Below are positions 1 to 64,000 of a DNA stretch of 64,000 bases, in pieces (position 1 is the stretch's first letter; each line of letters begins with the position of its first letter). The notes under the pieces were generated by a model. That model did no database searches. It was not told the origin of the DNA and was given only the letters and a program-made list of their open reading frames with translations. The DNA is from Comamonadaceae bacterium. Its GTDB lineage: Bacteria; Pseudomonadota; Gammaproteobacteria; Burkholderiales; Burkholderiaceae_C. The DNA is taken from assembly GCA_947371915.1 (NCBI GenBank), contig CANBRM010000001.1:39236-103235 (forward strand). Reading direction: 5' to 3'. Position numbers and translations under genes: made by a program.

Positions 1-556
1 TTTTTAAACGCTGGTGCAGCGCTTTGATTTCGGCACGCATGGCCACACGTAATTTGGCGTCGAGGTTAGACAGGGGTTCGTCAAACAAGAACACCTTGGG
101 GTCTCGCACGATGGCGCGGCCCATGGCGACGCGCTGGCGTTGACCACCGGAGAGTTCGCGGGGGTAGCGGTCGAGCAGTGCGTCCAAGTTCAAGATGCGG
201 GCAGCGTTGGCCACACGGTCTTCGGTGGTCTTGGCATCGGCTTTGCGCAGACGCAGCGAGAACGCCATGTTTTCGCGCACGGTCATGTGCGGGTACAACG
301 CGTAACTTTGAAACACCATCGCGATGTCGCGGTCTTTGGACTCAAGTTCGTTGATGACGGTGCTGTCAATGCTGATCTCACCACCCGAAATTTCTTCCAA
401 ACCCGCCAACATGCGCAGCAGGGTGGATTTGCCGCAGCCCGAGGGGCCGACCAGCACCACGAACTCGCCGTTTTGAATGTCAAACGTGATGCCGTGGATG
501 ACCTTGACTTTGTTGCCGTAGGTTTTTTGAACGTTGTTAAATGAAACGGATGCCAT
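1..556 (-). CDS. Sugar ABC transporter ATP-binding protein (UgpC/MalK type), partial
   Basis: ATPase subunit that powers a CUT1-type carbohydrate importer at the inner membrane. Only the first 185 codons lie in the window; the gene runs off the left edge. The translation begins [14 protein letters not shown] and shows Walker A GPSGCGKS, a Q-loop FQSYALYP, the ABC signature LSGGQRQR, Walker B VFLFDEP and the D-loop SNLDAKLR, so the nucleotide-binding domain is intact as far as seen. The C-terminal regulatory (TOBE) domain is not visible. It lies 27 nt downstream of the MalG-like permease and is the last visible gene of the transporter operon. The substrate cannot be read from the ATPase. Confidence 0.93.
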
Positions 557-583
557 GGTGTGATTCCCAGTTGCGCAAAAAAA

Positions 584-1426
584 TTAGCTCTTCACAGCGC
601 CGGCGGTCAGGCCCGACACCATGTAGCGTTTGAAGGTGTAGTAAATCGCGGCGGGCGGCAAGGCATAGACCAAGCCGGTGGCCATCAGCAATTCCCAAGG
701 GGAGTCATCGGCGGACAAAAAGTTACCCAGCGCGACAGCCAAGGTCACGTCTTGGTCTTTGGACAGCAACAAGAACGCGTAGAGGTACTCGTTCCAAGCC
801 AGCAGCAAGGCATAGGTGCCCACAGCCACGAGCGAGGGCACCATCAAGGGCAGGTAGACCATCCAGAACAACTGCAAGGGCGTGGCACCGTCAATGCGCG
901 CGGCCTCGTCCAACTCAAACGGAAGCTTGTCACTGGCTTGCTTGAGCACCCAAATGCAATAGGGTGAAGCAATGGTGACCATGGCCAAGATCAGGGACCA
1001 TTGGTTGTTCAACAAACCATACAAACCCATGGTTTTGTACATCGGCACGGCCAAGAAGGCGGCAGGGATGAAGTAGGTGAACAAGGCCAAGTTCATCACC
1101 GTGCGGCCACCGCGTACCTTGAGGCGACTGATGGCAAAGGCGGCGGTGGTGGCGACCGTCAGTGTCAGGGCACCAACAGACAACGCAATGATGAATGAGT
1201 TGCCCAATTGCTGCCAAAAGTGGTCCAAGTAAAAGTGATCGCGCTTGAACACAATGGCAAAGTTTTGCAAGGTGGGGTTCTCAGGCCATAAATGCCCAGA
1301 TGTGGCGGTGTCGCGGGGTGAGATGGCAAACAACACCATGTGATAAACCGGAAACAAAGTCCAGATCAGCACAGGAATGCCAATCAACAGCAACTTGGCT
1401 TCGGTGGCTATTTTTTTCAAGCTCAT
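584..1426 (-). CDS. Carbohydrate ABC transporter permease, MalG type
   Basis: Inner-membrane permease half of a CUT1 sugar importer, 280 aa, normal family length. About six hydrophobic segments are visible, beginning LLLIGIPVLIWTLFPVYHMV. The EAA loop that contacts the ATPase reads ELDEAARIDGATPLQLFWMVYLPLM (E-A-A---G at about residues 170-185). The start overlaps the stop of the upstream permease gene by 4 nt (ATGA), indicating translational coupling. It is predicted to form a heterodimer with the neighbouring MalF-like protein. Confidence 0.93.
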   Translation of the reverse strand: MSLKKIATEAKLLLIGIPVLIWTLFPVYHMVLFAISPRDTATSGHLWPENPTLQNFAIVFKRDHFYLDHFWQQLGNSFIIALSVGALTLTVATTAAFAISRLKVRGGRTVMNLALFTYFIPAAFLAVPMYKTMGLYGLLNNQWSLILAMVTIASPYCIWVLKQASDKLPFELDEAARIDGATPLQLFWMVYLPLMVPSLVAVGTYALLLAWNEYLYAFLLLSKDQDVTLAVALGNFLSADDSPWELLMATGLVYALPPAAIYYTFKRYMVSGLTAGAVKS

Positions 1427-2283
1427 TTCGACAGCCTTTTCATCATGAAGTAAACCAAGGGCAAGACAAATGGCAGTCCCACGACGATGGACGCCATGGC
1501 CAAGTCGACTTGGTCGAGTCGCAGGTAACGAATGCCTAAGGTGGCCAAAACGTGGGTCATGTCAGCGGGTCCACCGCCGGTGAGTAGGTACACGCTGTTG
1601 AAGTCGCCCAGTGTCCAAATCATGGACAGGATGGTCGATGTCAGGTAGATCGAACGCATGGATGGCCATGTGATGAACTTGAATTTTTGCCAACCCGTTG
1701 CACCATCCACCGACGCTGCTTCGTACTGTTCAGTCGGGATAGACAGTCGTGCTGCGACCAAGATCAACGTCCAAAAGGGCAAGGACTTCCAGATGTGCAT
1801 GACCATGGACAAGCTCAGGGCCAAGGTGGGGTCATTCAGCCAATTGGGGCCGTCGAGGCCCGTCCAGCGGAAGATGGCGCTGTTGATGATGCCCCACTCG
1901 GGGTTGAGCATGAAGCGCACCGACAAGATGGTGGGAATGGACGGCACCGCCCAAGGCAAGATAAAAATGGCCGCCACGATCTTGATCCACCAGCGCTCCA
2001 TCACAAAGAAGCCGGAGAGCGCCAAAGCCACCATCATTTTCAGGTTGATGGCGACCACCAAGAACACGAGCGTATTGACGGCGCTGCGAAAAAAGATGGG
2101 GTCGTTAAAAAGGTCCACATAGCTTTGTGGATGGCGAGCCAACCAGAGGCCATAGCCCACGGGGTAGAGCACAAACACCACAAACACCACGATGTAAGGC
2201 ACCACCATCAGGCGGCCCCAGTACTCCCAAGTCGATAGCGGCTTGGCGGGCGGGTTGGGAAGAGGAGCAGCTAGGGTAGTCAT
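1423..2283 (-). CDS. Carbohydrate ABC transporter permease, MalF type
   Basis: Second permease of the importer, 286 aa from the ATG at 2283; an in-frame TTG at 2301 would add six residues but is less likely. Six membrane segments and a good EAA loop (YEAASVDGATGWQKFKFITWPSM) are present. Like many short MalF homologues it lacks the large periplasmic P2 loop of E. coli MalF. It lies between the solute-binding protein gene and the MalG-like gene and overlaps the latter by 4 nt. Together with the binding protein and the ATPase it completes a CUT1 system whose context (sugar-acid enzymes) suggests a monosaccharide or sugar-acid substrate. Confidence 0.92.
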   Translation of the reverse strand: MTTLAAPLPNPPAKPLSTWEYWGRLMVVPYIVVFVVFVLYPVGYGLWLARHPQSYVDLFNDPIFFRSAVNTLVFLVVAINLKMMVALALSGFFVMERWWIKIVAAIFILPWAVPSIPTILSVRFMLNPEWGIINSAIFRWTGLDGPNWLNDPTLALSLSMVMHIWKSLPFWTLILVAARLSIPTEQYEAASVDGATGWQKFKFITWPSMRSIYLTSTILSMIWTLGDFNSVYLLTGGGPADMTHVLATLGIRYLRLDQVDLAMASIVVGLPFVLPLVYFMMKRLSK

Positions 2284-2353
2284 GGGCAAAGTTCGCCTCA
2301 AAGGTTGCAGATGTCAGTCGTGCAACCCAATGTCAATCGGGAGGGGAGAGACA

Positions 2354-2390
2354 CACACCGGTGTGCAGCGCGAAGCTGGCACCGGTGTGC
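2354..2390 (-). promoter_or_regulatory. Intercistronic stem-loop between binding-protein and permease genes
   Basis: The arms 2354-2369 and 2375-2390 are inverted copies built around the palindromic core CACCGGTG, with one small mismatch, separated by 5 nt. There is no U-tract, so it is unlikely to be a simple terminator. Such hairpins just 3' of a solute-binding-protein gene commonly protect its mRNA and give higher expression than the permeases; that role is inferred here. Confidence 0.6.
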
Positions 2391-2399
2391 GCTTTGGGT

Positions 2400-3782
2400 T
2401 TAGTTGCCGGCGACTTCTTTGATGCGGGCGATCATTTCGTCCACAGCTTTTTCAGTCGGCACTTTCTCATTCAACATGCGGTTCATAGCTTTGGCCCACA
2501 CGTTTTCGTTGTTCAGCACGGTGAACTTGTAGTTCTTGGTGAACTCAAACGGTTGGGTGCCATTCATGAACTGGTTGTAGACAGCCAAGCGTGCTGGGTC
2601 TTGTTTCCAGAAGGGGCGCTGTTGCGCTGCTTTGGTCACAGGGAACCAACGGCCGAGCGAACCTTCCACATAAGGTGTCAGGTTTTGCTCTTCCAGCATG
2701 AACGCCAAGAATTGTTTCGCCAAGTCTTTGCGCTTGGCATCCTTGAAGATCACGCCCGTTTTGACGGCTGAGCGGTAGGTCATCTTGGTGCCATCGGGTT
2801 TCAATGGGAAACCAGCGGTACCAATCAACTCGTAGTAGTTCTTCTTGCCCAAATCGCGTTGCTCTTGGGTCAGCGCGGTGTTGTTCATGTCGTCCAACCA
2901 CTTGGCAGCGATCGAGATCGTGGCGTTGTGCGTCATGACCGTCGTTTTGTTGTGGAACGCCACGTTGTTGTCCGGATCTTTCCAGCTGGTGGAGGACGGT
3001 GGTGTGCAGCCCTTGGTGTACACCGCGGTGTAGTCGTTCAAGGCATTGATCAGGCCAGCGCGCACAGCAGGGTCATCGACCAAGAGCTTGCCGGAATCAT
3101 TGACCAACTTGACGTTGTACGCATCCATGAAAGTCAGGAAGGAGAAGAACGAGTCGGTGGAGTCCACGCCCATGGGGAAGCCAGTACCGAAACCGCGCTT
3201 GCCAGTTTTTTGGCGGTAGCCAGTTTGCACTTTGGAACACCAGAAATCCCAGTAGCCTTTCCAGTCTGTGGGAATGTCGCTTTCTTTGTAACCCGATTCA
3301 GCGAGCATGTCTTTCCAATACTGGATGTGCATGGTTTGCTGTTTGATGGGGTAGGCGTAGTAAGCGCGTTTCTTGTCTTGGTTGTTGTACAAGAAGGTGG
3401 TGGACAGTGCAGCAGGTTCAAAGTTGTTACGCACTTTGTCGATCACGCTGGTGATGTCTTCCAGTTTGCCGTCATATGCCCACTTGGCTGTGACTTGGAA
3501 GTCATAGGTGTCGGCGTAAGCCAAATCGGGGGGGCTGCCAGAGTCGAGCGCCGCCACGGTTTTTGGAATCATGTCTTGGATCGGATACTGCGAGAGATCG
3601 ATCTTGATATTTTTGTGCTTGTCTTCGAACTTTTTGATGGCAGCGAACAAGGCGTCGTCTTCAGCTTTGTAGAAGCCTTTGACCCACCAGACGTTCAATT
3701 TCTCTTGGGCGAAGGCAGGGCCTACCGCTGTGATCAGCCCAGCCGCCACCATTGCGCCTGTCAGCCATGTTTTTAATTTCAT
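2400..3782 (-). CDS. Carbohydrate ABC transporter solute-binding protein
   Basis: Periplasmic sugar-binding lipid-free protein of 460 aa, the first gene of the ABC operon. A clear Sec signal peptide (MKLKTWLTGAMVAAGLITAV, cleavage after AFA near residue 25) is followed by a type-2 (family 1 extracellular solute-binding) fold with the expected ordering: KLNVWW at the N-terminus, and a DSGSPPDLAYADTYDF segment typical of the cluster that follows the first lobe. It delivers substrate to the two permeases downstream. An SD-like CAGGAG precedes the ATG. The upstream promoter region carries a motif shared with the divergent catabolic operon (3833-3849), which ties its expression to sugar-acid breakdown. 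Confidence 0.93.
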   Translation of the reverse strand: MKLKTWLTGAMVAAGLITAVGPAFAQEKLNVWWVKGFYKAEDDALFAAIKKFEDKHKNIKIDLSQYPIQDMIPKTVAALDSGSPPDLAYADTYDFQVTAKWAYDGKLEDITSVIDKVRNNFEPAALSTTFLYNNQDKKRAYYAYPIKQQTMHIQYWKDMLAESGYKESDIPTDWKGYWDFWCSKVQTGYRQKTGKRGFGTGFPMGVDSTDSFFSFLTFMDAYNVKLVNDSGKLLVDDPAVRAGLINALNDYTAVYTKGCTPPSSTSWKDPDNNVAFHNKTTVMTHNATISIAAKWLDDMNNTALTQEQRDLGKKNYYELIGTAGFPLKPDGTKMTYRSAVKTGVIFKDAKRKDLAKQFLAFMLEEQNLTPYVEGSLGRWFPVTKAAQQRPFWKQDPARLAVYNQFMNGTQPFEFTKNYKFTVLNNENVWAKAMNRMLNEKVPTEKAVDEMIARIKEVAGN

Positions 3783-3832
3783 CAGTCGTCTCCTGAGTTT
3801 TTGAGGGTTAAGGTTGAGGGCAACCTTGGTGC

Positions 3833-3849
3833 TATCGTATGATGATTGA
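3833..3849 (-). promoter_or_regulatory. Putative shared operator upstream of the ABC transporter operon
   Basis: Read on the minus strand this is TCAATCATCATACGATA. It matches TCAATCGTCATACCATA at 4876-4892 at 15 of 17 positions, in the same orientation relative to the downstream gene. The two are about 1 kb apart in different promoters, so a common regulator (GntR or LacI type are plausible) is inferred; no such regulator gene is in the window. Confidence 0.5.
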
Positions 3850-3856
3850 TCGCGCT

Positions 3857-3882
3857 AAAAATGCGGAGTTACCCGCATTTTT
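3857..3882 (-). terminator. Rho-independent terminator after the hydroxyacid dehydrogenase gene
   Basis: Perfect 10-bp inverted repeat AAAAATGCGG (3857-3866) / CCGCATTTTT (3873-3882) with a 6-nt loop, starting 4 nt past the stop codon on the minus strand and ending in a run of T. It separates the dehydrogenase transcript from the ABC transporter promoter. Confidence 0.8.
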
Positions 3883-3885
3883 GGG

Positions 3886-4842
3886 TTAACCCTTGACTGC
3901 ACATTCGGGCACGGGGGTGTGCACGGGGCGGCCGTCGAAATGCGACTTGGTGTTGTTGAAGGCCAAGTCCGCCATGGCTTGGCGGGTCTGTGTCGTGGCG
4001 CTGCCAATGTGCGGCGCCAACACCACATGCGGGAAAGCCCGCAGCGCGTCTGGCACGTTGGGCTCGTTCTCAAACACATCCAAACCTGCGCCACCAATCA
4101 CACCGTTTTGTAAGGCCTCGATCAAAGCGGCCTCGTCGACCACGGACCCGCGTGCCACGTTCACCAAAATGCCTTTGGTGCCCAACGCTTTGAGCACGTC
4201 TGCATTGATGAGCTTGCGGGTGCCAGCCCCACCTGGGGTGATGACCACCAAATAGTCGCTTTCAGCGGCCAGTGCTTCTGGCGTCGCAAAGTACTTGAAG
4301 GGCAAGTCGGCCTTGGCGCTGCGCGCGGTGTAAGCCACGGACATGTTGAAGGCGAGGGCGCGTTGAGCAATAGCTTGACCAATGCGACCAATGCCCACGA
4401 TGCCCATGCGTGCGCCTGATACTTTGCGGGCCAAGGGCATTGGGCCTGTGGGCCATTTGCCGTCTTTCACATAGCGGTCTGATGCAGGGAGTTGGCGTGC
4501 GGCGGCGAGCATCAAGCCCATGGCCAAATCGGCCACATCGTCGTTCAGCACATTGGGCGTGTGGGTCACCATCACGCCGCGTGCTTTGGCTGCTGCCACA
4601 TCCACACCGTCATACCCCACGCCAAACACCGAGATGATTTCGAGCTTGGGCAATTGCTCAATCAAGGAGGCGGGCACCTTGGACTCGCCGCTGGCTGCGA
4701 TGGCGCGAATGCTGGGAGCGATCTTGGCAAATGCAGCAGGATCGGTCTCGTGCAGGCGATCGTGCAAGTTGAAGACGGCACGCAATTGCGGTTCAAGCAA
4801 AGGCGAAAGTTTGGTCACGGACAAGACATCAATTTGAGGCAA
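3886..4842 (-). CDS. D-isomer-specific 2-hydroxyacid dehydrogenase (hydroxypyruvate/glyoxylate reductase type)
   Basis: NAD(P)H-dependent reductase of 2-oxoacids such as glyoxylate or hydroxypyruvate, 318 aa, cytosolic. The Rossmann motif is MGIVGIGRIGQAIAQRA (about residue 147). The catalytic Arg lies in VNVARGSVVDEAAL, Glu in GLDVFENEPNVP, and the catalytic His in LAPHIGSATTQTRQAM, so the Arg/Glu/His set is complete. It is a single-gene transcript closed by its own terminator and divergent from the dehydratase operon, sharing the intergenic control region. In this setting it may dispose of a 2-oxoacid made by the sugar-acid pathway; the precise substrate is not readable. Confidence 0.9.
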   Translation of the reverse strand: MPQIDVLSVTKLSPLLEPQLRAVFNLHDRLHETDPAAFAKIAPSIRAIAASGESKVPASLIEQLPKLEIISVFGVGYDGVDVAAAKARGVMVTHTPNVLNDDVADLAMGLMLAAARQLPASDRYVKDGKWPTGPMPLARKVSGARMGIVGIGRIGQAIAQRALAFNMSVAYTARSAKADLPFKYFATPEALAAESDYLVVITPGGAGTRKLINADVLKALGTKGILVNVARGSVVDEAALIEALQNGVIGGAGLDVFENEPNVPDALRAFPHVVLAPHIGSATTQTRQAMADLAFNNTKSHFDGRPVHTPVPECAVKG

Positions 4843-4868
4843 AGCGGGCTCCTAGGGCTTTCACGGGG

Positions 4869-4896
4869 TTGGATTTCAATCGTCATACCATAATAT
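4869..4896 (+). promoter_or_regulatory. Putative promoter with embedded operator for the sugar-acid operon
   Basis: A candidate -35 TTGGAT (4869-4874) and -10 TAATAT (4891-4896) are separated by 16 nt. The shared motif TCAATCGTCATACCATA (4876-4892) fills the spacer, a position expected for repression. Hexamer matches are moderate, so the promoter call is tentative; the motif recurrence is what supports it. Confidence 0.45.
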
Positions 4897-4958
4897 GCTC
4901 GGGTGCCCTGCATGTGGATGCGGGGAAACCAGTAAGAACGTCTAACAGCGAGACACCG

Positions 4959-6695
4959 ATGACCGATCAGCCCAAAAAACGCCCCGAGGATTTACGCAGT
5001 CAACAGTGGTTCGGTCGCCAAGACCGCGATGGTTTTGCCTACCGCAGTTGGGTCAAAGGTAAGGGCGTGCCGCATGACCAGTTCGACGGTCGTCCGGTGA
5101 TTGGTATTTGCAACACCTTCAGCGAACTCACACCCTGTAATTCGCATTTCCGCACCTTGGCCGAGCAGGTCAAGATTGGTGTGTACGAGGCAGGTGGTTT
5201 TCCGCTTGAATTCCCGGTCATGTCGCTGGGTGAAACTTTGTTGCGCCCCACGGCCATGCTGTACCGCAACCTCGCCTCTATGGATGTGGAAGAGAGCATC
5301 CGCGGCAACCCCATCGACGGCGTGGTGCTGTTGATGGGCTGTGACAAAACCACACCCAGTTTGTTAATGGGTGCATCCAGCGCCAACTTGCCCACCATTG
5401 GTGTGAGCGGTGGCCCGATGTTGAACGGCAAATGGCGTGGCCAAGAGTTGGGCTCTGGTACCGGTGTATGGAGCATGAGCGAGCAAGTGCGTGCAGGCAC
5501 CTTGAAGTTGCAAGATTTCTTTGAAGCCGAGAGCTGCATGCACCGCAGCCATGGCCACTGCATGACCATGGGCACAGCCAGCACCATGGCCAGCATGGTC
5601 GAAGCGCTGGGCATCGGCCTACCCGGCAACGCCGCCTACCCCGCGGTGGATGGCCGTCGCAATGTGCTGGCCCGAGATGCGGGTCGTCGCATCGTGCAGA
5701 TGGTGAAAGACGACATCAAGATTTCACAAATCTTGACCCGTGAAGCCTTCGAGAACGCCATTCGCACCTTGGCCGCGATTGGCGGCAGCACCAACGCGGT
5801 GATCCATTTGGTGGCCATCGCGGGTCGCTTGGGCGTGCCTTTGAGCATCGACGACTTTGACCGTTTGGCCAGCGAATTGCCCTGCTTGGTGAACTTGCAG
5901 CCATCCGGCCAATACCTGATGGAGGACTTCTGCTACGCCGGTGGCTTGCCCGTGGTGATGAAAGAAATTGCCCACCTGCTGCACACCGAGATCATCACCG
6001 CCAACGGCAAGACCGTGGGCGAAAACGTCGCCACGGCACAAAACTACAACACCGACGTCATCAAGCCGTTTGACCAGCCGTTCAAAGAAAAAGCGGGCAT
6101 CGCCATCTTGCGTGGCAACTTAGCGCCTCGCGGTGCCGTGATCAAGCCCAGCGCAGCCACGCCCGCGTTGATGACCCACACCGGCCGAGCCGTGGTGTTT
6201 GAAGACAGCAATGATTTCCATGCGCGCATCGACGACGAGAACTTGGATGTGGACGAAACCTGCATCTTGGTGCTGAAGAACTGCGGCCCCAAGGGCTACC
6301 CCGGCATGGCCGAAGTGGGCAACATGCCGCTGCCGCCGAAGGTGCTGCGCAAAGGCATCACCGACATGGTGCGTATCAGCGATGCGCGCATGAGCGGCAC
6401 GGCCTACGGCACCGTGGTGTTGCACACCGCACCTGAAGCTGCGGCGGGTGGTACTTTGGCCTTGGTGCAAAACGGTGACTTGATCACCCTTGATGTGCCC
6501 AATCGCAGCCTGCATTTGCATGTGGAGGAAGCCGAGTTGGCCAAGCGCCGCGCCGCGTGGACACCACCCGCCCCTGCGATGGAAAGCGGCTACTGGAAGC
6601 TCTATATTGACCATGTGCTGCAAGCGGACGAAGGCGCGGACCTCGACTTTTTGCGTGGCATGCGCGGTGCCGCTGTGCCCAAAGACAACCATTAA
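4959..6695 (+). CDS. IlvD/Edd-family sugar-acid dehydratase (L-arabonate dehydratase-like)
   Basis: Fe-S dehydratase converting an aldonic acid to its 2-keto-3-deoxy derivative, 578 aa from the ATG at 4959 (the longer reading from 4869 would include promoter DNA). Cysteines in TPCNSH (C60), GCDKTTPS (C128) and GHCMTMG (C201) match the three cluster ligands of the family, and their positions are nearly those remembered for the Rhizobium L-arabinonate dehydratase. The C-terminal half has NCGPKGYPGMAEVGN and SDARMSGTAYGTVVLH. It opens a six-gene operon. Overall resemblance is to pentonate/hexonate dehydratases rather than IlvD of branched-chain synthesis; the substrate is not certain. Confidence 0.9.
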   Translation: MTDQPKKRPEDLRSQQWFGRQDRDGFAYRSWVKGKGVPHDQFDGRPVIGICNTFSELTPCNSHFRTLAEQVKIGVYEAGGFPLEFPVMSLGETLLRPTAMLYRNLASMDVEESIRGNPIDGVVLLMGCDKTTPSLLMGASSANLPTIGVSGGPMLNGKWRGQELGSGTGVWSMSEQVRAGTLKLQDFFEAESCMHRSHGHCMTMGTASTMASMVEALGIGLPGNAAYPAVDGRRNVLARDAGRRIVQMVKDDIKISQILTREAFENAIRTLAAIGGSTNAVIHLVAIAGRLGVPLSIDDFDRLASELPCLVNLQPSGQYLMEDFCYAGGLPVVMKEIAHLLHTEIITANGKTVGENVATAQNYNTDVIKPFDQPFKEKAGIAILRGNLAPRGAVIKPSAATPALMTHTGRAVVFEDSNDFHARIDDENLDVDETCILVLKNCGPKGYPGMAEVGNMPLPPKVLRKGITDMVRISDARMSGTAYGTVVLHTAPEAAAGGTLALVQNGDLITLDVPNRSLHLHVEEAELAKRRAAWTPPAPAMESGYWKLYIDHVLQADEGADLDFLRGMRGAAVPKDNH

Positions 6696-6722
6696 TTTTC
6701 AGACTTCAAGAGGACAAGCGAG

Positions 6723-7472
6723 ATGACAAAAGTAGCAGTCGTGACGGGCGCAAGCTCAGGCATTGGCAAAGCGTGTGCGCTGGCCTTGCTCAAATCCGGA
6801 TGGCAAGTGGCCTTGGTGGGGCGTCGCGCTGACGCACTGAATGCCGCCATTGCTGAAGCCGGTGCCAACAGTGGCAACGCCTTGGCCGTGCCCACCGACG
6901 TGAGCAAAGACGCCGAGGTGGCGCAACTCTTCCAAACCGTGGTGGCCAAGTTTGGACGCGTGGATTTGTTGTTCAACAACGCCGGCATCTCGCTGCCCTA
7001 CACCCTGCCCGGTGACATGGCGGCAGACACCTGGCGTCAAGCGGTGGATGTCAATTTGAACGGCGCGTTTTATTGCCTCTCACACGCCTTCAAGCAAATG
7101 CAAACCCAGTCGCCACAAGGCGGTCGCATCATCAACAACGGCTCGATTTCGGCGCATGCACCGCGCCCCGGCTCGATTGCTTACACCGCCACCAAACACG
7201 CCATCAGCGGTTTGACCCGTGCGGCGAATTTGGACGGTCGCGGCATGAACATCGCGGTGGGCCAAATTGACATTGGCAACGTGGCCAGCGACATGACCAT
7301 CAAAATGGCCAACGGCGTGCACCAAGCCGACGGCAGTATCAAGCCTGAAGCCCGTATGGAAATGAGCTCGGTGGTCGACACCTTCATGACCATGGCCAGC
7401 TTGCCGCTGTCGTCCAACATCTTGTTTGTCACCGTGATGGCGAACCAGATGCCCTTTGTGGGCCGCGGCTAA
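6723..7472 (+). CDS. SDR family oxidoreductase
   Basis: Short-chain dehydrogenase/reductase, 249 aa, NAD(P)-dependent. The cofactor motif TGASSGIG sits at about residues 8-15, NNAG at about 89, the catalytic Ser in NGSISAHAP, and YTATKHA carries the Tyr/Lys pair. It lies 27 nt after the dehydratase with an AGGACAAGCG leader, the second gene of the operon. It probably oxidises a sugar, sugar acid or deoxy-keto acid in the same pathway; the family alone does not give the substrate. Confidence 0.9.
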   Translation: MTKVAVVTGASSGIGKACALALLKSGWQVALVGRRADALNAAIAEAGANSGNALAVPTDVSKDAEVAQLFQTVVAKFGRVDLLFNNAGISLPYTLPGDMAADTWRQAVDVNLNGAFYCLSHAFKQMQTQSPQGGRIINNGSISAHAPRPGSIAYTATKHAISGLTRAANLDGRGMNIAVGQIDIGNVASDMTIKMANGVHQADGSIKPEARMEMSSVVDTFMTMASLPLSSNILFVTVMANQMPFVGRG

Positions 7473-7504
7473 AACGCCCTTCACACGCATTCATACCCTA
7501 GCCC

Positions 7505-8455
7505 ATGCAACACGCTGCACCCCCTGATGTGGTGACGCTGGGCGAGGCCTTGGTACTGTGGGCTGCCGAGCAAACAGGTCCGTTGGCTGAGGTGCAAAGC
7601 TTCAGCCAACACACCGCAGGTGCCGAAACCAATGTGGCTGTGGGCTTGGCGCGTTTGGGCTTGCACGTCGGTTGGGTCAGCCGCTTGGGTGACGATGCCA
7701 ATGGTGCTTATTTGCGCCAAGCTTTTGAGCGCGAAGGCATCGATTGTTCACACGTAGCCACCGTGCCAGGCGGTCTCACCGCTTCTATGCGCAAGGGGCG
7801 TGTGGACGATGGGTCAGACCCACCCATTGCCTACCAACGTGCAAACTCGGCAGCCAGTCAACTGAGCCCCGAGCATTTGGATTTGCCGTGGATGGCCAGC
7901 GCCCGTCACCTGCATGTGACGGGCATTTTTCCCGCGCTGTCGGCCAGCACGATGGCAGCCACACAAGCTGCCATGCGCCACATGCGGGCACACCAAAAAA
8001 CCATCAGCTTCGATCCAAATTTGCGCGCTGCGCTTTGGCCCAACGCCGCCGTGATGCGAAACAGCATCAACGCCTTGGCTGCGCAAGCCGATTGGGTGCT
8101 GCCAGGCTTGGACGAAGGCCGTCAACTCACCGGTTGCGACACGCCGCAAGAGATTGCACAGTTTTACCGCGAGGCCGGTGCCACACAGGTGATCGTCAAG
8201 TTGGGCGCACAAGGTGCTTACGTGGATGGCCCAGCAGGCTGTGCGTTTGTGCCCGCGTTTCCCGTAGCGCAAGTGGTGGACACCGTGGGCGCGGGCGATG
8301 CGTTTGCGGTGGGCGTCATCAGCGCACTGTTAGAAGGCGCAACGCTGGAACAAGCGGCTCAACGCGGCGCATGGTTAGGTGCGCGCGCGGTGCAAGTGCG
8401 TGGCGATTGCGAAGGGTTACCTACCCGCGCTGAGTTGAACGCTGCGGGTGTGTGA
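7505..8455 (+). CDS. PfkB-family sugar kinase (2-keto-3-deoxygluconate kinase-like)
   Basis: ATP-dependent carbohydrate kinase, 316 aa. The N-terminal VVTLGEALV and GGAETNVAVGLARLG-type segment (here AGAETNVAVGLARLG) and the C-terminal signature DTVGAGDAFAVGV with the catalytic Asp are intact. The order and length fit the KdgK/ribokinase branch. In an operon with two sugar-acid dehydratases the natural substrate would be a 2-keto-3-deoxy acid such as KDG, giving KDPG; that is inference from context. It lies 32 nt after the SDR gene. Confidence 0.88.
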   Translation: MQHAAPPDVVTLGEALVLWAAEQTGPLAEVQSFSQHTAGAETNVAVGLARLGLHVGWVSRLGDDANGAYLRQAFEREGIDCSHVATVPGGLTASMRKGRVDDGSDPPIAYQRANSAASQLSPEHLDLPWMASARHLHVTGIFPALSASTMAATQAAMRHMRAHQKTISFDPNLRAALWPNAAVMRNSINALAAQADWVLPGLDEGRQLTGCDTPQEIAQFYREAGATQVIVKLGAQGAYVDGPAGCAFVPAFPVAQVVDTVGAGDAFAVGVISALLEGATLEQAAQRGAWLGARAVQVRGDCEGLPTRAELNAAGV

Positions 8456-8497
8456 ATTTCAATGAACCAAACGAACAACCAACATCAAGGAGACAAC

Positions 8498-9403
8498 ATG
8501 AAAATTGGGTACATCGGAGCTTCTGGCCTCATGGGCCACGGCATGGCAAAAAACTTGTTGGCCAAAGGCCAACAAGTGGCGATCACAGTTCATCAGCAGC
8601 GCGATCGTGTGCAAGATTTGTTAGATGCTGGCGCCACTCTCGCAACAAATGCCGCAGAGCTTGGCGCGACTTGTGATGTGGTGCTGATCTGCGTCACCGG
8701 TTCGCCTCAAGTGGAGGCCGTTGTGTCGGGGGCGAATGGTTTGTTGACAAACCCTAAAGCAGGTTTGGTCATTGTGGATTGCTCCACCAGCGAGCCGCAC
8801 TCCACCACGCATTTGCGCGAATTGGCACAGGCCCAAAGCGTGACCTTTGTGGATGCGCCCTTGGCACGATCGCCCGTCGAGGCCGAAGCGGGTCGCCTCA
8901 ACATCATGGTGGGCGCTGAGCCCGCAGTGTTTGCCCAACTCGAACCCATTTTGAAATGCTGTGCAGAAAACGTGTTTCATGTGGGCGGTCCGGGTGCGGG
9001 CCATGGCATCAAACTGCTGAACAACTTCATTGGCCAAGCCATTTGCACGGCCACTGCGGAGGCTTTTGCTGTCGGCAAACGTGCAGGCATTGACCCCAAG
9101 CAACTCGTGGCCTTGGTGGGCGCAGGTCCGGTGAATTCCGGCTTGTTCCAAGCCATGGCCAAAACCTTAGATGGCGATTTGACCGGTTTGAAATTCGAGC
9201 TCGACAACGCCCGCAAAGACATCCGTTACTACACCCATTTGGCCGAAGGCATGGGCGTGCCCACCTTGATGGGCGAGGCGGTGCATCAGTCACTCAGCAT
9301 GGCCAGCGCCTTGGGCTTTGGCAAAAAATTTGTGCCCTCGTTGGTCGAGGCACAAGAACGCATCACGGGCGCCACCTTGGTGCCCAAAACTTCCAACACT
9401 TAA
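8498..9403 (+). CDS. NAD(P)-dependent beta-hydroxyacid dehydrogenase (3-HIBADH/tartronate semialdehyde reductase family)
   Basis: 301 aa. The start at 8498 is fixed by AAGGAGA seven bases upstream; the longer in-frame reading from 8462 has no ribosome site. The Rossmann motif is GYIGASGLMGHGMA, the substrate-binding block FVDAPLARSPVEAEAG (about residue 120), and the catalytic Lys in GHGIKLLNNF. Family members reduce tartronate semialdehyde or oxidise 3-hydroxyisobutyrate, threonate or similar acids. The first glycine-rich loop reads GASGLMG where GLGxMG is usual, an unremarkable variation. Confidence 0.88.
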   Translation: MKIGYIGASGLMGHGMAKNLLAKGQQVAITVHQQRDRVQDLLDAGATLATNAAELGATCDVVLICVTGSPQVEAVVSGANGLLTNPKAGLVIVDCSTSEPHSTTHLRELAQAQSVTFVDAPLARSPVEAEAGRLNIMVGAEPAVFAQLEPILKCCAENVFHVGGPGAGHGIKLLNNFIGQAICTATAEAFAVGKRAGIDPKQLVALVGAGPVNSGLFQAMAKTLDGDLTGLKFELDNARKDIRYYTHLAEGMGVPTLMGEAVHQSLSMASALGFGKKFVPSLVEAQERITGATLVPKTSNT

Positions 9404-9422
9404 TCCATACAGAGAGACAACC

Positions 9423-10178
9423 ATGAGCAATCGTTTAGCAGGTAAAACAGCCCTCGTCACAGCCGCAGGTCAAGGGATTGGTCGTGCCACAGCACTGGCC
9501 TTCGTGCGCGAAGGTGCGACGGTCATTGCCACCGATGTGAATGCTGCTGCGCTGGAAACTTTGAAGCAAGAATGCGGCTGTGCCATCGACGTGTTGGACG
9601 TCACCAGCGACGCGGCCATCCAAGCGGCCCATGCCAAACACGGCGAGATCGACGTGCTGTTCAACGGCGCAGGTTTTGTGCATGCGGGCACCGTGCTCGA
9701 CTGCACCGAAGCCGAGTGGGACTTTGCGTTCAACCTCAACGTGCGCTCGCAGTTCCACATGATCAAAGCGTTCTTGCCCGGCATGCTCAAAAAAGGCAAA
9801 GGTTCCATCATCAACGTGGCGTCCGTGGCCGGCAGCATCAAAGGCGCGCCCAACCGTTTTGTGTATGGCACGACCAAAGCCGCGATCATCGGTTTGACCA
9901 AAGCGGTGGCAGCGGACTACATCACCACTGGCGTGCGTTGCAATGCCATTTGCCCAGGCACTGTGGAGTCGCCTTCTTTGCGTGACCGCATCTCGGCGCA
10001 GGCGCAGGCCAGCGGCCAAACCATTGCGCAAGTGGAAGCTGCCTTTGTGGCGCGTCAGCCGATGGGGCGCGTGGGTCGTGTGGAAGAAATTGCTTTGTTG
10101 GCCGTGTACTTGGCCAGCGATGAGTCGAGCTTCACCACAGGTACATCACAAATCATTGACGGTGGATGGTCGAACTGA
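9423..10178 (+). CDS. SDR family oxidoreductase, 2-keto-3-deoxy-L-fuconate dehydrogenase-like
   Basis: Short-chain dehydrogenase of 251 aa starting at 9423 after AGAGAGAC. It begins [24 protein letters not shown] (cofactor loop TAAGQGIG), has FNGAGFV in place of NNAG, Ser in [11 protein letters not shown] and YGTTKAA with the Tyr/Lys pair, ending in the family's IIDGGWSN. The text resembles from memory the enzymes that oxidise 2-keto-3-deoxy-L-fuconate in non-phosphorylating L-fucose/L-rhamnose routes. Its stop codon overlaps the start of the next gene (TGATG). Confidence 0.87.
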
Positions 10179-11701
10179 TGTCACCCGTCATCCGCATCCA
10201 TGCGCAAGACAACGTGGTCATTGCGCGTTCGCAATTGGTGGGAGGCACCGAGTTGGCCCAAGAGGGCGTGACGGTTTCTGGCTTGGTGCCGCCGGGCCAC
10301 AAAGTGGCAACCTGCGCTATTGCCAAAGGGCAAGCTGTGCGTCGCTACGACCAAATCATCGGCATGGCGACGCGCGACATCGCAGCGGGCGAACATGTGC
10401 ACACGCACAATTTGGCCTTCAGCGACTTTGCGCGTGAGCACGCCCCTGGGTCAGCGGCGCAACCTACGGCGTATGTGGCTCAGCCCGCGACGTTCCAAGG
10501 CATCGTGCGTGCGGACGGTCGGGTGGCTACGCGCAACTACATCGGCGTGTTGACCTCGGTGAATTGTTCGGCCACCGCGGCGCGGGCCATTGCCGATTAC
10601 TTCCGTCGCGACATTCGCCCCGAGGCTTTGGCCGACTTTCCCAATGTCGATGGCGTGGTCGCGCTGACCCACGGCATGGGCTGCGCCACGGCCAGCGACG
10701 GCGAAGAACTGCAAGTGCTGCGCCGCACCTTGGGTGGCTACGCCAAGCACCCCAACTTCTCCGCCGTGCTGGTGGTGGGCTTGGGCTGTGAAACCAACCA
10801 AATCACAGGCTTGATCGCGCAAGAGGGCTTGCAAGAAAACGTCAAGCTGGCGACCTTCAACATCCAAGATACGGGCGGTACCCGCAAGACGGTTGAAAAA
10901 GGCGTGGCACTCATCAAAGCCATGTTGCCCGATGCCAACCGTGCGACGCGTGAGCCTGTGCCCTTGAGTCACTTGACCGTGGGCTTGCAGTGCGGTGGCA
11001 GCGATGGCTATTCGGGCATCAGCGCCAACCCCGCGTTGGGCGCTGCGGTGGATCTGTTGGTGCGCCACGGCGGTACGGCCGTGTTGTCTGAAACCCCCGA
11101 AATTTACGGTGGCGAACATTTGCTCACACGCCGTGCAGTCAGCGAGGCCGTGTCCGACAAGTTGCGCGCACGCATTGCTTGGTGGGAGGCTTACACCCGT
11201 CGCAACAACATGCAAATGGACAACAACCCCTCTGCCGGCAACAAGGCGGGTGGCCTGACCACCATTCTCGAAAAAAGCTTGGGCGCCATTGCCAAAAGCG
11301 GCACCACCAATTTGGTGGATGTGTACGAGTACGCCCAGCCCATCACGGCCAAAGGCTTTGTGTACATGGATACACCGGGCTATGACCCCGTGTCGGCTAC
11401 GGGGCAAGTCGCAGGGGGAGCCAACTTGATTTGCTTCACCACTGGACGCGGCTCGGCCTATGGCTGCGCGCCCAGCCCGTCGCTGAAGTTGGCTACCAAC
11501 ACGGCGTTGTGGCAGCGCCAAGAAGACGACATGGACATCAACTGCGGTGGTGTGGTCGATGGCTCAGAAACTGTGCAGCAAGCCGGCGAGCGCATTTTCC
11601 AAATGATGATCGCCGCTGCCTCGGGGCAATACACCAAGAGCGAGCAACACGGTTATGGCCAAAACGAATTTGTGCCGTGGCAACTCGGCGCGGTGATGTA
11701 A
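10178..11701 (+). CDS. UxaA-family altronate/galactarate-type dehydratase
   Basis: 507 aa from the ATG at 10178, which overlaps the preceding stop by one base; an in-frame ATG at 10166 lies inside the preceding gene. An N-terminal SAF domain (about residues 1-90) is followed by the UxaA catalytic domain, with [39 protein letters not shown] and the C-terminal [10 protein letters not shown] region. Full length for altronate dehydratase, which makes KDG from D-altronate. UxaC/UxaB are absent here, so either they are elsewhere or the enzyme acts on another aldonate. Last gene of the operon. Confidence 0.88.
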
Positions 11702-11718
11702 CGCTTAGCAGCGTTCGG

Positions 11719-11751
11719 CACGACCAGCTTCACGCGTAGGGGCTGGTCGTG
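11719..11751 (+). terminator. Hairpin downstream of the sugar-acid operon
   Basis: Perfect 10-bp stem CACGACCAGC (11719-11728) / GCTGGTCGTG (11742-11751) around a 13-nt loop, 18 nt after the uxaA-like stop. No T-run follows, so termination efficiency is doubtful; it may instead be a 3'-end stabilising hairpin. Confidence 0.5.
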
Positions 11752-11780
11752 GCGTGTCAGGCACAGCAAGCCCAGACTTT

Positions 11781-11786
11781 TAGAAT
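11781..11786 (+). promoter_or_regulatory. Possible pgk -10 element
   Basis: TAGAAT 33 nt before the pgk ATG in a 118-bp gap; the -35 side has only a weak match. Offered as the most likely transcription start for pgk after the preceding hairpin. Confidence 0.35.
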
Positions 11787-11819
11787 AGGCGGGTTATTCA
11801 ATTTCAAACTCAGCCCACC

Positions 11820-13013
11820 ATGAATGTCATTCGCTTCTCTGATTTGTGCGCCAACGGCAAAGCCCAAGGCCAACGTGTTTTCATCCGCGCCGACCTGAAC
11901 GTGCCGCAAGACGACAGCGGAGCCATCACCGAAGACACCCGCGTGCGCGCTTCGGTGCCTTGCATTCAAATGGCGCTGGCTGCAGGAGCCGCCGTGATGG
12001 TGACCAGCCATTTGGGTCGCCCCACCGAAGGCGAGTTCAAGCCTGAAGACTCCTTGGCCCCTGTCGCTAAGCTCTTAGGTGAGCTGCTGGGCCGTGATGT
12101 GCCGCTCATCGCTAACTGGGTGGACGGTGTGACCGTGGCCCCAGGCCAAGTGGTGTTGCTGGAAAACTGCCGCGTTAACAAAGGCGAGAAAAAGAACAAC
12201 GAAGACTTGGCTCGCAAAATGGCCGCGCTGTGCGACATTTTTGTGAACGACGCGTTTGGCACTGCCCACCGTGCCGAAGGCACGACTTACGGTATCGCTC
12301 AATTCGCCCCCATCGCCTGCGCTGGCCCTTTGCTGGCTGCTGAAATTGACGCCATCCAAAAAGCCTTGGCTGCGCCTAAGCGCCCCTTGGCCGCCATCGT
12401 GGCGGGCAGCAAGGTCAGCACCAAATTGACCATTTTGAAGAGATTGGCCAGCAATGTCGACCAACTCATCGTGGGCGGCGGCATTGCCAACACCTTCATG
12501 CTGGCCGCGGGCCTGAAAATCGGCAAAAGCTTGGCTGAACCCGATTTGATCGACGAAGCCAAAGCCGTGATTGAACTCATGAAGTCACGCGGCGCAGAGG
12601 TGCCAATTCCCACCGACGTGGTGACCGCCAAAACCTTCGCGGCCGATGCGGTGGCCACCGTGAAAAAAGCCACCGAAGTGGCCGACGACGACCTGATTTT
12701 GGACATTGGCCCAGAGACCGCAGCCAAGTTGGCCACGCAGCTCAAATCGGCAGGCACCATTGTGTGGAATGGCCCTGTGGGCGTGTTTGAATTTGCCGCA
12801 TTTGAGAACGGCACCAAGGTGATTGCGCAAGCCATTGCCGAGTCCAGCGCGTTCAGCATTGCGGGCGGCGGCGACACCTTGGCGGCGATTGCCAAGTACG
12901 GCATTGAAAAACAAGTAGGTTACATCTCCACCGGCGGTGGCGCTTTCTTGGAAATCTTGGAAGGCAAGACCCTGCCCGCCTTTGAGATCTTGGCCAAGCG
13001 CGCAGCAGGTTGA
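11820..13013 (+). CDS. pgk: Phosphoglycerate kinase
   Basis: Glycolysis/gluconeogenesis: 1,3-bisphosphoglycerate + ADP to 3-phosphoglycerate + ATP, cytosolic, 397 aa, the usual bacterial length. The N-terminal substrate motif [11 protein letters not shown], the SHLGRPTEG loop, the basic patch and VAGSKVSTK hinge region, and the nucleotide-binding [10 protein letters not shown] and GGGDTLAAI motifs are all present. A strong terminator follows at 13061. In this organism it lies near pyk and fba, a glycolytic neighbourhood seen in related Burkholderiales. Confidence 0.97.
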
Positions 13014-13060
13014 GCGAGGGCCAAGTGTCAAGTTGAGTAGAACTCAACTGCCTACCAAGT

Positions 13061-13088
13061 AACACGGGCATCATGGCCCGTGTTTTTA
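13061..13088 (+). terminator. Rho-independent terminator of pgk
   Basis: Stem AACACGGGC (13061-13069) / GCCCGTGTT (13076-13084), 6-nt loop, then a T-rich tail from 13081. The ATG at 13073 that would lengthen the next gene lies in the loop, so it is not the real start. Confidence 0.9.
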
Positions 13089-13102
13089 TTTGGGGTTTGA
13101 CG

Positions 13103-13396
13103 ATGCGTTTCATGGCCAAATTTGTTTGCGCTGGCATTGCCCTTTTTCCATTGACTGTCTGGGCGCAATCCCTGCAGCCCTTTCCGATTGGCTCGCCTCA
13201 GAGTTGCGTCAATTTGCCGAATCATGCGGCAATTCAAGAGTGTCAGAAACAGCAAAAGGCGGAATACACAGATTGGGAAAAGCAGATGAAAGACCGCTAC
13301 CCACCCTCGCCTCCAAGGCTGAACGGTGCTGATGACAAACTTCCCATGAATTGCTTCATACGCGAATCGACTGGCGAGAAAATTTGCGCGAATTGA
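13103..13396 (+). CDS. Small secreted hypothetical protein
   Basis: 97 aa from the ATG at 13103. The N-terminus (MRFMAKFVCAGIALFPLTVW, then AQS) is a convincing Sec signal peptide, giving a mature protein of about 75 aa. The mature part has four cysteines (SCVNL, ECQKQ, NCFIRE, KICAN), which could form two disulfides in the periplasm, and a charged middle (QQKAEYTDWEKQMKDRYPP). I do not recognise the family. It stands alone between two terminators, so it has its own transcript. Confidence 0.65.
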   Translation: MRFMAKFVCAGIALFPLTVWAQSLQPFPIGSPQSCVNLPNHAAIQECQKQQKAEYTDWEKQMKDRYPPSPPRLNGADDKLPMNCFIRESTGEKICAN

Positions 13397-13412
13397 CGAG
13401 CAGGAAATCACA

Positions 13413-13445
13413 AGCCCCTCGCATATCAGATGCGAGGGGCTTTTT
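13413..13445 (+). terminator. Rho-independent terminator
   Basis: Perfect 12-bp stem AGCCCCTCGCAT (13413-13424) / ATGCGAGGGGCT (13430-13441), 5-nt loop, followed by TTTTT. Ends the small secreted protein gene. Confidence 0.92.
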
Positions 13446-13533
13446 ACGATTTTTACTTGCACTAAAACGCTATCGCATGGGTATCTTGCATGGACTCATG
13501 TCCTGCAAGGTGAACCATGGCGATGATCAAATC

Positions 13534-13552
13534 TATGCCACTAAGTGGCATA
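13534..13552. promoter_or_regulatory. Operator palindrome of the HigBA-like TA pair
   Basis: Perfect inverted repeat TATGCCACT-A-AGTGGCATA ending 6 nt before the toxin start at 13559. Its position fits autoregulation by the Xre-type antitoxin. It also argues that the toxin begins at 13559, not at the in-frame ATG at 13517 upstream of the operator. Confidence 0.75.
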
Positions 13553-13558
13553 ATTGAA

Positions 13559-13933
13559 ATGAGAGTTTTTAAAACGCGTCACTTTGACCGATGGATGCGC
13601 AAGACCGATCTCACTGACGTGGCTTTATGCACCGCAGTGCGAGAAATGTCGCAAGGTTTGATCGATGCAGAACTTGGCCATGGGTTGGTTAAAAAGCGCG
13701 TTGGTTTGGCTGGGCGTGGCAAACGCAGTGGCGCCCGAACTTTGGTGGCGACAAACAAAAACAACCGATGGTTTTTTGTTTTTGGTTTTGAGAAGAACGA
13801 GCGCACGAACATTGAGGGCAATGAGTTGGATGTTTTGCAAGAGTTGGCTGCCCAGCTGCTGCTGAGGTCCAGCGATGAGCTTGCCATTGCGGTTGCCGAT
13901 GGGGCATTGAAGGAGATTTGTCATGAGCACTAA
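13559..13933 (+). CDS. Type II TA toxin, RelE/HigB (PF06296-like) family
   Basis: 124 aa from 13559. The sequence MRVFKTRHFDRWMRK, ELGHGLVKKRVGLAGRGKRSGARTLVA and RWFFVFGFEKNERTNI is the pattern of the RelE-like toxins that cleave mRNA on or off the ribosome. It is the first gene of a two-gene operon and overlaps the antitoxin start by 11 nt. Toxin-first order is the HigBA arrangement. Activity is inferred from family; the catalytic residues of this branch are not securely known to me. Confidence 0.82.
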   Translation: MRVFKTRHFDRWMRKTDLTDVALCTAVREMSQGLIDAELGHGLVKKRVGLAGRGKRSGARTLVATNKNNRWFFVFGFEKNERTNIEGNELDVLQELAAQLLLRSSDELAIAVADGALKEICHEH

Positions 13934-14246
13934 ACCCAAAGCAAAAACCCGATTGTTAGATGCTGCACATGAAACTGCGCAAGATTTGCATCGCTTGGGC
14001 TTTATCGACAAACGCAAGATGAGCAAGTTTGATGCGCTGTGCATTGCGCCTGTGGCTGACTTTGACAGCGCCAAGATTCGTGATTTGCGACAGAGTTTGC
14101 AATTGAGCCAAGCCGTGTTGGCTGCGGTGCTCAACACCAGCATTTCGACGGTACGTAAATGGGAGTTGGGTGACAAGCACCCGAGCGGTCCATCGCTCAA
14201 ATTGCTCAGCTTGTTAGAGCGAAAGGGTCTGGAGGCCGTGCTTTAA
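13923..14246 (+). CDS. Xre-family antitoxin (HigA/NadS-like)
   Basis: 107 aa with a Cro/C1-type helix-turn-helix near the C-terminus (IRDLRQSLQLSQAVLAAVL, then NTSISTVRKWELG). The N-terminal 50 residues are probably the toxin-binding part. The recognition helix is expected to bind the 19-bp palindrome at 13534-13552 and repress the operon. Translation is coupled to the toxin by the 11-nt overlap. A long bidirectional terminator follows. Confidence 0.85.
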   Translation: MSTKPKAKTRLLDAAHETAQDLHRLGFIDKRKMSKFDALCIAPVADFDSAKIRDLRQSLQLSQAVLAAVLNTSISTVRKWELGDKHPSGPSLKLLSLLERKGLEAVL

Positions 14247-14275
14247 GGGCGGTCGATTCCGGTCATCAAGTTGCC

Positions 14276-14312
14276 CAACGAAAAAGCCCCGCATTGCGGG
14301 GCTTTTTCGTTG
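14276..14312. terminator. Bidirectional rho-independent terminator
   Basis: Perfect 17-bp stem (14276-14292 with 14296-14312) around an ATT loop; core AAAAAGCCCCGC / GCGGGGCTTTTT gives a T-run on both strands. It lies between the convergent antitoxin and desaturase genes and can serve both. Confidence 0.95.
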
Positions 14313-14332
14313 AGTCAGGCTGTTTAAGAGGC

Positions 14333-15418
14333 TCAGGCCGCTTTCATCGCACGCGGGCTGGTGACTTTGCCGTCGTACGTCATCCAGCTGTCGGTTTTGA
14401 AGTCGTACAGCTTGCAGTCGCGAGCGGTTTGTACATACCAACTCCAAGAGAAGGGCTGAACGATGATGCGCTCGGGCAGCAACTCTTCGAGTTTGCTTTG
14501 CGCTTGCTTCAGTTTGTAAAGCGGAATGCTCATGTCCAAGTGGTGCGCGGTGTGCTCCATGATGTGGTGCATCAGCGCACCGATGTGCATGGGAAAGGTC
14601 AAGTGCACGGTGGTGGACACAAAAGGCGAGGCCTTAGACCAGCCGGTGCGCTCTTCATGCCAAGACACGTCCACATGGGTGTGGTGCACGTACACCACAA
14701 AGCCAATCATGGTGACCCAGAAGAAAAACGGCACCGCTACGCCCATCAACAAAATGTAGCCAATCGATTGCTCGGTCGCCACAGCGGCCCAAGCCATGAC
14801 GGCGACCCATGCGAAGCCAAACACCGTGATCAACCAGCAGTCTTTGGTGAAGATGGGACGGCGTGTCGGCATGTTCTTTTCGTTAGGGAACACCATCTTG
14901 TTCCACCAGATTTCGATCATGTAGTACAGGCCAGGTGCCCAGCCGCTGCGGTACACGCGGTCACGCAGTTTTTCAAACGGGCTGAGTGCTGCGAATTCTT
15001 CAGGGGTGTAGGGGGCCCACACGAAGTCGAAGTTTTTGAGGTTGGTGTAGCCATGGTGAACCACGTTGTGGCCGATGTCCCACAAGCTGTAGGCGGTCAA
15101 CGAGGGCAAGAACGCAATGCGACCCAGCCACTTGTTGAGGTTGCGGTGTGGCGTCAGGCTTTGGTGGCACGCGTCGTGGCCCAAGATGAACAGGCGGCCG
15201 ATCACGAAGCCAGCGACCAAGCCGCACAAGAGCTTGGCCCACCATGCGTCAAACAGCACGGTGCCGGTGAGCAAAGCGGCCCACAAGATGTAGTCGGTGA
15301 TCAGCAAAACGAACGCGAGGCCCGTGGTGCGACCGGCCAAAGGCAGCAGCCATTCGCGCATCACCTTGCGGTGTGGCATCGGTTCGCCGGGAAGAATAGG
15401 TTGAATGTGGGTGGTCAT
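14333..15418 (-). CDS. Membrane fatty acid desaturase family protein
   Basis: 361 aa from the ATG at 15418 (a GTG at 15424 is also in frame). Di-iron histidine boxes are HDACHQS, HNVVHHGY and the C-terminal HTAHHLD, with a further HHTHVD. Four or more hydrophobic segments lie between them, fitting an inner-membrane desaturase or hydroxylase of acyl chains. It is monocistronic, ended by the terminator at 14276, and divergent from pyk over a 224-bp gap. Regiospecificity cannot be deduced. Confidence 0.88.
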   Translation of the reverse strand: MTTHIQPILPGEPMPHRKVMREWLLPLAGRTTGLAFVLLITDYILWAALLTGTVLFDAWWAKLLCGLVAGFVIGRLFILGHDACHQSLTPHRNLNKWLGRIAFLPSLTAYSLWDIGHNVVHHGYTNLKNFDFVWAPYTPEEFAALSPFEKLRDRVYRSGWAPGLYYMIEIWWNKMVFPNEKNMPTRRPIFTKDCWLITVFGFAWVAVMAWAAVATEQSIGYILLMGVAVPFFFWVTMIGFVVYVHHTHVDVSWHEERTGWSKASPFVSTTVHLTFPMHIGALMHHIMEHTAHHLDMSIPLYKLKQAQSKLEELLPERIIVQPFSWSWYVQTARDCKLYDFKTDSWMTYDGKVTSPRAMKAA

Positions 15419-15642
15419 AGTCACTGAATCTTAGGTTTGCCGGGGCAATTTGCACTGATTTGAATCAAATGCGGGCCTGATTATCGCTTTTTGTGCTCTG
15501 CAAGGCCGCTGAGCTGAAGTCTGCCCTTGCGCCGCACGGGCTTTGGCTGTGCACGCCCTTTGCGATGGGCCGTGTGCTTTGCAAAAGTTGCATGTCAAAC
15601 ATGTGAGAATCAGTGAAAAGAACACACACTAGGAGACTCTGA

Positions 15643-17076
15643 ATGCCCCGTCACGCCACCAAAATTGTTGCCACTTTAGGCCCAGCTTCCAGCGATCCCA
15701 CGTTGCTGGAGCAAATGATCCGTGCCGGCGTCAACGTGGTCCGTTTGAATTTCAGCCACGGCAAAGCCCAAGACCACATTGACCGTGCCCATTTGGTGCG
15801 CGAAGCCGCTGTGCGCGCGGGTCGTGAAGTGGCCATCATGGCCGACTTGCAGGGCCCCAAAATCCGCGTTGGCAAGTTCGCAGACGGCAAAGTGATGCTA
15901 GAAAATGGTGCCAAATTCGTGCTGGATGCCTCGCGCACCGAGCTTGGCGACTTGCAAGGCGTGGGCTTGGACTACAAAGAACTGCCCCGCGATGTGAAGC
16001 CCGGCGACTTGCTCTTGCTCAACGACGGTTTGATTGTGTTGACCGTAGATGCCGTGCGTGGCGAGCAAGTGCTCACCACCGTCAAAGTTGGCGGCGAGTT
16101 GTCCAACAACAAAGGCATCAACAAGCAAGGTGGCGGTTTGACTGCGCCTGCGTTGACCGCCAAGGATATGGACGACATCCGCACCGCCATGAGTTTTCAG
16201 GCCGATTACGTGGCCGTCAGCTTTCCTAAAAACGCCACCGACATGGAAATGGCACGTCAGTTGTGCAACGTGGCGGGTGCCGAATACGGCCATAAGCCTG
16301 GGTTGATCGCCAAGATTGAGCGCGCCGAAGCCATTCCTCACCTGGAAGCCATCCTGCGTGCCAGCGACGGCATCATGGTGGCGCGTGGCGATTTGGCGGT
16401 CGAGGTCGGCAATGCCGCTGTGCCCGCCCTGCAAAAACGCATGATCAAGCTGGCCCGCCAGCACGACAAAGTGGTGATCACCGCCACCCAGATGATGGAA
16501 AGCATGATCACCAACCCCGTGCCCACCCGCGCCGAGGTGAGTGACGTGGCCAACGCCGTGCTCGACGGCACCGATGCCGTGATGCTGAGCGCCGAAACCG
16601 CCGCTGGCAAATACCCGCTCGAAACTGTGGAAGAAATGGCCAAGATTTGCGCCGCTGCCGAAGGTGCCGAGCAGGTCGAGTTGGATGCCGATTTCACTGG
16701 CCAAACTTTCAGCCGTATTGACCAAACCATCGCCATGGGCGCTTTGTTCACGGCCCACCACTTGGGTGCCAAGGCCATCGTGGCCTTGACCGAGTCAGGC
16801 TCGACGGCGCTGTGGATGAGCCGCCACCGCATTCACATCCCCATTTATGCGTTGACCACCAAAGTCACGTCGCAACGCCGCATGGCGTTGTTTCGCAACG
16901 TGCGTCCCTTGCTGATGGACACCAGCGCCGACCGCGACACGGCCTTGGCCCAAGCCGAAGCGCGTTTGAAGTCACGCGGCATCATGGACAAGGGCGATGT
17001 GTACGCCATCACCTGCGGCGACCCCATGGGCACGCCCGGCGGCACCAACATGCTGCGGATTTGCGAAGTCGCATGA
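15643..17076 (+). CDS. pyk: Pyruvate kinase
   Basis: Final step of glycolysis, phosphoenolpyruvate + ADP to pyruvate + ATP; 477 aa. Motifs include TKIVATLGPAS-type N-terminus (here TKIVATLGPASSD), RLNFSHG, MADLQGPKIRVG, the catalytic Lys/Glu region IAKIERAEAI and MVARGDLAVEVG, and TATQMMESMI. An AGGAGA ribosome site precedes the ATG. Followed 110 nt later by fba, probably with its own promoter. Confidence 0.97.
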   Translation: MPRHATKIVATLGPASSDPTLLEQMIRAGVNVVRLNFSHGKAQDHIDRAHLVREAAVRAGREVAIMADLQGPKIRVGKFADGKVMLENGAKFVLDASRTELGDLQGVGLDYKELPRDVKPGDLLLLNDGLIVLTVDAVRGEQVLTTVKVGGELSNNKGINKQGGGLTAPALTAKDMDDIRTAMSFQADYVAVSFPKNATDMEMARQLCNVAGAEYGHKPGLIAKIERAEAIPHLEAILRASDGIMVARGDLAVEVGNAAVPALQKRMIKLARQHDKVVITATQMMESMITNPVPTRAEVSDVANAVLDGTDAVMLSAETAAGKYPLETVEEMAKICAAAEGAEQVELDADFTGQTFSRIDQTIAMGALFTAHHLGAKAIVALTESGSTALWMSRHRIHIPIYALTTKVTSQRRMALFRNVRPLLMDTSADRDTALAQAEARLKSRGIMDKGDVYAITCGDPMGTPGGTNMLRICEVA

Positions 17077-17186
17077 TTGTTTTTGAGGCGGGGGCTAGGC
17101 AGCTACGTTCTGTCAGCTTCCCGCCAAGCTGCCACGCTTAAAATTTGGGCAGTTTTACAAGTTTTTAACTTTAGAGGAAATCTTCC

Positions 17187-18251
17187 ATGGCACTCGTTTC
17201 GATGCGCGAACTTTTGGACCACGCTGCAGAGCAGGGTTACGGCATTCCCGCCTTCAACGTCAACAACTTAGAGCAAGTGCAGGCCGTGATGGCCGCTGCC
17301 GATGCAGTGGGCGCCCCTGTGATCTTGCAAGCCAGCGCTGGCGCTCGCAAATACGCGGGTGAGTCGTTCATCAAGCATTTGATCCAAGCAGCCACCGAAG
17401 CCTACCCCCACATTCCCTTGGTCATGCACCAAGACCACGGCACCTCGCCCAAGATTTGCCAAGGCGCGATCGACCTCGGCTTCGGCTCCGTCATGATGGA
17501 CGGCTCGTTGTTGGAAGACGGCAAGACACCTTCTAGCTTCGATTACAACGTGAGCGTGACCCAAAAAGTCGTGGCCATGGCGCACCAAGTGGGCGTGTCG
17601 GTCGAAGGCGAATTGGGCTGCTTGGGCAATTTGGAAACTGGCGAAGCCGGTGAAGAAGACGGCGTGGGCGCAGAAGGCAAACTCGACCACAGCCAAATGC
17701 TGACCGACCCCGAAGAAGCCGCTCAGTTCGTCAAAGCTACGCAGCTCGACGCCTTGGCCATCGCCATCGGCACCAGCCACGGCGCTTACAAGTTCAGCCG
17801 CATGCCCACGGGCGACATTTTGGCCATCAGCCGCGTCAAAGAAATTCACGCACGCATTCCCAACACTCACTTGGTGATGCACGGCTCCTCCAGCGTGCCG
17901 CAAGACCTGTTGGCCATCATCAACCAGTACGGCGGCAAGATGAAAGAGACCTACGGCGTGCCCGTGTCTGAAATTCAAGAAGCCATCAAGCACGGCGTAC
18001 GCAAGATCAACATCGACACCGACATCCGCTTGGCCATGACTGGCGCGGTGCGCAAGTTTTTGTTCGAAAACCCTGAGAAGTTCGATGCTCGCGAGTGGCT
18101 CAAGCCCGCCCGCGAAGCCGCCATGGCCATTTGCAAACAACGCTATTTGGAGTTCGGTTGCGAAGGCCAAGGCAGCAAGATCAAGGGTGACAACCTGCAA
18201 ATCGTCGCTGCCAAATACGCCAAGGGCGAACTCGCCCAGTTGGTGAAGTAA
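17187..18251 (+). CDS. fba: Fructose-bisphosphate aldolase, class II
   Basis: Zn-dependent aldolase interconverting fructose-1,6-bisphosphate with DHAP and glyceraldehyde-3-phosphate; 354 aa, the CbbA/Fba class IIB length. Metal ligands are in MHQDHGTS and the later [10 protein letters not shown] histidine, with SHGAYKF and NIDTDIRLA binding the phosphate. The SD is AGAGGAAA. purC follows after 3 nt, so the two are cotranscribed. Confidence 0.97.
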
Positions 18252-18254
18252 CCC

Positions 18255-19160
18255 ATGAGCGCTTTGCATACCTCTGCTTTGACCTCCCTGCCCCTGTTGG
18301 CGCGCGGCAAAGTGCGCGACAACTATGCCGTGGGCGATGACCGCATCTTGATGGTCGCGTCGGACCGCATCAGCGCGTTTGACGTCATCATGGGCGAGGC
18401 CATTCCCGGCAAGGGCGAATTGCTCACCAAGATGGCTTTGTTTTGGTTCGGCAAGCTTGGCCACATTTGTCCCAATCACCTCACCGGCGAAGCGCCCGAG
18501 AGCGTGGTGAGCGCGGACGAAGTGGCGCAGGTGACCGGCCGCTCCATGTTGGTCAAGCGTTTGAAGCCCATCCCCGTGGAAGCGGTGGTGCGCGGTTATT
18601 TGGCCGGCAGCGGCTGGGCCGAATACCAAGTCAACCAAGCGGTGTGCGGCGTCAAGCTGCCCAAAGGTTTGAAGAACGCCAGCAAGTTGCCTGAGCCCAT
18701 CTTCACGCCCGCGGCCAAAGCCGCCGTGGGTGACCACGACGAGAACATCACGTATGAGCAAGTGGTCGAGATGATTGGCGGCAGCTTGGCCGAGAAGATC
18801 AAAACCATCAGCATCGCTTTGTACGAGACTGCGCGCGACGTGGCCGCGGCCAAAGGCATCATCATTGCCGACACGAAGTTTGAATTTGGTTTGGATGCCA
18901 ACAACAATCTCGTGTTGATGGACGAGGTGCTCACACCCGACTCTTCACGCTACTGGCCTGTCGAGGGTTATGAGCAGAGCTTCAAAGCGGGTGTGAACCC
19001 ACCGAGCTACGACAAGCAGTTTTTGCGCGACTGGTTGGAAACTGCCCAAGTGCAAGGCAAGCCTTGGAGCAAATCACCCCCCGCGCCACATTTGCCGCAA
19101 GCGGTGATTGCCCAAACCGCCGCCAAGTACCAAGAGGCTTGGGATCGGTTGCAGGACTGA
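18255..19160 (+). CDS. purC: SAICAR synthase
   Basis: Phosphoribosylaminoimidazole-succinocarboxamide synthase, the ATP-dependent condensation of CAIR with aspartate in purine synthesis; 301 aa, the longer eukaryote-like form common in betaproteobacteria. Motifs: [21 protein letters not shown] at the N-terminus, [14 protein letters not shown], and [13 protein letters not shown] with the conserved Asp/Ser. It ends exactly where the convergent thioredoxin/TPR gene ends. Confidence 0.96.
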
Positions 19161-20117
19161 TCAGTTCAGCGCCATGCTGAGCTTGCGGCGGTAGCGAGAG
19201 ATCATCTCCAGCACGGGGTCTTCTTGCACCGCGGCTTTGCCGGTTAATTCGATGCCGCCTGCGGATTTGCCGAAGGCGGCATCGTCTGTTTTGGGCTTGG
19301 GAGGTGTCATGAGTTCCAAGATGGCCACGTAGGTTTTGCGCGCCATGTCCTGGTTCCATGCCTTGTCGCGCATGATGATTTCGAGCAACTCTTCCATCGC
19401 GTTTTCAAACAACTCGGCGGCAATCAGCACGCGGGCTTTGGCCAGTCGGGTGTCGAAGTCGCGTTTGTTTTGGGCTATGGCGGCGTCGAACTGCTCGAAG
19501 CTCCAAGCTGCGCGCTCGTCGGTCGCCACGAATTGCAAGGCTTTCAGCCAATAGTTCAGGGCGTCAAAGCGCAGTTGCAGCGGAATTTCGGTGAGTTTGG
19601 GGCTCAGCGCGGCCTCGGCTTCGGCCAGTTCGCCGACCGAAATCAGCAGTTTCACCAGGTTGTAGCGGGTTTCGTCATCGGCTGGGTTTTGGCTCAGCGC
19701 ATCGCTGAGTTTGGCCAAGGCGGCGTGTGCGTCGCCCGATTGCAGCAGCTGATCGGCTTCTTGGGCGTCGGCTTGTGCGGCCACTTCGCCGTCAGAGGGC
19801 AGGTGTTTGTCGAGGAATTCACGCACTTTGCCCTCGGGAATCGCGCCCATGAAGCCGTCCACAGGGCGACCGCCGATCAACAAAATGCAGGTGGGCAGGC
19901 TTTTCACGCCAAACGCGCCCGCCAATTGCTGCTCGGTGTCGGCGTTGATTTTGACCAGCTTGAAGCGGCCTGCGTAGGCAGCTTCCAACTTTTCCAGCAC
20001 GGGGCCGAGTGATTTGCAGGGCCCGCACCAGTCGGCCCAAAAGTCCACCAACACGGGGGTGGTTTGAGAGGCGGCGATCACGTCTGCCTCGAAATTTTCC
20101 ATCGTCACATCGATCAT
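19161..20117 (-). CDS. Thioredoxin-TPR co-chaperone (CnoX/YbbN-like)
   Basis: 318 aa: an N-terminal thioredoxin domain (about 1-110) with an intact CGPC active site in [13 protein letters not shown], followed by a TPR-like helical region ([20 protein letters not shown] and [20 protein letters not shown]). This is the CnoX layout, a holdase/redox chaperone that hands clients to GroEL. E. coli CnoX lacks the CxxC, while this one keeps it, so real thiol-disulfide activity is expected. Divergent from purE. Confidence 0.9.
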
Positions 20118-20165
20118 GGGGGTCCCGTCTTAAAATTCGTTTTTGCTTACACACACAGCCACATC

Positions 20166-20657
20166 ATGACCCAGTGCCAAGTCGGCGTCGTCATGGGTTC
20201 CAATTCTGATTGGGACACCATGCAACATGCAGCCCAGATTCTCCAAGAATTTGGGGTCACTTTTGAAACCCGCGTCGTTTCCGCCCACCGCATGCCTGAC
20301 GATATGTTTGCGTACGCTGAAAGCTCGCAAGACCGTGGCCTGCGCGCCATCATCGCTGGCGCAGGTGGTGCGGCGCACTTGCCTGGCATGTTGGCCGCTA
20401 AAACCATCGTGCCGGTGCTGGGGGTGCCCGTGGCCAGCAAGCATTTGCAAGGCGTGGACTCGTTGCACAGCATTGTGCAAATGCCCAAAGGCATTCCGGT
20501 GGCCACGTTTGCCATTGGCAACGCGGGCGCCGCCAATGCGGCTTTGTTTGCCGTGGCCTTGCTGGCGTCGACGGACCCTGTGTTGGCCGAAAAGCTGCAA
20601 GCCTTCCGTGTGGCGCAAACCGAAGTGGCCCGCAACATGACGTTGCCACCCGTATGA
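20166..20657 (+). CDS. purE: N5-carboxyaminoimidazole ribonucleotide mutase
   Basis: Purine synthesis: converts N5-CAIR to CAIR. 163 aa from the ATG at 20166, with GSNSDWDTM at the phosphate-binding N-terminus, VSAHRMPD containing the catalytic His, and [11 protein letters not shown]. The longer upstream reading runs into the divergent gene and is rejected. purK begins 4 nt before its stop, giving coupled translation. Confidence 0.96.
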
Positions 20658-21871
20658 GTGACGCATTGAAGCCATTGCTGCCTGGCTCTAGCTTGGGCGT
20701 GTTGGGCGGTGGTCAGTTGGGCCGCATGTTTGCGCACGCCGCGCAGCGCATGGGTTACAACACCGCTGTGCTCGACCCTGATGCACAAAGCCCCGCAGGC
20801 TTGGTGAGCCACCACCACATTCACACCGACTATCTGGACGCCGCAGGCTTGAAGCAACTGGCCTCGGTGAGCCAAGCGGTGACCACCGAGTTTGAGAACG
20901 TGCCCGCCGATGCGTTGGCGCAGCTCGCAGCCACCTTGCCCGTGTCACCCGCTGCATCCGCCGTGGCTGTGGCGCAAGACCGTGCGCGTGAAAAAGCTCA
21001 CTTTGTGAAATGCGGTGTGCCTGTGGCCCCGCATGCGGTGATCGACACGGCAGAGCAACTCGCCGCCGTGAACGACAACTTGCTGCCCGGCATTTTGAAA
21101 ACCTCTCGCATGGGCTACGACGGCAAAGGCCAGCTGCGCGTGACCACGCGCGAGCAGCTCAATGCTGGTTGGGCCCAACTCGGTCAAGTGCCTTGCGTGT
21201 TGGAAAAAATGCTGCCATTGGCCGCCGAATGCTCCGTCATCTTGGCTCGGGGCCGCGATGGTGCGATGGTGAACTTGCCGGTGCAGCGCAACTTGCACCG
21301 TGACGGCATCTTGGCCGTGACCGAGGTGTTTGCGGGCAATGTGCCAGCTGACTTGGCCCAGCGCGCTGTTGCGGCGGCCAAAGCCGTGGCCGAAGGCCTC
21401 AATTACGTGGGCGTGCTCTGCGTCGAGTTTTTCGTCTTGGCTGACGGTGGTGATGTGACGGGCAATTTAGTGGTCAACGAAATCGCCCCTCGCCCCCACA
21501 ACAGCGGCCATTACAGCCAAGACGCCTGCGATGTGTCGCAGTTCGAGTTGCAAGTGCGCACCATGGCCGATTTGCCCTTGACGCAACCCCGCCAACACAG
21601 CCCTGCCGTCATGCTCAACTTGCTGGGCGATTTGTGGTTCGCCAAACAATTGGGTTCTGACCCCAATTCTTCTGACCCCAATTCTTCGCAAGTCGAACCC
21701 GCTTGGCATGACGTGTTGGCGCTGCCCGGCACGCATTTACACCTGTACGGCAAACGAGAAGCGCGCGTGGGTCGCAAGATGGGCCACCTCAACATCACGG
21801 CGGCAACGCCTGAGACTGCGCGCCACACGGCGTTGCAAGCGGCTGCCATTTTGGGCATCGCGGCGTTTTAA
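20654..21871 (+). CDS. purK: N5-carboxyaminoimidazole ribonucleotide synthase
   Basis: ATP-grasp enzyme making N5-CAIR from AIR and bicarbonate, 405 aa. N-terminal [33 protein letters not shown] and [17 protein letters not shown] (here [13 protein letters not shown]) are all intact. Unusual: a loop between KQLG and [20 protein letters not shown] contains [12 protein letters not shown], encoded by two exact 15-nt tandem repeats. The frame is kept and the active-site segments on both sides are normal, so the enzyme is probably functional. Confidence 0.95.
21655..21684 (+). repeat. 15-nt tandem duplication inside purK
   Basis: Two exact copies of TTCTGACCCCAATTC (21655-21669, 21670-21684). On the other strand the unit reads GAATTGGGGTCAGAA, which resembles from memory the ends of REP/RAYT-type elements in beta- and gammaproteobacteria. 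It adds an in-frame loop to PurK. Confidence 0.85.
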
Positions 21872-21924
21872 CGCCGCGCCTGCGCATTGCCTGATCACTC
21901 AACGACGCCCGCTCCGTTTGCCCC

Positions 21925-23010
21925 ATGATTCTTGACGGTCAGCTCCCCCCATCCATCGCCGCCGCTGCGCAAGTTTTGCAGCGCGGCGATTTGTTGGGCT
22001 TGCCTACAGAAACGGTCTACGGTTTGGCGGCAGACGCGGGCAACGACGCGGCCGTGGCCAAAATCTTTGCCGCCAAAGGCCGCCCTGCCAACCACCCGCT
22101 CATCGTGCATGTGGCCAGCGCGCAAGGCGTGCAGCGTTTTGCCAGCTATGTGCCGGAATTTGCGCAGAAGTTGATTGACGCCTTTTGGCCCGGCCCGTTG
22201 ACCCTCATCCTGCCGCGCCGCCCTGACATGGCGGCCGTGGCCGCAGGCGGTCAAAACTCGGTCGGCCTGCGTTGCCCGTCGCACCCGACGGCGCATGCCG
22301 TGCTGCAAGCTGCTGAAACTTTGGGCGTTTACGGCGTGGCCGCACCCAGCGCCAATTTGTTTGGTCGTGTCAGCCCCACCACCGCTGCGCATGTGGCGGG
22401 TGAGTTTGGGCCTGAGTTGCTGATCGTGGACGGCGGCGCTTGCGCGGTGGGCATTGAGTCCACCATCGTCGATTGCACCCGCGCTGCGCCCGTGTTGTTG
22501 CGTCCAGGCGCCTTGACCCCCGAGCAACTCAGTGCGGCATGTGGCATCGCCGTGGTCACGCCCCAAGCGCCTGATGCTGACGCTCCGCGCGCCTCGGGCA
22601 CGCTTGCTTCGCATTACGCCCCGCACGCCCAAGTGCGCTTGATGACGGCGGCTGAAATACAAGAAGCGCTGCGTGGCTTAGACGTGAACGCCCAAAGCGC
22701 AAAGCAAGACAGAACCCCCACTCAGGCTGCGCCGGGTGGGTCGGGATCAGCAGGCGAAGCCAGCCCTGCCAAACCGAACATTGCCATTTGGGCGCGCAGC
22801 GATATAAGCATTGCGCCAGCGCAGAGCCACCAAGTCGCGCTGTATGCCATGCCGCAAGACCCCGCCGAGTGCGCCCACCACCTTTTTGCCCAACTCCGCC
22901 GCTTCGACGCCCAAGGCGTGGCGCAGATTTGGGTGGAAACACCGCCTTTCACCCCCGCTTGGGACGGTGTGCGCGACCGCCTCACCCGCGCCGCCACCCC
23001 GGCTCGTTAA
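21925..23010 (+). CDS. Threonylcarbamoyl-AMP synthase, Sua5 type
   Basis: Makes the threonylcarbamoyl-adenylate used for the t6A37 modification of tRNA. 361 aa: the YrdC/TsaC domain occupies about residues 1-205 (LPTETVYGLAADA, SVGLRCPSHP, AAPSANLFGRVSPT), and a C-terminal Sua5 domain follows. Between them lies a low-complexity linker (about 250-280, rich in Ala, Gly, Pro and Ser). Its partner TsaB is encoded 3.2 kb downstream in this window. Confidence 0.93.
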   Translation: MILDGQLPPSIAAAAQVLQRGDLLGLPTETVYGLAADAGNDAAVAKIFAAKGRPANHPLIVHVASAQGVQRFASYVPEFAQKLIDAFWPGPLTLILPRRPDMAAVAAGGQNSVGLRCPSHPTAHAVLQAAETLGVYGVAAPSANLFGRVSPTTAAHVAGEFGPELLIVDGGACAVGIESTIVDCTRAAPVLLRPGALTPEQLSAACGIAVVTPQAPDADAPRASGTLASHYAPHAQVRLMTAAEIQEALRGLDVNAQSAKQDRTPTQAAPGGSGSAGEASPAKPNIAIWARSDISIAPAQSHQVALYAMPQDPAECAHHLFAQLRRFDAQGVAQIWVETPPFTPAWDGVRDRLTRAATPAR

Positions 23011-23040
23011 ACTAGCGCCGCAACCAACCAAGAGCACGCG

Positions 23041-24336
23041 ATGAACCCCATTTTTAGTCAGTCCCTCAAAGCCCTGTGCGCGATCACCGCCTTGGCCGTG
23101 CTTTCGGCCTGTGGCGGTGCCAGCAGCACGGTGAATCCAATCATTCCAAAGCGCATCGTTGCGTTTGGTGATGGCTTGAGCGATGTGGGCACGGGCAGCG
23201 TCACAGGCTTAGGCGGACGATTCACCATCAACGGCAGCGATACAGTTGCTGCAGCGACCACCACGCTGGCGACGCCGACGACTGTGAGCGAAGTGCTCGC
23301 AGGCGTTTATGGCTTGTGGTCTGCCACTCTGCCCCCCGTGGCAAGAACGATTGGCGACACCACATCCTTACCCGCCACGGGTTTGGTCAGCTACGCCAAA
23401 GGCAACGCCATGATTCGCAAGGCCGATGCCGCCACCGTCAGTGGCAGCTTAGGTGGCAACGAGCCCACGCTGATTGCCCAAGTGCAAGACTATTTGGCCC
23501 GCGTCAACAACAAAGTGGCCACCGACGACTTGATTGTGATCACCGCTGGCACGCGCGATTTGTTCTCCATCTCTTACCGCTACTTTGGTCGCAATGCCAC
23601 GATGCTGGCGGCCGATGGCACAACCGCCATCAACATCGACAGCGCTTTGGTGACCCAACTCGGCGGCCCCTTGGCAGATAAAACCGCGGCCTTTGCTGAG
23701 CTGGACCGCGTGGTCAACGGTAGCAATGGTTTGATGGCCGCCATCGACTTGTTGGTGCAAGCCGGTGCCACCCATGTGTTGGTGGTCGAGCCCATGAATT
23801 TGGCACGTACCCCTTGGGGCTTGTCGCTGGACGGCAGCAGCACGTTGGCCGATGGCAAGTCGAAAAACTTTTTGTGGTCCTTGTCCTACGACACGGATGA
23901 GGCTTGTTTGAAGACCAACGCCAACAACTCGTTCCATTGCAAGTTGACCGTCGCCTTGATGGACAAATACAAAACCGATGCGGACAGCCGTCGCGTGTTG
24001 CACGTCGATTTGGCGCAGCAGCTCAACCTGTGGTCGGGCACCACCGAAACAGGCAATTTGAATACCTATCTGTCTTACGGCGTGCTGCAAGCGCCCAAAA
24101 CACCAGCCTGCGCAGTGGCCACCGTCGGCACACCACCAACGCTCGCTACCAGCTACGTGGCCACAGACTTCAGATACAGCACCGGCTGCACCGTCAATGC
24201 CTCTGCTTCAATTTGGACCGACGCCGCGTTCAACAGTTACTTGTTTGCCGATAACTTGAACCTGACGCCGCTGGGCAACACCTTGATTGCCAACTACATC
24301 TACAACACCAAGTTTTACCAAGCAGCTTGGCGTTAA
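23041..24336 (+). CDS. GDSL/SGNH-like lipoprotein lacking catalytic residues
   Basis: 431 aa with a lipoprotein signal (hydrophobic segment then LSAC, Cys24), so probably anchored to the outer membrane. The body follows the autotransporter-esterase type of GDSL fold, but block I reads FGDGLSDVG with Gly45 at the nucleophile position, block III reads GTRD with Arg172 where Asn is expected, and the C-terminal DxxH block reads DNLN with Asn407 for His. All three signature residues are therefore replaced while the surrounding blocks are kept. It may be a binding protein or use other residues. It is a single gene. Confidence 0.8.
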   Translation: MNPIFSQSLKALCAITALAVLSACGGASSTVNPIIPKRIVAFGDGLSDVGTGSVTGLGGRFTINGSDTVAAATTTLATPTTVSEVLAGVYGLWSATLPPVARTIGDTTSLPATGLVSYAKGNAMIRKADAATVSGSLGGNEPTLIAQVQDYLARVNNKVATDDLIVITAGTRDLFSISYRYFGRNATMLAADGTTAINIDSALVTQLGGPLADKTAAFAELDRVVNGSNGLMAAIDLLVQAGATHVLVVEPMNLARTPWGLSLDGSSTLADGKSKNFLWSLSYDTDEACLKTNANNSFHCKLTVALMDKYKTDADSRRVLHVDLAQQLNLWSGTTETGNLNTYLSYGVLQAPKTPACAVATVGTPPTLATSYVATDFRYSTGCTVNASASIWTDAAFNSYLFADNLNLTPLGNTLIANYIYNTKFYQAAWR

Positions 24337-24349
24337 CCTCGGCGATGTT

Positions 24350-24622
24350 TTAATTTGAGCTTGCGGCCGCGCCAAACCGCAAGCGCATCCACAAAATGCT
24401 GGATGCCAAGGCCAAGGTGATCACGTTGGCGATCACCACGGGCCAGGCTTCGATCAGCAAGCCGTAGGCCAGCCATAGCGCGATCCCTAGGGTAAAGGCG
24501 CTGTACATGCCCAAAGAGATGCCGCTGACATCACGTGTTTTGAACGTCAACCACGCCTGCGGGATGAAGCTGGCGGTGGTTAACGAGGCGGCGGCGTAGC
24601 CAACAAAATCGGTCAGTTGCAT
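24350..24622 (-). CDS. SemiSWEET family sugar transporter
   Basis: 90 aa, three transmembrane helices, the size of a bacterial SemiSWEET that works as a homodimer to move sugars down a gradient. The conserved first-helix region reads FVGYAAASLTTASFIPQAWLT with the PQ-loop-type PQ pair, then KTRDVSGISLGMY. Start at 24622 chosen because the longer reading lies within the upstream dacB-like gene. It lies 31 nt downstream of that gene on the same strand. Confidence 0.87.
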   Translation of the reverse strand: MQLTDFVGYAAASLTTASFIPQAWLTFKTRDVSGISLGMYSAFTLGIALWLAYGLLIEAWPVVIANVITLALASSILWMRLRFGAAASSN

Positions 24623-24653
24623 GGGTTCTTTCGCATGGGGTCTTTCAAGAGAT

Positions 24654-26213
24654 TCAAGGTTGCTGCGCGACCCAGTCCACCATCGCATCGAGGGCGGGGC
24701 GGGCGGCGTTGGCATTGGGGTGGTGCAGCACAGCGACCAGCACCCAGCGCTTGCCGTTGGGGCCGTCGACAAAGCCGGCAATGCCCGCCACGTCGCGCAA
24801 GCTGCCTGTTTTGAGGTGGGCTGAGAACTGGGCTTTGCTGCGTTTCAAGGTGCCGTCTAAGCCGGTGATGGGCAGCGAGCTCATCAGCTCGGGCATGCTG
24901 GCCGAGGCCCACGCGGTTTGCAGCAAACGCGCCAAGCCTTGGGCGCTGATGCGCTCCTCGCGGCTCAGGCCCGAGCCGTTGTCAAACACGGGCATGTCGC
25001 CGCCCACGCGCTCTCGCCACCAGCGCTGCATGACCTCGCGCGATGCTTCAAAGCTGCCGACGCCGCGTGGTTGTTGGCTGAGCGTGAGAAAGAGCTGCTG
25101 CGCCATGACGTTGTTGCTGAATTTGTTGATGTCGCGAATCACCTCGGCCAGCGTGGGCGACTCCACGGTGAAAGCGGGTGGCATACCGTTGGGCACCGCG
25201 CCTTCGCGCACTTGCCCGCTGAGCTGGCCGCCCAGCTGCTGCCACATGCCCAGCAGCGCGCGGGCCGCGAACTGCGGGGGCGCGCTGTAAGCGATGGGCC
25301 ACATTTTTTCACCGCAAACGGCGGGGAAGTTGCCTGCAAAACGGGGACGTGTGGCGTCGGTCCAGTCGGCGCGCAAGCTGGTGCGGTAATCGCTGCAGTC
25401 CCCGGCGGACAGTGGCACGGTGGTTGGGAATTGCACCCCTGCCATTGGCGGCTCCACGTGCACACGGGCCACGTTGGCAGCGCGGTCGGGCACGAACTGA
25501 ATGAGCAGCGATTTGAAGTTCAGCAGCAGCGCATCGGGCGCGGCGTTGTAGGGGCGCAGGGGCTCGCCGTCAAAGCTGGCGGCATCGCGCGGCGGCACCT
25601 CAAAGGCGCTGCGGTCGAGCACGATGTCGCCCTGAATTTTTTGAATGCCCAAGCCCTGCAAGCGGCGCATCAGCAGCCACACACGCTCCACGCCCAAACG
25701 CGGGTCGCCGCTGCCGCGCAGGTAGACGTTGCCTTGCAACACGCCATCGCGCACGGGGCCGTCCACAAACACGGGGGTGCGCCACACGAAGGCGGGGCCG
25801 AGCAAATCGAGCGCGGCGGTGGTGGTGGCCAGCTTCATCAGCGAGGCGGGGTTGACCGCGGTTTGCGCTTGGTGGCTCAAACGCGGGGCGGTATGGCCGC
25901 TGGCCTCCACCACCATCACATGAAAGGCGTCGCGGGGCACTTTGGCGCGCTGCAACGCCGCGTCGACTTCGGGGGGCAGTTGGCCGATGTCGTCTCGGCT
26001 TTGGGGCGCTGGCGCTGTGTTCTGCGGTTGTTTGTGGCGAGCTTCGGCGCGTCCTTCTGGGCGGGCCTGGCTGAGATTGGGTGTGAGCGCGCCCAAGCAC
26101 ACCAAGCCAAAGACGGCCCAAGTCCTGAGCCGATCACGCAGCAATGGCAGCCGCGAATCGTGGAAAAAATGGGGCATTAAAAAATGCTGAGCGGGCCGTC
26201 GCAGAGTCGTCAT
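24654..26213 (-). CDS. dacB: D-alanyl-D-alanine carboxypeptidase/endopeptidase (PBP4 type)
   Basis: Periplasmic penicillin-binding protein trimming peptidoglycan crosslinks, about 519 aa from the ATG at 26213 (an ATG at 26177 would still keep the signal sequence TWAVFGLVCLGAL). The three serine-peptidase motifs are S124-L-M-K127 in NPASLMKLA, SNN in NKFSNNVMAQ, and KTG in HLKTGSLRDVAG. The long insertion between motifs 1 and 2 matches the class C (PBP4) domain. The tsaB gene diverges from it. Confidence 0.92.
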   Translation of the reverse strand: MTTLRRPAQHFLMPHFFHDSRLPLLRDRLRTWAVFGLVCLGALTPNLSQARPEGRAEARHKQPQNTAPAPQSRDDIGQLPPEVDAALQRAKVPRDAFHVMVVEASGHTAPRLSHQAQTAVNPASLMKLATTTAALDLLGPAFVWRTPVFVDGPVRDGVLQGNVYLRGSGDPRLGVERVWLLMRRLQGLGIQKIQGDIVLDRSAFEVPPRDAASFDGEPLRPYNAAPDALLLNFKSLLIQFVPDRAANVARVHVEPPMAGVQFPTTVPLSAGDCSDYRTSLRADWTDATRPRFAGNFPAVCGEKMWPIAYSAPPQFAARALLGMWQQLGGQLSGQVREGAVPNGMPPAFTVESPTLAEVIRDINKFSNNVMAQQLFLTLSQQPRGVGSFEASREVMQRWWRERVGGDMPVFDNGSGLSREERISAQGLARLLQTAWASASMPELMSSLPITGLDGTLKRSKAQFSAHLKTGSLRDVAGIAGFVDGPNGKRWVLVAVLHHPNANAARPALDAMVDWVAQQP

Positions 26214-26244
26214 GGGCAAATTATCACAGCGGGATAATCACGCC

Positions 26245-27057
26245 ATGCACAACAAGCCTTGGCTGGCCTTAGAGACCAGCACCGACACCCTCTCCATCGC
26301 CGTCTCGCGTGACGCGCAAACGTGGGCGCACACCAGCGCAGGCGGCGCGCAGTCGTCGGCCCAGACTTTGCCGCAGACCTTGCGTTTGATGGTGGAAGCG
26401 GGCTTGGCCTTTGCCAATTTGCAGGCGGTGGTGTTTGGGCGTGGGCCGGGCGCGTTCACGGGCTTGCGCACCGCCTGCTCGGTGGCCCAGGGCTTGGCCT
26501 TTGGCGCAGACGTGCCCGTGTTGCCGATTGACACCTTGTTGGCGGTGGCCGAAGAGGCACGTGATGCCTGCGCAGCTGCGGCGACTTTGCCCATCACCCG
26601 CGTGCTCGCGGTGCTGGATGCACGCATGGATCAGGTTTACGTGGCAGCTTATGAATACGAGGTGACTGCCGACGCCGACGCTGACCCTGAAGCCGTGCCC
26701 GTTTGGCGTTGCGTACAAGAAGCAGAATTACAAAACCCAGACACCTTGCGTTGGCCCAGTGCTTGGGCGGCCGACGAAGTCCGGGTCACCAGCAACGACA
26801 GCGCAAGCACTCACGTGCCTACTTTCATCGCCGCAGGCAACGCATGGGCCGTTTACGCAGGGCGCTGGCCCGAGGCGTTCAATGCACCGCAAATCACCGC
26901 CTTGCCCACCGCTAGCGCCTTGCTGCGCTTGGCCCCGCAAGCGTGGGCGCAAGGTCGGGCCGTGCTGCCCGAATATGCCTTGCCGCTTTACATCCGCGAC
27001 AAGGTGGCCCAGACCACCGAAGAGCGCATGCTGGCGAAACAGCAGTCTGCCGCTTGA
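26245..27057 (+). CDS. tsaB: tRNA t6A modification protein TsaB
   Basis: Scaffold of the TsaBDE complex that transfers threonylcarbamoyl to A37 of tRNA. 270 aa from the ATG at 26245. The N-terminal ALETSTDTLSIAV and GRGPGAFTGLRTACSVAQGLA are diagnostic. A short Asp/Ala run (TADADADPEA) sits in a surface loop around residue 140. rimI follows after 14 nt, the usual pairing. Confidence 0.94.
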   Translation: MHNKPWLALETSTDTLSIAVSRDAQTWAHTSAGGAQSSAQTLPQTLRLMVEAGLAFANLQAVVFGRGPGAFTGLRTACSVAQGLAFGADVPVLPIDTLLAVAEEARDACAAAATLPITRVLAVLDARMDQVYVAAYEYEVTADADADPEAVPVWRCVQEAELQNPDTLRWPSAWAADEVRVTSNDSASTHVPTFIAAGNAWAVYAGRWPEAFNAPQITALPTASALLRLAPQAWAQGRAVLPEYALPLYIRDKVAQTTEERMLAKQQSAA

Positions 27058-27071
27058 TCGACAATGCCCTG

Positions 27072-27536
27072 ATGAGTGCCGTTTTGAAACCCGAAGTTCG
27101 CCTAGAGCCGCTGACCACAGCGCTGCTCGACGACGTGCTGCGCGTGGAGCAAAGCGCCTACAGCCACCCGTGGACGAGGGGCAATTTTGCCGACTCTTTC
27201 AAAGCCGGCTACCAAGTGGTGGCCCTGCTGGGCGGCGACTCCTTGCTGGGTTACTTCGTGGCGATGGAGGGCGTAGACGAGGTGCACTTGCTCAACATCA
27301 CCGTGGCACCTGAGTTTCAGGGGCAAGGCTGGGCGGTGCTGATGCTCGACGCGCTGGCCGTGTGGTCACGCGGACGCGGCGCACAGTGGCTGTGGCTGGA
27401 AGTGCGCGCCAGCAACGCCCGCGCCATGCAGGTGTACGAGCGCTATGGCTACCGCCGTGTGGGCGAACGCAAAAATTATTACCCCGCCAACCTTGGGCAG
27501 CGCGAACACGCGGTGGTCATGTCGTTCAAACTGTGA
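27072..27536 (+). CDS. rimI: Ribosomal protein S18 alanine N-acetyltransferase
   Basis: GNAT-fold acetyltransferase modifying the N-terminal Ala of S18, 154 aa. The acetyl-CoA loop is APEFQGQGWAVLML (Q/R-x-x-G-x-G/A form), then NARAMQVYERYGYRRVGERKNYY, typical of RimI. It starts 14 nt after tsaB and is followed 10 nt later by the glycosylase gene, one operon. Confidence 0.93.
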   Translation: MSAVLKPEVRLEPLTTALLDDVLRVEQSAYSHPWTRGNFADSFKAGYQVVALLGGDSLLGYFVAMEGVDEVHLLNITVAPEFQGQGWAVLMLDALAVWSRGRGAQWLWLEVRASNARAMQVYERYGYRRVGERKNYYPANLGQREHAVVMSFKL

Positions 27537-27546
27537 GCCTTCTGCC

Positions 27547-28521
27547 ATGACGTCCCTCAACCTCGATCCCCGTCAACGCGCCATGCTGGCCGAGATGCAT
27601 GTGCGCGTCTGGGCGCCTGCGTGGGAGCCTGATTTGGTGGCGGAGCCGCATGCGGCTGTATCAATGGACCAAAACGCGGATCCTGCTTTTGGCGCATCAC
27701 CCGTTGCGCTTGGGGTTGCTTCGCCTCTGGCCCATGGCACGTTGGCTAACTCGTCCTCGACGTTTGCCGATGCGGCCGACCTGGCTCTGCAAGCCGTCAG
27801 CGCAGCCAGTGCGGCCCGTTCCCCTGTGTCCGTGCCATCACCCCGTACCGCAATGGCTGCGCCCGTCATCATCCAGCGCCCTGATGGCTTGGACCAAATG
27901 GACTGGCCCACTTTGCAAGCCACCGTCGAGAGCTGCCAAGCGTGCAGCCTCTGGGGCACCCGCAAAAACACGGTGTTTGGCGTGGGCGGCCCGATGCAAG
28001 AAGGCCAAGCCCCCAAGGTTGATTGGCTCATCGTGGGCGAGACCCCTGGCGAAGCGGAAGACGCGCAGGGCGAGCCCTTTGTGGGCGCAGCGGGCGAACT
28101 GCTCGACAACATGCTGCGTGCCTGCGGCCAATCGCGCACCGGTCCTTTAAAAGGCGCAGCGCCCGATGCGGGTGGGGTGTTCATCACCAACGTGCTCAAG
28201 TGCAGCCCACCGGGCAACCGCAACCCCAAGCGCGAAGAGGCGGCGCAATGCACGCCGTATTTGCAACAACAAGTGGCCTTGCTCAAACCCAAAGTCATCG
28301 TGGCCATGGGCCGTGTGGCCATTCAAGCTTTGCTGCAAGACACCGTGCCCGAGCTAGACACCACGCCTCTGGGCAAGCTGCGCGGCCAAGTGCGGCGTTA
28401 CCAAGGCGTGCCGGTGGTGGTGACCTATCACCCTGCCTATGTGCTGCGTAACTTGCCCGAAAAATCCAAGGTGTGGGCCGATTTGTGTTTGGCCATGGCG
28501 CAGATCAGCGATCAGTCTTAA
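27547..28521 (+). CDS. Uracil-DNA glycosylase, family 4 type
   Basis: DNA repair enzyme removing uracil, 324 aa. The catalytic region is in the C-terminal 210 residues: GETPGEAEDAQGEPFVGAAG, NVLKCSPPGNRNP and the HPAYVLRN motif. Cysteines in ESCQACSLW and KCSPP could hold the 4Fe-4S cluster of this family. The N-terminal 110 residues are an Ala/Ser-rich extension that may be unstructured. Third gene of tsaB-rimI-udg. Confidence 0.9.
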   Translation: MTSLNLDPRQRAMLAEMHVRVWAPAWEPDLVAEPHAAVSMDQNADPAFGASPVALGVASPLAHGTLANSSSTFADAADLALQAVSAASAARSPVSVPSPRTAMAAPVIIQRPDGLDQMDWPTLQATVESCQACSLWGTRKNTVFGVGGPMQEGQAPKVDWLIVGETPGEAEDAQGEPFVGAAGELLDNMLRACGQSRTGPLKGAAPDAGGVFITNVLKCSPPGNRNPKREEAAQCTPYLQQQVALLKPKVIVAMGRVAIQALLQDTVPELDTTPLGKLRGQVRRYQGVPVVVTYHPAYVLRNLPEKSKVWADLCLAMAQISDQS

Positions 28522-28530
28522 AGCGACTGC

Positions 28531-28551
28531 GCCCCTCGCCAAGGCAGGGGC
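28531..28551. terminator. Hairpin between convergent glycosylase and EamA genes
   Basis: GCCCCT (28531-28536) pairs with AGGGGC (28546-28551), with an inner GCC/GGC pair and one bulged C. The T-run is weak. Likely a modest bidirectional terminator. Confidence 0.5.
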
Positions 28552-28558
28552 ACAAGGT

Positions 28559-29518
28559 TTAGGCCGTTGCTTTTGCCGGCCACAGCACCGAGGCAATGGC
28601 CACCACCATCAACGCGACGGCGGTCCAGTCTTGCCAGTGCAGCACCTCGCCCAACCACCACGCGCCGCTGAACACACCCAGCACGGGAATGAACATCACA
28701 CTTAAGGTGGACGCCACCGGTGGCAGGCCGCGGGCTAGCGTCAGCCAAGCGGCTTGCGCAAAGGCAAACACACCTACTGCGTTGTAGGCAATGGCCCACG
28801 CGGTGCTGGCGCCAGGCATCTGCCAGCGGTCTTGTTCGGTGGCCACGCTCAAAACAATCATCAGCAACGTGGTGAGCGTGGTCATCCAAAACGCGATGGT
28901 CAGCGTGGGCACGGGCATCGGGGTGTGACGCAAGCGCTGTGTGCCGTAAGCCCAAGTAGCTGCGGCGACCAACACCATCAGCACCCCCACAGGTTGACCG
29001 GCAAAGTGTGTCAACTCATTCCACAGCAACAACAAAACGCCCACGGCTGCCGCCACCACGCCCAGCCATTGGCGGGGTCGCAGTGGCGCCTTGAACCACC
29101 ACACGCCGCACATGGCCGAAAAAATAGGCATGGTGTAGCCCAAGATCGCGGCCCGTCCACTGGACAGCAAGGGCAGCGCCAAGATCACCAAGATGTGCCA
29201 CACAAACATGTTGAACACCGCCAACACCAGCAACTCGCGCCAATGCGTGCGCGGAATGCGAAACGGCACCTTCATCACCACCAGCGCCAAGCCCAGCAAG
29301 GGCAAGCCCGCGATCATCGACAAGCTGCGAAAGGTGAGCGGTGGAAAGCCCGTCACGCCCAGCTTCATGATGGGCCAGTTCAGACCCCAGACCACGGTCA
29401 GTGCGATCAACGTCCACAGCTGGCGGCGCGTCAGCAGCGGCAGGCGTGCTCCCGTGTTGGGTGTGGGTGTGGGTGTGGCCTGCGGGGCCGGTGTGTGCTG
29501 CGCATTCATGGGTGGCAT
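28559..29518 (-). CDS. EamA/DMT-superfamily transporter
   Basis: Inner-membrane exporter, 319 aa, ten hydrophobic helices in two EamA repeats. The N-terminal 30 residues before the first helix are Pro/Thr-rich (TPAPQATPTPTPNTG). Helix motifs such as TVVWGLNWPIMKLGV and YGTQRLRHTP are typical of DMT members. Substrate unknown; metabolite or amino-acid export is the usual role. An alternative ATG lies at 29509. Divergent from pyrF. Confidence 0.88.
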   Translation of the reverse strand: MPPMNAQHTPAPQATPTPTPNTGARLPLLTRRQLWTLIALTVVWGLNWPIMKLGVTGFPPLTFRSLSMIAGLPLLGLALVVMKVPFRIPRTHWRELLVLAVFNMFVWHILVILALPLLSSGRAAILGYTMPIFSAMCGVWWFKAPLRPRQWLGVVAAAVGVLLLLWNELTHFAGQPVGVLMVLVAAATWAYGTQRLRHTPMPVPTLTIAFWMTTLTTLLMIVLSVATEQDRWQMPGASTAWAIAYNAVGVFAFAQAAWLTLARGLPPVASTLSVMFIPVLGVFSGAWWLGEVLHWQDWTAVALMVVAIASVLWPAKATA

Positions 29519-29541
29519 GGTAAGGCTTCTAAAATCCCCGC

Positions 29542-30384
29542 ATGACCTTCCTTGACATGCTTAAGGGCGCCGAGCGCCAAAACGCCTCCATGCTTTGCGT
29601 GGGCCTTGACCCAGAACCGACCAAGTTTCCTGACCGCATCAAGGGCGACTCGAACAAGATTTACGACTTCTGCGCAGCCATCGTCGACGCCACGGCTGAC
29701 TTGGTGAACAGCTTCAAGCCCCAAATCGCCTACTTCGCCGCACACCGTGCCGAAGGCCAGTTGGAGCGTTTGATGGAACACATGCGACGTGTCGCGCCTC
29801 ATGTGCCCATCATCTTGGATGCCAAGCGCGGTGACATTGGCAGCACCGCCGAGCAATACGCCATCGAAGCCTTCGAGCGCTACGGTGCAGACGCCGTCAC
29901 CCTCTCGCCCTTCATGGGCTGGGACTCGGTGGCGCCCTATTTGAAGTACCACGGCAAAGGCGCGTTCTTGCTGTGCCGCACCTCCAACCCCGGCGGTGAC
30001 GACCTGCAAAACCAACGCCTCGCCTCGGTCGACGGCCAGCCCTTGCTGTACGAGCACATCGCCAAATTGGCCCAAGGTCCATGGAACTTGAATGGCCAAC
30101 TGGGCTTGGTGGTGGGTGCGACTTACCCCAAAGAAATTGAGCGTGTGCGTGAATTGGCCCCGACCTTGCCGTTGTTGATTCCTGGCGTGGGTGCACAGGG
30201 GGGTGATGCAGTGGCCACTGTGAAAGCGGGCTTGCGTGTGGCCAACGGCAACACCACAGGCCCCATCATCGTCAACTCCTCGCGTGCGATTTTGTATGCG
30301 TCAAAAGGTGACGACTTTGCCGAGGCTGCGCGCCGTGTGGCCTTGCAGACGCGTGAGACCTTGCAGGCGGCTGCGCGCGCGTAA
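29542..30384 (+). CDS. pyrF: Orotidine 5'-phosphate decarboxylase
   Basis: Last step of UMP synthesis, 280 aa, the type 2 (longer) form common in betaproteobacteria. The active-site string is [16 protein letters not shown] with the Lys-Asp pair, preceded by [12 protein letters not shown] and followed by [20 protein letters not shown] that may be the -10 lies 13 nt before the ATG (29530-29535). Confidence 0.96.
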
Positions 30385-30422
30385 GTTCGGGCACTCGCAA
30401 TCCAAGTTCATCAGGAGCAAAC

Positions 30423-30857
30423 ATGGCTTTGAATGTGGAACACCTTAACCGCAAGGTCGCCACGTTAGAGCAGGCCTTGTTGGCCATTGCGCAACACCCA
30501 GCTGCGCCTGATAACGTGTTGTTTGACCTGTATCGCAACGCGGCCATCAAGAGCTTTGAGCTGTCGCTAGAAACGGCGGGCAAGCTCCTGCGTAAAGCGC
30601 TGAAAGCTTTTGAAGCCTCGCCTCGCAGCGTGGATGGGTTGGTATTCAACGACGTGCTGCGCTACGCCGGCAAACATGGCGTGCTCACCCATGCCGAGGT
30701 AGAGCGCTGGTTGGCCTACCGCGCCAATCGCAACAGCACCGCGCACGACTATGGCGAAGGCTTTGCCAACGACACGCTGCAACTCTTGCCCACTTACTTG
30801 CAAGACGTTCGCGCCTTGGCCGTTGCGCTGCAAAAGGTGTTTGATGCCAGCGCTTGA
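30423..30857 (+). CDS. HepT-like HEPN toxin / nucleotidyltransferase substrate-binding protein
   Basis: 144 aa, all-helical. RNSTAHDY (R103, H108, Y110) matches the RX4HXY motif of HEPN toxins of the HepT type, which are ribonucleases neutralised when the Tyr is adenylylated by MntA. The same fold is annotated as the HI0074 substrate-binding family. An AGGAG site precedes the ATG. The nucleotidyltransferase gene overlaps its 3' end by 14 nt. Whether this particular copy is toxic is not known. Confidence 0.82.
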   Translation: MALNVEHLNRKVATLEQALLAIAQHPAAPDNVLFDLYRNAAIKSFELSLETAGKLLRKALKAFEASPRSVDGLVFNDVLRYAGKHGVLTHAEVERWLAYRANRNSTAHDYGEGFANDTLQLLPTYLQDVRALAVALQKVFDASA

Positions 30858-31167
30858 GCTGGCTGCGCTCGATTTGCCCGAGCGCCATCGCAGCACGCTG
30901 CAAACGCTGTTGGCCAAGCACGTTCCGCAGGCCCAAGTTTGGGCTTATGGCAGTCGTGTGAACGGCAATGCCCACGAAGGCAGCGACCTCGACTTGGTGC
31001 TGCGGAACCCCGCCAATCTAACCCAAGACGTGCCCGGCTGGTTCGAACTGAAAGAAGCCCTGCAAGCCAGTAACCTGCCCATGCTGGTGGACGTGCATTT
31101 GTGGTCGCGACTGCCGCAGGCCTTTCACGCGAATATTGAGGCGGCTTATGTGGTTTTGCCGTGTTGA
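30844..31167 (+). CDS. MntA-like minimal nucleotidyltransferase (antitoxin)
   Basis: 107 aa. YGSRVNGNAHEGSDLDLVL shows a perfect GSX10DXD catalytic motif (G36-S37, D48-x-D50) of the MNT family. A third acidic residue is in VDVHLW. Expected to AMPylate the partner HEPN protein, which it follows with a 14-nt overlap. Together they form a type VII-like TA module. Convergent with the BrnA gene. Confidence 0.84.
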   Translation: MPALELAALDLPERHRSTLQTLLAKHVPQAQVWAYGSRVNGNAHEGSDLDLVLRNPANLTQDVPGWFELKEALQASNLPMLVDVHLWSRLPQAFHANIEAAYVVLPC

Positions 31168-31188
31168 TGTGAAGCGCCGCTAAGGGCT

Positions 31189-31488
31189 TTAAGTGATGCT
31201 GGGGTGCTCGTTGATGAACTGACGTAGCGCTGCGTCAATTCGCGTTTGCCAGCCGCCGCCGCTGGCTTTGAAATGGTCAATCACCTCGGATGACAGGCGA
31301 ATGCCTACACGTACCTTGGTTGCATCTGCTTTGGGCCGCCCGCGTGGCGCGAGCAAAGCCTGCGCTCGCGCCTGACTGAACAGACTAGGTAGAACCTCAT
31401 GCGCTGGCCGCGCCTGAGCAAAGTCTTGCGCTGTCCAGGCAGGGTTGTCAGTGTCGGGGCTTTGCGGCTGAATTTTGCGTTTGCTCAT
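31189..31488 (-). CDS. BrnA-family antitoxin
   Basis: 99 aa from the ATG at 31488. The C-terminal half (VRVGIRLSSEVIDHFKASG, then WQTRIDAALRQFI) is the ribbon-helix-helix DNA-binding domain of BrnA, and the N-terminal half (TDNPAWTAQDFAQARPAHEVLP) is the toxin-binding arm. Overlaps the toxin gene by 41 nt. It is expected to bind the palindrome at 31747-31766. Confidence 0.88.
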   Translation of the reverse strand: MSKRKIQPQSPDTDNPAWTAQDFAQARPAHEVLPSLFSQARAQALLAPRGRPKADATKVRVGIRLSSEVIDHFKASGGGWQTRIDAALRQFINEHPSIT

Positions 31489-31747
31489 AGTTTTTGACCT
31501 CTCGGGAATTGGCTTTGCGAAGGCTGATGACATGAACTTTGTCGTCTCGCGGTGTAAACACCACCGCATGAAGCCGCCCCTCAATGAGACCAAGTCCAAA
31601 GAAACGGCGTTCGCCGTAATCCTTGCGCGTGTCCTCGCGTAATAAAGCGGAATCCCATTCCATGCGGGCCACAACCGTGAAGGGCAAGCCACGTTCTACG
31701 TCATTGCGGTCACTTTTGATTGGATCAAAGCTGATGTCTTGATTCAT
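31448..31747 (-). CDS. BrnT-family toxin ribonuclease
   Basis: 99 aa, RelE-fold ribonuclease of the BrnTA type II module. The sequence ISFDPIKSDRNDVERGLPF, ARMEWDSALLREDTRKDYGERRF, and VISLRKANSREVKNYEQ follows the family over its full length. Toxin precedes antitoxin, as usual in BrnTA. The start codon is at 31747, inside the operator palindrome; there is no visible ribosome site, so leaderless or atypical initiation is possible. Confidence 0.88.
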   Translation of the reverse strand: MNQDISFDPIKSDRNDVERGLPFTVVARMEWDSALLREDTRKDYGERRFFGLGLIEGRLHAVVFTPRDDKVHVISLRKANSREVKNYEQTQNSAAKPRH

Positions 31748-31766
31748 TTATTGTGGCCACAATAAA
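31747..31766. promoter_or_regulatory. BrnTA operator palindrome
   Basis: Perfect 20-bp palindrome made of TTTATTGTGG and its complement, overlapping the first base of the toxin start codon and the -10 of the predicted promoter. This is where BrnA autorepression is expected. Confidence 0.75.
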
Positions 31767-31778
31767 GGCATCTGTCAA
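31750..31778 (-). promoter_or_regulatory. Predicted brnT promoter
   Basis: On the minus strand, -35 TTGACA (31773-31778, perfect) and -10 CACAAT (31750-31755) with a 17-nt spacer. A normal start 6-8 nt past the -10 would fall at the ATG, implying a leaderless mRNA or a different transcription start. Confidence 0.55.
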
Positions 31779-31948
31779 ATTTTTTAGATGGCTCATCAAT
31801 TGAATTTTTCTAAGCAATTATTCGTATATTAAATGGGAGGGTAAATGATTGCATGGGGCAAGATCAATAAAAAATATTCATCCGCTGGCAGCACCCATGA
31901 TGGACCTTGCAACTTTTTTTCAGGCGACGCTACAACTCAGCAGCGTAT

Positions 31949-31977
31949 GGTTCCCCCGTTTATGCGGGAATAGACCC
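31949..31977 (+). repeat. Solitary CRISPR type I-E repeat-like sequence
   Basis: A 29-nt sequence beginning GGTTCCCCCG and ending GGGAATAGACCC, with CCCG/CGGG inverted arms around a 6-nt centre. Length, C- and G-rich arms and the ATAGACC tail are those of type I-E repeats. No second copy lies 60-62 bp away on either side and no cas gene is nearby, so this could be a relic or chance. Confidence 0.35.
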
Positions 31978-32085
31978 AGCGTGCTGTGATCCGTGATGGT
32001 TCTTCATATTCAGGTTTAAATCGCCATCTTCAATCCTGTCATTTCGGCGCCAGCCTCTCTCCCAACCTCCTGTTAGCCTTTCCCC

Positions 32086-32808
32086 ATGATCGACCTCTAC
32101 ACCGCCGCCACGCCCAATGGGCACAAAGTCTCCATCGCGCTTGAAGAGCTGGCGCTGCCCTACACGCTCAAGGTGCTCGACCTGTCCAAGGGCGAGCAAA
32201 AGCAGCCTGACTTTTTGGCCATCTGCCCCAATGGCCGCATCCCCGCCATCGTGGACCGCGAGGCCGATGACTTTGCGGTGTTCGAGTCTGGCGCTTGCCT
32301 GATTTACCTCGCCGAAAAAACCGGCCAGCTCATGCCCACCGATGCCAAGGGCCGCTCGCGTGTGCAGCAGTGGCTCATGTTCCAGATGGGCGGCATCGGG
32401 CCGATGATGGGGCAGGCCAATGTGTTCTTTCGCTACTTTCCGGAAAAGATCCAGCCCGCGATTGACCGCTACCAAGGCGAGAGCAAGCGCCTGTTCACGG
32501 TGCTCGACAGCCACCTGAAGGACCACGAGTACCTGGCGGGCGATTACTCGATTGCCGACATTGCCAACTGGGCCTGGGTGCGCACGCACCGTTGGTCGGG
32601 CGTCGAAGTGGAAGATTTGCCGCACCTCAAGCGTTGGCTCGATGCGATCCGCCAGCGCCCGGCCGTGTTGCGTGGCATCGAAGCGCCACCGTCGCGCATC
32701 AACCTGACCAAAGACGGCGACGATGCCGCCAAGAAGTTTTCAGAAGAAGCCCGCAAGATGGTCGAGATGGGACAAAACCAGAACACGCCCAACAAGGACA
32801 AGCCATGA
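32086..32808 (+). CDS. Glutathione S-transferase family protein (YfcG/YghU-like)
   Basis: 240 aa cytosolic thioredoxin-fold plus helical GST. N-terminal [33 protein letters not shown] with the cis-Pro, [13 protein letters not shown] (the Glu-Ser glutathione-binding pair) and C-terminal [14 protein letters not shown]. The TPNG and SGA features suggest the disulfide-reductase-like YfcG/YghU group. The next GST gene overlaps by 4 nt (ATGA). Confidence 0.9.
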
Positions 32809-33425
32809 AGCTTTACACCGCCCACCGCGCCCCCAGCCCTCGCCGCGTGCTGATGTTCCTGGTCGAGAAAAACATCACCGGCATCGAGATGGTCAACATG
32901 GACTTGAACGGTGGCGAGCACCGTCAGCCCGAGTACCTGGCCAAAAGCCCGTTGGCCAAAGTGCCCGCGCTGGAGCTGGATGATGGTCGTGTGATCACCG
33001 AGACGCGGGCGATTTGCACCTTGCTCGAAGGCCGCTACCCCGAGCCCAACCTGATGGGTGTGGACGGCGACGAGCGCGGCTTCATTGAGATGGCCGACCG
33101 GCAAGTGGAGCTGTATTTGCTGGGCGGCATCGCCAACGCGATCCGCCACAGCCACCCGGGTTTGGCCGCTTTAGAAAAGCCCCAGTTCCCCGAGTTCGGC
33201 CGTTCACAGGCCGAGAAGGTGCGCGATGTGGCGCGGGGTTTTGACGTGCGCCTGCAAAGCCAGCCTTGGATCGCGGGCGAGCGCTTCACCATTGCCGACA
33301 TCACCGCGTTTTGTGCTTTAGAGTTTGCACGCGGCTTGATGAAGTTCGTGCCCGGCGACGAGGGCATGCATGCCTTGCAGGCGTGGCGCGACCGCATGAA
33401 CGATCGGCCAAGCGCCAAGGTGTGA
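32805..33425 (+). CDS. Glutathione S-transferase family protein
   Basis: 206 aa. N-terminal [21 protein letters not shown], then [27 protein letters not shown], and a C-terminal helical domain with [14 protein letters not shown]. Translation is coupled to the upstream GST by an ATGA overlap. Its last 189 nt have a second, 91%-identical copy 3.4 kb downstream (36610-36798), where only the 3' end survives. Confidence 0.9.
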
Positions 33426-33462
33426 TGGGCTGAAGACACCTAGCCACTACAACTAGAACAGC

Positions 33463-33483
33463 AGCTCCACTGCAGGAGCTTTC
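33463..33483 (+). terminator. Weak hairpin after the GST pair
   Basis: AGCTCC (33463-33468) / GGAGCT (33475-33480), 6-nt loop, followed by TTTC-type sequence. Lies between convergent GST and DUF3857 genes. Short stem and short T-run make it a marginal terminator. Confidence 0.4.
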
Positions 33484-33519
33484 ACGCGCCAAAATTTCGA
33501 GATGGGCAGCTGTGCCCCA

Positions 33520-36411
33520 TCAACGCTTAGACAAGCGATCCAGTTCGCGCCGAGCCAAGTTGTACTCGATGAATTCCAGTACGCCAGTGGCCAAACTTCG
33601 CTCTAACCAGCGTTGCGCCTGAGCTGTATTTCGCTCCAGTAAGGCCTTTTGTGAGGCAAAGAAATAAAGTTCGCATTCTCGGCCGGCTTGTTCAGACTTG
33701 TCAGCAGAAGCTGTGACCTCGACATCTTTGAGACTCTGTTCACCGCGCAATAGACGCAGTACAGGTTGGGGCCAGACAGACTTTTCGTTGCGGTGGATAA
33801 ACTCATTTGTAGCTTCCCGCCCATCTTGCCCTTGGGCTTGTAGAGATAAAAAGAGCCAGATTGCACGGTAGCTTCGTTCAAGCTCGTTGTTCCCTCCATC
33901 GCGAAGCAATATGCGAAGGTCTTCGCTGGCTCCCGCGAAATCGCCGCTCATGTAACGTGCAATGGCGCGGGTATAGCGAGGGGCTGTGCTGTTCGGGGAC
34001 AACTTTAAAGCTTCTTTTGCCGCACTTTGGGCGCGTACATCCTGACCACTCATCAGTGCATTCATGGCTAAGCCAGCTTGGGCCTCGCTGGAGGTCGAAT
34101 CAAGTTGTATCGCTGTCTCGAAAGCTTCCAGCGCGGCCTTGGATTGACCCAAATGATCCAAGTGTTCTCCTCGCTCAGTCTGCATCTGCGCCGTCAATTT
34201 GGGAGACAGGCGCTTGCCCGCCAAGATGCTGTCCAGGGCCAGAAGCTCGTAATGGGCATTGGCCTGAACCTTGGTGCTGGTTTTGATCTGTCCACCGCGT
34301 AGGCGCTCGGCTAAAGTTTTTTCAGCACTTCGAAATTCTTCAAACCCTTGAGTTGCCAAGGTGGGCATGCTTAAACGCGTGGCCATGCGCGGCCAAAGCT
34401 TTTGCAGGGCATCACGGTAACGAGTCCACTGAGCAGCTTCGATGCGTTCGGTCCGAAAGGACAGCTCTGCATTGAATTCACCAAAGTGCTTGGCTCCTCT
34501 GTTTCGCAAGCGCAGATCGAAGAATTCATTGTTTTCCACAAATGGCGTCTCAGTCTCACGCCCATAGGCTTGTTCATCGAATTCGAATCGCACAGTATGT
34601 CGATAAATGCCAGGTAAATTCACGTTCAATGCTTGCTGACGCGGCGTCATGTCGGGCAACCGCAGAGGAGACATCACGGAATACAAGACAACATCGGTTG
34701 TCATCACGCCCTTGTTGAGTAGCTGCCATATTTCATTTGGATTCGCCTGCAGACGTTGGGTGATGCGCATGGCATTTCGACCCGGAAGCTCCTCCACTTG
34801 TACAGCTCCCTGTCGCTGATAAGCAGGGTATGCCTTGGCCAAATCGCCAATCACAATGGCCTCAAAAGCTTCGGTCGTTTGACTGGCTCGTGCCATGCGC
34901 AGGTTCTCAGCCACTTCTCCAAAATAGATTGCTTCAGAGACCAGTTCACCCTGGCCGGCAATCTGATGAAAACGGAAGACATCACGCACTTCGACGCGGA
35001 GTTGTCCGTGTGATGACGGTGTATTGACAAGTGCATTTTCGCTTGCTCGCGCCATCAATGCGGGGCTCAAACCTGACACCGTGCGGTCACGCACGGGCCC
35101 GGATTGTAAGGATCGGGTGGCATCAAGCCAAAGCCAGCCATCTTGCTGTTTGATGGCCACAATGGCGTGATCGAAGTCCAGTGGGCTGGGCAGCCGCTTG
35201 CCTACACTTTGTCGGAGTGTGGTGGAGACAAGGGCTGGTACGGCCTCGATCCCCAGTTGATTCAGCAGATTCACGAGGAGTGCCGATTTGTCTTTACAGT
35301 CGCCGAAACGTTGGCGCATCACCTGACTGGCGCTGGCAGGTCGATGTGAGGATGCGCCGATTTCTGTCCCGAAATAACGCACTTCTTTTTGAACGAAATC
35401 CAGAGCCATTTCAATTCGGCGCCCAGGGTCGGTGGTGGCAGCTCTGATCTCAGCGACTTTGGCATGCAGGGGTTCGCGGTCATTCAGAGCGGGAGTGAAT
35501 TGACGTTCTGCCCAGACAGCGACCTCAGCCCAGCTTTGGAATTCGCTCCATTCGAGCAAATCGGTGAAGTCATCCTCAGGTGGTAGCAGGGGGTCGTGAC
35601 GCCATTGCGGAACTGCACGGCGACGGAACACGGTTTCACGCAAGCCATCCGGGCGGATTTGCTCACTGAACTCCACTCCAGCTGCGGTCGCGCGATGTCG
35701 GATTTTGCGATCAGGGGGTGCCAACAATCGGCTTTGTGCCAGACCCGCAGGACCATGAGATGATATGAGCCATTGCAGATCAACAAAACGGCCTTCGAAG
35801 ACGGGGTTATCGCCACTCAATGAGGCCGCCCACTCAACCCTGTCACCTACACGAGTGTCCTCCAAGACGATGGAGGCGGTCAATCGTCCATCAACGATCT
35901 GGCGTTCAAGTTTAGATTCGCGCTGCAATAATTTAACTGCCTTACGGTCTAGTCGGTCCAGCTTTTTACCGTTACGCCAGATGGCCAGCTCATGCAGGCT
36001 TAAGCGCTGATAGCTGGGGTCGAAGATCAACTCAATTTGCGAACCAGCCTCTAATCCGGCACTGCTCGTGATTTGTCGCACCACCCTTTCAAAGCGCACC
36101 GTGTCACCAGCGCCAATACGGGTCTGCGCATCCATCAGCAACGTTTGTACAGGAGATGCAGGAAGTTCAGGCAAATCAGCCAGGTCCACAGGCTTGACCC
36201 AACTTGGTTGGGCAGTAATGTTAAATGGGGTTTCAGTGGCCACACCGACTGGCTTGGTTGCTACACGCGGCGTTGAATTGGATTTAGTCACAGAGGTTTG
36301 TGCCATGACCCAAGGAGTGCACAGGCTCAAGCAGAACACAAAAATCAGACTGCTGATACGCAATCGACCGGCGAGGAAATTTGTGTCTGCGTACTGATGC
36401 TTTCTGTTCAT
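33520..36411 (-). CDS. DUF3857 / transglutaminase-like / TPR exported protein
   Basis: 963 aa from the ATG at 36411, which has AAGGGAG seven bases upstream (the TTG at 36417 is discarded). A signal sequence (SSLIFVFCLSLCTPWVMAQ) leads to a DUF3857 domain (about 90-300), then a transglutaminase-like domain with Cys in RFGDCKDKSALL, His in DFDHAIVAI and Asp in WLWLDATRS, so the Cys-His-Asp triad is intact. The C-terminus has TPR-like repeats (HLGQSKAALEAFETAIQLD, then SEAQAGLAMNALMSGQ). Family proteins are periplasmic or outer-membrane associated with unknown targets. AT-rich upstream DNA and flanking GST-tail copies suggest it arrived by transfer. Confidence 0.88.
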   Translation of the reverse strand: MNRKHQYADTNFLAGRLRISSLIFVFCLSLCTPWVMAQTSVTKSNSTPRVATKPVGVATETPFNITAQPSWVKPVDLADLPELPASPVQTLLMDAQTRIGAGDTVRFERVVRQITSSAGLEAGSQIELIFDPSYQRLSLHELAIWRNGKKLDRLDRKAVKLLQRESKLERQIVDGRLTASIVLEDTRVGDRVEWAASLSGDNPVFEGRFVDLQWLISSHGPAGLAQSRLLAPPDRKIRHRATAAGVEFSEQIRPDGLRETVFRRRAVPQWRHDPLLPPEDDFTDLLEWSEFQSWAEVAVWAERQFTPALNDREPLHAKVAEIRAATTDPGRRIEMALDFVQKEVRYFGTEIGASSHRPASASQVMRQRFGDCKDKSALLVNLLNQLGIEAVPALVSTTLRQSVGKRLPSPLDFDHAIVAIKQQDGWLWLDATRSLQSGPVRDRTVSGLSPALMARASENALVNTPSSHGQLRVEVRDVFRFHQIAGQGELVSEAIYFGEVAENLRMARASQTTEAFEAIVIGDLAKAYPAYQRQGAVQVEELPGRNAMRITQRLQANPNEIWQLLNKGVMTTDVVLYSVMSPLRLPDMTPRQQALNVNLPGIYRHTVRFEFDEQAYGRETETPFVENNEFFDLRLRNRGAKHFGEFNAELSFRTERIEAAQWTRYRDALQKLWPRMATRLSMPTLATQGFEEFRSAEKTLAERLRGGQIKTSTKVQANAHYELLALDSILAGKRLSPKLTAQMQTERGEHLDHLGQSKAALEAFETAIQLDSTSSEAQAGLAMNALMSGQDVRAQSAAKEALKLSPNSTAPRYTRAIARYMSGDFAGASEDLRILLRDGGNNELERSYRAIWLFLSLQAQGQDGREATNEFIHRNEKSVWPQPVLRLLRGEQSLKDVEVTASADKSEQAGRECELYFFASQKALLERNTAQAQRWLERSLATGVLEFIEYNLARRELDRLSKR

Positions 36412-36502
36412 GTTCAAACTCCCTTAGCGGCAAGCAATGATAGTCGTGTGATCATTGGCTCTAAGAAGTTTTTGAATTTTTTGGATGTATTTATTTGTAC
36501 AT

Positions 36503-36524
36503 ATATAAACTTAAAGGTTTATAT
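36503..36524. promoter_or_regulatory. AT-rich inverted repeat upstream of the DUF3857 gene
   Basis: ATATAAAC (36503-36510) / GTTTATAT (36517-36524) with a 6-nt loop, in an unusually AT-rich stretch (36460-36540) that should contain the promoter of the minus-strand DUF3857 gene. Function is not known. Confidence 0.4.
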
Positions 36525-36609
36525 TTGTGAAATATAGACGTGTGAAATGGATTGGACGGTTAGGCGTTTGGCGCAAGGCCGTGGTCGCCATGCAAGGACT
36601 TCACCCGAT

Positions 36610-36798
36610 GGCTTTGACCAACGCCTGCAAAGCCAGCCTTGGATCGCGGGCGAGCGCTTCACGATTGCCGACATCACCGCGTTTTGTGCGTTGGAGTTTG
36701 CGCGTGGCCTGATGAAGTTTGTGCCCGGCGACGAGGGCATGAGCGCCTTGCAGGCTTGGCGCGACCGCATGAACGATCGGCCAAGCGCCAAAGTTTGA
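36610..36798 (+). pseudogene. 3'-terminal fragment of a glutathione S-transferase gene
   Basis: Encodes [17 protein letters not shown] through to NDRPSAKV and stop, the last 62 residues of the GST at 32805-33425. The DNA differs at about 17 of 189 positions without indels; across the last 177 nt the 13 differences are all synonymous except one codon (CAT to AGC). An in-frame ATG at 36547 could give an 83-aa product, but the N-terminal thioredoxin domain is gone and no ribosome site is visible. Confidence 0.85.
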
Positions 36799-36812
36799 TC
36801 GGCAGAAAAAGA

Positions 36813-38435
36813 TCAGCTGAACACGCCGCCGTAGTCTTTGCGCAGGTCGTTTTTCTGAACCTTGCCGGTGCCGCCCACAGGCAGAGATTCGAGGAACACC
36901 ACATCGTCCGGCACCCACCACTTGGCGACCTTGGTGGTGAGGAAGTCGAGGATCTCTTGCTTCTCCAGCGCCTGGCCGGGCTTGCGCACGATGAACAGCA
37001 GCGGGCGCTCATCCCACTTGGGGTGCTTGACGCCAATGACAGCCGCCATAGCCACAGCGGGGTGACCCACGGCAGCGTTTTCCAGGTCGATCGAGCTGAT
37101 CCATTCGCCACCGGTTTTGATCACGTCCTTGGTGCGGTCGCGGATTTGCATGGTGCCGTGTGCGTCGATGGTGGCAATGTCACCGGTGGGGAACCAGCCG
37201 TCCACCAGCGCAGTTTTCTCGGCCTTGAAATAACGCTCTACGATCCACTGACCGCGCACCATCAGCTCGCCTTGTGAGGTGCCGTCGCGTGGCAAGGTGA
37301 CGCCGTTTTCATCCACGATTTTGATCTCGATGCCCGAGACGGTTTTGCCTTGTTTGGCCACGATGGCGTGCTGCTCGGCGGCGGGCTTGAGGCGATCGGC
37401 ACGGCTCAGGTTGCTCATGGTGGCGACAGCCGTGGTCTCGGTCATGCCCCAGCCGTGGCGCACTTCCACGCCGTAGGTGTCCATGAACTTGGCGATCAGC
37501 GCCATCGGCATGGCCGAGCCGCCCACGCAGGTGCGCTTCATGTGGGCAAAGCGCAAGTTGTTTTGCTCGACGTGCTGGATCAAGCCCATCCAGATGGTGG
37601 GCACGCCCGCGCTGATGGTGACTTGCTCGCTGTCCATCAATTCGAACAGGCTGGCGCCGTCGAGCTTGGGGCCGGGCAAGACCAGTTTGGTGCCCGCCAC
37701 CAACGCGGCATAGGGGATGCACCAGGCGTTGATGTGGAACATGGGCACCACGGGCAGAACAGTCTCTTGCGTGGAGAAGCCCAGCACATCGGGCAGGCAG
37801 GCGGTGGTGGCGTCCAGCACGATGGCGCGGTGTGTGTACAGCACGCCCTTGGGGTTGCCGGTGGTGCCCGAGGTGTAGCAAAGTGCAGCGCCGGTTTGAT
37901 CGTCCAACTCGGGCCAAGCGAAGGTGTCGCTTTGGCCGGTGATCAGACCTTCGTAATTCATCACGTTGGCCACGCCTTCGATGGCGGGCGTGTTGGCTGC
38001 ATCGGCCAAGCAGACCCAGGCACGTACCTTGGGGCAATGCGCTGCAATGCCTTTGACCAACGGCGCAAAGGTGGCGTCAAACAAGACCACTTCGTCTTCG
38101 GCGTGGTTGATCACATAAATTAGTTGCTGGGGGTGCAGGCGCGGGTTGCAGGTGTGCATGACCATGCCGCTGCCCGAGACGGCGTAATACGCCTCTAAGT
38201 GGCGGTGGTTGTTCCAGGCGATGGAGCCGACCGCGCTGCCAAGCTTCAAGCCCATTTGGGCCAAGGCGTTGGCCAATTGGCGGGCACGTTGGGCGGTCTC
38301 GGCATAGGTGGTGCGGTGCAGCGGGCCATGCGTTTCACGCGAGACGATTTCTTGGTCGCCAAACTGCGCAGCGCCGTGTTCGAGGATGCCCGAAATGAGC
38401 AGAGGGCGGGTCATCATGAGGCCGGTTTGAGGCAT
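36813..38435 (-). CDS. Acyl-CoA ligase, AlkK/DmdB-like
   Basis: AMP-forming ligase activating a fatty or short/medium-chain acid with CoA, 540 aa. The AMP-binding P-loop is [16 protein letters not shown] (about residue 185), then [21 protein letters not shown] and [15 protein letters not shown], ending with the catalytic Lys in [14 protein letters not shown]. Last gene of the oxidation operon, 37 nt after the GMC dehydrogenase, with GGAGA before the ATG. In this setting it would take the acid produced by stepwise oxidation into beta-oxidation. AlkK of alkane operons is the best functional parallel. Confidence 0.9.
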
Positions 38436-38471
38436 GGTTAGGTCTCCAGTTTTTTATGGTGTGGTTGCATC

Positions 38472-40058
38472 TTAAGTTTGACGCACCATGTCCACGGCCT
38501 TTTCAGCCATCGCGATGACCGTGGCATTGGTGTTGGCACCGATCAACGTCGGCATGGCTGATGCGTCCACCACGCGAATGCCATCGAGACCGCGCACCTT
38601 CAGCTGCGGGTCCAACACGGCCATGGCGTCGGTGCCCATTTTGCAGGTGCCCACGGGGTGGTACACCGTGTCCGAGCGGTCACGCAAGACTTGTCGAATG
38701 TCGTCGTCTGTTTTGACATGCGGGGTGAAGACGTTTTTGTGTCGGATGTTGGCTAAGGCTGGGGCATCCATCAATTTTTGGGTCAGCTTGTAGCCTTTGA
38801 CCAGCGTTTCCAAATCGTCGTTGTGCGCCAAAAAGGCCGGGTCGATGAGGGGTGCGCTTCGCGCGTCGGCGTTGGCCAACGTGACTTGCCCTCGGCTCTT
38901 GGGGCGCAGCAGGCACACATGGCACGAGTAGCCGTGGGCTGTGCGCAGTTTGCGCGCGTGGTCTTCCACCAAGGCCATCACAAAGTGCAATTGCACATCG
39001 GGCGCTTCCAGCGCCGCGTCGGTCTTCAGAAATCCACCCGCTTCGGCGTAGTTGGTGCCGATGAAGCCTTGCCGCGTACGGATGTATTTCAGGGCCTCTT
39101 TCGCTAAGTGAGCCGTGCCGCCCAGCGAGATGCCCATTAAATCCAAGCTTTTGGCGGCATAGCCAAAAATGAAATCGGGGTGGTCTTGCAGGTTCTGGCC
39201 CACGCCGGGCAAGTCGTGCAGCACGTCGATGCCGTGCTGACGCAAATGCGCGCCTGGCCCCACGCCCGAGACCATCAGCAACTGTGGCGACTGGAAAGCG
39301 CCGGCGCACAAGATCACCTCACGGCGCGCGCGAATCACGCGCTGGTTGCCCGATTGGATGCACTCCACGCCCACTGCGCGTCGGCCTTCAAACAAGATGC
39401 GTGTCACTTGAACACCCGTTTCCACGTGCAGGTTCTGGCGCTGTCCCATGTGCGGGTGCAGATAGCCTCGCGCTGCGCTCCAACGCTCGCCGTTGCGCTG
39501 GGTGACTTGGTAGATGCCCAATCCTTCTTGCGTGGCCCCATTGAAGTCGTCGTTGATCGGAAAGCCCGCTTCGCGCGCCGCGTTCAGGTAGACCTGTTGA
39601 AACGGGTTGTGCGTTTGCAGGTCCGACACATGCAAGGGGCCCTCGTTGCCGTGAAATTCGTTGTGAATGCGCCCGTTGTTTTCGCTGCGTTTGAAGTAGG
39701 GCAACAGCTCGTCGTAGGACCAGCCTGCATTGCCCAATGCCGCCCAGTGGTCGTAATCGCTGCGGGGCCCGCGGGTATAGATCATGGCGTTGATGGCAGA
39801 CGATCCGCCCAGGCCTTTGCCGCGAGGTTGGTAACCCTTGCGGCCATTGAGGCCCGCTTGGGGCACGGTTTCGAACGCGTAGTTGTTGATCGGCGTGGGC
39901 AACATGGCCACCGCCGCTGCGGGGGTCTTGACCAGCCAGCTGTCACCAGTGCCGCCTGCTTCCAAAAGCATGATCTGCACGTTGGCGTCTTCGCTCAGGC
40001 GGCCCGCCATCACGCTGCCCGCTGAGCCGCCGCCGATCACGATGTAATCCATGTCCAT
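38472..40058 (-). CDS. GMC-family FAD alcohol dehydrogenase (AlkJ/BetA-like)
   Basis: 528 aa flavoprotein oxidoreductase. The FAD-binding N-terminus is DYIVIGGGSAGSVMAGRLSED, the GMC signature GLGGSSAINAMIYTRG follows at about residue 80, and the C-terminal active-site His lies in YHPVGTCKMG. AlkJ enzymes oxidise membrane-derived aliphatic alcohols to aldehydes and pass electrons to quinone. GGGAGA precedes the start. Fourth gene of the operon. Confidence 0.9.
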   Translation of the reverse strand: MDMDYIVIGGGSAGSVMAGRLSEDANVQIMLLEAGGTGDSWLVKTPAAAVAMLPTPINNYAFETVPQAGLNGRKGYQPRGKGLGGSSAINAMIYTRGPRSDYDHWAALGNAGWSYDELLPYFKRSENNGRIHNEFHGNEGPLHVSDLQTHNPFQQVYLNAAREAGFPINDDFNGATQEGLGIYQVTQRNGERWSAARGYLHPHMGQRQNLHVETGVQVTRILFEGRRAVGVECIQSGNQRVIRARREVILCAGAFQSPQLLMVSGVGPGAHLRQHGIDVLHDLPGVGQNLQDHPDFIFGYAAKSLDLMGISLGGTAHLAKEALKYIRTRQGFIGTNYAEAGGFLKTDAALEAPDVQLHFVMALVEDHARKLRTAHGYSCHVCLLRPKSRGQVTLANADARSAPLIDPAFLAHNDDLETLVKGYKLTQKLMDAPALANIRHKNVFTPHVKTDDDIRQVLRDRSDTVYHPVGTCKMGTDAMAVLDPQLKVRGLDGIRVVDASAMPTLIGANTNATVIAMAEKAVDMVRQT

Positions 40059-40110
40059 GCTTGTCTCCCATTGTTTGAGCCATGCTACAGATCGACATGG
40101 CTATTTCTTG

Positions 40111-41691
40111 TCACTTGGGCAGCATGGCCCAGAGTTTGGATTTGTCCACAGGGCACCCCAGCGCTTCAAAGCGGTCTCTCGCCTTGAGGTTGAGCACATA
40201 GGGCAGGTATTCGCCCATAGCCTCTTTTTCGGTGCCGGGTTGGGTCACGGCGAACCAGCTGTGTTTGAAGTCCGCATGCACCTGGGTGTGGCGGTTGATG
40301 AGCGATGCAAATTGTGGTGAGCCGCTGACCATGCCGTCGCCGTTGCCGATGTCGATCCACGCCACACCGCATTGGGCATTGGCATTGCTGGGGCGGTCTT
40401 CCTGGCGCGAAATCACCAAGGCATAGCGTCCCGTGTCGTCCGCGCTGGCCGCCAGTTGTTCGTCGTAGATGCAGTCGGGGGTGCTGGCAGCGGTCAAGGA
40501 GCCTCCTGTGCAGACCGAGGCATAACGCATGTCGTAGTCTGCAGGGTTGTCTTTTTCGCCATGCCAGTTTTTAGGGGTGCGCGGCAGCTTGGCCGTCATG
40601 ACATAGACCTGACCGTAATTTCGGCTCAGGTAGGTGTAGCCATAACGCGTGACCTTGTTGCTCCACCAGCCGCCCACTTGTTCGGGTGTTTTGGCCGTGA
40701 GCATGGGGAAGAACAAATCGGTCACCACCTGCTTGCGGTTAAAGAAGGCTTGCAACGGGCGCGCCTCCACATCCTTGGCGCCCACATTGGCCGTGTCCAC
40801 CCAAGGCAGATGGGTCAGTAAGACCCAGGCGCGGCCATCGACCGAGCTGGGCAATTGCTTGCCACGCATCGGCGTGTTGCTGGCTTCGCAGGCGGCATCA
40901 CCCTCCAGGCGTTGGCCATCGGCTTTGATCATGGCTACGGCGGGCAGGGCCACGCTGCCCAGGTAATCGGCGCTGTGGTCGGGCACGTAGTTGCGCATCC
41001 ACATGAACACTTCTGCGCCTGCATCCGCGTTGGTGTAAAGCGTGTTGGCCGGGCGTGGTGAGACCGGCTTGCCGTTCACGATGGTGAAGGTGTAGCGGCG
41101 GTTCTTGGCATCGCGAGGCACACCGGGCTTGAATGGATTGACCGAGCCTGCATCGGGCGTGATCTCCACGTCATTGAGTGCATCCTGCGGCTCGCCACGG
41201 GGGTTGTAAGTGTTGAAGTTCCAATGCCGCATGTGCGGGAATTCGCCCTGCACGACCAGTTTGGCGCCCTCTGGCAATTTGAATGCCGTAGGAATGTAAG
41301 TGGTGGCGGTGTCAGGGAACTGGTTTTCCAATGAAAAGGAGTTGGCGTCGTTGGTGAAGACGCCGTTTCGTGCGCGGGGACCAGGCCAAAAACATGAGCG
41401 CAGGCTCAAGTTGTGTTTCTGGTTGGCCGCGGTGTGGATGTCCATCGGCTTTTCAGGCGGCATCGGCGGCACGATGCGGCCACGACCTGCGCTGTCGACC
41501 ACATAGCCCACATCGTTGGGCTTGGGGGTGCCGTCGGCAGCGCCTTGGCCCATTTCATATTGCTTGTAAGTGGGGCGGTTGATGCTCGGGTCGTCTTTGG
41601 CCAGACGTGATGTGGCCCACAGCACTGCTGCGGCCACGAGTGCGATCAGGGTGATCAGCACAGCAGCGACGATTTTGAGAAATTTTTTCAT
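40111..41691 (-). CDS. Unknown membrane-anchored periplasmic protein of the oxidation operon
   Basis: 526 aa with one N-terminal membrane helix (KFLKIVAAVLITLIALVAAA) and a long globular part likely outside the cytoplasm. I do not recognise the family with confidence. Features: MRHWNFNTYNPRGEP, DAGAEVFMWMRNYVPDH, WSNKVTRYGYTYLSRNYGQVYVMTAKLPR, NAQCGVAWIDIGNG. Several Trp/Tyr-rich strands suggest a beta-rich ligand-binding fold. AAGGAGA is seven bases before the ATG. It sits between rubredoxin and the alcohol dehydrogenase, so a role in substrate handling or electron transfer is the simplest guess. Confidence 0.75.
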   Translation of the reverse strand: MKKFLKIVAAVLITLIALVAAAVLWATSRLAKDDPSINRPTYKQYEMGQGAADGTPKPNDVGYVVDSAGRGRIVPPMPPEKPMDIHTAANQKHNLSLRSCFWPGPRARNGVFTNDANSFSLENQFPDTATTYIPTAFKLPEGAKLVVQGEFPHMRHWNFNTYNPRGEPQDALNDVEITPDAGSVNPFKPGVPRDAKNRRYTFTIVNGKPVSPRPANTLYTNADAGAEVFMWMRNYVPDHSADYLGSVALPAVAMIKADGQRLEGDAACEASNTPMRGKQLPSSVDGRAWVLLTHLPWVDTANVGAKDVEARPLQAFFNRKQVVTDLFFPMLTAKTPEQVGGWWSNKVTRYGYTYLSRNYGQVYVMTAKLPRTPKNWHGEKDNPADYDMRYASVCTGGSLTAASTPDCIYDEQLAASADDTGRYALVISRQEDRPSNANAQCGVAWIDIGNGDGMVSGSPQFASLINRHTQVHADFKHSWFAVTQPGTEKEAMGEYLPYVLNLKARDRFEALGCPVDKSKLWAMLPK

Positions 41692-41730
41692 GCACTTGTC
41701 TCCTTGTTTTTCTGAGGCATCAGACTTGTA

Positions 41731-41895
41731 TCAGTCTTCGATCAGGTGGTAGTCCGACTTCATGGCGCCGCACTCCAAGCAGCACCAGTCTTCAGGCAAG
41801 TCCTCAAACGGGGTGCCCGGCGGGATGCCCGTGTCCGGGTCGCCTTCGGCTTCGTCGTACACATGGGCGCAATACGCGCAGCGGTATTTCTTCAT
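41731..41895 (-). CDS. Rubredoxin
   Basis: 54-aa one-iron electron carrier, short enough to be missed by ORF scans. The translation starts [20 protein letters not shown] and has two Cys pairs: C6-x2-C9 and, near the C-terminus, the CLEC pair in [12 protein letters not shown]. Length and spacing match small rubredoxins such as AlkG1-type domains. AAAGG lies a few bases upstream of the ATG. It follows the di-iron membrane oxygenase by 23 nt, which is the classic pairing for electron supply; a rubredoxin reductase is not in the window. Confidence 0.92.
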
Positions 41896-41918
41896 GTCAG
41901 CCTTTCAGTGCAATGGGG

Positions 41919-42869
41919 TCAGTGCGATCCGATGGTGGTGGTGCCACCGGGGTGGAAGGTGGGGATGAGCGCAAAACCGTGTTGGATGCGCAAATCGCGG
42001 GCGCGCAGTTCGGGCTCCATCAACTGCCAGACTTTGCGGTGGTTGTAGGACGGGGTGGTCGGCCACAGGTGGTGGATCAGGTGGTAGTTGTGCCACTGCA
42101 TCAGCGTGTCCATCAAGGGCTCATGGCCCATGCGCAAGGTGGTGCCGGCGGTCAGGTTGTTCTGGGTCGATGCGGCGGTGGTGATGTGCTGCAATTCACC
42201 ATGTTCATCGCCGTCCAAGTGCGGCAGCCACAAGAAGACAAAGCCTATCAAGGCGGTCGTGATGCGGGCTGGTACAAGCCACAGCATCACCACTTCCCAG
42301 CCGTAGCCGAAATAGACCAAGGCGGCCACCCCCGCGACGGTCATGGCAGCCAGCGGCAGGGTGTCTTTGAGGGTCTTCACGCCCCGTGGGTCGCCTGATC
42401 GCCAGTTGTAGACCGCATAAGACAGGTCGAAGGTCATCCAGCGAAAAACGATGTTCCACCAGGGGCCGTGCGCGTAGTGGTCGGGGTCTTTGGCTTCGTT
42501 GGTGAAGCGGTGGTGAATCATGTGCGAGTAGCGGAAGGTGCTCAGAGACACCTGAGGCGCAATCATCAAGAGGGCGATGCGGCCCATCCAGTCGTTGATC
42601 TGCACATTCGATGACGCACTGCGGTGCGTGGCGTCATGGGCCACGTGAAAGATCGGGTACATGAACAGCACATTGAGCATGGCCGCTGCCCAAAGGGGCA
42701 CATGCCCTTGCAGTGCCAAGGTGTCGGTGCCCACAATGCCCACCACGATGAACACCAAGATCGCCAAGGTGGGCCAGGCAATCACGGGTGGGTTCGTTAG
42801 CCGATAAAGCTCAGCTTTTTTCTCTGCCGAGACCGGGATCGGATTTTTCGAAGAAGCATTCGATGACAT
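41919..42869 (-). CDS. Membrane di-iron fatty acid desaturase/hydroxylase
   Basis: 316 aa, about four to six membrane helices. Histidine boxes: HDATH (in FHVAHDATHRS), HMIHH (in YSHMIHHRFTNEAKDPDHYAHG) and HLIHH (in WHNYHLIHHLWP). These are the desaturase-superfamily (PF00487-like) spacings; the longer AlkB-type HExxH/EHxxGHH motifs of alkane monooxygenase are absent. First gene of the operon with rubredoxin, GMC dehydrogenase and acyl-CoA ligase, so it probably hydroxylates an aliphatic or terpenoid substrate rather than desaturating membrane lipids. That role is inferred. Confidence 0.88.
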   Translation of the reverse strand: MSSNASSKNPIPVSAEKKAELYRLTNPPVIAWPTLAILVFIVVGIVGTDTLALQGHVPLWAAAMLNVLFMYPIFHVAHDATHRSASSNVQINDWMGRIALLMIAPQVSLSTFRYSHMIHHRFTNEAKDPDHYAHGPWWNIVFRWMTFDLSYAVYNWRSGDPRGVKTLKDTLPLAAMTVAGVAALVYFGYGWEVVMLWLVPARITTALIGFVFLWLPHLDGDEHGELQHITTAASTQNNLTAGTTLRMGHEPLMDTLMQWHNYHLIHHLWPTTPSYNHRKVWQLMEPELRARDLRIQHGFALIPTFHPGGTTTIGSH

Positions 42870-42965
42870 GGCGTTGTCTCTCTGGTTGGCTTAGCGGTGC
42901 ATGCCACCAAGCGTTTGTGTGTTCTGCCATTGTCTGGAGCGGTCGCTTTTCGGACAGCTCAGCAA

Positions 42966-42993
42966 GTGACAACATTTCCTCATTAGGTGACAA
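42966..42993. promoter_or_regulatory. Putative AraC-type operator (direct repeat)
   Basis: GTGACAA at 42966-42972 and again at 42987-42993, 21 bp apart start to start, in the gap between the divergent di-iron enzyme and AraC genes. Two direct half-sites on one helix face are the usual target of AraC-family dimers. The site ends 9 nt before the regulator's ATG. Confidence 0.6.
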
Positions 42994-43002
42994 TTCGTTC
43001 TC

Positions 43003-43983
43003 ATGATCGAACCCTCTCCTCCGGTGTCTTGGCGCGAAGGCGTCATCCACCCGGCCTATGTGCGCATCGCCATTGCACTGGCAGAGCGCATGGGCTTGGC
43101 TGTCGCTTTGCACCTGCCCGAAGGTGCACGCATGGTGTCTGTGCTGGATGTGCTGCCCTTGCTTGACGCCCTTGGAGTGGCTCATCAACCTTACTTGGGC
43201 ATCGAATTAGGCAGTCTGATTCCGGCATCGGCTCACGGGGCCATGGGCTATGCGGTGGTGTCCAGTTCCACGGTGGGCGAGGCCATGCACACGCTGGCGC
43301 GTTACGCCTCGATGCGCAACCGTTTTTTCAAGTACCGCTGTGAAAGCGATGAAGGCGAAATTCGCTTGGTGCTGGAGCCGCGCATGCCTCTGGGACCTCT
43401 GCGCACGTTTTGCGAAATCGGCACGGCCGTCTCGTTATTCAAGATGATCCAAGGGGTGGCCGGCGACGAAGCCTCCGCACATATGCACTTTGACGCGAAT
43501 TGGAACGGCGAAGTGCCTTTGCGTGTGCCCATGCAAATGCACTATGCACAAGCACAGACCGCCTTGCGTGTGCCGCAGACTGTCGCCCGCAAGGTCACCC
43601 CTACAGCAGACGCCAAGCTTTACGCCAGTGCTTGCCGAAGTTGCGAAGAAGAGTTGGCCGCCATCGATGGCCACCTGGTCTCGCGTCTGCGCGCCATGAT
43701 GCCCAGCGAGCAGCAAGAGTGGCCTAGCCTCAAGGAGGCCGCCGCGCGATTGGCCATGTCACCACGCACGGTGATTCGCCGATTGGTCGCTGAGGGCGTG
43801 ACATACCAAGCGTTGCTGGATGAGGCCAAAAGCGAGATGGCTTGCTGGTTACTTCAAAACACCAAGCTGCCCATGGGCGTCATTGCAGAACGGCTGGGCT
43901 TTGTGGATGACACCAACTTCAGCCGCAGTTTCCGGCGCTGGCGCGGCAGCACGCCGCTCGAATACCGTAAATCCGGTCAGTGA
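43003..43983 (+). CDS. AraC-family transcriptional regulator
   Basis: 326 aa. The N-terminal 200 residues look like the arabinose-binding-type ligand domain of OruR/ArgR-like AraC regulators; the C-terminal HTH_18 domain has EAAARLAMSPRTVIRRLVAEG and IAERLGFVDDTNFSRSFRRW. Divergent from the rubredoxin-linked oxidation operon by 133 bp, it is the obvious activator of that operon, much as AraC-type AlkR controls alkM in Acinetobacter. The binding site is proposed at 42966-42993. Confidence 0.9.
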   Translation: MIEPSPPVSWREGVIHPAYVRIAIALAERMGLAVALHLPEGARMVSVLDVLPLLDALGVAHQPYLGIELGSLIPASAHGAMGYAVVSSSTVGEAMHTLARYASMRNRFFKYRCESDEGEIRLVLEPRMPLGPLRTFCEIGTAVSLFKMIQGVAGDEASAHMHFDANWNGEVPLRVPMQMHYAQAQTALRVPQTVARKVTPTADAKLYASACRSCEEELAAIDGHLVSRLRAMMPSEQQEWPSLKEAAARLAMSPRTVIRRLVAEGVTYQALLDEAKSEMACWLLQNTKLPMGVIAERLGFVDDTNFSRSFRRWRGSTPLEYRKSGQ

Positions 43984-43999
43984 GCTGAAGCGACCGGCT

Positions 44000-45193
44000 T
44001 CAAAGCATGGCTGCATAAACCAAGTCGCGAAACAGGGGTCTGTAGTAGTCACGCTGGTTGGGCGCCTGAATCATCAGCATGGCGTACATGTCGAGCGCGG
44101 GGTCCACAAAAAACGTGGTGCCTGCGATGCCGCCCCAGTAATACAAGCCTACTGAGCCCGGCACCGGCGACACGCCCAAGTGCGTGCGCACCGCAAAGCC
44201 CAAACCAAAGCCATGCCCGGGTGGCAGCAAGGGCCCGTCGGACGGGATGTTGCCCAAGTGGTCGGCCGTCATGTAGTCGACGGTGTGTGGGCCCAGCAGG
44301 CGCACGCCGTTCAGCTCGCCTCGGTTGCGCAGGCACTGCAAAAAGCGCGTGTAGTCCATGGCGGTGGACATCAGGCCACCGCCGCCGCCCTCCATGGCGG
44401 GCACTTGGCGAGGTTCGATCACTTTCATGGGCACGCCGCCGTCTGGGTCGTGTGCGAAGGGTTCGGCAATGCGGTGGTGTTGCTCGGGCGGCACGGCAAA
44501 GCCGGTGTCCACCATGCCCAGCGGGCCAAAAATTTCGGTTTGCAAAAATGCACCCAGGTCTTGTCCGCTGACCACCTCCACCAACCGCCCCAGCACATCG
44601 GTGGCACGGCTATACGCCCACACGCTGCCGGGCTGGAACTGCAGCGGCAGTGCCGCCAGCGTTTGCGAAAACTCGGTGTTGCTTCGCTCGCGTGAGCCGA
44701 TCTTGACTTGGCCGTAGTGCTGTTGCACCGACGACGTGCCCAAAAATTCATACGTCAGCCCCGCCGTGTGACGCAACAGGTCTTGCACGGTGGCTGGGTT
44801 ATGCACCGGTTCCAGTCCATTCGGGGTGGCCACTTGCTGGTTGGCGTAATCGGGCAACCAACGGCTTACGGGGTCGCTGAGCAACAACAGCCCGCGCTCC
44901 ACCAGCATCATCACCGCCACCGACACCACGGGCTTGGTCATGGAGTAGATGCGAAAGATGCTGTCGGGCTGCATGGCCGAACCGCTGGCGGGGTCTTGCT
45001 GGCCCACGGCTTCGAAGAGTGCAATCTTTCCTTGCCGAGCAATCATGGCCACCGCGCCCGGCAAACGCCCACTGGCCACCTCGCGGCGCAACGCGTCCAT
45101 CAGGCGTTGCGTGCGCTCGGGGCACAGGCCCACGTCGGCGGGTTGGGCATGGGGCAGAGGTTGATGGGGTGAGGTGAGTTGGGTGGTGGACAT
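44000..45193 (-). CDS. Serine hydrolase, class C beta-lactamase/EstB family
   Basis: 397 aa from the ATG at 45193, with AAGGAG eight bases upstream. The SxxK motif is S84-M-T-K87 in YSMTKPVV, the Tyr motif is in WAYSRATDVLGRL (YSxA rather than YxN), and a WGG triad lies near the C-terminus (YYWGGIAGT). This combination is usual in EstB-like esterases, so ester or beta-lactone hydrolysis is more likely than resistance. No signal peptide, so cytosolic. Convergent with the AraC gene. Confidence 0.87.
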   Translation of the reverse strand: MSTTQLTSPHQPLPHAQPADVGLCPERTQRLMDALRREVASGRLPGAVAMIARQGKIALFEAVGQQDPASGSAMQPDSIFRIYSMTKPVVSVAVMMLVERGLLLLSDPVSRWLPDYANQQVATPNGLEPVHNPATVQDLLRHTAGLTYEFLGTSSVQQHYGQVKIGSRERSNTEFSQTLAALPLQFQPGSVWAYSRATDVLGRLVEVVSGQDLGAFLQTEIFGPLGMVDTGFAVPPEQHHRIAEPFAHDPDGGVPMKVIEPRQVPAMEGGGGGLMSTAMDYTRFLQCLRNRGELNGVRLLGPHTVDYMTADHLGNIPSDGPLLPPGHGFGLGFAVRTHLGVSPVPGSVGLYYWGGIAGTTFFVDPALDMYAMLMIQAPNQRDYYRPLFRDLVYAAML

Positions 45194-45281
45194 TTGACGC
45201 TCCTTGAGATGGGCGATTTGTAACTCAAGGCCGGACAAATGGGTATCACCTAAAGCAACCCGCGAGGGTGCTGGTTAGAAT

Positions 45282-45305
45282 ACTTGTCCAACATATTGAA
45301 CAAGT
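45282..45305. promoter_or_regulatory. YefM operator palindrome
   Basis: ACTTGTCCAA (45282-45291) and TTGAACAAGT (45296-45305) are inverted with one mismatch around a 4-nt centre, 8 nt before the antitoxin ATG. Fits YefM autorepression. Confidence 0.65.
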
Positions 45306-45312
45306 GTGCGCC

Positions 45313-45567
45313 ATGCGAATCATTAGCTACTCTGAAGCCCGCAACGGTTTGAAGTCTGTTCTTGACGGTGTTGAGGATGATGCCGACATCACCATCATCA
45401 CCCGACGCGACGGCGGTGATGCGGTGGTGATGTCCATGGCCCATTACCAAAGCATGGCCGAAACCTTGTACCTGCTCTCCAACCCAGTCAACGCCGCCCA
45501 CCTCGCAGCGTCCATTGCGGAGCACAAGGCGGGCAAAGCGATGAAACGCGAACTGTTGCCCTCATGA
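45313..45567 (+). CDS. yefM: YefM-family antitoxin
   Basis: 84 aa Phd/YefM fold: MRIISYSEARNGLKSVLDGV, TRRDGGDAVVMSMAHYQSMAETLYLL. N-terminal part binds DNA, the disordered C-terminus wraps the toxin. Start at 45313 chosen because upstream in-frame codons lie in the operator. The toxin gene overlaps by 4 nt (ATGA). Confidence 0.92.
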   Translation: MRIISYSEARNGLKSVLDGVEDDADITIITRRDGGDAVVMSMAHYQSMAETLYLLSNPVNAAHLAASIAEHKAGKAMKRELLPS

Positions 45568-45827
45568 GCCGAGGGATCGCGTTCACCTCGTATGCGTGGT
45601 CGGATTACCTGTACTGGCAAGGGCAAGATAAAAAAACGCTCAAGCGCATCAACTTGCTGATTGACGCTGCGCGGCGCGAGCCCTTTGATGGCATCGGCAA
45701 GCCAGAACCCTTGCTGGGTAATTTGTCGGGCTACTGGTCAAGGCGCATCGATGATGTGCATCGCTTGGTGTATGCCGTGGACGATGCGGAATTGACCGTG
45801 ATCGCCTGCCGCGGGCATTACCAGTAG
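45564..45827 (+). CDS. yoeB: YoeB-family toxin
   Basis: 87 aa ribosome-dependent mRNA endonuclease. All known catalytic residues of E. coli YoeB are conserved with a two-residue offset: E48 (GKPEPL), R67 (DDVHRLVY), H85 and Y86 (CRGHYQ). Also NLSGYWSRRI. Functional sequence expected. Convergent with the CYTH gene. Confidence 0.94.
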   Translation: MSRGIAFTSYAWSDYLYWQGQDKKTLKRINLLIDAARREPFDGIGKPEPLLGNLSGYWSRRIDDVHRLVYAVDDAELTVIACRGHYQ

Positions 45828-45833
45828 CGCCGC

Positions 45834-46457
45834 TCAGTTTGCGGCGGTGGTTATGGCCCACAACGCCATTCCCCGCTGCGCCTTGCTCGTGTCACTGGGT
45901 GTCAGCGACACCGCACCTTGTGGCGTGTGACGCAGCTCATCCGCCAGCGCCATCAAAGCAGATTCGGGGCCGCTGAGCAGTTCAAGCTCCAGCTCGCGCA
46001 AGGGCTCTTGCAACGCGGTGCCGGGCACATGGATGTGGCCTTGGTCGAGGGCCACTTCGATCTGAGCACCTTCGTGCGTCACCACCCAGCGCGGGCGTTC
46101 AAAGTCGGTGCAAAACAGTGGTTTTAAATGGGGACGCAACGCCATCAGATCGGCGGCCAACGTGGTGTCGTCCACCAGTGTGTCGAACTGCAAGGCGCCT
46201 GGTGTGGTCGGGCCTTCCCACTCTTGGCGACGCGACAGACCGTTCTCGCTTTTGCCAGCCGTTTTCACCGTGAGCAGCCATTGCTCGCCTGCCAATCGTT
46301 CGCGAACGGCCATGCGGCGTTGCTTCAAATCTAGGGCGGGCGTGTCGAAGTAGGTGTTGAGCAGGCGTTGTGTTTGGGCCGGTTGGCTGAGTAGCGGGTG
46401 CGTCAACAGTGCAGCCACGTCTTGCTGGCACACGATGAGTTTGAGTTCGGTTTCCAT
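45834..46457 (-). CDS. CYTH-domain inorganic triphosphatase-like protein
   Basis: 207 aa. Opens METELKLIV, the ExExK-type signature of the CYTH tunnel fold, followed by NTYFDTP, RMAVRER and charged strand residues (LTVKTAG, EWEG, ELELEL) that line the tunnel. Resembles the N-terminal half of YgiF. Acts on inorganic triphosphate or a similar polyphosphate with a metal. No CHAD domain is attached. Confidence 0.9.
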   Translation of the reverse strand: METELKLIVCQQDVAALLTHPLLSQPAQTQRLLNTYFDTPALDLKQRRMAVRERLAGEQWLLTVKTAGKSENGLSRRQEWEGPTTPGALQFDTLVDDTTLAADLMALRPHLKPLFCTDFERPRWVVTHEGAQIEVALDQGHIHVPGTALQEPLRELELELLSGPESALMALADELRHTPQGAVSLTPSDTSKAQRGMALWAITTAAN

Positions 46458-46525
46458 GGTGTGAGGACTTGTGCCGAGTCAGACACGTTGCGCTGAGAAC
46501 GGACGCGCTGAGGCGGCGAAAGATT

Positions 46526-46924
46526 TCAACGAGGGGCGTTCTGGAAGCGTGCGCGCAGGTAGGTCACGATGGCGGTCGAGTCTTGCAGCCACTGGGTTTG
46601 CCCGTTGGCGTCGGTGATTTGCAGGCAAGGCACTTTGGTGGCACCCGTGCCTTCTAGCAGTGCGTTGCGGTGCGTGCTGTCGTGTTGTGCGTCGCGCTTG
46701 TCAATGGGCAACGACAGACGACGCATTTCTTGGCGCACCTTGATGCAAAACGGGCAGGTGTTGAACTGGTACAGCACCATGGTCTGGCATTGCAGGTTGA
46801 CCGTGGTTTGTGCGGCGGGGTCGCGCTGCACGCCCTTGGGCTGGGTGAGTCGCTCTTTGAGCAGCATGACGGGGCCGAGGACGAGGCGCACGGTTTTAAA
46901 GAAGACACGGATGACAGGTTTCAT
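46526..46924 (-). CDS. Glutaredoxin-like protein
   Basis: 132 aa. A thioredoxin-fold domain starts about residue 47 with VLYQFNTCPFCIKVR (CPFC active site), then KVPCLQI with the cis-Pro region and DSTAIVTYLRARF. The first 45 residues form a hydrophobic/basic N-terminal extension (VIRVFFKTVRLVLGPVMLLKE), possibly membrane-associating. Redox partner unknown. Confidence 0.87.
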   Translation of the reverse strand: MKPVIRVFFKTVRLVLGPVMLLKERLTQPKGVQRDPAAQTTVNLQCQTMVLYQFNTCPFCIKVRQEMRRLSLPIDKRDAQHDSTHRNALLEGTGATKVPCLQITDANGQTQWLQDSTAIVTYLRARFQNAPR

Positions 46925-47001
46925 GGGAGGGAATGGTAAGGCCTGAAGGCAATTGAGCCGTGTGGTCGTGGACAATGGTGCTTTTCATTCAAAGCCTAGC
47001 C

Positions 47002-47472
47002 ATGCACATCACTCAAGACACGGCCGTCACCATCAAATACCAAGTCACCACACCCACTGGCAAGCCTTTGGACTCGGGGCAATTGGCTTATTTGCACGGC
47101 GGCTACGAAAATATTTTTCCAAAGGTCGAAGCCGCGCTCAATGGCCAAGCCGTAGGCTTTGCTGTCACGTTGGATTTGAGCGCAGAAGACGCCTTTGGCG
47201 AGCGCGACGAATCGTTGGTGCGCGTCATTCCTAAAGCCGAATTTCCACCGGGCGTGAAAGTGGGCGGACAGTTGCAGGGCGCAGGTGCTGACGGACAGCC
47301 GCAAGTTTTTAACGTGGTCAAAATCAAAGGGCCCGAAGTGCACCTAGACGGCAACCATGAGTTGGCCGGTCAAGCGCTGCGTTTCAGCTGCACCGTGACA
47401 GCTGTGCGTGCCGCTACCGCCGAAGAAATTGCCCATCGCCATGTGCATGGCGCGCATGGGCATCAGCATTAA
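47002..47472 (+). CDS. FKBP-type peptidyl-prolyl isomerase, SlyD-like
   Basis: 156 aa. FKBP fold with ITQDTAVTIKYQVTT, YLHGGYENIFPKVEAAL and an inserted-flap region as in SlyD, and a His-rich tail (HRHVHGAHGHQH) that could bind nickel or zinc. Prolyl isomerase and chaperone, with a possible metallochaperone role. Convergent with uvrA, 4 nt apart. Confidence 0.92.
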   Translation: MHITQDTAVTIKYQVTTPTGKPLDSGQLAYLHGGYENIFPKVEAALNGQAVGFAVTLDLSAEDAFGERDESLVRVIPKAEFPPGVKVGGQLQGAGADGQPQVFNVVKIKGPEVHLDGNHELAGQALRFSCTVTAVRAATAEEIAHRHVHGAHGHQH

Positions 47473-47476
47473 AAAA

Positions 47477-50400
47477 TCAGCTGGCTAGCAAGCGCTTCAA
47501 GTACTTGCCGGTGAAGCTGGCAGGGTTGGCCGCCAGGTCTTCGGGCGTGCCCACACCCACCACCATACCGCCGCCCGAGCCGCCCTCGGGCCCCATGTCA
47601 ATCAGCCAATCGGCGGTTTTGATCACGTCGAGGTTGTGCTCGATGATGACGATGGTGTTGCCCGCATCGCGCAGGTGTTGCAGCACTTTCAGCAGCAGCG
47701 CAATGTCTGCGAAGTGCAGACCGGTGGTGGGCTCGTCCAAGATGTAGAGCGTGCGGCCGGTGTCGCGCTTGCTCAGCTCCAAGGCCAGCTTCACGCGTTG
47801 CGCCTCACCGCCTGAGAGTGTGGTGGCGGCTTGGCCGAGTTGCAGGTACGACAGGCCCACGTCCATCAAGGTTTGCAGCTTGCGGGCGATGTTGGGCACG
47901 GCGTTGAAAAACACCAGCGCGGCTTCGACGGTGAGCGTCAAAATTTGCGCGATGTTTTTGCCCTTGTACATGACCTCCAAGGTTTCGCGGTTGTAGCGTA
48001 AGCCAGCGCACACGTCGCAGGGCACGTACACGTCGGGCAAGAAGTGCATTTCGACTTTCACCATACCGTCGCCTTGGCAAGCCTCGCAGCGGCCCCCGCC
48101 TGAGCCTGCGGCCACGTTGAAGCTGAAGCGCCCTGGGCCGTAGCCGCGTTCGCGCGCCATCGGCACTTCGGCCAACAGTTCGCGAATGGGCGTGAACAAG
48201 CCGGTGTAAGTGGCGGGGTTGCTGCGGGGCGTACGGCCAATGGGCGACTGGTCGACGTTGATGACTTTGTCGAAATAGTCGAGGCCTGTGATTTCGTCGT
48301 GGGCTGCGGGCTCGTCGTGTGCGCGGTGAATGGCGTGTGCGGCCGCGGTGTACAGCGTTTCGTTGACCAACGTCGATTTGCCCGAGCCCGAGACGCCCGT
48401 GACGCAAGTGAGCAAGCCCACGGGGAAGTCGGCGGTCACGTTTTTGAGGTTGTTGCCACGCGCGCCTTTGATGCGGATGACTTGGTGCTCGCTTGCGTCT
48501 TTGTCGAGCTTGCGGTTGTAGACCAAGTCGTCGGCGGGTACGGGCCAAAAGCTGTTGCGCTTTGTCGGCACGTCAATGCGCAGGGTTTGCGCCAAATAGC
48601 GGCCGGTCAGCGAGTTGGGGTTGGCTTCAATTTCAGTGGGTGTGCCGCTGGCCATCACTTGGCCGCCGTGCACGCCCGCCCCGGGGCCCATGTCCACGCA
48701 GAAGTCGGCGCAACGGATCATGTCTTCGTCGTGCTCGACCACGATCACGCTGTTGCCAATGTTGCGCAGATGTTTGAGGGTGTCGATCAGGCGATCGTTG
48801 TCGCGTTGGTGCAGGCCGATGCTGGGCTCGTCCAACACGTACATCACGCCGGTTAGCCCCGAGCCAATTTGCGATGCGAGGCGAATGCGTTGTGCTTCAC
48901 CGCCAGATAGCGTGTCGGCGCTGCGGTCGAGGCTGAGGTAGTTCAGGCCCACGTCGTTCAAGAACTTCAGGCGTGAGGCAATTTCGCGCACCACTTTGTC
49001 TGCAATCTCGGCTTTCGCGCCTTGCAGCTGCAGGGTGTTGAAGTAGCCGAAACATTCACCCAACGTGGTGTGGCTGATGTCGAAAATGCCGCGCATTTGT
49101 TCGCCATCGCCAATGCGCACGTTGCGCGCTTCGCGGCGCAGGCGTGTACCGCCGCAGGCCACACACGAGCGCGAGCCACGGTAGCGGGCCAAGTCTTCGC
49201 GCACCACCACCGAGTCGGTCTCGTGGTAGCGGCGTTCCATGTTGACCAAGATGCCTTCGAAGGGGTGTTTTTTGCTGAGCTTTTTGCCGCCCGAGGCAAC
49301 GCTGTCTAAGCTGTAGTTGAACTTGATTTCTTCGTCGCCCGAGCCGTACAAGAGCACTTGGCGCATCTCGGGGCTGAGGTCTTCAAAGGGCGCGTCAATG
49401 TCGAATTTGTAGTGTTTGGCCAAGCTCTCGAGCAGGGTGAAGTAATGCGCGTTGCGGCGGTCCCAGCCTTTGATGGCGCCGCTGCCAAGGCTCAACGACG
49501 GAAACGCCACCACGCGCGCAGGATCGAAAAAGTCTTGATGGCCCAAGCCATCGCACGAGGGGCAAGCGCCCACGGGTGAGTTGAACGAGAACAAGCGGGG
49601 CTCAAGTTCGCTGATGGAGTAGGTGCACTGCGGGCACGAAAACTTGGCGTTGAAGCTGTGCTCGACGCCTGTGTCCATCTCCAGCGCAATGGCGCGGCCT
49701 TCGGCCAAACGCAAGGCGGCTTCAAAGCTCTCCGCCAAACGCTGGCGCAAGGCGGGCGGCGGTGGCGCTGTGGGTGCGATGGCAATGTCGCCAATGCTGG
49801 GTGCGGCCGCAGGCGAGGGGGCCACAGCGGGCGCTGGCGCTTCGTGGCGCACTTTGATGCGGTCCACCACCACGTCGATGTCGTGCTTCTCGGTTTTCTT
49901 CAGCTCGGGCAGTTCGTCGTATTCGTACACCTTGCCCTCGATGCGAAAGCGCACATAGCCCTGCGCTTGCAGCTGCGTGAAAAGCTCGCTGTACTCGCCC
50001 TTGCGGTTACGCGCGATGGGCGCGAGCAGCATGAGCTTGGTGTCTTCGGGCAGCGCCATGACGGCGTCCACCATTTGTGACACGCTTTGCGCTTGCAGCG
50101 CCAAGTTGTGGTCGGGGCAATAAGGTGTGCCCGCGCGGGCAAACAGCAGGCGCAGGTAGTCGTGAATTTCGGTCACCGTGCCCACGGTGGAGCGCGGGTT
50201 GTGGCTGGTGGCTTTTTGCTCAATGCTGATGGCGGGCGACAAGCCCTCAATCAGGTCCACATCGGGCTTGTCCAAGCGGCCCAAAAACTGGCGGGCGTAG
50301 GCCGACAAGCTTTCCACATAACGGCGCTGGCCTTCGGCATACAGCGTGTCAAACGCGAGGCTGGATTTGCCCGAACCCGACAAACCCGTGATCACCACCA

Positions 50401-50536
50401 ACTGGTTACGCGGAATGTCGAGGTCGATGTTTTTCAGGTTGTGCGTGCGCGCCCCGCGAATGCTGATGTTCCGCATGGCTGAAGGGTGGTTCAGGGCAAG
50501 GCCTAGGTAGGCGCCGTCATCGGTGGGTTTGTTCAC
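47477..50536 (-). CDS. uvrA: Excinuclease ABC subunit A
   Basis: Damage-recognition ATPase of nucleotide excision repair, 1019 aa if started at the GTG at 50536 (an ATG at 50476 would remove 20 residues; neither has a clear ribosome site). Two ABC modules: Walker [13 protein letters not shown] and [12 protein letters not shown], signatures [12 protein letters not shown] and [12 protein letters not shown]. Zinc motifs: CPQC then CPSCDGLG, and CEACQGDG with CDVC. A Pro/Ala-rich insertion (about residues 233-265) interrupts the first domain. Divergent from a GST gene over about 180 bp, in which I see no LexA box. Confidence 0.96.
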
Positions 50537-50715
50537 GGGGCAGTCAAATTAAGGGCAACCCGCCATGATAGTGGCGGGGCGGCAATTGTTCATGTGTGAA
50601 ATTAATAAGACGGGTTAGACCGTGGTTCTTGAGCGCATGAGGAAATAGTTCGTAGCGCTAAAGTATCTAATTTTACCTTTCAAGGCTATAGTGCAATGAA
50701 GACTTGGAGAGATTC

Positions 50716-51417
50716 GTGATCACGCTGCACACCTTCGGCCCCGCTTTCGGCCAACCCGACCCCAGCCCCTTCGTGATGAAAGCAATGGCCTTGTTGAAGT
50801 TGTCAGGTCTTCCCTTCACCACAGACGTCTTTGCGGGCGGCACCCACGTTGGTCCCAAAGGCAAGCGCCCGTTTATCGTGGACGATGGGGTGACGGTGTC
50901 TGACTCCACCTTGATCCGTTTTCACCTTGAGCAAAAGTACGGCCTTGATTTCGACGCGCATTTGACCCCGCAGCAAAAGGGCGTGACGTGGGCGGTCGAA
51001 AAAATGTGTGAAGAGCACCTGTATTTCGCAGCGGTGTATTTCCGCTGGATGGTGGATGAAAACTTCAACAAAGGCCCAGCTACTTTCTTCAACAAAGTAC
51101 CTGCGTTGGTTCGCCCCCTCATTCGTGCATTCATGAGGAACAAGACTCGCAAAATGCTTCATGCCCAAGGTCTGGGGAGACATACCGAGTCAGAAATCAC
51201 GCAGCTAGCTTGCCGTGATATCGATGCGTTGGCGCAGGTGCTGGGTGATGATGATTGGTTCGGTGGCGCATCGCCTTGCGCTGCAGATGCAAGTGCTGGG
51301 GCCTTTGTTTTGGCAAGCGTGTGTGAACACTTTGACACACCGTTATTGGCAAGGTCCAAATCACACAAGAATCTTGTGGCGTATGCCCGGCGCGTGCAAA
51401 GCCGTTTCTTTGCATAG
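50716..51417 (+). CDS. Glutathione S-transferase-like protein
   Basis: 233 aa from the GTG at 50716, which follows GGAGAGATTC at good spacing; the in-frame TTG at 50704 is the start of that ribosome site. The layout is a thioredoxin-like N-terminus (ITLHTFGPAFG, KRPFIVDDG) and a helical C-terminus (GRHTESEITQLACRDIDALAQVLGDDDWFGG, CAADASAGAF). It resembles the FAX/metaxin-like GST group. Role unknown; divergent from uvrA. Confidence 0.85.
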   Translation: MITLHTFGPAFGQPDPSPFVMKAMALLKLSGLPFTTDVFAGGTHVGPKGKRPFIVDDGVTVSDSTLIRFHLEQKYGLDFDAHLTPQQKGVTWAVEKMCEEHLYFAAVYFRWMVDENFNKGPATFFNKVPALVRPLIRAFMRNKTRKMLHAQGLGRHTESEITQLACRDIDALAQVLGDDDWFGGASPCAADASAGAFVLASVCEHFDTPLLARSKSHKNLVAYARRVQSRFFA

Positions 51418-51482
51418 ACGTGTGAGGTGAGTGAGCGTTAAGGCTGTCGAGTCGTGCTGTGAAAGTTGGTTAAAGTAACACC

Positions 51483-51722
51483 ATGGCACCCACCATTGTT
51501 CGAGACGGTCAGTTTCGTCTTTTCTTTTTCTCTCGGGAAGAGTCGCGCATTCACGTGCATGTTGCGCATCCAGATGGCGAAGCCAAGTTTTGGTTGACTC
51601 CACAGGTAGCGTTGGCTGACCATACTGGCCTTTCAACCACACAAATTCGGCAAGCGCAGGCCGTTGTCGGTGCACATTTGAAGGAGATTCAAGATGCTTG
51701 GAAGCACCACTTTGGCAGCTGA
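51483..51722 (+). CDS. DUF4160-domain protein
   Basis: 79 aa: MAPTIVRDGQFRLFFFSREE, HVHVAHPDGEAKFWLTP. The RxxxFFSxExxxxHVHV pattern is the DUF4160 signature. It overlaps the next gene by 29 nt. DUF4160 is often paired with DUF2442, and such pairs are suspected TA or regulatory modules, without proof. Confidence 0.85.
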   Translation: MAPTIVRDGQFRLFFFSREESRIHVHVAHPDGEAKFWLTPQVALADHTGLSTTQIRQAQAVVGAHLKEIQDAWKHHFGS

Positions 51723-51951
51723 AGTCACCCACATTTCAAAGCACGGATTTTGGCTGCTGCTGGCTGATGAAGAGTTGCTTGTCCCTTTCGATCAATTCCC
51801 TTGGTTTCGAAAAGGGACGATTGAGCAGATCTCAGACGTTGAGTGGCCCACGCCCGACCATCTTTACTGGCCGAGCTTGGATATTGACTTGTCAGTCCAG
51901 TCCATACGCAACCCTGCTGCATTCCCACTCACCTCAGCCGTCGTCAGCTAA
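51694..51951 (+). CDS. DUF2442-domain protein
   Basis: 85 aa: VTHISKHGFWLLLADEELLVPFDQFPWFRKGTI, then WPTPDHLYWPSLDIDLSVQSI, the usual DUF2442 wording. Overlaps DUF4160 by 29 nt in another frame, so the two are one translational unit. Possibly a DNA-binding partner. Confidence 0.86.
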   Translation: MLGSTTLAAEVTHISKHGFWLLLADEELLVPFDQFPWFRKGTIEQISDVEWPTPDHLYWPSLDIDLSVQSIRNPAAFPLTSAVVS

Positions 51952-52052
51952 TTAAGTCACATGCGCACCTGCCCCGTAAACAGAATGCGGGACAATTGCA
52001 AGCTGTGACGACGAACCTAACCCCCGATCCCTCTTTAGACGACAGCCCCACT

Positions 52053-53240
52053 ATGACGCCCACCGAGCGTCGCGCCAGTGGCTCGCTCGCGTCTATCTTC
52101 GCTTTGCGCATGCTGGGCCTGTTTTTGGTCTTGCCTGTGTTTGCCTTGGAGGCCCGCAAGTACCCCGGCGGTGACGACCCGGCCTTGATTGGCTTGGCGA
52201 TGGGCATTTACGGCCTCACGCAAGGCATGCTGCAAATTCCGTTTGGCATGGCCTCGGACCGTTTTGGGCGCAAGCGCGTGATCGTGTTGGGCCTGCTGGT
52301 GTTCGCTTTAGGCAGCGCCATGGCGGGCATGGCCGACACCTTGAGCCAATTGTTGATGGGCCGTGCCTTGCAAGGCGCAGGCGCCGTTTCTGCCGCCGTG
52401 ACCGCTTTGTTGGCTGATTTGACCCGCGACAACGTGCGCACCAAAGCCATGGCCTTGGTGGGGGGCAGCATTGGGTTGATGTTTGCCCTGTCGTTGGTGT
52501 TGTCGCCGTTGTTGGCGGCATGGATCGGGTTGTCGGGCTTGTTCACGCTGACGGCTGTGCTGGCGGTGATGGGCTGTGCTGTCGTGATTTGGGCGGTTCC
52601 CGCTGAGCCCGTGGTGCACAAAGATGCGGCACGGGGCGGGTTACGCCAAGTTTTAGCAAATCCTGCGCTGTTTCGCTTGAATGTGGGCGTGTTTGTGTTG
52701 CACGCGGTGCAACTGGCCATGTGGGTGGCGATTCCTGCCTTCTTGGTGCAAGCCGGTTTGCCTAAAAACGACCATTGGGAAATTTACCTGCCTGCCGTGC
52801 TGGCGTCGTTTGTCGTCATGGGCGGTGTGTTCCCGATGGAGCGCCGTGGTTATTTGCGTGGCGTGTTTTTGAGCGCCATTGGTTTGATTGCGCTGGTGCA
52901 AGTGGCGTTGTTGTGGGTGTCGTCGGGTGCGCCGTCGATCACGTCATTGGCGGTGTTGCTGTTTGTGTTTTTCTGTGGCTTCAACGTGCTGGAGGCCACG
53001 CAGCCCAGCTTGGTGTCGCGCATCGCGCCAGCCTCGTCGCGTGGCGCGGCCATGGGCGTGTACAACACCTTGCAATCGCTGGGGTTTTTTGCCGGTGGGT
53101 TGATGGGCGGTCAGCTCGTCAAGAGCTACGGCACACAAGGTTTGTTTTTGAGCTGTGCGGCATTGATGGTGTTGTGGTTGGTGGTAGCGTGGCCGATGGT
53201 CGCCCCCGCCCGCCCCGTGACCACCCCCAAGACCGCATAA
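52053..53240 (+). CDS. Major facilitator superfamily transporter
   Basis: 395 aa from the ATG at 52053; twelve membrane helices. MFS motif A reads GMASDRFGRKRVIV (about residue 67). Other cues: QGAGAVSAAVTALLADLTR, LSPLLAAWIGLSG. Resembles YajR-like proton-coupled efflux proteins; substrate unknown. It lies 27 nt before ssb and shares the uvrA/MFS/ssb neighbourhood common in Burkholderiales. Confidence 0.9.
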   Translation: MTPTERRASGSLASIFALRMLGLFLVLPVFALEARKYPGGDDPALIGLAMGIYGLTQGMLQIPFGMASDRFGRKRVIVLGLLVFALGSAMAGMADTLSQLLMGRALQGAGAVSAAVTALLADLTRDNVRTKAMALVGGSIGLMFALSLVLSPLLAAWIGLSGLFTLTAVLAVMGCAVVIWAVPAEPVVHKDAARGGLRQVLANPALFRLNVGVFVLHAVQLAMWVAIPAFLVQAGLPKNDHWEIYLPAVLASFVVMGGVFPMERRGYLRGVFLSAIGLIALVQVALLWVSSGAPSITSLAVLLFVFFCGFNVLEATQPSLVSRIAPASSRGAAMGVYNTLQSLGFFAGGLMGGQLVKSYGTQGLFLSCAALMVLWLVVAWPMVAPARPVTTPKTA

Positions 53241-53267
53241 TTAGCCCCTATCTGGAGGAATTTACCC

Positions 53268-53768
53268 ATGGCATCCGTTAATAAAGTGATTCTCGTCGGC
53301 AACTGTGGCCGCGACCCCGAAGTGCGCTACCTGCCCAGCGGCCAAGCCGTGGCCAACGTGAGCGTGGCGACATCGAGCCGTCGCAAAGACAAAAACAGCG
53401 GTGAGATGATTGAAGACACCCAGTGGCACCGCGTCACGTTTTATGACCGCTTGGCCGAAATCGCTGGCGAATACGTCAAAAAAGGCCGCCCCATTTACGT
53501 GGAAGGCCGCTTGAAATACGGCGTCTACACCGACAAAACCACAGGCGTGGAAAAAAACACCGTGGACATCATCGCCACCGAGCTGCAACTCTTGGGCGGC
53601 CGTGAAGGCATGGGCGGCCCCAGCGGTGGTGGCGAAGAAGGCGGCGGTGGCTACAGCCGCCCAGCAGCGCCTGCTCGCCAAGCTGCCCCAGCGCCGCAGC
53701 GTCAAGCCCCAGCACCCGCGCCTGCCCGCGGCGGCTTTGACGACATGGACGACGACATTCCATTTTGA
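53268..53768 (+). CDS. ssb: Single-stranded DNA-binding protein
   Basis: 166 aa. OB fold about 1-110 ([35 protein letters not shown]), a Gly/Pro/Ala-rich linker, and the acidic tail ending DMDDDIPF that docks repair proteins. GGAGGA ribosome site. A strong terminator follows. Confidence 0.97.
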
Positions 53769-53812
53769 AGAATGGATGATTCGATTGGCACCTCTTGCTG
53801 ACGCGAATGAAC

Positions 53813-53842
53813 AGCCGGTTGACCTCAGGTCAACCGGCTTTT
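53813..53842 (+). terminator. Rho-independent terminator of ssb
   Basis: Perfect 12-bp stem AGCCGGTTGACC (53813-53824) / GGTCAACCGGCT (53828-53839), TCA loop and a TTTT tail. The first arm also contains TTGACC, which might serve as a -35 for the next gene, an untested idea. Confidence 0.9.
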
Positions 53843-53868
53843 ACGTTATTGGCCTACCCGTTATTTGA

Positions 53869-54342
53869 ATGAAAAATCACTACAAAACATTAGGCCTGCT
53901 GCACGACGCAGAAGAGGTGGTGATCAAAGCCGCTTACAAGGCCTTGGCGCAAAAGTACCACCCTGATCGGCATCTTTCCAACAAGGTCGAAAACACGGCC
54001 AAGATGGTGTTGCTGAATGAGGCTTATGCGGTCATTGGTAACCCTGCTTTGCGCAAAATTTACGATGATTTGCGGGCGTCATTGGTGGCCAAAAAGGCGC
54101 CTGCGGAAGTTAAACCTGCGCCGGTCAAGTCCAAGGAAACGCAGGATTTGATCATCCAACTCGACAAAAACGCGTTAGATGAAATTCAGGTCATTGATAT
54201 GTTTGAAAAAGCGTTTGATTGCCGAATCCGAATTCATCACGGTTGGATCAACACGTATTCCTTGATTCGCGACGGGGTCAAGCAACCAATTGACTTTGAG
54301 GCCATCAAATCTCAGTTGGTTGCCCATCTCAGCAAGGACTAG
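53869..54342 (+). CDS. J-domain protein
   Basis: 157 aa. N-terminal J domain with the HPD motif at 31-33 (YHPDRHL), YKTLGLLHDAEEVVIKAAYKALAQ, and NEAYAVIGNPALRKIYDD. The C-terminal half (ETQDLIIQLDKNALDEIQVIDMFEKAFDCRIRIHHGW) has no recognised domain. It is a Hsp40-type co-chaperone that recruits DnaK to a specific client. No ribosome site is seen before the ATG, which is only about 27 nt from the ssb terminator. The next gene follows after 10 nt. Confidence 0.87.
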   Translation: MKNHYKTLGLLHDAEEVVIKAAYKALAQKYHPDRHLSNKVENTAKMVLLNEAYAVIGNPALRKIYDDLRASLVAKKAPAEVKPAPVKSKETQDLIIQLDKNALDEIQVIDMFEKAFDCRIRIHHGWINTYSLIRDGVKQPIDFEAIKSQLVAHLSKD

Positions 54343-54352
54343 GGGACGCACC

Positions 54353-55132
54353 ATGCCGTATCCATTTGAGCACCTCCGATCTGACGCCCAGCAGGCGAAA
54401 CTATTCCGAGAGACGTTGCCTCAAGTGAATGCGGCCATGCCAGAGTTTTTCAGAACGATGGCGATCGCGCAGCGCAGCATTGCGCAAAAAAACATGTTTG
54501 GAAACCCGCAGGGCATACGCCAAGATTTAGGGTTTGAGACTTCGCTTCGCTTGGTGTTGATGGCCGGCTTGAACGAGCGCTTGTTCAAGATCAACGAAGA
54601 CACGAAGAGCTTGGTCAATATCTTGCGGTTGTTGGTGCTCAAGTGGTATTCGTTTGGCAATCAGTTAGAGGCCTGTTTGTATTTTGGCCATTACTTTTAT
54701 GCGTTCCAAAGCCACTCGCAATATGCTGTGAAGTTGCTGATGGAGCAGTCACGATTGGTGGCACCCGAGGCGGACAAAGTGGTGCCAAACAAGGCCGGGT
54801 TGGCGTTGCTTGACATCCTGCCCGAGCCGCGTTGGTACAAATCGGTGGACGGTTTGGGCGACAAGTTGTCTTCCATCTTTATAGAGACAGCGGACTTGGC
54901 CAAAGTCGAGGCGCAGGTGTCCGGGTTTCAAATTCACTTCAAAAAGTCCGCCCATTACGACTTGAGAGCGCCGCTTTTTGTGCGCGCGGACGCCATCGAA
55001 ATACCTGAAGTGCTGAACGACAAAGTGATTGTGCGTTGCCCGTATTGCCGCCAAAAATGCCGTGGCAATTACTTTCGTCACATTGAGATCACGTGTCCTA
55101 AATGCCAAGGCCACTGGTCGCAGCGGATGTGA
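54353..55132 (+). CDS. Unknown protein with C-terminal zinc ribbon
   Basis: 259 aa, not recognised. Mostly helical, with YPFEHLRSDAQQAKLFRETL at the N-terminus, and a C-terminal CPYCRQKCRGNYFRHIEITCPKC, a four-cysteine zinc ribbon (CxxC...CxxC). It lies 10 nt behind the J-domain gene and is presumably cotranscribed, making it a candidate client or adaptor of that co-chaperone. Confidence 0.75.
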   Translation: MPYPFEHLRSDAQQAKLFRETLPQVNAAMPEFFRTMAIAQRSIAQKNMFGNPQGIRQDLGFETSLRLVLMAGLNERLFKINEDTKSLVNILRLLVLKWYSFGNQLEACLYFGHYFYAFQSHSQYAVKLLMEQSRLVAPEADKVVPNKAGLALLDILPEPRWYKSVDGLGDKLSSIFIETADLAKVEAQVSGFQIHFKKSAHYDLRAPLFVRADAIEIPEVLNDKVIVRCPYCRQKCRGNYFRHIEITCPKCQGHWSQRM

Positions 55133-55270
55133 TTACAAAGCCCGCGTAACGGCGAAGTTGCGCAAAACGTTGACGAAAATAATTAAATATTCAGGTCAAC
55201 ATCTGTCATTCAGCCCCCGTTGTAGGTGCACTCCAACTTGGAGTTGTTCAACAACCTAAAGGAAACTTTT

Positions 55271-55507
55271 ATGAACAAGCTGATTGCCACTTTGATCGTT
55301 GGTGCATTTTCTGCCGCAGCTTTTGCTGTGACGCCTGCGGCTCCTGCGACACCAGCCACGCCCGTGACACCGGCTTCCGCCGCCGCCAAAGTGGAGGCCG
55401 TACCCGCCGTTAAGACGGAAAAAATAGAAGGCAAGCACCTTGCTAAGGCCAAGCATGAGGCGAAGAAAGCTGAAGCCGTTGCGCCTAAAGCAGACGCTGC
55501 GAAGTAA
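55271..55507 (+). CDS. Small exported Ala/Lys-rich protein
   Basis: 78 aa with AAAGGAAA before the ATG. Signal peptide MNKLIATLIVGAFSAAAFA, then TPAAPATPATPVTPAS and a lysine/alanine-rich tail (KHLAKAKHEAKKAEAVAPKADAAK). Low complexity, probably unstructured in the periplasm. Function unknown; the clean signal peptide and ribosome site argue that it is a real gene. Confidence 0.7.
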   Translation: MNKLIATLIVGAFSAAAFAVTPAAPATPATPVTPASAAAKVEAVPAVKTEKIEGKHLAKAKHEAKKAEAVAPKADAAK

Positions 55508-55529
55508 GCGTGTTGCGGCTTGACGTCGC

Positions 55530-56684
55530 TCAGGCGGGTGTTCTGCTCAGCGCTGTAGCGCTGGCAATCACCCCGCCACCCAAACAAATTTCACCGTCAT
55601 ACAACACAGCCGATTGGCCCGGTGTGACGGCCCACTGAGGATCATCAAAGGCGAGCACCAGCTCGTCTTTTTCGTTGTAGTTCAGGGCGCAAGGTGCATC
55701 GGCTTGGCGATAGCGGGTTTTGGCCGCGTAGCGGCCAGGTGCTGGCTGGTGTGGGGCACACCAACTCAAGTCGTCTGCCTGCAGTGCGCCATAAAGCAGC
55801 CAGGAGTGGTCATGGCCTTGCACCACGTACAGGGTGTTGGTGGCCAAGTCTTTGCGCGCAACAAACCACGGTTGGTGTTCGCCAGCGCCGCGCAATCCGC
55901 GGGCGCGGAGTGCTTCCATGTCTGCGCCTTTTGCCTTGAGGCCGCCAATGCCCAAGCCTTGACGTTGTCCGAGTGTGTAAAAACTCAAGCCCACGTGATT
56001 GCCGATTTTGCGACCTCGCTCGTCTTTGATGGGCCCCGGTGCGTTGGCAATGTAGCGGTTCAAGAAGTCGCGAAACGGACGCTCACCAATGAAGCAAATG
56101 CCGGTCGAGTCTTTTTTCTTGGCGTTGGGTAGGCCGATTTCGTCGGCAATGCGACGGACTTCGGTTTTGTGCAACTCGCCCACGGGGAACATGGTTTTGG
56201 ACAGCTGCGCTTGGTTCAGCCGATGCAAGAAGTAGCTTTGGTCTTTGCTGGCGTCCAAGCCCTTCAGCAGTTGAAATTCGCCATTCACTTCGCGCACGCG
56301 TGCGTAATGGCCCGTGGCGATTTTTTCAGCACCCAAGCGCATGGCGTGGTCAAGAAACGCTTTGAACTTGATTTCGGCGTTGCACAAAATGTCGGGGTTG
56401 GGCGTGCGGCCGCTTTGGTACTCGCGCAAAAACTCGGCAAATACACGGTCTTTGTACTCGGCTGCGAAGTTGACGTGTTCGATTTCAATGCCAATCACGT
56501 CAGCCACGGCCGCGGCGTCGACGAAATCAATGTTGGAGGAACAAAACTCGGAGTCGTCATCGTCTTCCCAGTTTTTCATGAAGATGCCGATGACCTCATA
56601 GCCCTGCTGTTTGAGCAGGTAGGCGGTGACCGCAGAGTCCACCCCGCCACTGAGTCCCACCACCACACGTTTGTTGTTTGCCAT
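55530..56684 (-). CDS. mnmA: tRNA-specific 2-thiouridylase
   Basis: Adds the 2-thio group of mnm5s2U34 in tRNA for Lys, Glu and Gln. 384 aa. PP-loop [14 protein letters not shown] at the N-terminus, catalytic cysteines in [10 protein letters not shown] and [12 protein letters not shown], also [11 protein letters not shown] and [10 protein letters not shown]. It is 7 nt after a NUDIX gene on the same strand, an arrangement repeated in related genomes. Confidence 0.97.
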
Positions 56685-56691
56685 GGGGCAA

Positions 56692-57192
56692 TTATCCCTG
56701 TGCGGGGCGGGTCACGCTGGGGTCGGTGTAGACCATGCTCAGCGGGAAGCGCTGGCCATTTTGGTGGTCTTCAATACAACGCAGTACCAAGGCGCTGCGC
56801 AGTCGATGCGCATTGGCGCGCACCTCGTCTGGCGTCATCCACAAGGTGCGAACGATGCCGTGGTCCAGCTTGGCGCCTGGCACCGAATCGCCCAAGGTGC
56901 CGCAATAGGCAAAGCGCAGGTAGGTCACGTCTTCCGCTGCGCGCCCTTCGCGGGCGGGGCGCTCAAGGCGTGACATGTAGATGCCGACCAGTTCGGTGGG
57001 GGCAAAGGTGTGTGTGGTTTCTTCCAAGGCTTCGCGCGCACAACCTGCTTCTGGGGACTCCCCCGGATCAAGGTGGCCCGCAGGGTTGTTCAGACGCAGG
57101 CCCTCGGGCGTGTGTTCTTCGATGAGCAGGTAGCGTCCGTCGCGTTCAATGATGGCGGCAACGGTGACGCTGGGTTTCCAACGTTTATTCAT
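56692..57192 (-). CDS. NUDIX hydrolase (NudJ-like)
   Basis: 166 aa from the ATG at 57192. The Nudix box reads [25 protein letters not shown] in outline (G-x5-E-x7-REALEE), at about residues 39-61. Likely hydrolyses a nucleotide diphosphate or thiamin pyrophosphate-type substrate (NudJ). Upstream partner of mnmA, with which it forms an operon. Confidence 0.88.
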
Positions 57193-57241
57193 TCGGTCAT
57201 TATCTTTCGGGTAAGTCCGTCTCAAGAATATGGGAATTTTG

Positions 57242-57274
57242 GTGTAACCTTTCTGCGGTCTGACAGAGACGAAC
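57242..57274 (+). promoter_or_regulatory. Possible ECF-type promoter of the pnt operon
   Basis: GTGTAACC (57242-57249) followed about 20 nt later by CGAAC (57270-57274), some 20 nt before the pntAA start. The TGTAACC element is common at ECF-sigma promoters in Burkholderiales. Purely pattern-based. Confidence 0.25.
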
Positions 57275-57294
57275 TTTTCTATTAGGAGCCCCCC

Positions 57295-58425
57295 ATGCAG
57301 ATAGGCGTTCCTGCCGAAACTTCGGCCGGTGAAACCCGTGTGGCTATCACGCCGGAGACGGCTAAAAAATTGATCGCTCAAGGCCACGCTGTGCGCGTGC
57401 AGTCTGGTGCGGGCGTTGCTGCAAGCATCACCGACGAGGCCTATGCGGCGGTGGGTGTTTCCATTGTGGATGCTGCGCAGGCGTGGGCGTCTGAGTTGGT
57501 GCTCAAGGTGCGTGTGCCCGAAGCGGCAGAGGCAGCCAGCATTCAATCCGGTAGCACAGTGGTGGGCATGTTGGAGCCATTCAATGCGGAGGGCTTGCAG
57601 CGTTTGGCCTCTGCCGGCGCTGTCGGGTTCGCCTTAGAAGCGGCGCCTCGCACCACCCGTGCGCAGAGCATGGACGTGTTGTCGAGCCAAGCCAACATCG
57701 CGGGCTACAAAGCCGTCATGTTGGCTGCAGACACATACCAACGCTTTTTCCCCATGTTGATGACTGCCGCGGGCACCGTCAAAGCAGCACGCGTGGTGAT
57801 TTTGGGCGTGGGCGTGGCAGGTTTGCAAGCCATCGCAACAGCCAAGCGTTTGGGTGCGGTGATTGAAGCCACCGACGTGCGCCCCAGCGTGAAAGAACAA
57901 GTGGAGTCGCTGGGCGGTAAGTTCATTGACGTGCCGTTTGAAACCGCCGAAGAAAAAGAAGCGGCTGAAGGCGTGGGTGGCTATGCCCGCCCGATGCCAC
58001 AAAGTTGGCTGGACCGCCAAAAGGTGGAAGTGGCCAAACGCGTGGCGCAGGCCGATGTGGTGATCACCACGGCCTTGATCCCCGGCCGCGCAGCCCCTGT
58101 GCTGGTGACCGCAGAAATGGTGCAAGCCATGAAACCAGGCTCGGTGATCATCGACATCGCGGCTGGCAAAGGTGCCGATGGCGTGGGCGGCAATTGCCCG
58201 CTGACCGAGGCTGGCAAAACCGTGATCAAGCACGGCGTGACCTTGGTGGGTGAAACCAACTTGCCCGCCTTGGTGGCCGCAGACGCGAGCGCGCTGTATG
58301 CCCGCAACGTGCTCGATTTTTTAAAGCTCGTCATCAACAAAGAAGGCGCGCTGCACATCGATCTGGAAGACGACATCGTGGCGGCCTGCTTGGTCACCCG
58401 CGATGGCGCCGTGGTTAAAAAGTGA
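57295..58425 (+). CDS. pntAA: NAD(P) transhydrogenase subunit alpha part 1
   Basis: 376 aa, the soluble NAD(H)-binding domain I. MQIGVPAETSAGETRVAITPET, RTTRAQSMDVLSSQANIAGYKAV, VVILGVGVAGLQAIATAKRLGA, and the mobile loop region. Couples hydride transfer between NADH and NADP+ to proton movement. AGGAG lies before the ATG. Followed by the two membrane-domain genes, so this is the three-gene form. Confidence 0.96.
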   Translation: MQIGVPAETSAGETRVAITPETAKKLIAQGHAVRVQSGAGVAASITDEAYAAVGVSIVDAAQAWASELVLKVRVPEAAEAASIQSGSTVVGMLEPFNAEGLQRLASAGAVGFALEAAPRTTRAQSMDVLSSQANIAGYKAVMLAADTYQRFFPMLMTAAGTVKAARVVILGVGVAGLQAIATAKRLGAVIEATDVRPSVKEQVESLGGKFIDVPFETAEEKEAAEGVGGYARPMPQSWLDRQKVEVAKRVAQADVVITTALIPGRAAPVLVTAEMVQAMKPGSVIIDIAAGKGADGVGGNCPLTEAGKTVIKHGVTLVGETNLPALVAADASALYARNVLDFLKLVINKEGALHIDLEDDIVAACLVTRDGAVVKK

Positions 58426-58443
58426 TCGCAAGGACCTAAGAAC

Positions 58444-58767
58444 ATGGATGCCGTCTCCCCCACCCTCATCAACCTCATCATTTTTGTGTTGGCCATCTAC
58501 GTGGGTTACCACGTGGTGTGGACCGTCACGCCCGCATTGCACACGCCTTTGATGGCTGTGACCAACGCGATTTCAGCCATCGTCATTGTGGGTGCCATGT
58601 TGGCGGCCGCGATGACCGAAACCACGCTGGGTAAAACCATGGGCGTGCTGGCGGTGACGCTGGCTGCCGTCAACGTGTTTGGTGGCTTCATGGTCACGCG
58701 ACGCATGTTGGAAATGTTCAAGAAAAAAGACAAGCCGGCTAAAGCGGCGACAGGAGACAAAGCATGA
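58444..58767 (+). CDS. pntAB: NAD(P) transhydrogenase subunit alpha part 2
   Basis: 107 aa, three membrane helices of domain II (LINLIIFVLAIYVGYHVVW, ISAIVIVGAMLAAAM, GVLAVTLAAVNVFGGFMVTRRML). Small membrane part that in E. coli is fused to PntA. Its end overlaps pntB by 4 nt (ATGA). Confidence 0.94.
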   Translation: MDAVSPTLINLIIFVLAIYVGYHVVWTVTPALHTPLMAVTNAISAIVIVGAMLAAAMTETTLGKTMGVLAVTLAAVNVFGGFMVTRRMLEMFKKKDKPAKAATGDKA

Positions 58768-60215
58768 ACATGGACTTTGTGTCAATGAATTTGGTCACCT
58801 TGCTTTACTTGGTGGCGAGCGTGTGTTTTATTCAGGCGCTCAAGGGCTTGAGTCATCCCACGACATCCATTCGCGGCAACGTGTTTGGCATGCTGGGTAT
58901 GACGATTGCGATCATCACCACCGCGGCTTTGATCATCAAGCTGTCGGGCTCTGGCATTGGCATGAGCTGGGTGCTGCTGGGTTTGGTGTTGGGCGGCGGC
59001 GCTGGTACCTTGATGGCGCAACGAGTCGAGATGACCAAGATGCCCGAACTCGTGGCGTTCATGCACAGCATGATTGGTTTGGCTGCGGTGTTCATCGCCG
59101 TGGCCGCAACCGTTGAACCTGCCGCTTTCCAGATCGTCTTAAAAGCCGCAGACGGCACGGTGCCCGCCATTCCAGCGGGTAACCGCTTAGAACTGTTCTT
59201 GGGTGCAGCCATTGGTGCCATTACCTTTAGCGGTTCTGTCATCGCGTTTGGCAAGCTGTCTGGCAAATACAAGTTTCGCTTGTTTCAAGGCTCGCCCGTG
59301 TCCTTTGCCGGCCAGCACCAGCTGAATTTGGTGATGGGCTTGGCGACTTTGGGCTTGGGCTTGGTCTACACCGCCACGCAAGACATGAATGCGTTTTACG
59401 CCATGTTGGCCCTGTCGTTTGTGCTGGGCGTGCTCATCATCATTCCGATTGGTGGCGCGGACATGCCGGTGGTGGTCTCCATGCTCAACAGCTACTCGGG
59501 CTGGGCGGCGGCGGGCATCGGTTTCACTTTGAACAACAGCATGTTGATCATTGCGGGTTCGTTGGTGGGCAGCTCGGGCGCGATCTTGAGTTACATCATG
59601 TGCAAGGCCATGAACCGCTCGTTTTTCAGCGTGATCTTGGGCGGCTTTGGCGCTGAGCCCACCACCGCTGTGGCGGGTGCGCAAGAGCAACGTCCTGTGA
59701 AGAGCGGTAGCGCTGACGATGCGGCCTACATCTTGGCCAACGCGGAGACCGTGGTGATCGTGCCCGGTTACGGTTTGGCAGTGGCGCGTGCGCAGCATGC
59801 GGTGAATGAATTGGCTGAAAAGCTGATGCACAAAGGCATCACCGTGAAGTACGCCATTCACCCCGTGGCAGGACGTATGCCCGGTCATATGAACGTGCTG
59901 CTGGCCGAGGCCGAAGTGCCCTACGACCAAGTGTTTGAGATGGAAGACATCAACGGCGAGTTTGCGCAAGCCGATGTGGCCATCATCTTGGGTGCCAACG
60001 ATGTGGTGAACCCCGCCGCTTTGCAAAAGGGCAGTTCGATTTATGGCATGCCGATTTTGGAAGCCTACAAAGCCAAAACCATCATCGTCAACAAGCGCTC
60101 GATGGCGGCGGGTTATGCCGGTTTGGACAACGAGTTGTTCTACATGGACAAAACCATGATGGTTTTTGGCGATGCGAAAAAAGTGGTGGAAGACATGATC
60201 AAGGCAGTGGAATAA
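58764..60215 (+). CDS. pntB: NAD(P) transhydrogenase subunit beta
   Basis: 483 aa: about nine helices (rest of the proton channel) and a C-terminal NADP(H)-binding domain III with VVIVPGYGLAVARAQHAV, HPVAGRMPGHMNVLLAEAEVPYD and GANDVVNPAA. Completes the complex with the two preceding genes; supplies NADPH. fadD follows after 2 nt. Confidence 0.96.
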   Translation: MNMDFVSMNLVTLLYLVASVCFIQALKGLSHPTTSIRGNVFGMLGMTIAIITTAALIIKLSGSGIGMSWVLLGLVLGGGAGTLMAQRVEMTKMPELVAFMHSMIGLAAVFIAVAATVEPAAFQIVLKAADGTVPAIPAGNRLELFLGAAIGAITFSGSVIAFGKLSGKYKFRLFQGSPVSFAGQHQLNLVMGLATLGLGLVYTATQDMNAFYAMLALSFVLGVLIIIPIGGADMPVVVSMLNSYSGWAAAGIGFTLNNSMLIIAGSLVGSSGAILSYIMCKAMNRSFFSVILGGFGAEPTTAVAGAQEQRPVKSGSADDAAYILANAETVVIVPGYGLAVARAQHAVNELAEKLMHKGITVKYAIHPVAGRMPGHMNVLLAEAEVPYDQVFEMEDINGEFAQADVAIILGANDVVNPAALQKGSSIYGMPILEAYKAKTIIVNKRSMAAGYAGLDNELFYMDKTMMVFGDAKKVVEDMIKAVE

Positions 60216-60217
60216 AA

Positions 60218-61894
60218 ATGATGAATCGCCCATGGCTGAGCGCCTATCCTGAGGGTGTGCCAGCTGATATTGATACGAGCGCTTACGCCTCGTTGGTGGA
60301 ACTGATGCAAGACAGTTTCAAGCGCTTTGGCGATCGGCCTGCGTTCAATTTCATGGGGCGCAACATGTCCTATGCAGAGTTGGACCGTCTGAGTCAAGTG
60401 TTTGCGGCCTACTTGCAAGGGTTGGGGTTGGTGGCCGGTGACCGTGTGGCCATCATGTTGCCCAACGTTTTGCAATATCCGGTGGCCGTGGCTGCGGTAT
60501 TGCGCGCAGGCTTTGTGGTGGTCAACATCAATCCCTTGTACACGCCGCGCGAGTTGGAGTTGCAGTTGAAGAACTCCGGCGCGCAAGCCATTGTGATTCT
60601 CGAAAACTTTGCCGCCACGCTGCAGCAGTGCATCACCAAAACGCCGGTCAAACATGTGGTGTTGTGTGCGATGGGCGACCGTTTGGGTTTGCTCAAAGGG
60701 TTTTTGGTCAATCAAGTGGTGCGGCGGGTTAAAAAAATGGTGCCCCCCTTCGAGTTGCCAGATGCCGTGCGTTTCAACGAAGCCTTGTCGTTAGGCGAGC
60801 GCAGCACGCTGACTTTGCCCACCATCACCGGCGACGATTTGGCCGTGTTGCAGTACACCGGCGGCACCACGGGTGTGTCAAAGGGGGCTGAGTTATTGCA
60901 CCGCAATTTGGTGGCCAACGTGTTGCAGTCTGCGGCGTGGAATGACCCCGCGCTCAAGCGCGTTCCGGCCAACGAGCAGCTGACCTTTGTGTGCGCTTTG
61001 CCGCTGTATCACATCTTTGCGTTCACCATCAACATGATGCTGACCATGCGCATGGGTGGCTGCTCTATCTTGATTCCCAATCCGCGTGATTTACCGGCGG
61101 TGCTCAAAGAGCTGTCCAAGCATCGTTTTCACATGTTCCCTGCGGTCAACACCTTGTTCAATGGCTTGGCCAATCACCCAGATTTTGGGACGGTGGACTG
61201 GTCGCATCTGGTGGTGTCTTTGGGTGGTGGAACGGCTGTGCAAGGGGCTGTCGCCAAACTTTGGCTCGAGAAGACAGGTTGCCCCATTTGCGAAGGTTAC
61301 GGCTTGTCTGAAACCAGTCCTTCGGCCAGTTGCAACATCGTGACCAGCGCGGCTTACACCGGCAGCATTGGTGTGCCGATTCCTGGCACCGAAATGAAAA
61401 TCGTCGACGACGATGGGCGAGAGGTCGCGCCAGGCGTGCCAGGCGAAATTGTCATTCGTGGCCCGCAAGTGATGGCGGGCTACTGGCAGCGCCCCGATGA
61501 AACCGCGCGGGTGATGACACCCGATGGTTTCTTTAAATCGGGCGATGTGGGCGTGATGGACGAACGTGGATTTTTCCGCATCGTAGATCGCAAAAAAGAC
61601 ATGATTTTGGTCAGTGGCTTCAACGTCTACCCCAACGAGGTGGAAGATGTGGTGGCCAGTTTGCCGGGCGTGCTGGAGTGCGCGGTGATCGGTATTCCGG
61701 ATGAACGTTCGGGCGAAGCGGTCAAGTTGGTGGTGGTCAAAAAAGACCCTGCGTTGACCGAAGCTGACGTGCGCGAACATTGCAAGCAAAACCTCACCGG
61801 CTACAAAATGCCCCGAGTCATTGAGTTCCGTGCGGACTTGCCCAAAACCCCTGTGGGCAAAGTGTTGCGCCGCGAATTACGCGATCAAAAATGA
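60218..61894 (+). CDS. fadD: Long-chain-fatty-acid-CoA ligase
   Basis: 558 aa. AMP-binding loop YTGGTTGVSKGAELLH, GYGLSETSPSA, then WQRPDETARVMT, FFKSGDVGVMDERGFFRIVDRKKDMILVSGFN, and the catalytic Lys near PVGKVLRRELR. Activates fatty acids for beta-oxidation. It starts 2 nt after pntB and runs into mtnN with a 4-nt overlap, so transhydrogenase, fatty-acid activation and nucleosidase genes may share one transcript. Confidence 0.93.
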   Translation: MMNRPWLSAYPEGVPADIDTSAYASLVELMQDSFKRFGDRPAFNFMGRNMSYAELDRLSQVFAAYLQGLGLVAGDRVAIMLPNVLQYPVAVAAVLRAGFVVVNINPLYTPRELELQLKNSGAQAIVILENFAATLQQCITKTPVKHVVLCAMGDRLGLLKGFLVNQVVRRVKKMVPPFELPDAVRFNEALSLGERSTLTLPTITGDDLAVLQYTGGTTGVSKGAELLHRNLVANVLQSAAWNDPALKRVPANEQLTFVCALPLYHIFAFTINMMLTMRMGGCSILIPNPRDLPAVLKELSKHRFHMFPAVNTLFNGLANHPDFGTVDWSHLVVSLGGGTAVQGAVAKLWLEKTGCPICEGYGLSETSPSASCNIVTSAAYTGSIGVPIPGTEMKIVDDDGREVAPGVPGEIVIRGPQVMAGYWQRPDETARVMTPDGFFKSGDVGVMDERGFFRIVDRKKDMILVSGFNVYPNEVEDVVASLPGVLECAVIGIPDERSGEAVKLVVVKKDPALTEADVREHCKQNLTGYKMPRVIEFRADLPKTPVGKVLRRELRDQK

Positions 61895-62652
61895 CCCGGC
61901 TTGCGCTGGTCAGTGCCATGCACGAAGAGCTGGCTGCTGTGTTGGCGCGCATGCCCGACGAGCAAAAAACTGTGGTCGCAGGCCGCGAGTTTTGGGTGGG
62001 ACATTGGCACGGCCATGAGGTCGTGGCTGTGCTGTCTCGCATTGGCAAGGTCGCGGCGGCCACCACGGCCACAGCGCTGATTGAGCGATTTGGTGTGACC
62101 CGCATGGTGTTCACCGGCGTGGCGGGCGGTTTGGCACCACACGTGAACGTGGGCGATGTGGTGGTGGCTCGCGAGTTCGTGCAGCACGACATGGACGCCT
62201 CGCCGCTGTTTCCCCGCCATGAAGTGCCGCTGACGGGCATGACCCACTTTCCCGCAGATGCCACGTTGCGTGATGCCTTGTTGGCCGCAGCGCCCTTGGC
62301 GTTGGCCGATTTGGTGCAAGGTTTGCCACCTAGCGATTGGCTAGGTTTGGCGCTGGATGCGGCGCAGGTTCATCAAGGCTTGGTGGCCAGTGGGGATCGG
62401 TTCGTGTCGACCAATCTTGAAAGTTCTGAGTTGCAGCGGCGTTTGCCGCAAGCATTGGCGGTAGAGATGGAGTGCGCGGCCATCGCGCAGGTATGTCACG
62501 ATTACGGCGTACCTTTGGCCGCCGTGCGCACCATTTCAGACCGTGCAGACGACGCGGCGCATGTGGACTTTCCCCGCTTCATCCAAACCATTGCCAGTCG
62601 CTACAGCGTGGCCGTGTTGGACCGCTTGCTGGCGCAGTTGCCGGTGTCGTGA
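61891..62652 (+). CDS. mtnN: 5'-methylthioadenosine/S-adenosylhomocysteine nucleosidase family protein
   Basis: 253 aa. LVSAMHEELAAVL, VFTGVAGGLAPHVNVGDVVVA, VEMECAAIAQVCHDYGVP with the Glu, and AVRTISDRADDAAHVDF with the catalytic Asp. Clears MTA and SAH by cleaving adenine. The 4-nt overlap with fadD is seen directly. Convergent with corA. Confidence 0.93.
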   Translation: MTRLALVSAMHEELAAVLARMPDEQKTVVAGREFWVGHWHGHEVVAVLSRIGKVAAATTATALIERFGVTRMVFTGVAGGLAPHVNVGDVVVAREFVQHDMDASPLFPRHEVPLTGMTHFPADATLRDALLAAAPLALADLVQGLPPSDWLGLALDAAQVHQGLVASGDRFVSTNLESSELQRRLPQALAVEMECAAIAQVCHDYGVPLAAVRTISDRADDAAHVDFPRFIQTIASRYSVAVLDRLLAQLPVS

Positions 62653-62691
62653 GGCAGGGGGCCAAGCGGCCCAGAGACGGGCCTGGTTGGC

Positions 62692-63678
62692 TTACTTCAA
62701 CCAGCCGCGTTTGCGGAAATACCACATGGGTACCAACGCACTCGCCAGCATCAACGCCAATGCGAACGGATAGCCCCACGTTTGGTTGAGTTCGGGCATG
62801 TACTGGAAGTTCATGCCGTAAATGCTCGCAATCAACGTCGGTGGCAGCAGCGCGACGCTGGCCACCGAGAAGATCTTGATGATCTTGTTTTGGTTGATGT
62901 TGATGAAACCGACCGTAGCGTCCATCAAAAAGTTGATCTTGTCGAACAGGAACGCGGTGTGGTTGTCGAGTGATTCAATGTCGCGCAAGATTTGGCGCGC
63001 TTCTTCAAACTGGTCGGCATTGAGCATGCGCGAACGCATCATGAAGCTCACGGCACGGCGGGTGTCCATCACGTTGCGGCGGATGCGGCCGTTCAAGTCT
63101 TCTTGGCGTGCGATGGCACCCAGCACATCACCGGCTAAGGCGTCGGTCACGTCTTCGGAGAGCACCAATTTGCCTGCTTTTTCGAGCTGGTCATAAATGC
63201 CTTCGAGGGTGTCGGCGGAGTATTCGGCATCCGCGTCAAACAATTTGAGCAGCACTTCTTTGGCGTCTTCGATCAAGCCTGGGGCGCGACGGGCACGCAT
63301 GCGCAGCAAGCGAAACACGGGCACGTCTTCGTCGTGGATGGAAAAGAGCACGCCACGACTTTTCAAGGCATCGTTGTTTTGGTTCAAGATGAACGCCACG
63401 CGCACGGTGCGTGGTTCGTCTTCGTCGGCGATTAAAAAGTCACTGCGGATGTGCAGTTCGCCGTTGTCTTCTTGGTAAAAGCGGGCGGATTCTTCAATGT
63501 CTTCGTCCATCGCATCTTCAGGGATGGACAGGCCGTAATACTGTTTGATCCAGCGCTTTTCTTCGACCGTGGGGGCTTCAAGGTCGACCCAGATGGGTTG
63601 AAATTTAGAGAGTTCTTCCAGCGACTCGATCTCTTCTTGGAAGAGTCGGCCATTGGCCAGCGTGAAAATATTGAGCAT
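62692..63678 (-). CDS. corA: Magnesium/cobalt transporter CorA
   Basis: 328 aa from the ATG at 63678. Large cytoplasmic funnel (about 1-265), two C-terminal helices, and the pore signature YGMNFQYMPE at the end of the first. Homopentameric Mg2+ channel. Its 278-bp upstream gap contains a structured leader (see 63688-63815). Confidence 0.95.
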   Translation of the reverse strand: MLNIFTLANGRLFQEEIESLEELSKFQPIWVDLEAPTVEEKRWIKQYYGLSIPEDAMDEDIEESARFYQEDNGELHIRSDFLIADEDEPRTVRVAFILNQNNDALKSRGVLFSIHDEDVPVFRLLRMRARRAPGLIEDAKEVLLKLFDADAEYSADTLEGIYDQLEKAGKLVLSEDVTDALAGDVLGAIARQEDLNGRIRRNVMDTRRAVSFMMRSRMLNADQFEEARQILRDIESLDNHTAFLFDKINFLMDATVGFININQNKIIKIFSVASVALLPPTLIASIYGMNFQYMPELNQTWGYPFALALMLASALVPMWYFRKRGWLK

Positions 63679-63687
63679 GGCGTTCCT

Positions 63688-63815
63688 TGTGCGTGTGGCA
63701 CCGAAATTCGAAGGAGGTGAAATGCAGCTTTCGAATCCGTGCGGCACGAAGGCCTGATGCGATCCGAAAGCTACCGACTAGGGTAGGTTTCCAAGGAGAT
63801 ATCTCCGCTGTTGAA
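63688..63815 (-). promoter_or_regulatory. Structured 5' leader of corA
   Basis: On the corA strand the leader has several self-complementary elements: palindrome GGAGATATCTCC (63795-63806), a 5-bp CTACC/GGTAG stem (63771-63775 with 63782-63786), and an 8-bp AGCTTTCG/CGAAAGCT stem (63726-63733 with 63765-63772). CACCTCC near 63711-63718 could sequester a ribosome site. I do not match it to a named riboswitch. It may be a metal-responsive leader, by analogy with mgtA/corA leaders; this is inference. Confidence 0.5.
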
Positions 63816-63956
63816 GTGGCTTGAATTATGGCACTTGGTCCGACGGCGCTAGGGGTTTTCAGCAGGGTCTTTTTACGAAATCTTTGCATGCAACCTCTTG
63901 TGTTTTCTGCAAGCTGAGCGCATAGTGAAACTGCCAATTCACTCTAGGAGGCTTTT

Positions 63957-64000
63957 ATGAACTTGACGATCAGTGGTCACCATCTTGAAGTTACGCCCGC
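63957..64000 (+). CDS. hpf: Ribosome hibernation promoting factor, 5' end only
   Basis: Only the first 14 complete codons are in the window: MNLTISGHHLEVTP, the start of HPF/YfiA proteins that dimerise idle ribosomes. Perfect AGGAGG ribosome site ten bases upstream. Divergent from corA. Confidence 0.85.
   Translation, partial: MNLTISGHHLEVTP

Follow-up and report, generated by a model that had tools for sequence, protein, structure and literature searches.

The window (the whole 64,000-nucleotide stretch of Comamonadaceae DNA analysed here) contains a corA gene encoding a CorA-type Mg2+ transporter of 328 aa with 43% identity to E. coli CorA. Its start codon is at 63678-63676 on the minus strand and the divergent hpf gene starts at 63957 on the plus strand (in one relative, L002, the hpf product is assigned to Ribosomal_S30AE), which leaves a gap of 278 bp, as given in the preliminary description, with the corA leader to be read on the minus strand. 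A plus-strand reading was considered and set aside; the fold is stable there, yet conservation tracks corA rather than hpf. In many relatives recovered by a genus search the leader remains with corA and the hpf start is about 1.5 kb away. Convergent with corA in the window is a phosphorylase-superfamily gene (61891-62652; PF01048, MTA/SAH nucleosidase-like), and a similar gene apparently lies past the corA stop codon in a distant family member (L152). The minus-strand order in the leader is extended -10 element, GGAG/CTCC, short ORF, stem P1 and then the corA Shine-Dalgarno, and the features, with the basis of each, are as follows.

63825..63833, minus strand, extended -10 promoter element TGCCATAAT of corA (comparison of leaders)
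63795..63806, minus strand, ORF Shine-Dalgarno GGAG (63806-63803) and the complementary CTCC (63798-63795), a small hairpin before the UUG (sequence)
63771..63794, minus strand, short upstream ORF, TTG GAA ACC TAC CCT AGT CGG TAG = METYPSR*, putative CorL-type leader peptide (conservation)
63724..63774, minus strand, stem P1, with 5' arm 63774-63761 (overlapping the ORF stop codon) and 3' arm 63737-63724 (covariation)
63675..63760, minus strand, competing fold P2, in which the P1 loop and 3' arm (63760-63725) pair with 63719-63675, including the corA Shine-Dalgarno and start codon (predicted fold, coevolution)
63683..63688, minus strand, corA Shine-Dalgarno AAGGAA (sequence)
62692..63678, minus strand, corA (PF01544, E=9.6e-54)

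The sequence TGNNATAAT is present in 132 of 134 distinct Comamonadaceae-type leaders, mostly 27-31 nt to the 5' side of the short ORF, and corA transcription probably starts near 63819. A generic promoter scan of the window leader did not flag the -10 element, and a terminator scan of the same leader found no intrinsic terminator. A transcription start downstream of the stems had been named as a refuting condition; it looks unlikely because the conserved TGNNATAAT precedes the ORF and abuts corA in several relatives that have no leader. In five of these leader-less loci (L033, L084, L269, L271 and L274) roughly 8-22 nt separate the -10 element from the corA start codon downstream, which suggests repeated deletion of the leader and the production of very short or leaderless corA mRNAs. 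The preliminary description recognized a structured leader in this gap but missed both the promoter and the short ORF.

The ORF peptides in the 134 leaders share the consensus M-[E/D]-x-x-P-S-[R/W]. The second codon specifies Glu or Asp in 132 of them; the fifth specifies Pro in all 134, with its third position saturated (CCT, CCG and CCC are about equally frequent), and the sixth specifies Ser in 127, with switches between AGT and TCT. The start codons are TTG (69), ATG (34) and GTG (31), in a set gathered with a pattern that demanded a start codon, and most of the loci missed by that pattern still have ATG, GTG or TTG at the site. A conservative-substitution test scores +1.12 per codon in frame 0 versus -0.16 and -0.30 in the other two frames, and none of 68 distinct copies has an in-frame stop within codons 2-7. 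From these patterns of conservation we infer that the ORF is translated. Variovorax-type leaders have CAG in place of the stop codon and the ORF continues (...QLSTP...). An exact GGAG-N(3-6)-CTCC arrangement is present in 39 of 133 leaders, with a relaxed form in 10 further, and the GGAG/CTCC hairpin is paired in the predicted window fold. The window ORF contains a single acidic residue and a single proline, which constitute a weak destabilising signal. The leader peptides of L093 and L096 begin MEPDPSWQLSTP, alternating acidic residues and prolines in a way that recalls the destabilising N-terminus of MgtL, and most relatives retain only E2 and P5.

The folding energy of the whole minus-strand leader is ordinary relative to shuffled sequences (z=0.09), and because single-sequence folding is not significant, comparison was needed. 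Eighty corA loci were fetched from related genomes, and the alignment covers 47 leaders between the -10 element and the end of P1, a stem that starts at ORF codon 7-8 in nearly all leaders. The pairing and covariation of P1 across this alignment bear out the earlier proposal of a structured corA leader. The stem at 63726/63772 had been singled out, with compensatory changes named as a check; in the window its arms (63726-63737 and 63761-63772) are complementary at 11 of 12 positions, and in the 47 leaders 89.7% of cells are paired with compensatory changes at six pairs. The covariation score is 0.312, compared with 0.158±0.012 for shuffles, with none of 500 shuffles reaching the observed value; slid registers score far below the true one, and a self-versus-cross pairing test gives P=1.3e-7. 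Because pairing is retained, six pairs are compensated and no shuffle attains the score, P1 is, on comparative evidence, a genuine RNA stem. RNAalifold applied to whole P1-to-corA alignments recovered P1 alone, because the registers of P2 vary among subgroups. Another candidate, P0, a pairing inside the ORF, is 81% paired with no compensatory changes, and we make no claim for it.

Further nested complementary segments had been described, and the competing fold P2 does occur besides P1. With the 5' arm of P1 made unavailable, the predicted fold of many leaders joins the loop and 3' arm of P1 to the sequence downstream and to the corA Shine-Dalgarno, and the P2 predicted in the window likewise takes in the corA Shine-Dalgarno. 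Among 74 leaders less than 80% alike, the P2 segment folds more stably than its dinucleotide-shuffled versions (mean z -1.9, P=3e-13) and the corA Shine-Dalgarno is more often paired (0.776 vs 0.651 in shuffles, P=5e-8). Mutual information over all column pairs was dominated by the split between Variovorax and the others and was replaced with an alignment-free coevolution test, in which the 5' part of each leader is paired with its own downstream part or with those of other leaders. Self-pairing is favoured by 5.3 kcal/mol (P=2e-8), the effect is abolished by reversing the second strand (P=0.98), and against only the eight most similar leaders it is still -4.1 kcal/mol (P=9e-7).

Because the P1 3' arm is common to both folds, P1 and P2 are mutually exclusive, and the P1 and non-P1 states are predicted to lie within a few kcal/mol of each other (mean -2.6). 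Forcing P1 gives a modest rise in the mean predicted accessibility of the corA Shine-Dalgarno (0.26 vs 0.17, P=6e-7). The free window RNA is predicted to hold P1, yet its Shine-Dalgarno is largely paired through a local hairpin, and the switch is therefore not directly visible in the window fold. Blocking the whole footprint of a terminating ribosome raises the mean accessibility (0.36 vs 0.27), a tendency with the opposite polarity to that expected from the corL analogy discussed below. The comparative data thus support a P1/P2 switch but not its polarity.

A covariance model of the leader (R1) matches nine of the ten genomes sampled in the window's family and, across the order's other families, none of 290. 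A wider sample of the family gives matches in 203 of 400 genomes, representing 71 of 126 genera, always with one match per genome, and all 37 of the matching loci inspected are directly upstream of corA. Comparison thus supports the promoter element, the ORF, P1 and P2, and a leader that occurs once in each matched genome, upstream of corA. Genome G000 also has a second CorA-family gene (L112, G000:C16:12129-12863), and a brief look upstream of it revealed no evident similar leader.

Twenty genomes of the family have corA without an R1 match, and 12 of these have a divergent short ORF, with peptides such as MDSDHPR*, MDPSHPR*, MDSHPR*, MDKPPSR*, MEASPSPSR* and MQPDPR* and a stop-codon stem that is mostly different. 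No such ORF was seen in the others of the twenty, in several of which the extended -10 element adjoins the corA start codon. A sub-lineage with MDSDHPR* or MDSDHSR* upstream of corA (L276, L277, L279, L280 and L285) has a different stem at its UGA stop codon, CCGUC-CACUCC : GGAGUG-A-GACGG, which is nearly identical across several genera. Because this stem carries a bulge, searching the divergent leaders for ungapped stems mostly gave results no better than the null, and the bulged stem is only suggestive, with part of its pairing imposed by the search pattern itself. Inspection of corA leaders in other sampled gamma- and betaproteobacterial groups revealed no such ORF.

The peptide resembles that of the E. 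coli leader gene ysgD/corL, a TTG-initiated ORF (MDTPSRYWLTILSSRINS) whose product starts MDTPSR; the corresponding peptides in relatives of E. coli include MDTPSRCW, MDIPGRYW, MDIPSRPSLL and MDSHSRY. The score of METYPSR against MDTPSR is matched by 9 of 200,000 random peptides, and forms that bridge the two groups occur in the window's family (MDSHPR*, MDSDHPR* and MDKPPSR*), with MDSHPR* resembling the gammaproteobacterial MDSHSRY. The peptide is likely, though not proven, to be homologous to E. coli CorL. No homology is demonstrated for the RNA parts, since R1 finds no match in the E. coli-type leaders L224, L254, L255, L257, L258 and L267. It is quite conceivable, if not the reading that we favour, that the CorL of Enterobacterales-type gammaproteobacteria and this ORF arose independently and have only their regulatory logic in common; the failure of R1 on the E. 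coli leaders and the lack of such an ORF in corA leaders of the other sampled groups are consistent with this, and it is opposed by a residue order and composition that match beyond chance, by the shared UUG start and by the bridging peptides MDSHPR*/MDSHSR.

Intracellular Mg2+ sets corA expression in E. coli through the corL leader, which has two RNA states and on which Rho acts; corL translation reportedly represses corA when Mg2+ is high, and in both E. coli and Salmonella it is inversely related to corA expression (PMC11552253). We consider it probable that the corA leader described here is a leader-peptide attenuator of the CorL kind, and by analogy it is most probably a corL-like, ribosome-read Mg2+ attenuator of corA. 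Transcription would begin near 63819, and a ribosome would load at a poorly accessible site, with GGAG in the small hairpin and a UUG start, and make METYPSR*. Because the ORF stop codon sits in the P1 5' arm, the position of the ribosome could control P1 versus P2, such that its progress and dwell time would decide between P1 and the pairing of the loop and 3' arm with the corA RBS region. At high Mg2+, efficient translation of the ORF would favour P2 and the OFF state, by analogy with E. coli and Salmonella corL; at low Mg2+, ribosomes would stall or drop off early, P1 would form and corA would be expressed, and the destabilising residues behind this stalling or drop-off would be the acidic one at position 2 and the proline at position 5. 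In this scheme the response to Mg2+, the polarity assigned to the switch and any role for Rho are inferred. A more ambitious proposal, and one that we hold as doubtful, is that there is an ancient beta/gamma CorL family of which the Comamonadaceae form is a seven-codon ribosome sensor of Mg2+, in which drop-off at low Mg2+ flips P1 and P2 and opens the corA start translationally.

Other readings of the leader fare less well. The leader could work chiefly through termination by Rho in the C-rich sequence that follows P1, as for Salmonella corA, with Shine-Dalgarno pairing secondary: on leader average the region from P1 to the Shine-Dalgarno is 44% C and 17% G, compared with 31% and 30% upstream of the promoter, and Rho acts on the E. 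coli corA leader (PMC11552253). However, in L114, a leader nearly identical to the window's, this stretch has a C content of just 34% over about 32 nt, which is little room for a rut site, and there is no intrinsic terminator; we consider it unlikely that Rho termination is the main output. Less probable again is that ribosomes terminating on METYPSR* only cover the anti-Shine-Dalgarno side and open the corA RBS by translational coupling or ribosome recruitment, with no metal sensing. In favour of such coupling are the sequestration of the Shine-Dalgarno by P2 and its greater mean predicted accessibility under a terminating ribosome, but corL translation is inverse to corA in E. coli and Salmonella (PMC11552253), and simple coupling has no need of a conserved E2 and P5. 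A ligand- or metal-binding riboswitch in which the short ORF is incidental, the reading of the preliminary description, does fit a metal-transport gene whose leader is structured and covaries, but it seems very improbable given that there is no Rfam match, the invariant nucleotides belong to the promoter, to the ORF and to the foot of the P1 stem, no conserved unpaired pocket is left by a P1 loop whose length and sequence both vary, conservation follows codons, and a sister sub-lineage retains the ORF while its stem sequence differs.

Of the metal-sensing RNA first proposed, there remains a structured and covarying corA leader outside the Rfam classes, with nothing that points to a metal-binding aptamer. 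The metal (Mg2+) is likely to be the signal, by analogy, and sensing is more likely to be by the translating ribosome, because the conserved core is a coding ORF that overlaps a stem and its peptide is like E. coli CorL.

CorA is the main Mg2+ channel and has long been regarded as constitutive. Its control by corL is a recent demonstration in E. coli (PMC11552253), and for Comamonadaceae and the rest of the Betaproteobacteria our searches of open-access papers turned up no description of a leader of this type. With corL-type leaders spread over at least 71 genera in another family of proteobacteria, leader-peptide control of corA would be general, and if the leader is CorL-like, such control would reach a large set of bacteria from fresh water and soil. 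The more than 100 natural leader variants, together with several natural deletions in which the promoter adjoins corA, provide material on how a ribosome reads Mg2+.

Among known systems, the M-box (ykoK, RF00380) is likewise a metal-responsive leader of Mg2+ transport genes, but it has no Rfam match here and its classical form lacks the upstream-ORF logic. The preliminary description could place the leader in neither the M-box nor any other named class, and Rfam scans, one of them at E up to 10, agree, returning nothing relevant, including the M-box and the mgtA Mg2+ sensor. The mgtL leader of mgtA shares early acidic residues and prolines in a leader governing a Mg2+ transporter, and a few of the relatives here start MEPDP; the mgtL peptide is longer and proline-rich, however, and the system is Rho-dependent and controls a different gene.

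The short ORF mgtQ is located between mgtC and mgtB in Salmonella. There, a swap of stems under the control of a short Asp/Glu ORF frees the RBS of a Mg2+ transporter, and a very short acidic ORF precedes the transporter gene as it does here (PMC8092293). The alternatives are stems 1:2 plus 3:4 versus 2:3, with the RBS within 3:4 (PMC8092293), and the corA leader shares the topology in which the transporter RBS is sequestered in the 3:4 stem, as seen in the excess of Shine-Dalgarno pairing over shuffles and in the P2 predicted for the window. By comparison, mgtQ is intergenic within an operon, encodes another peptide and has been experimentally tested, and the 1:2 stem here is without covariation support.

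The corL leader of E. coli differs in the length of its ORF (18 codons, versus seven in the window) and in being described with a three-way junction and Rho sites, where the present leader has a stem that starts at the stop codon and a fold that takes in the corA Shine-Dalgarno. Shared between them are a short ORF between the promoter and corA, a UUG start, a peptide beginning M-[D/E]-x(1-2)-P-S-R, two mutually exclusive RNA folds, which here are computational, and a related transporter downstream.
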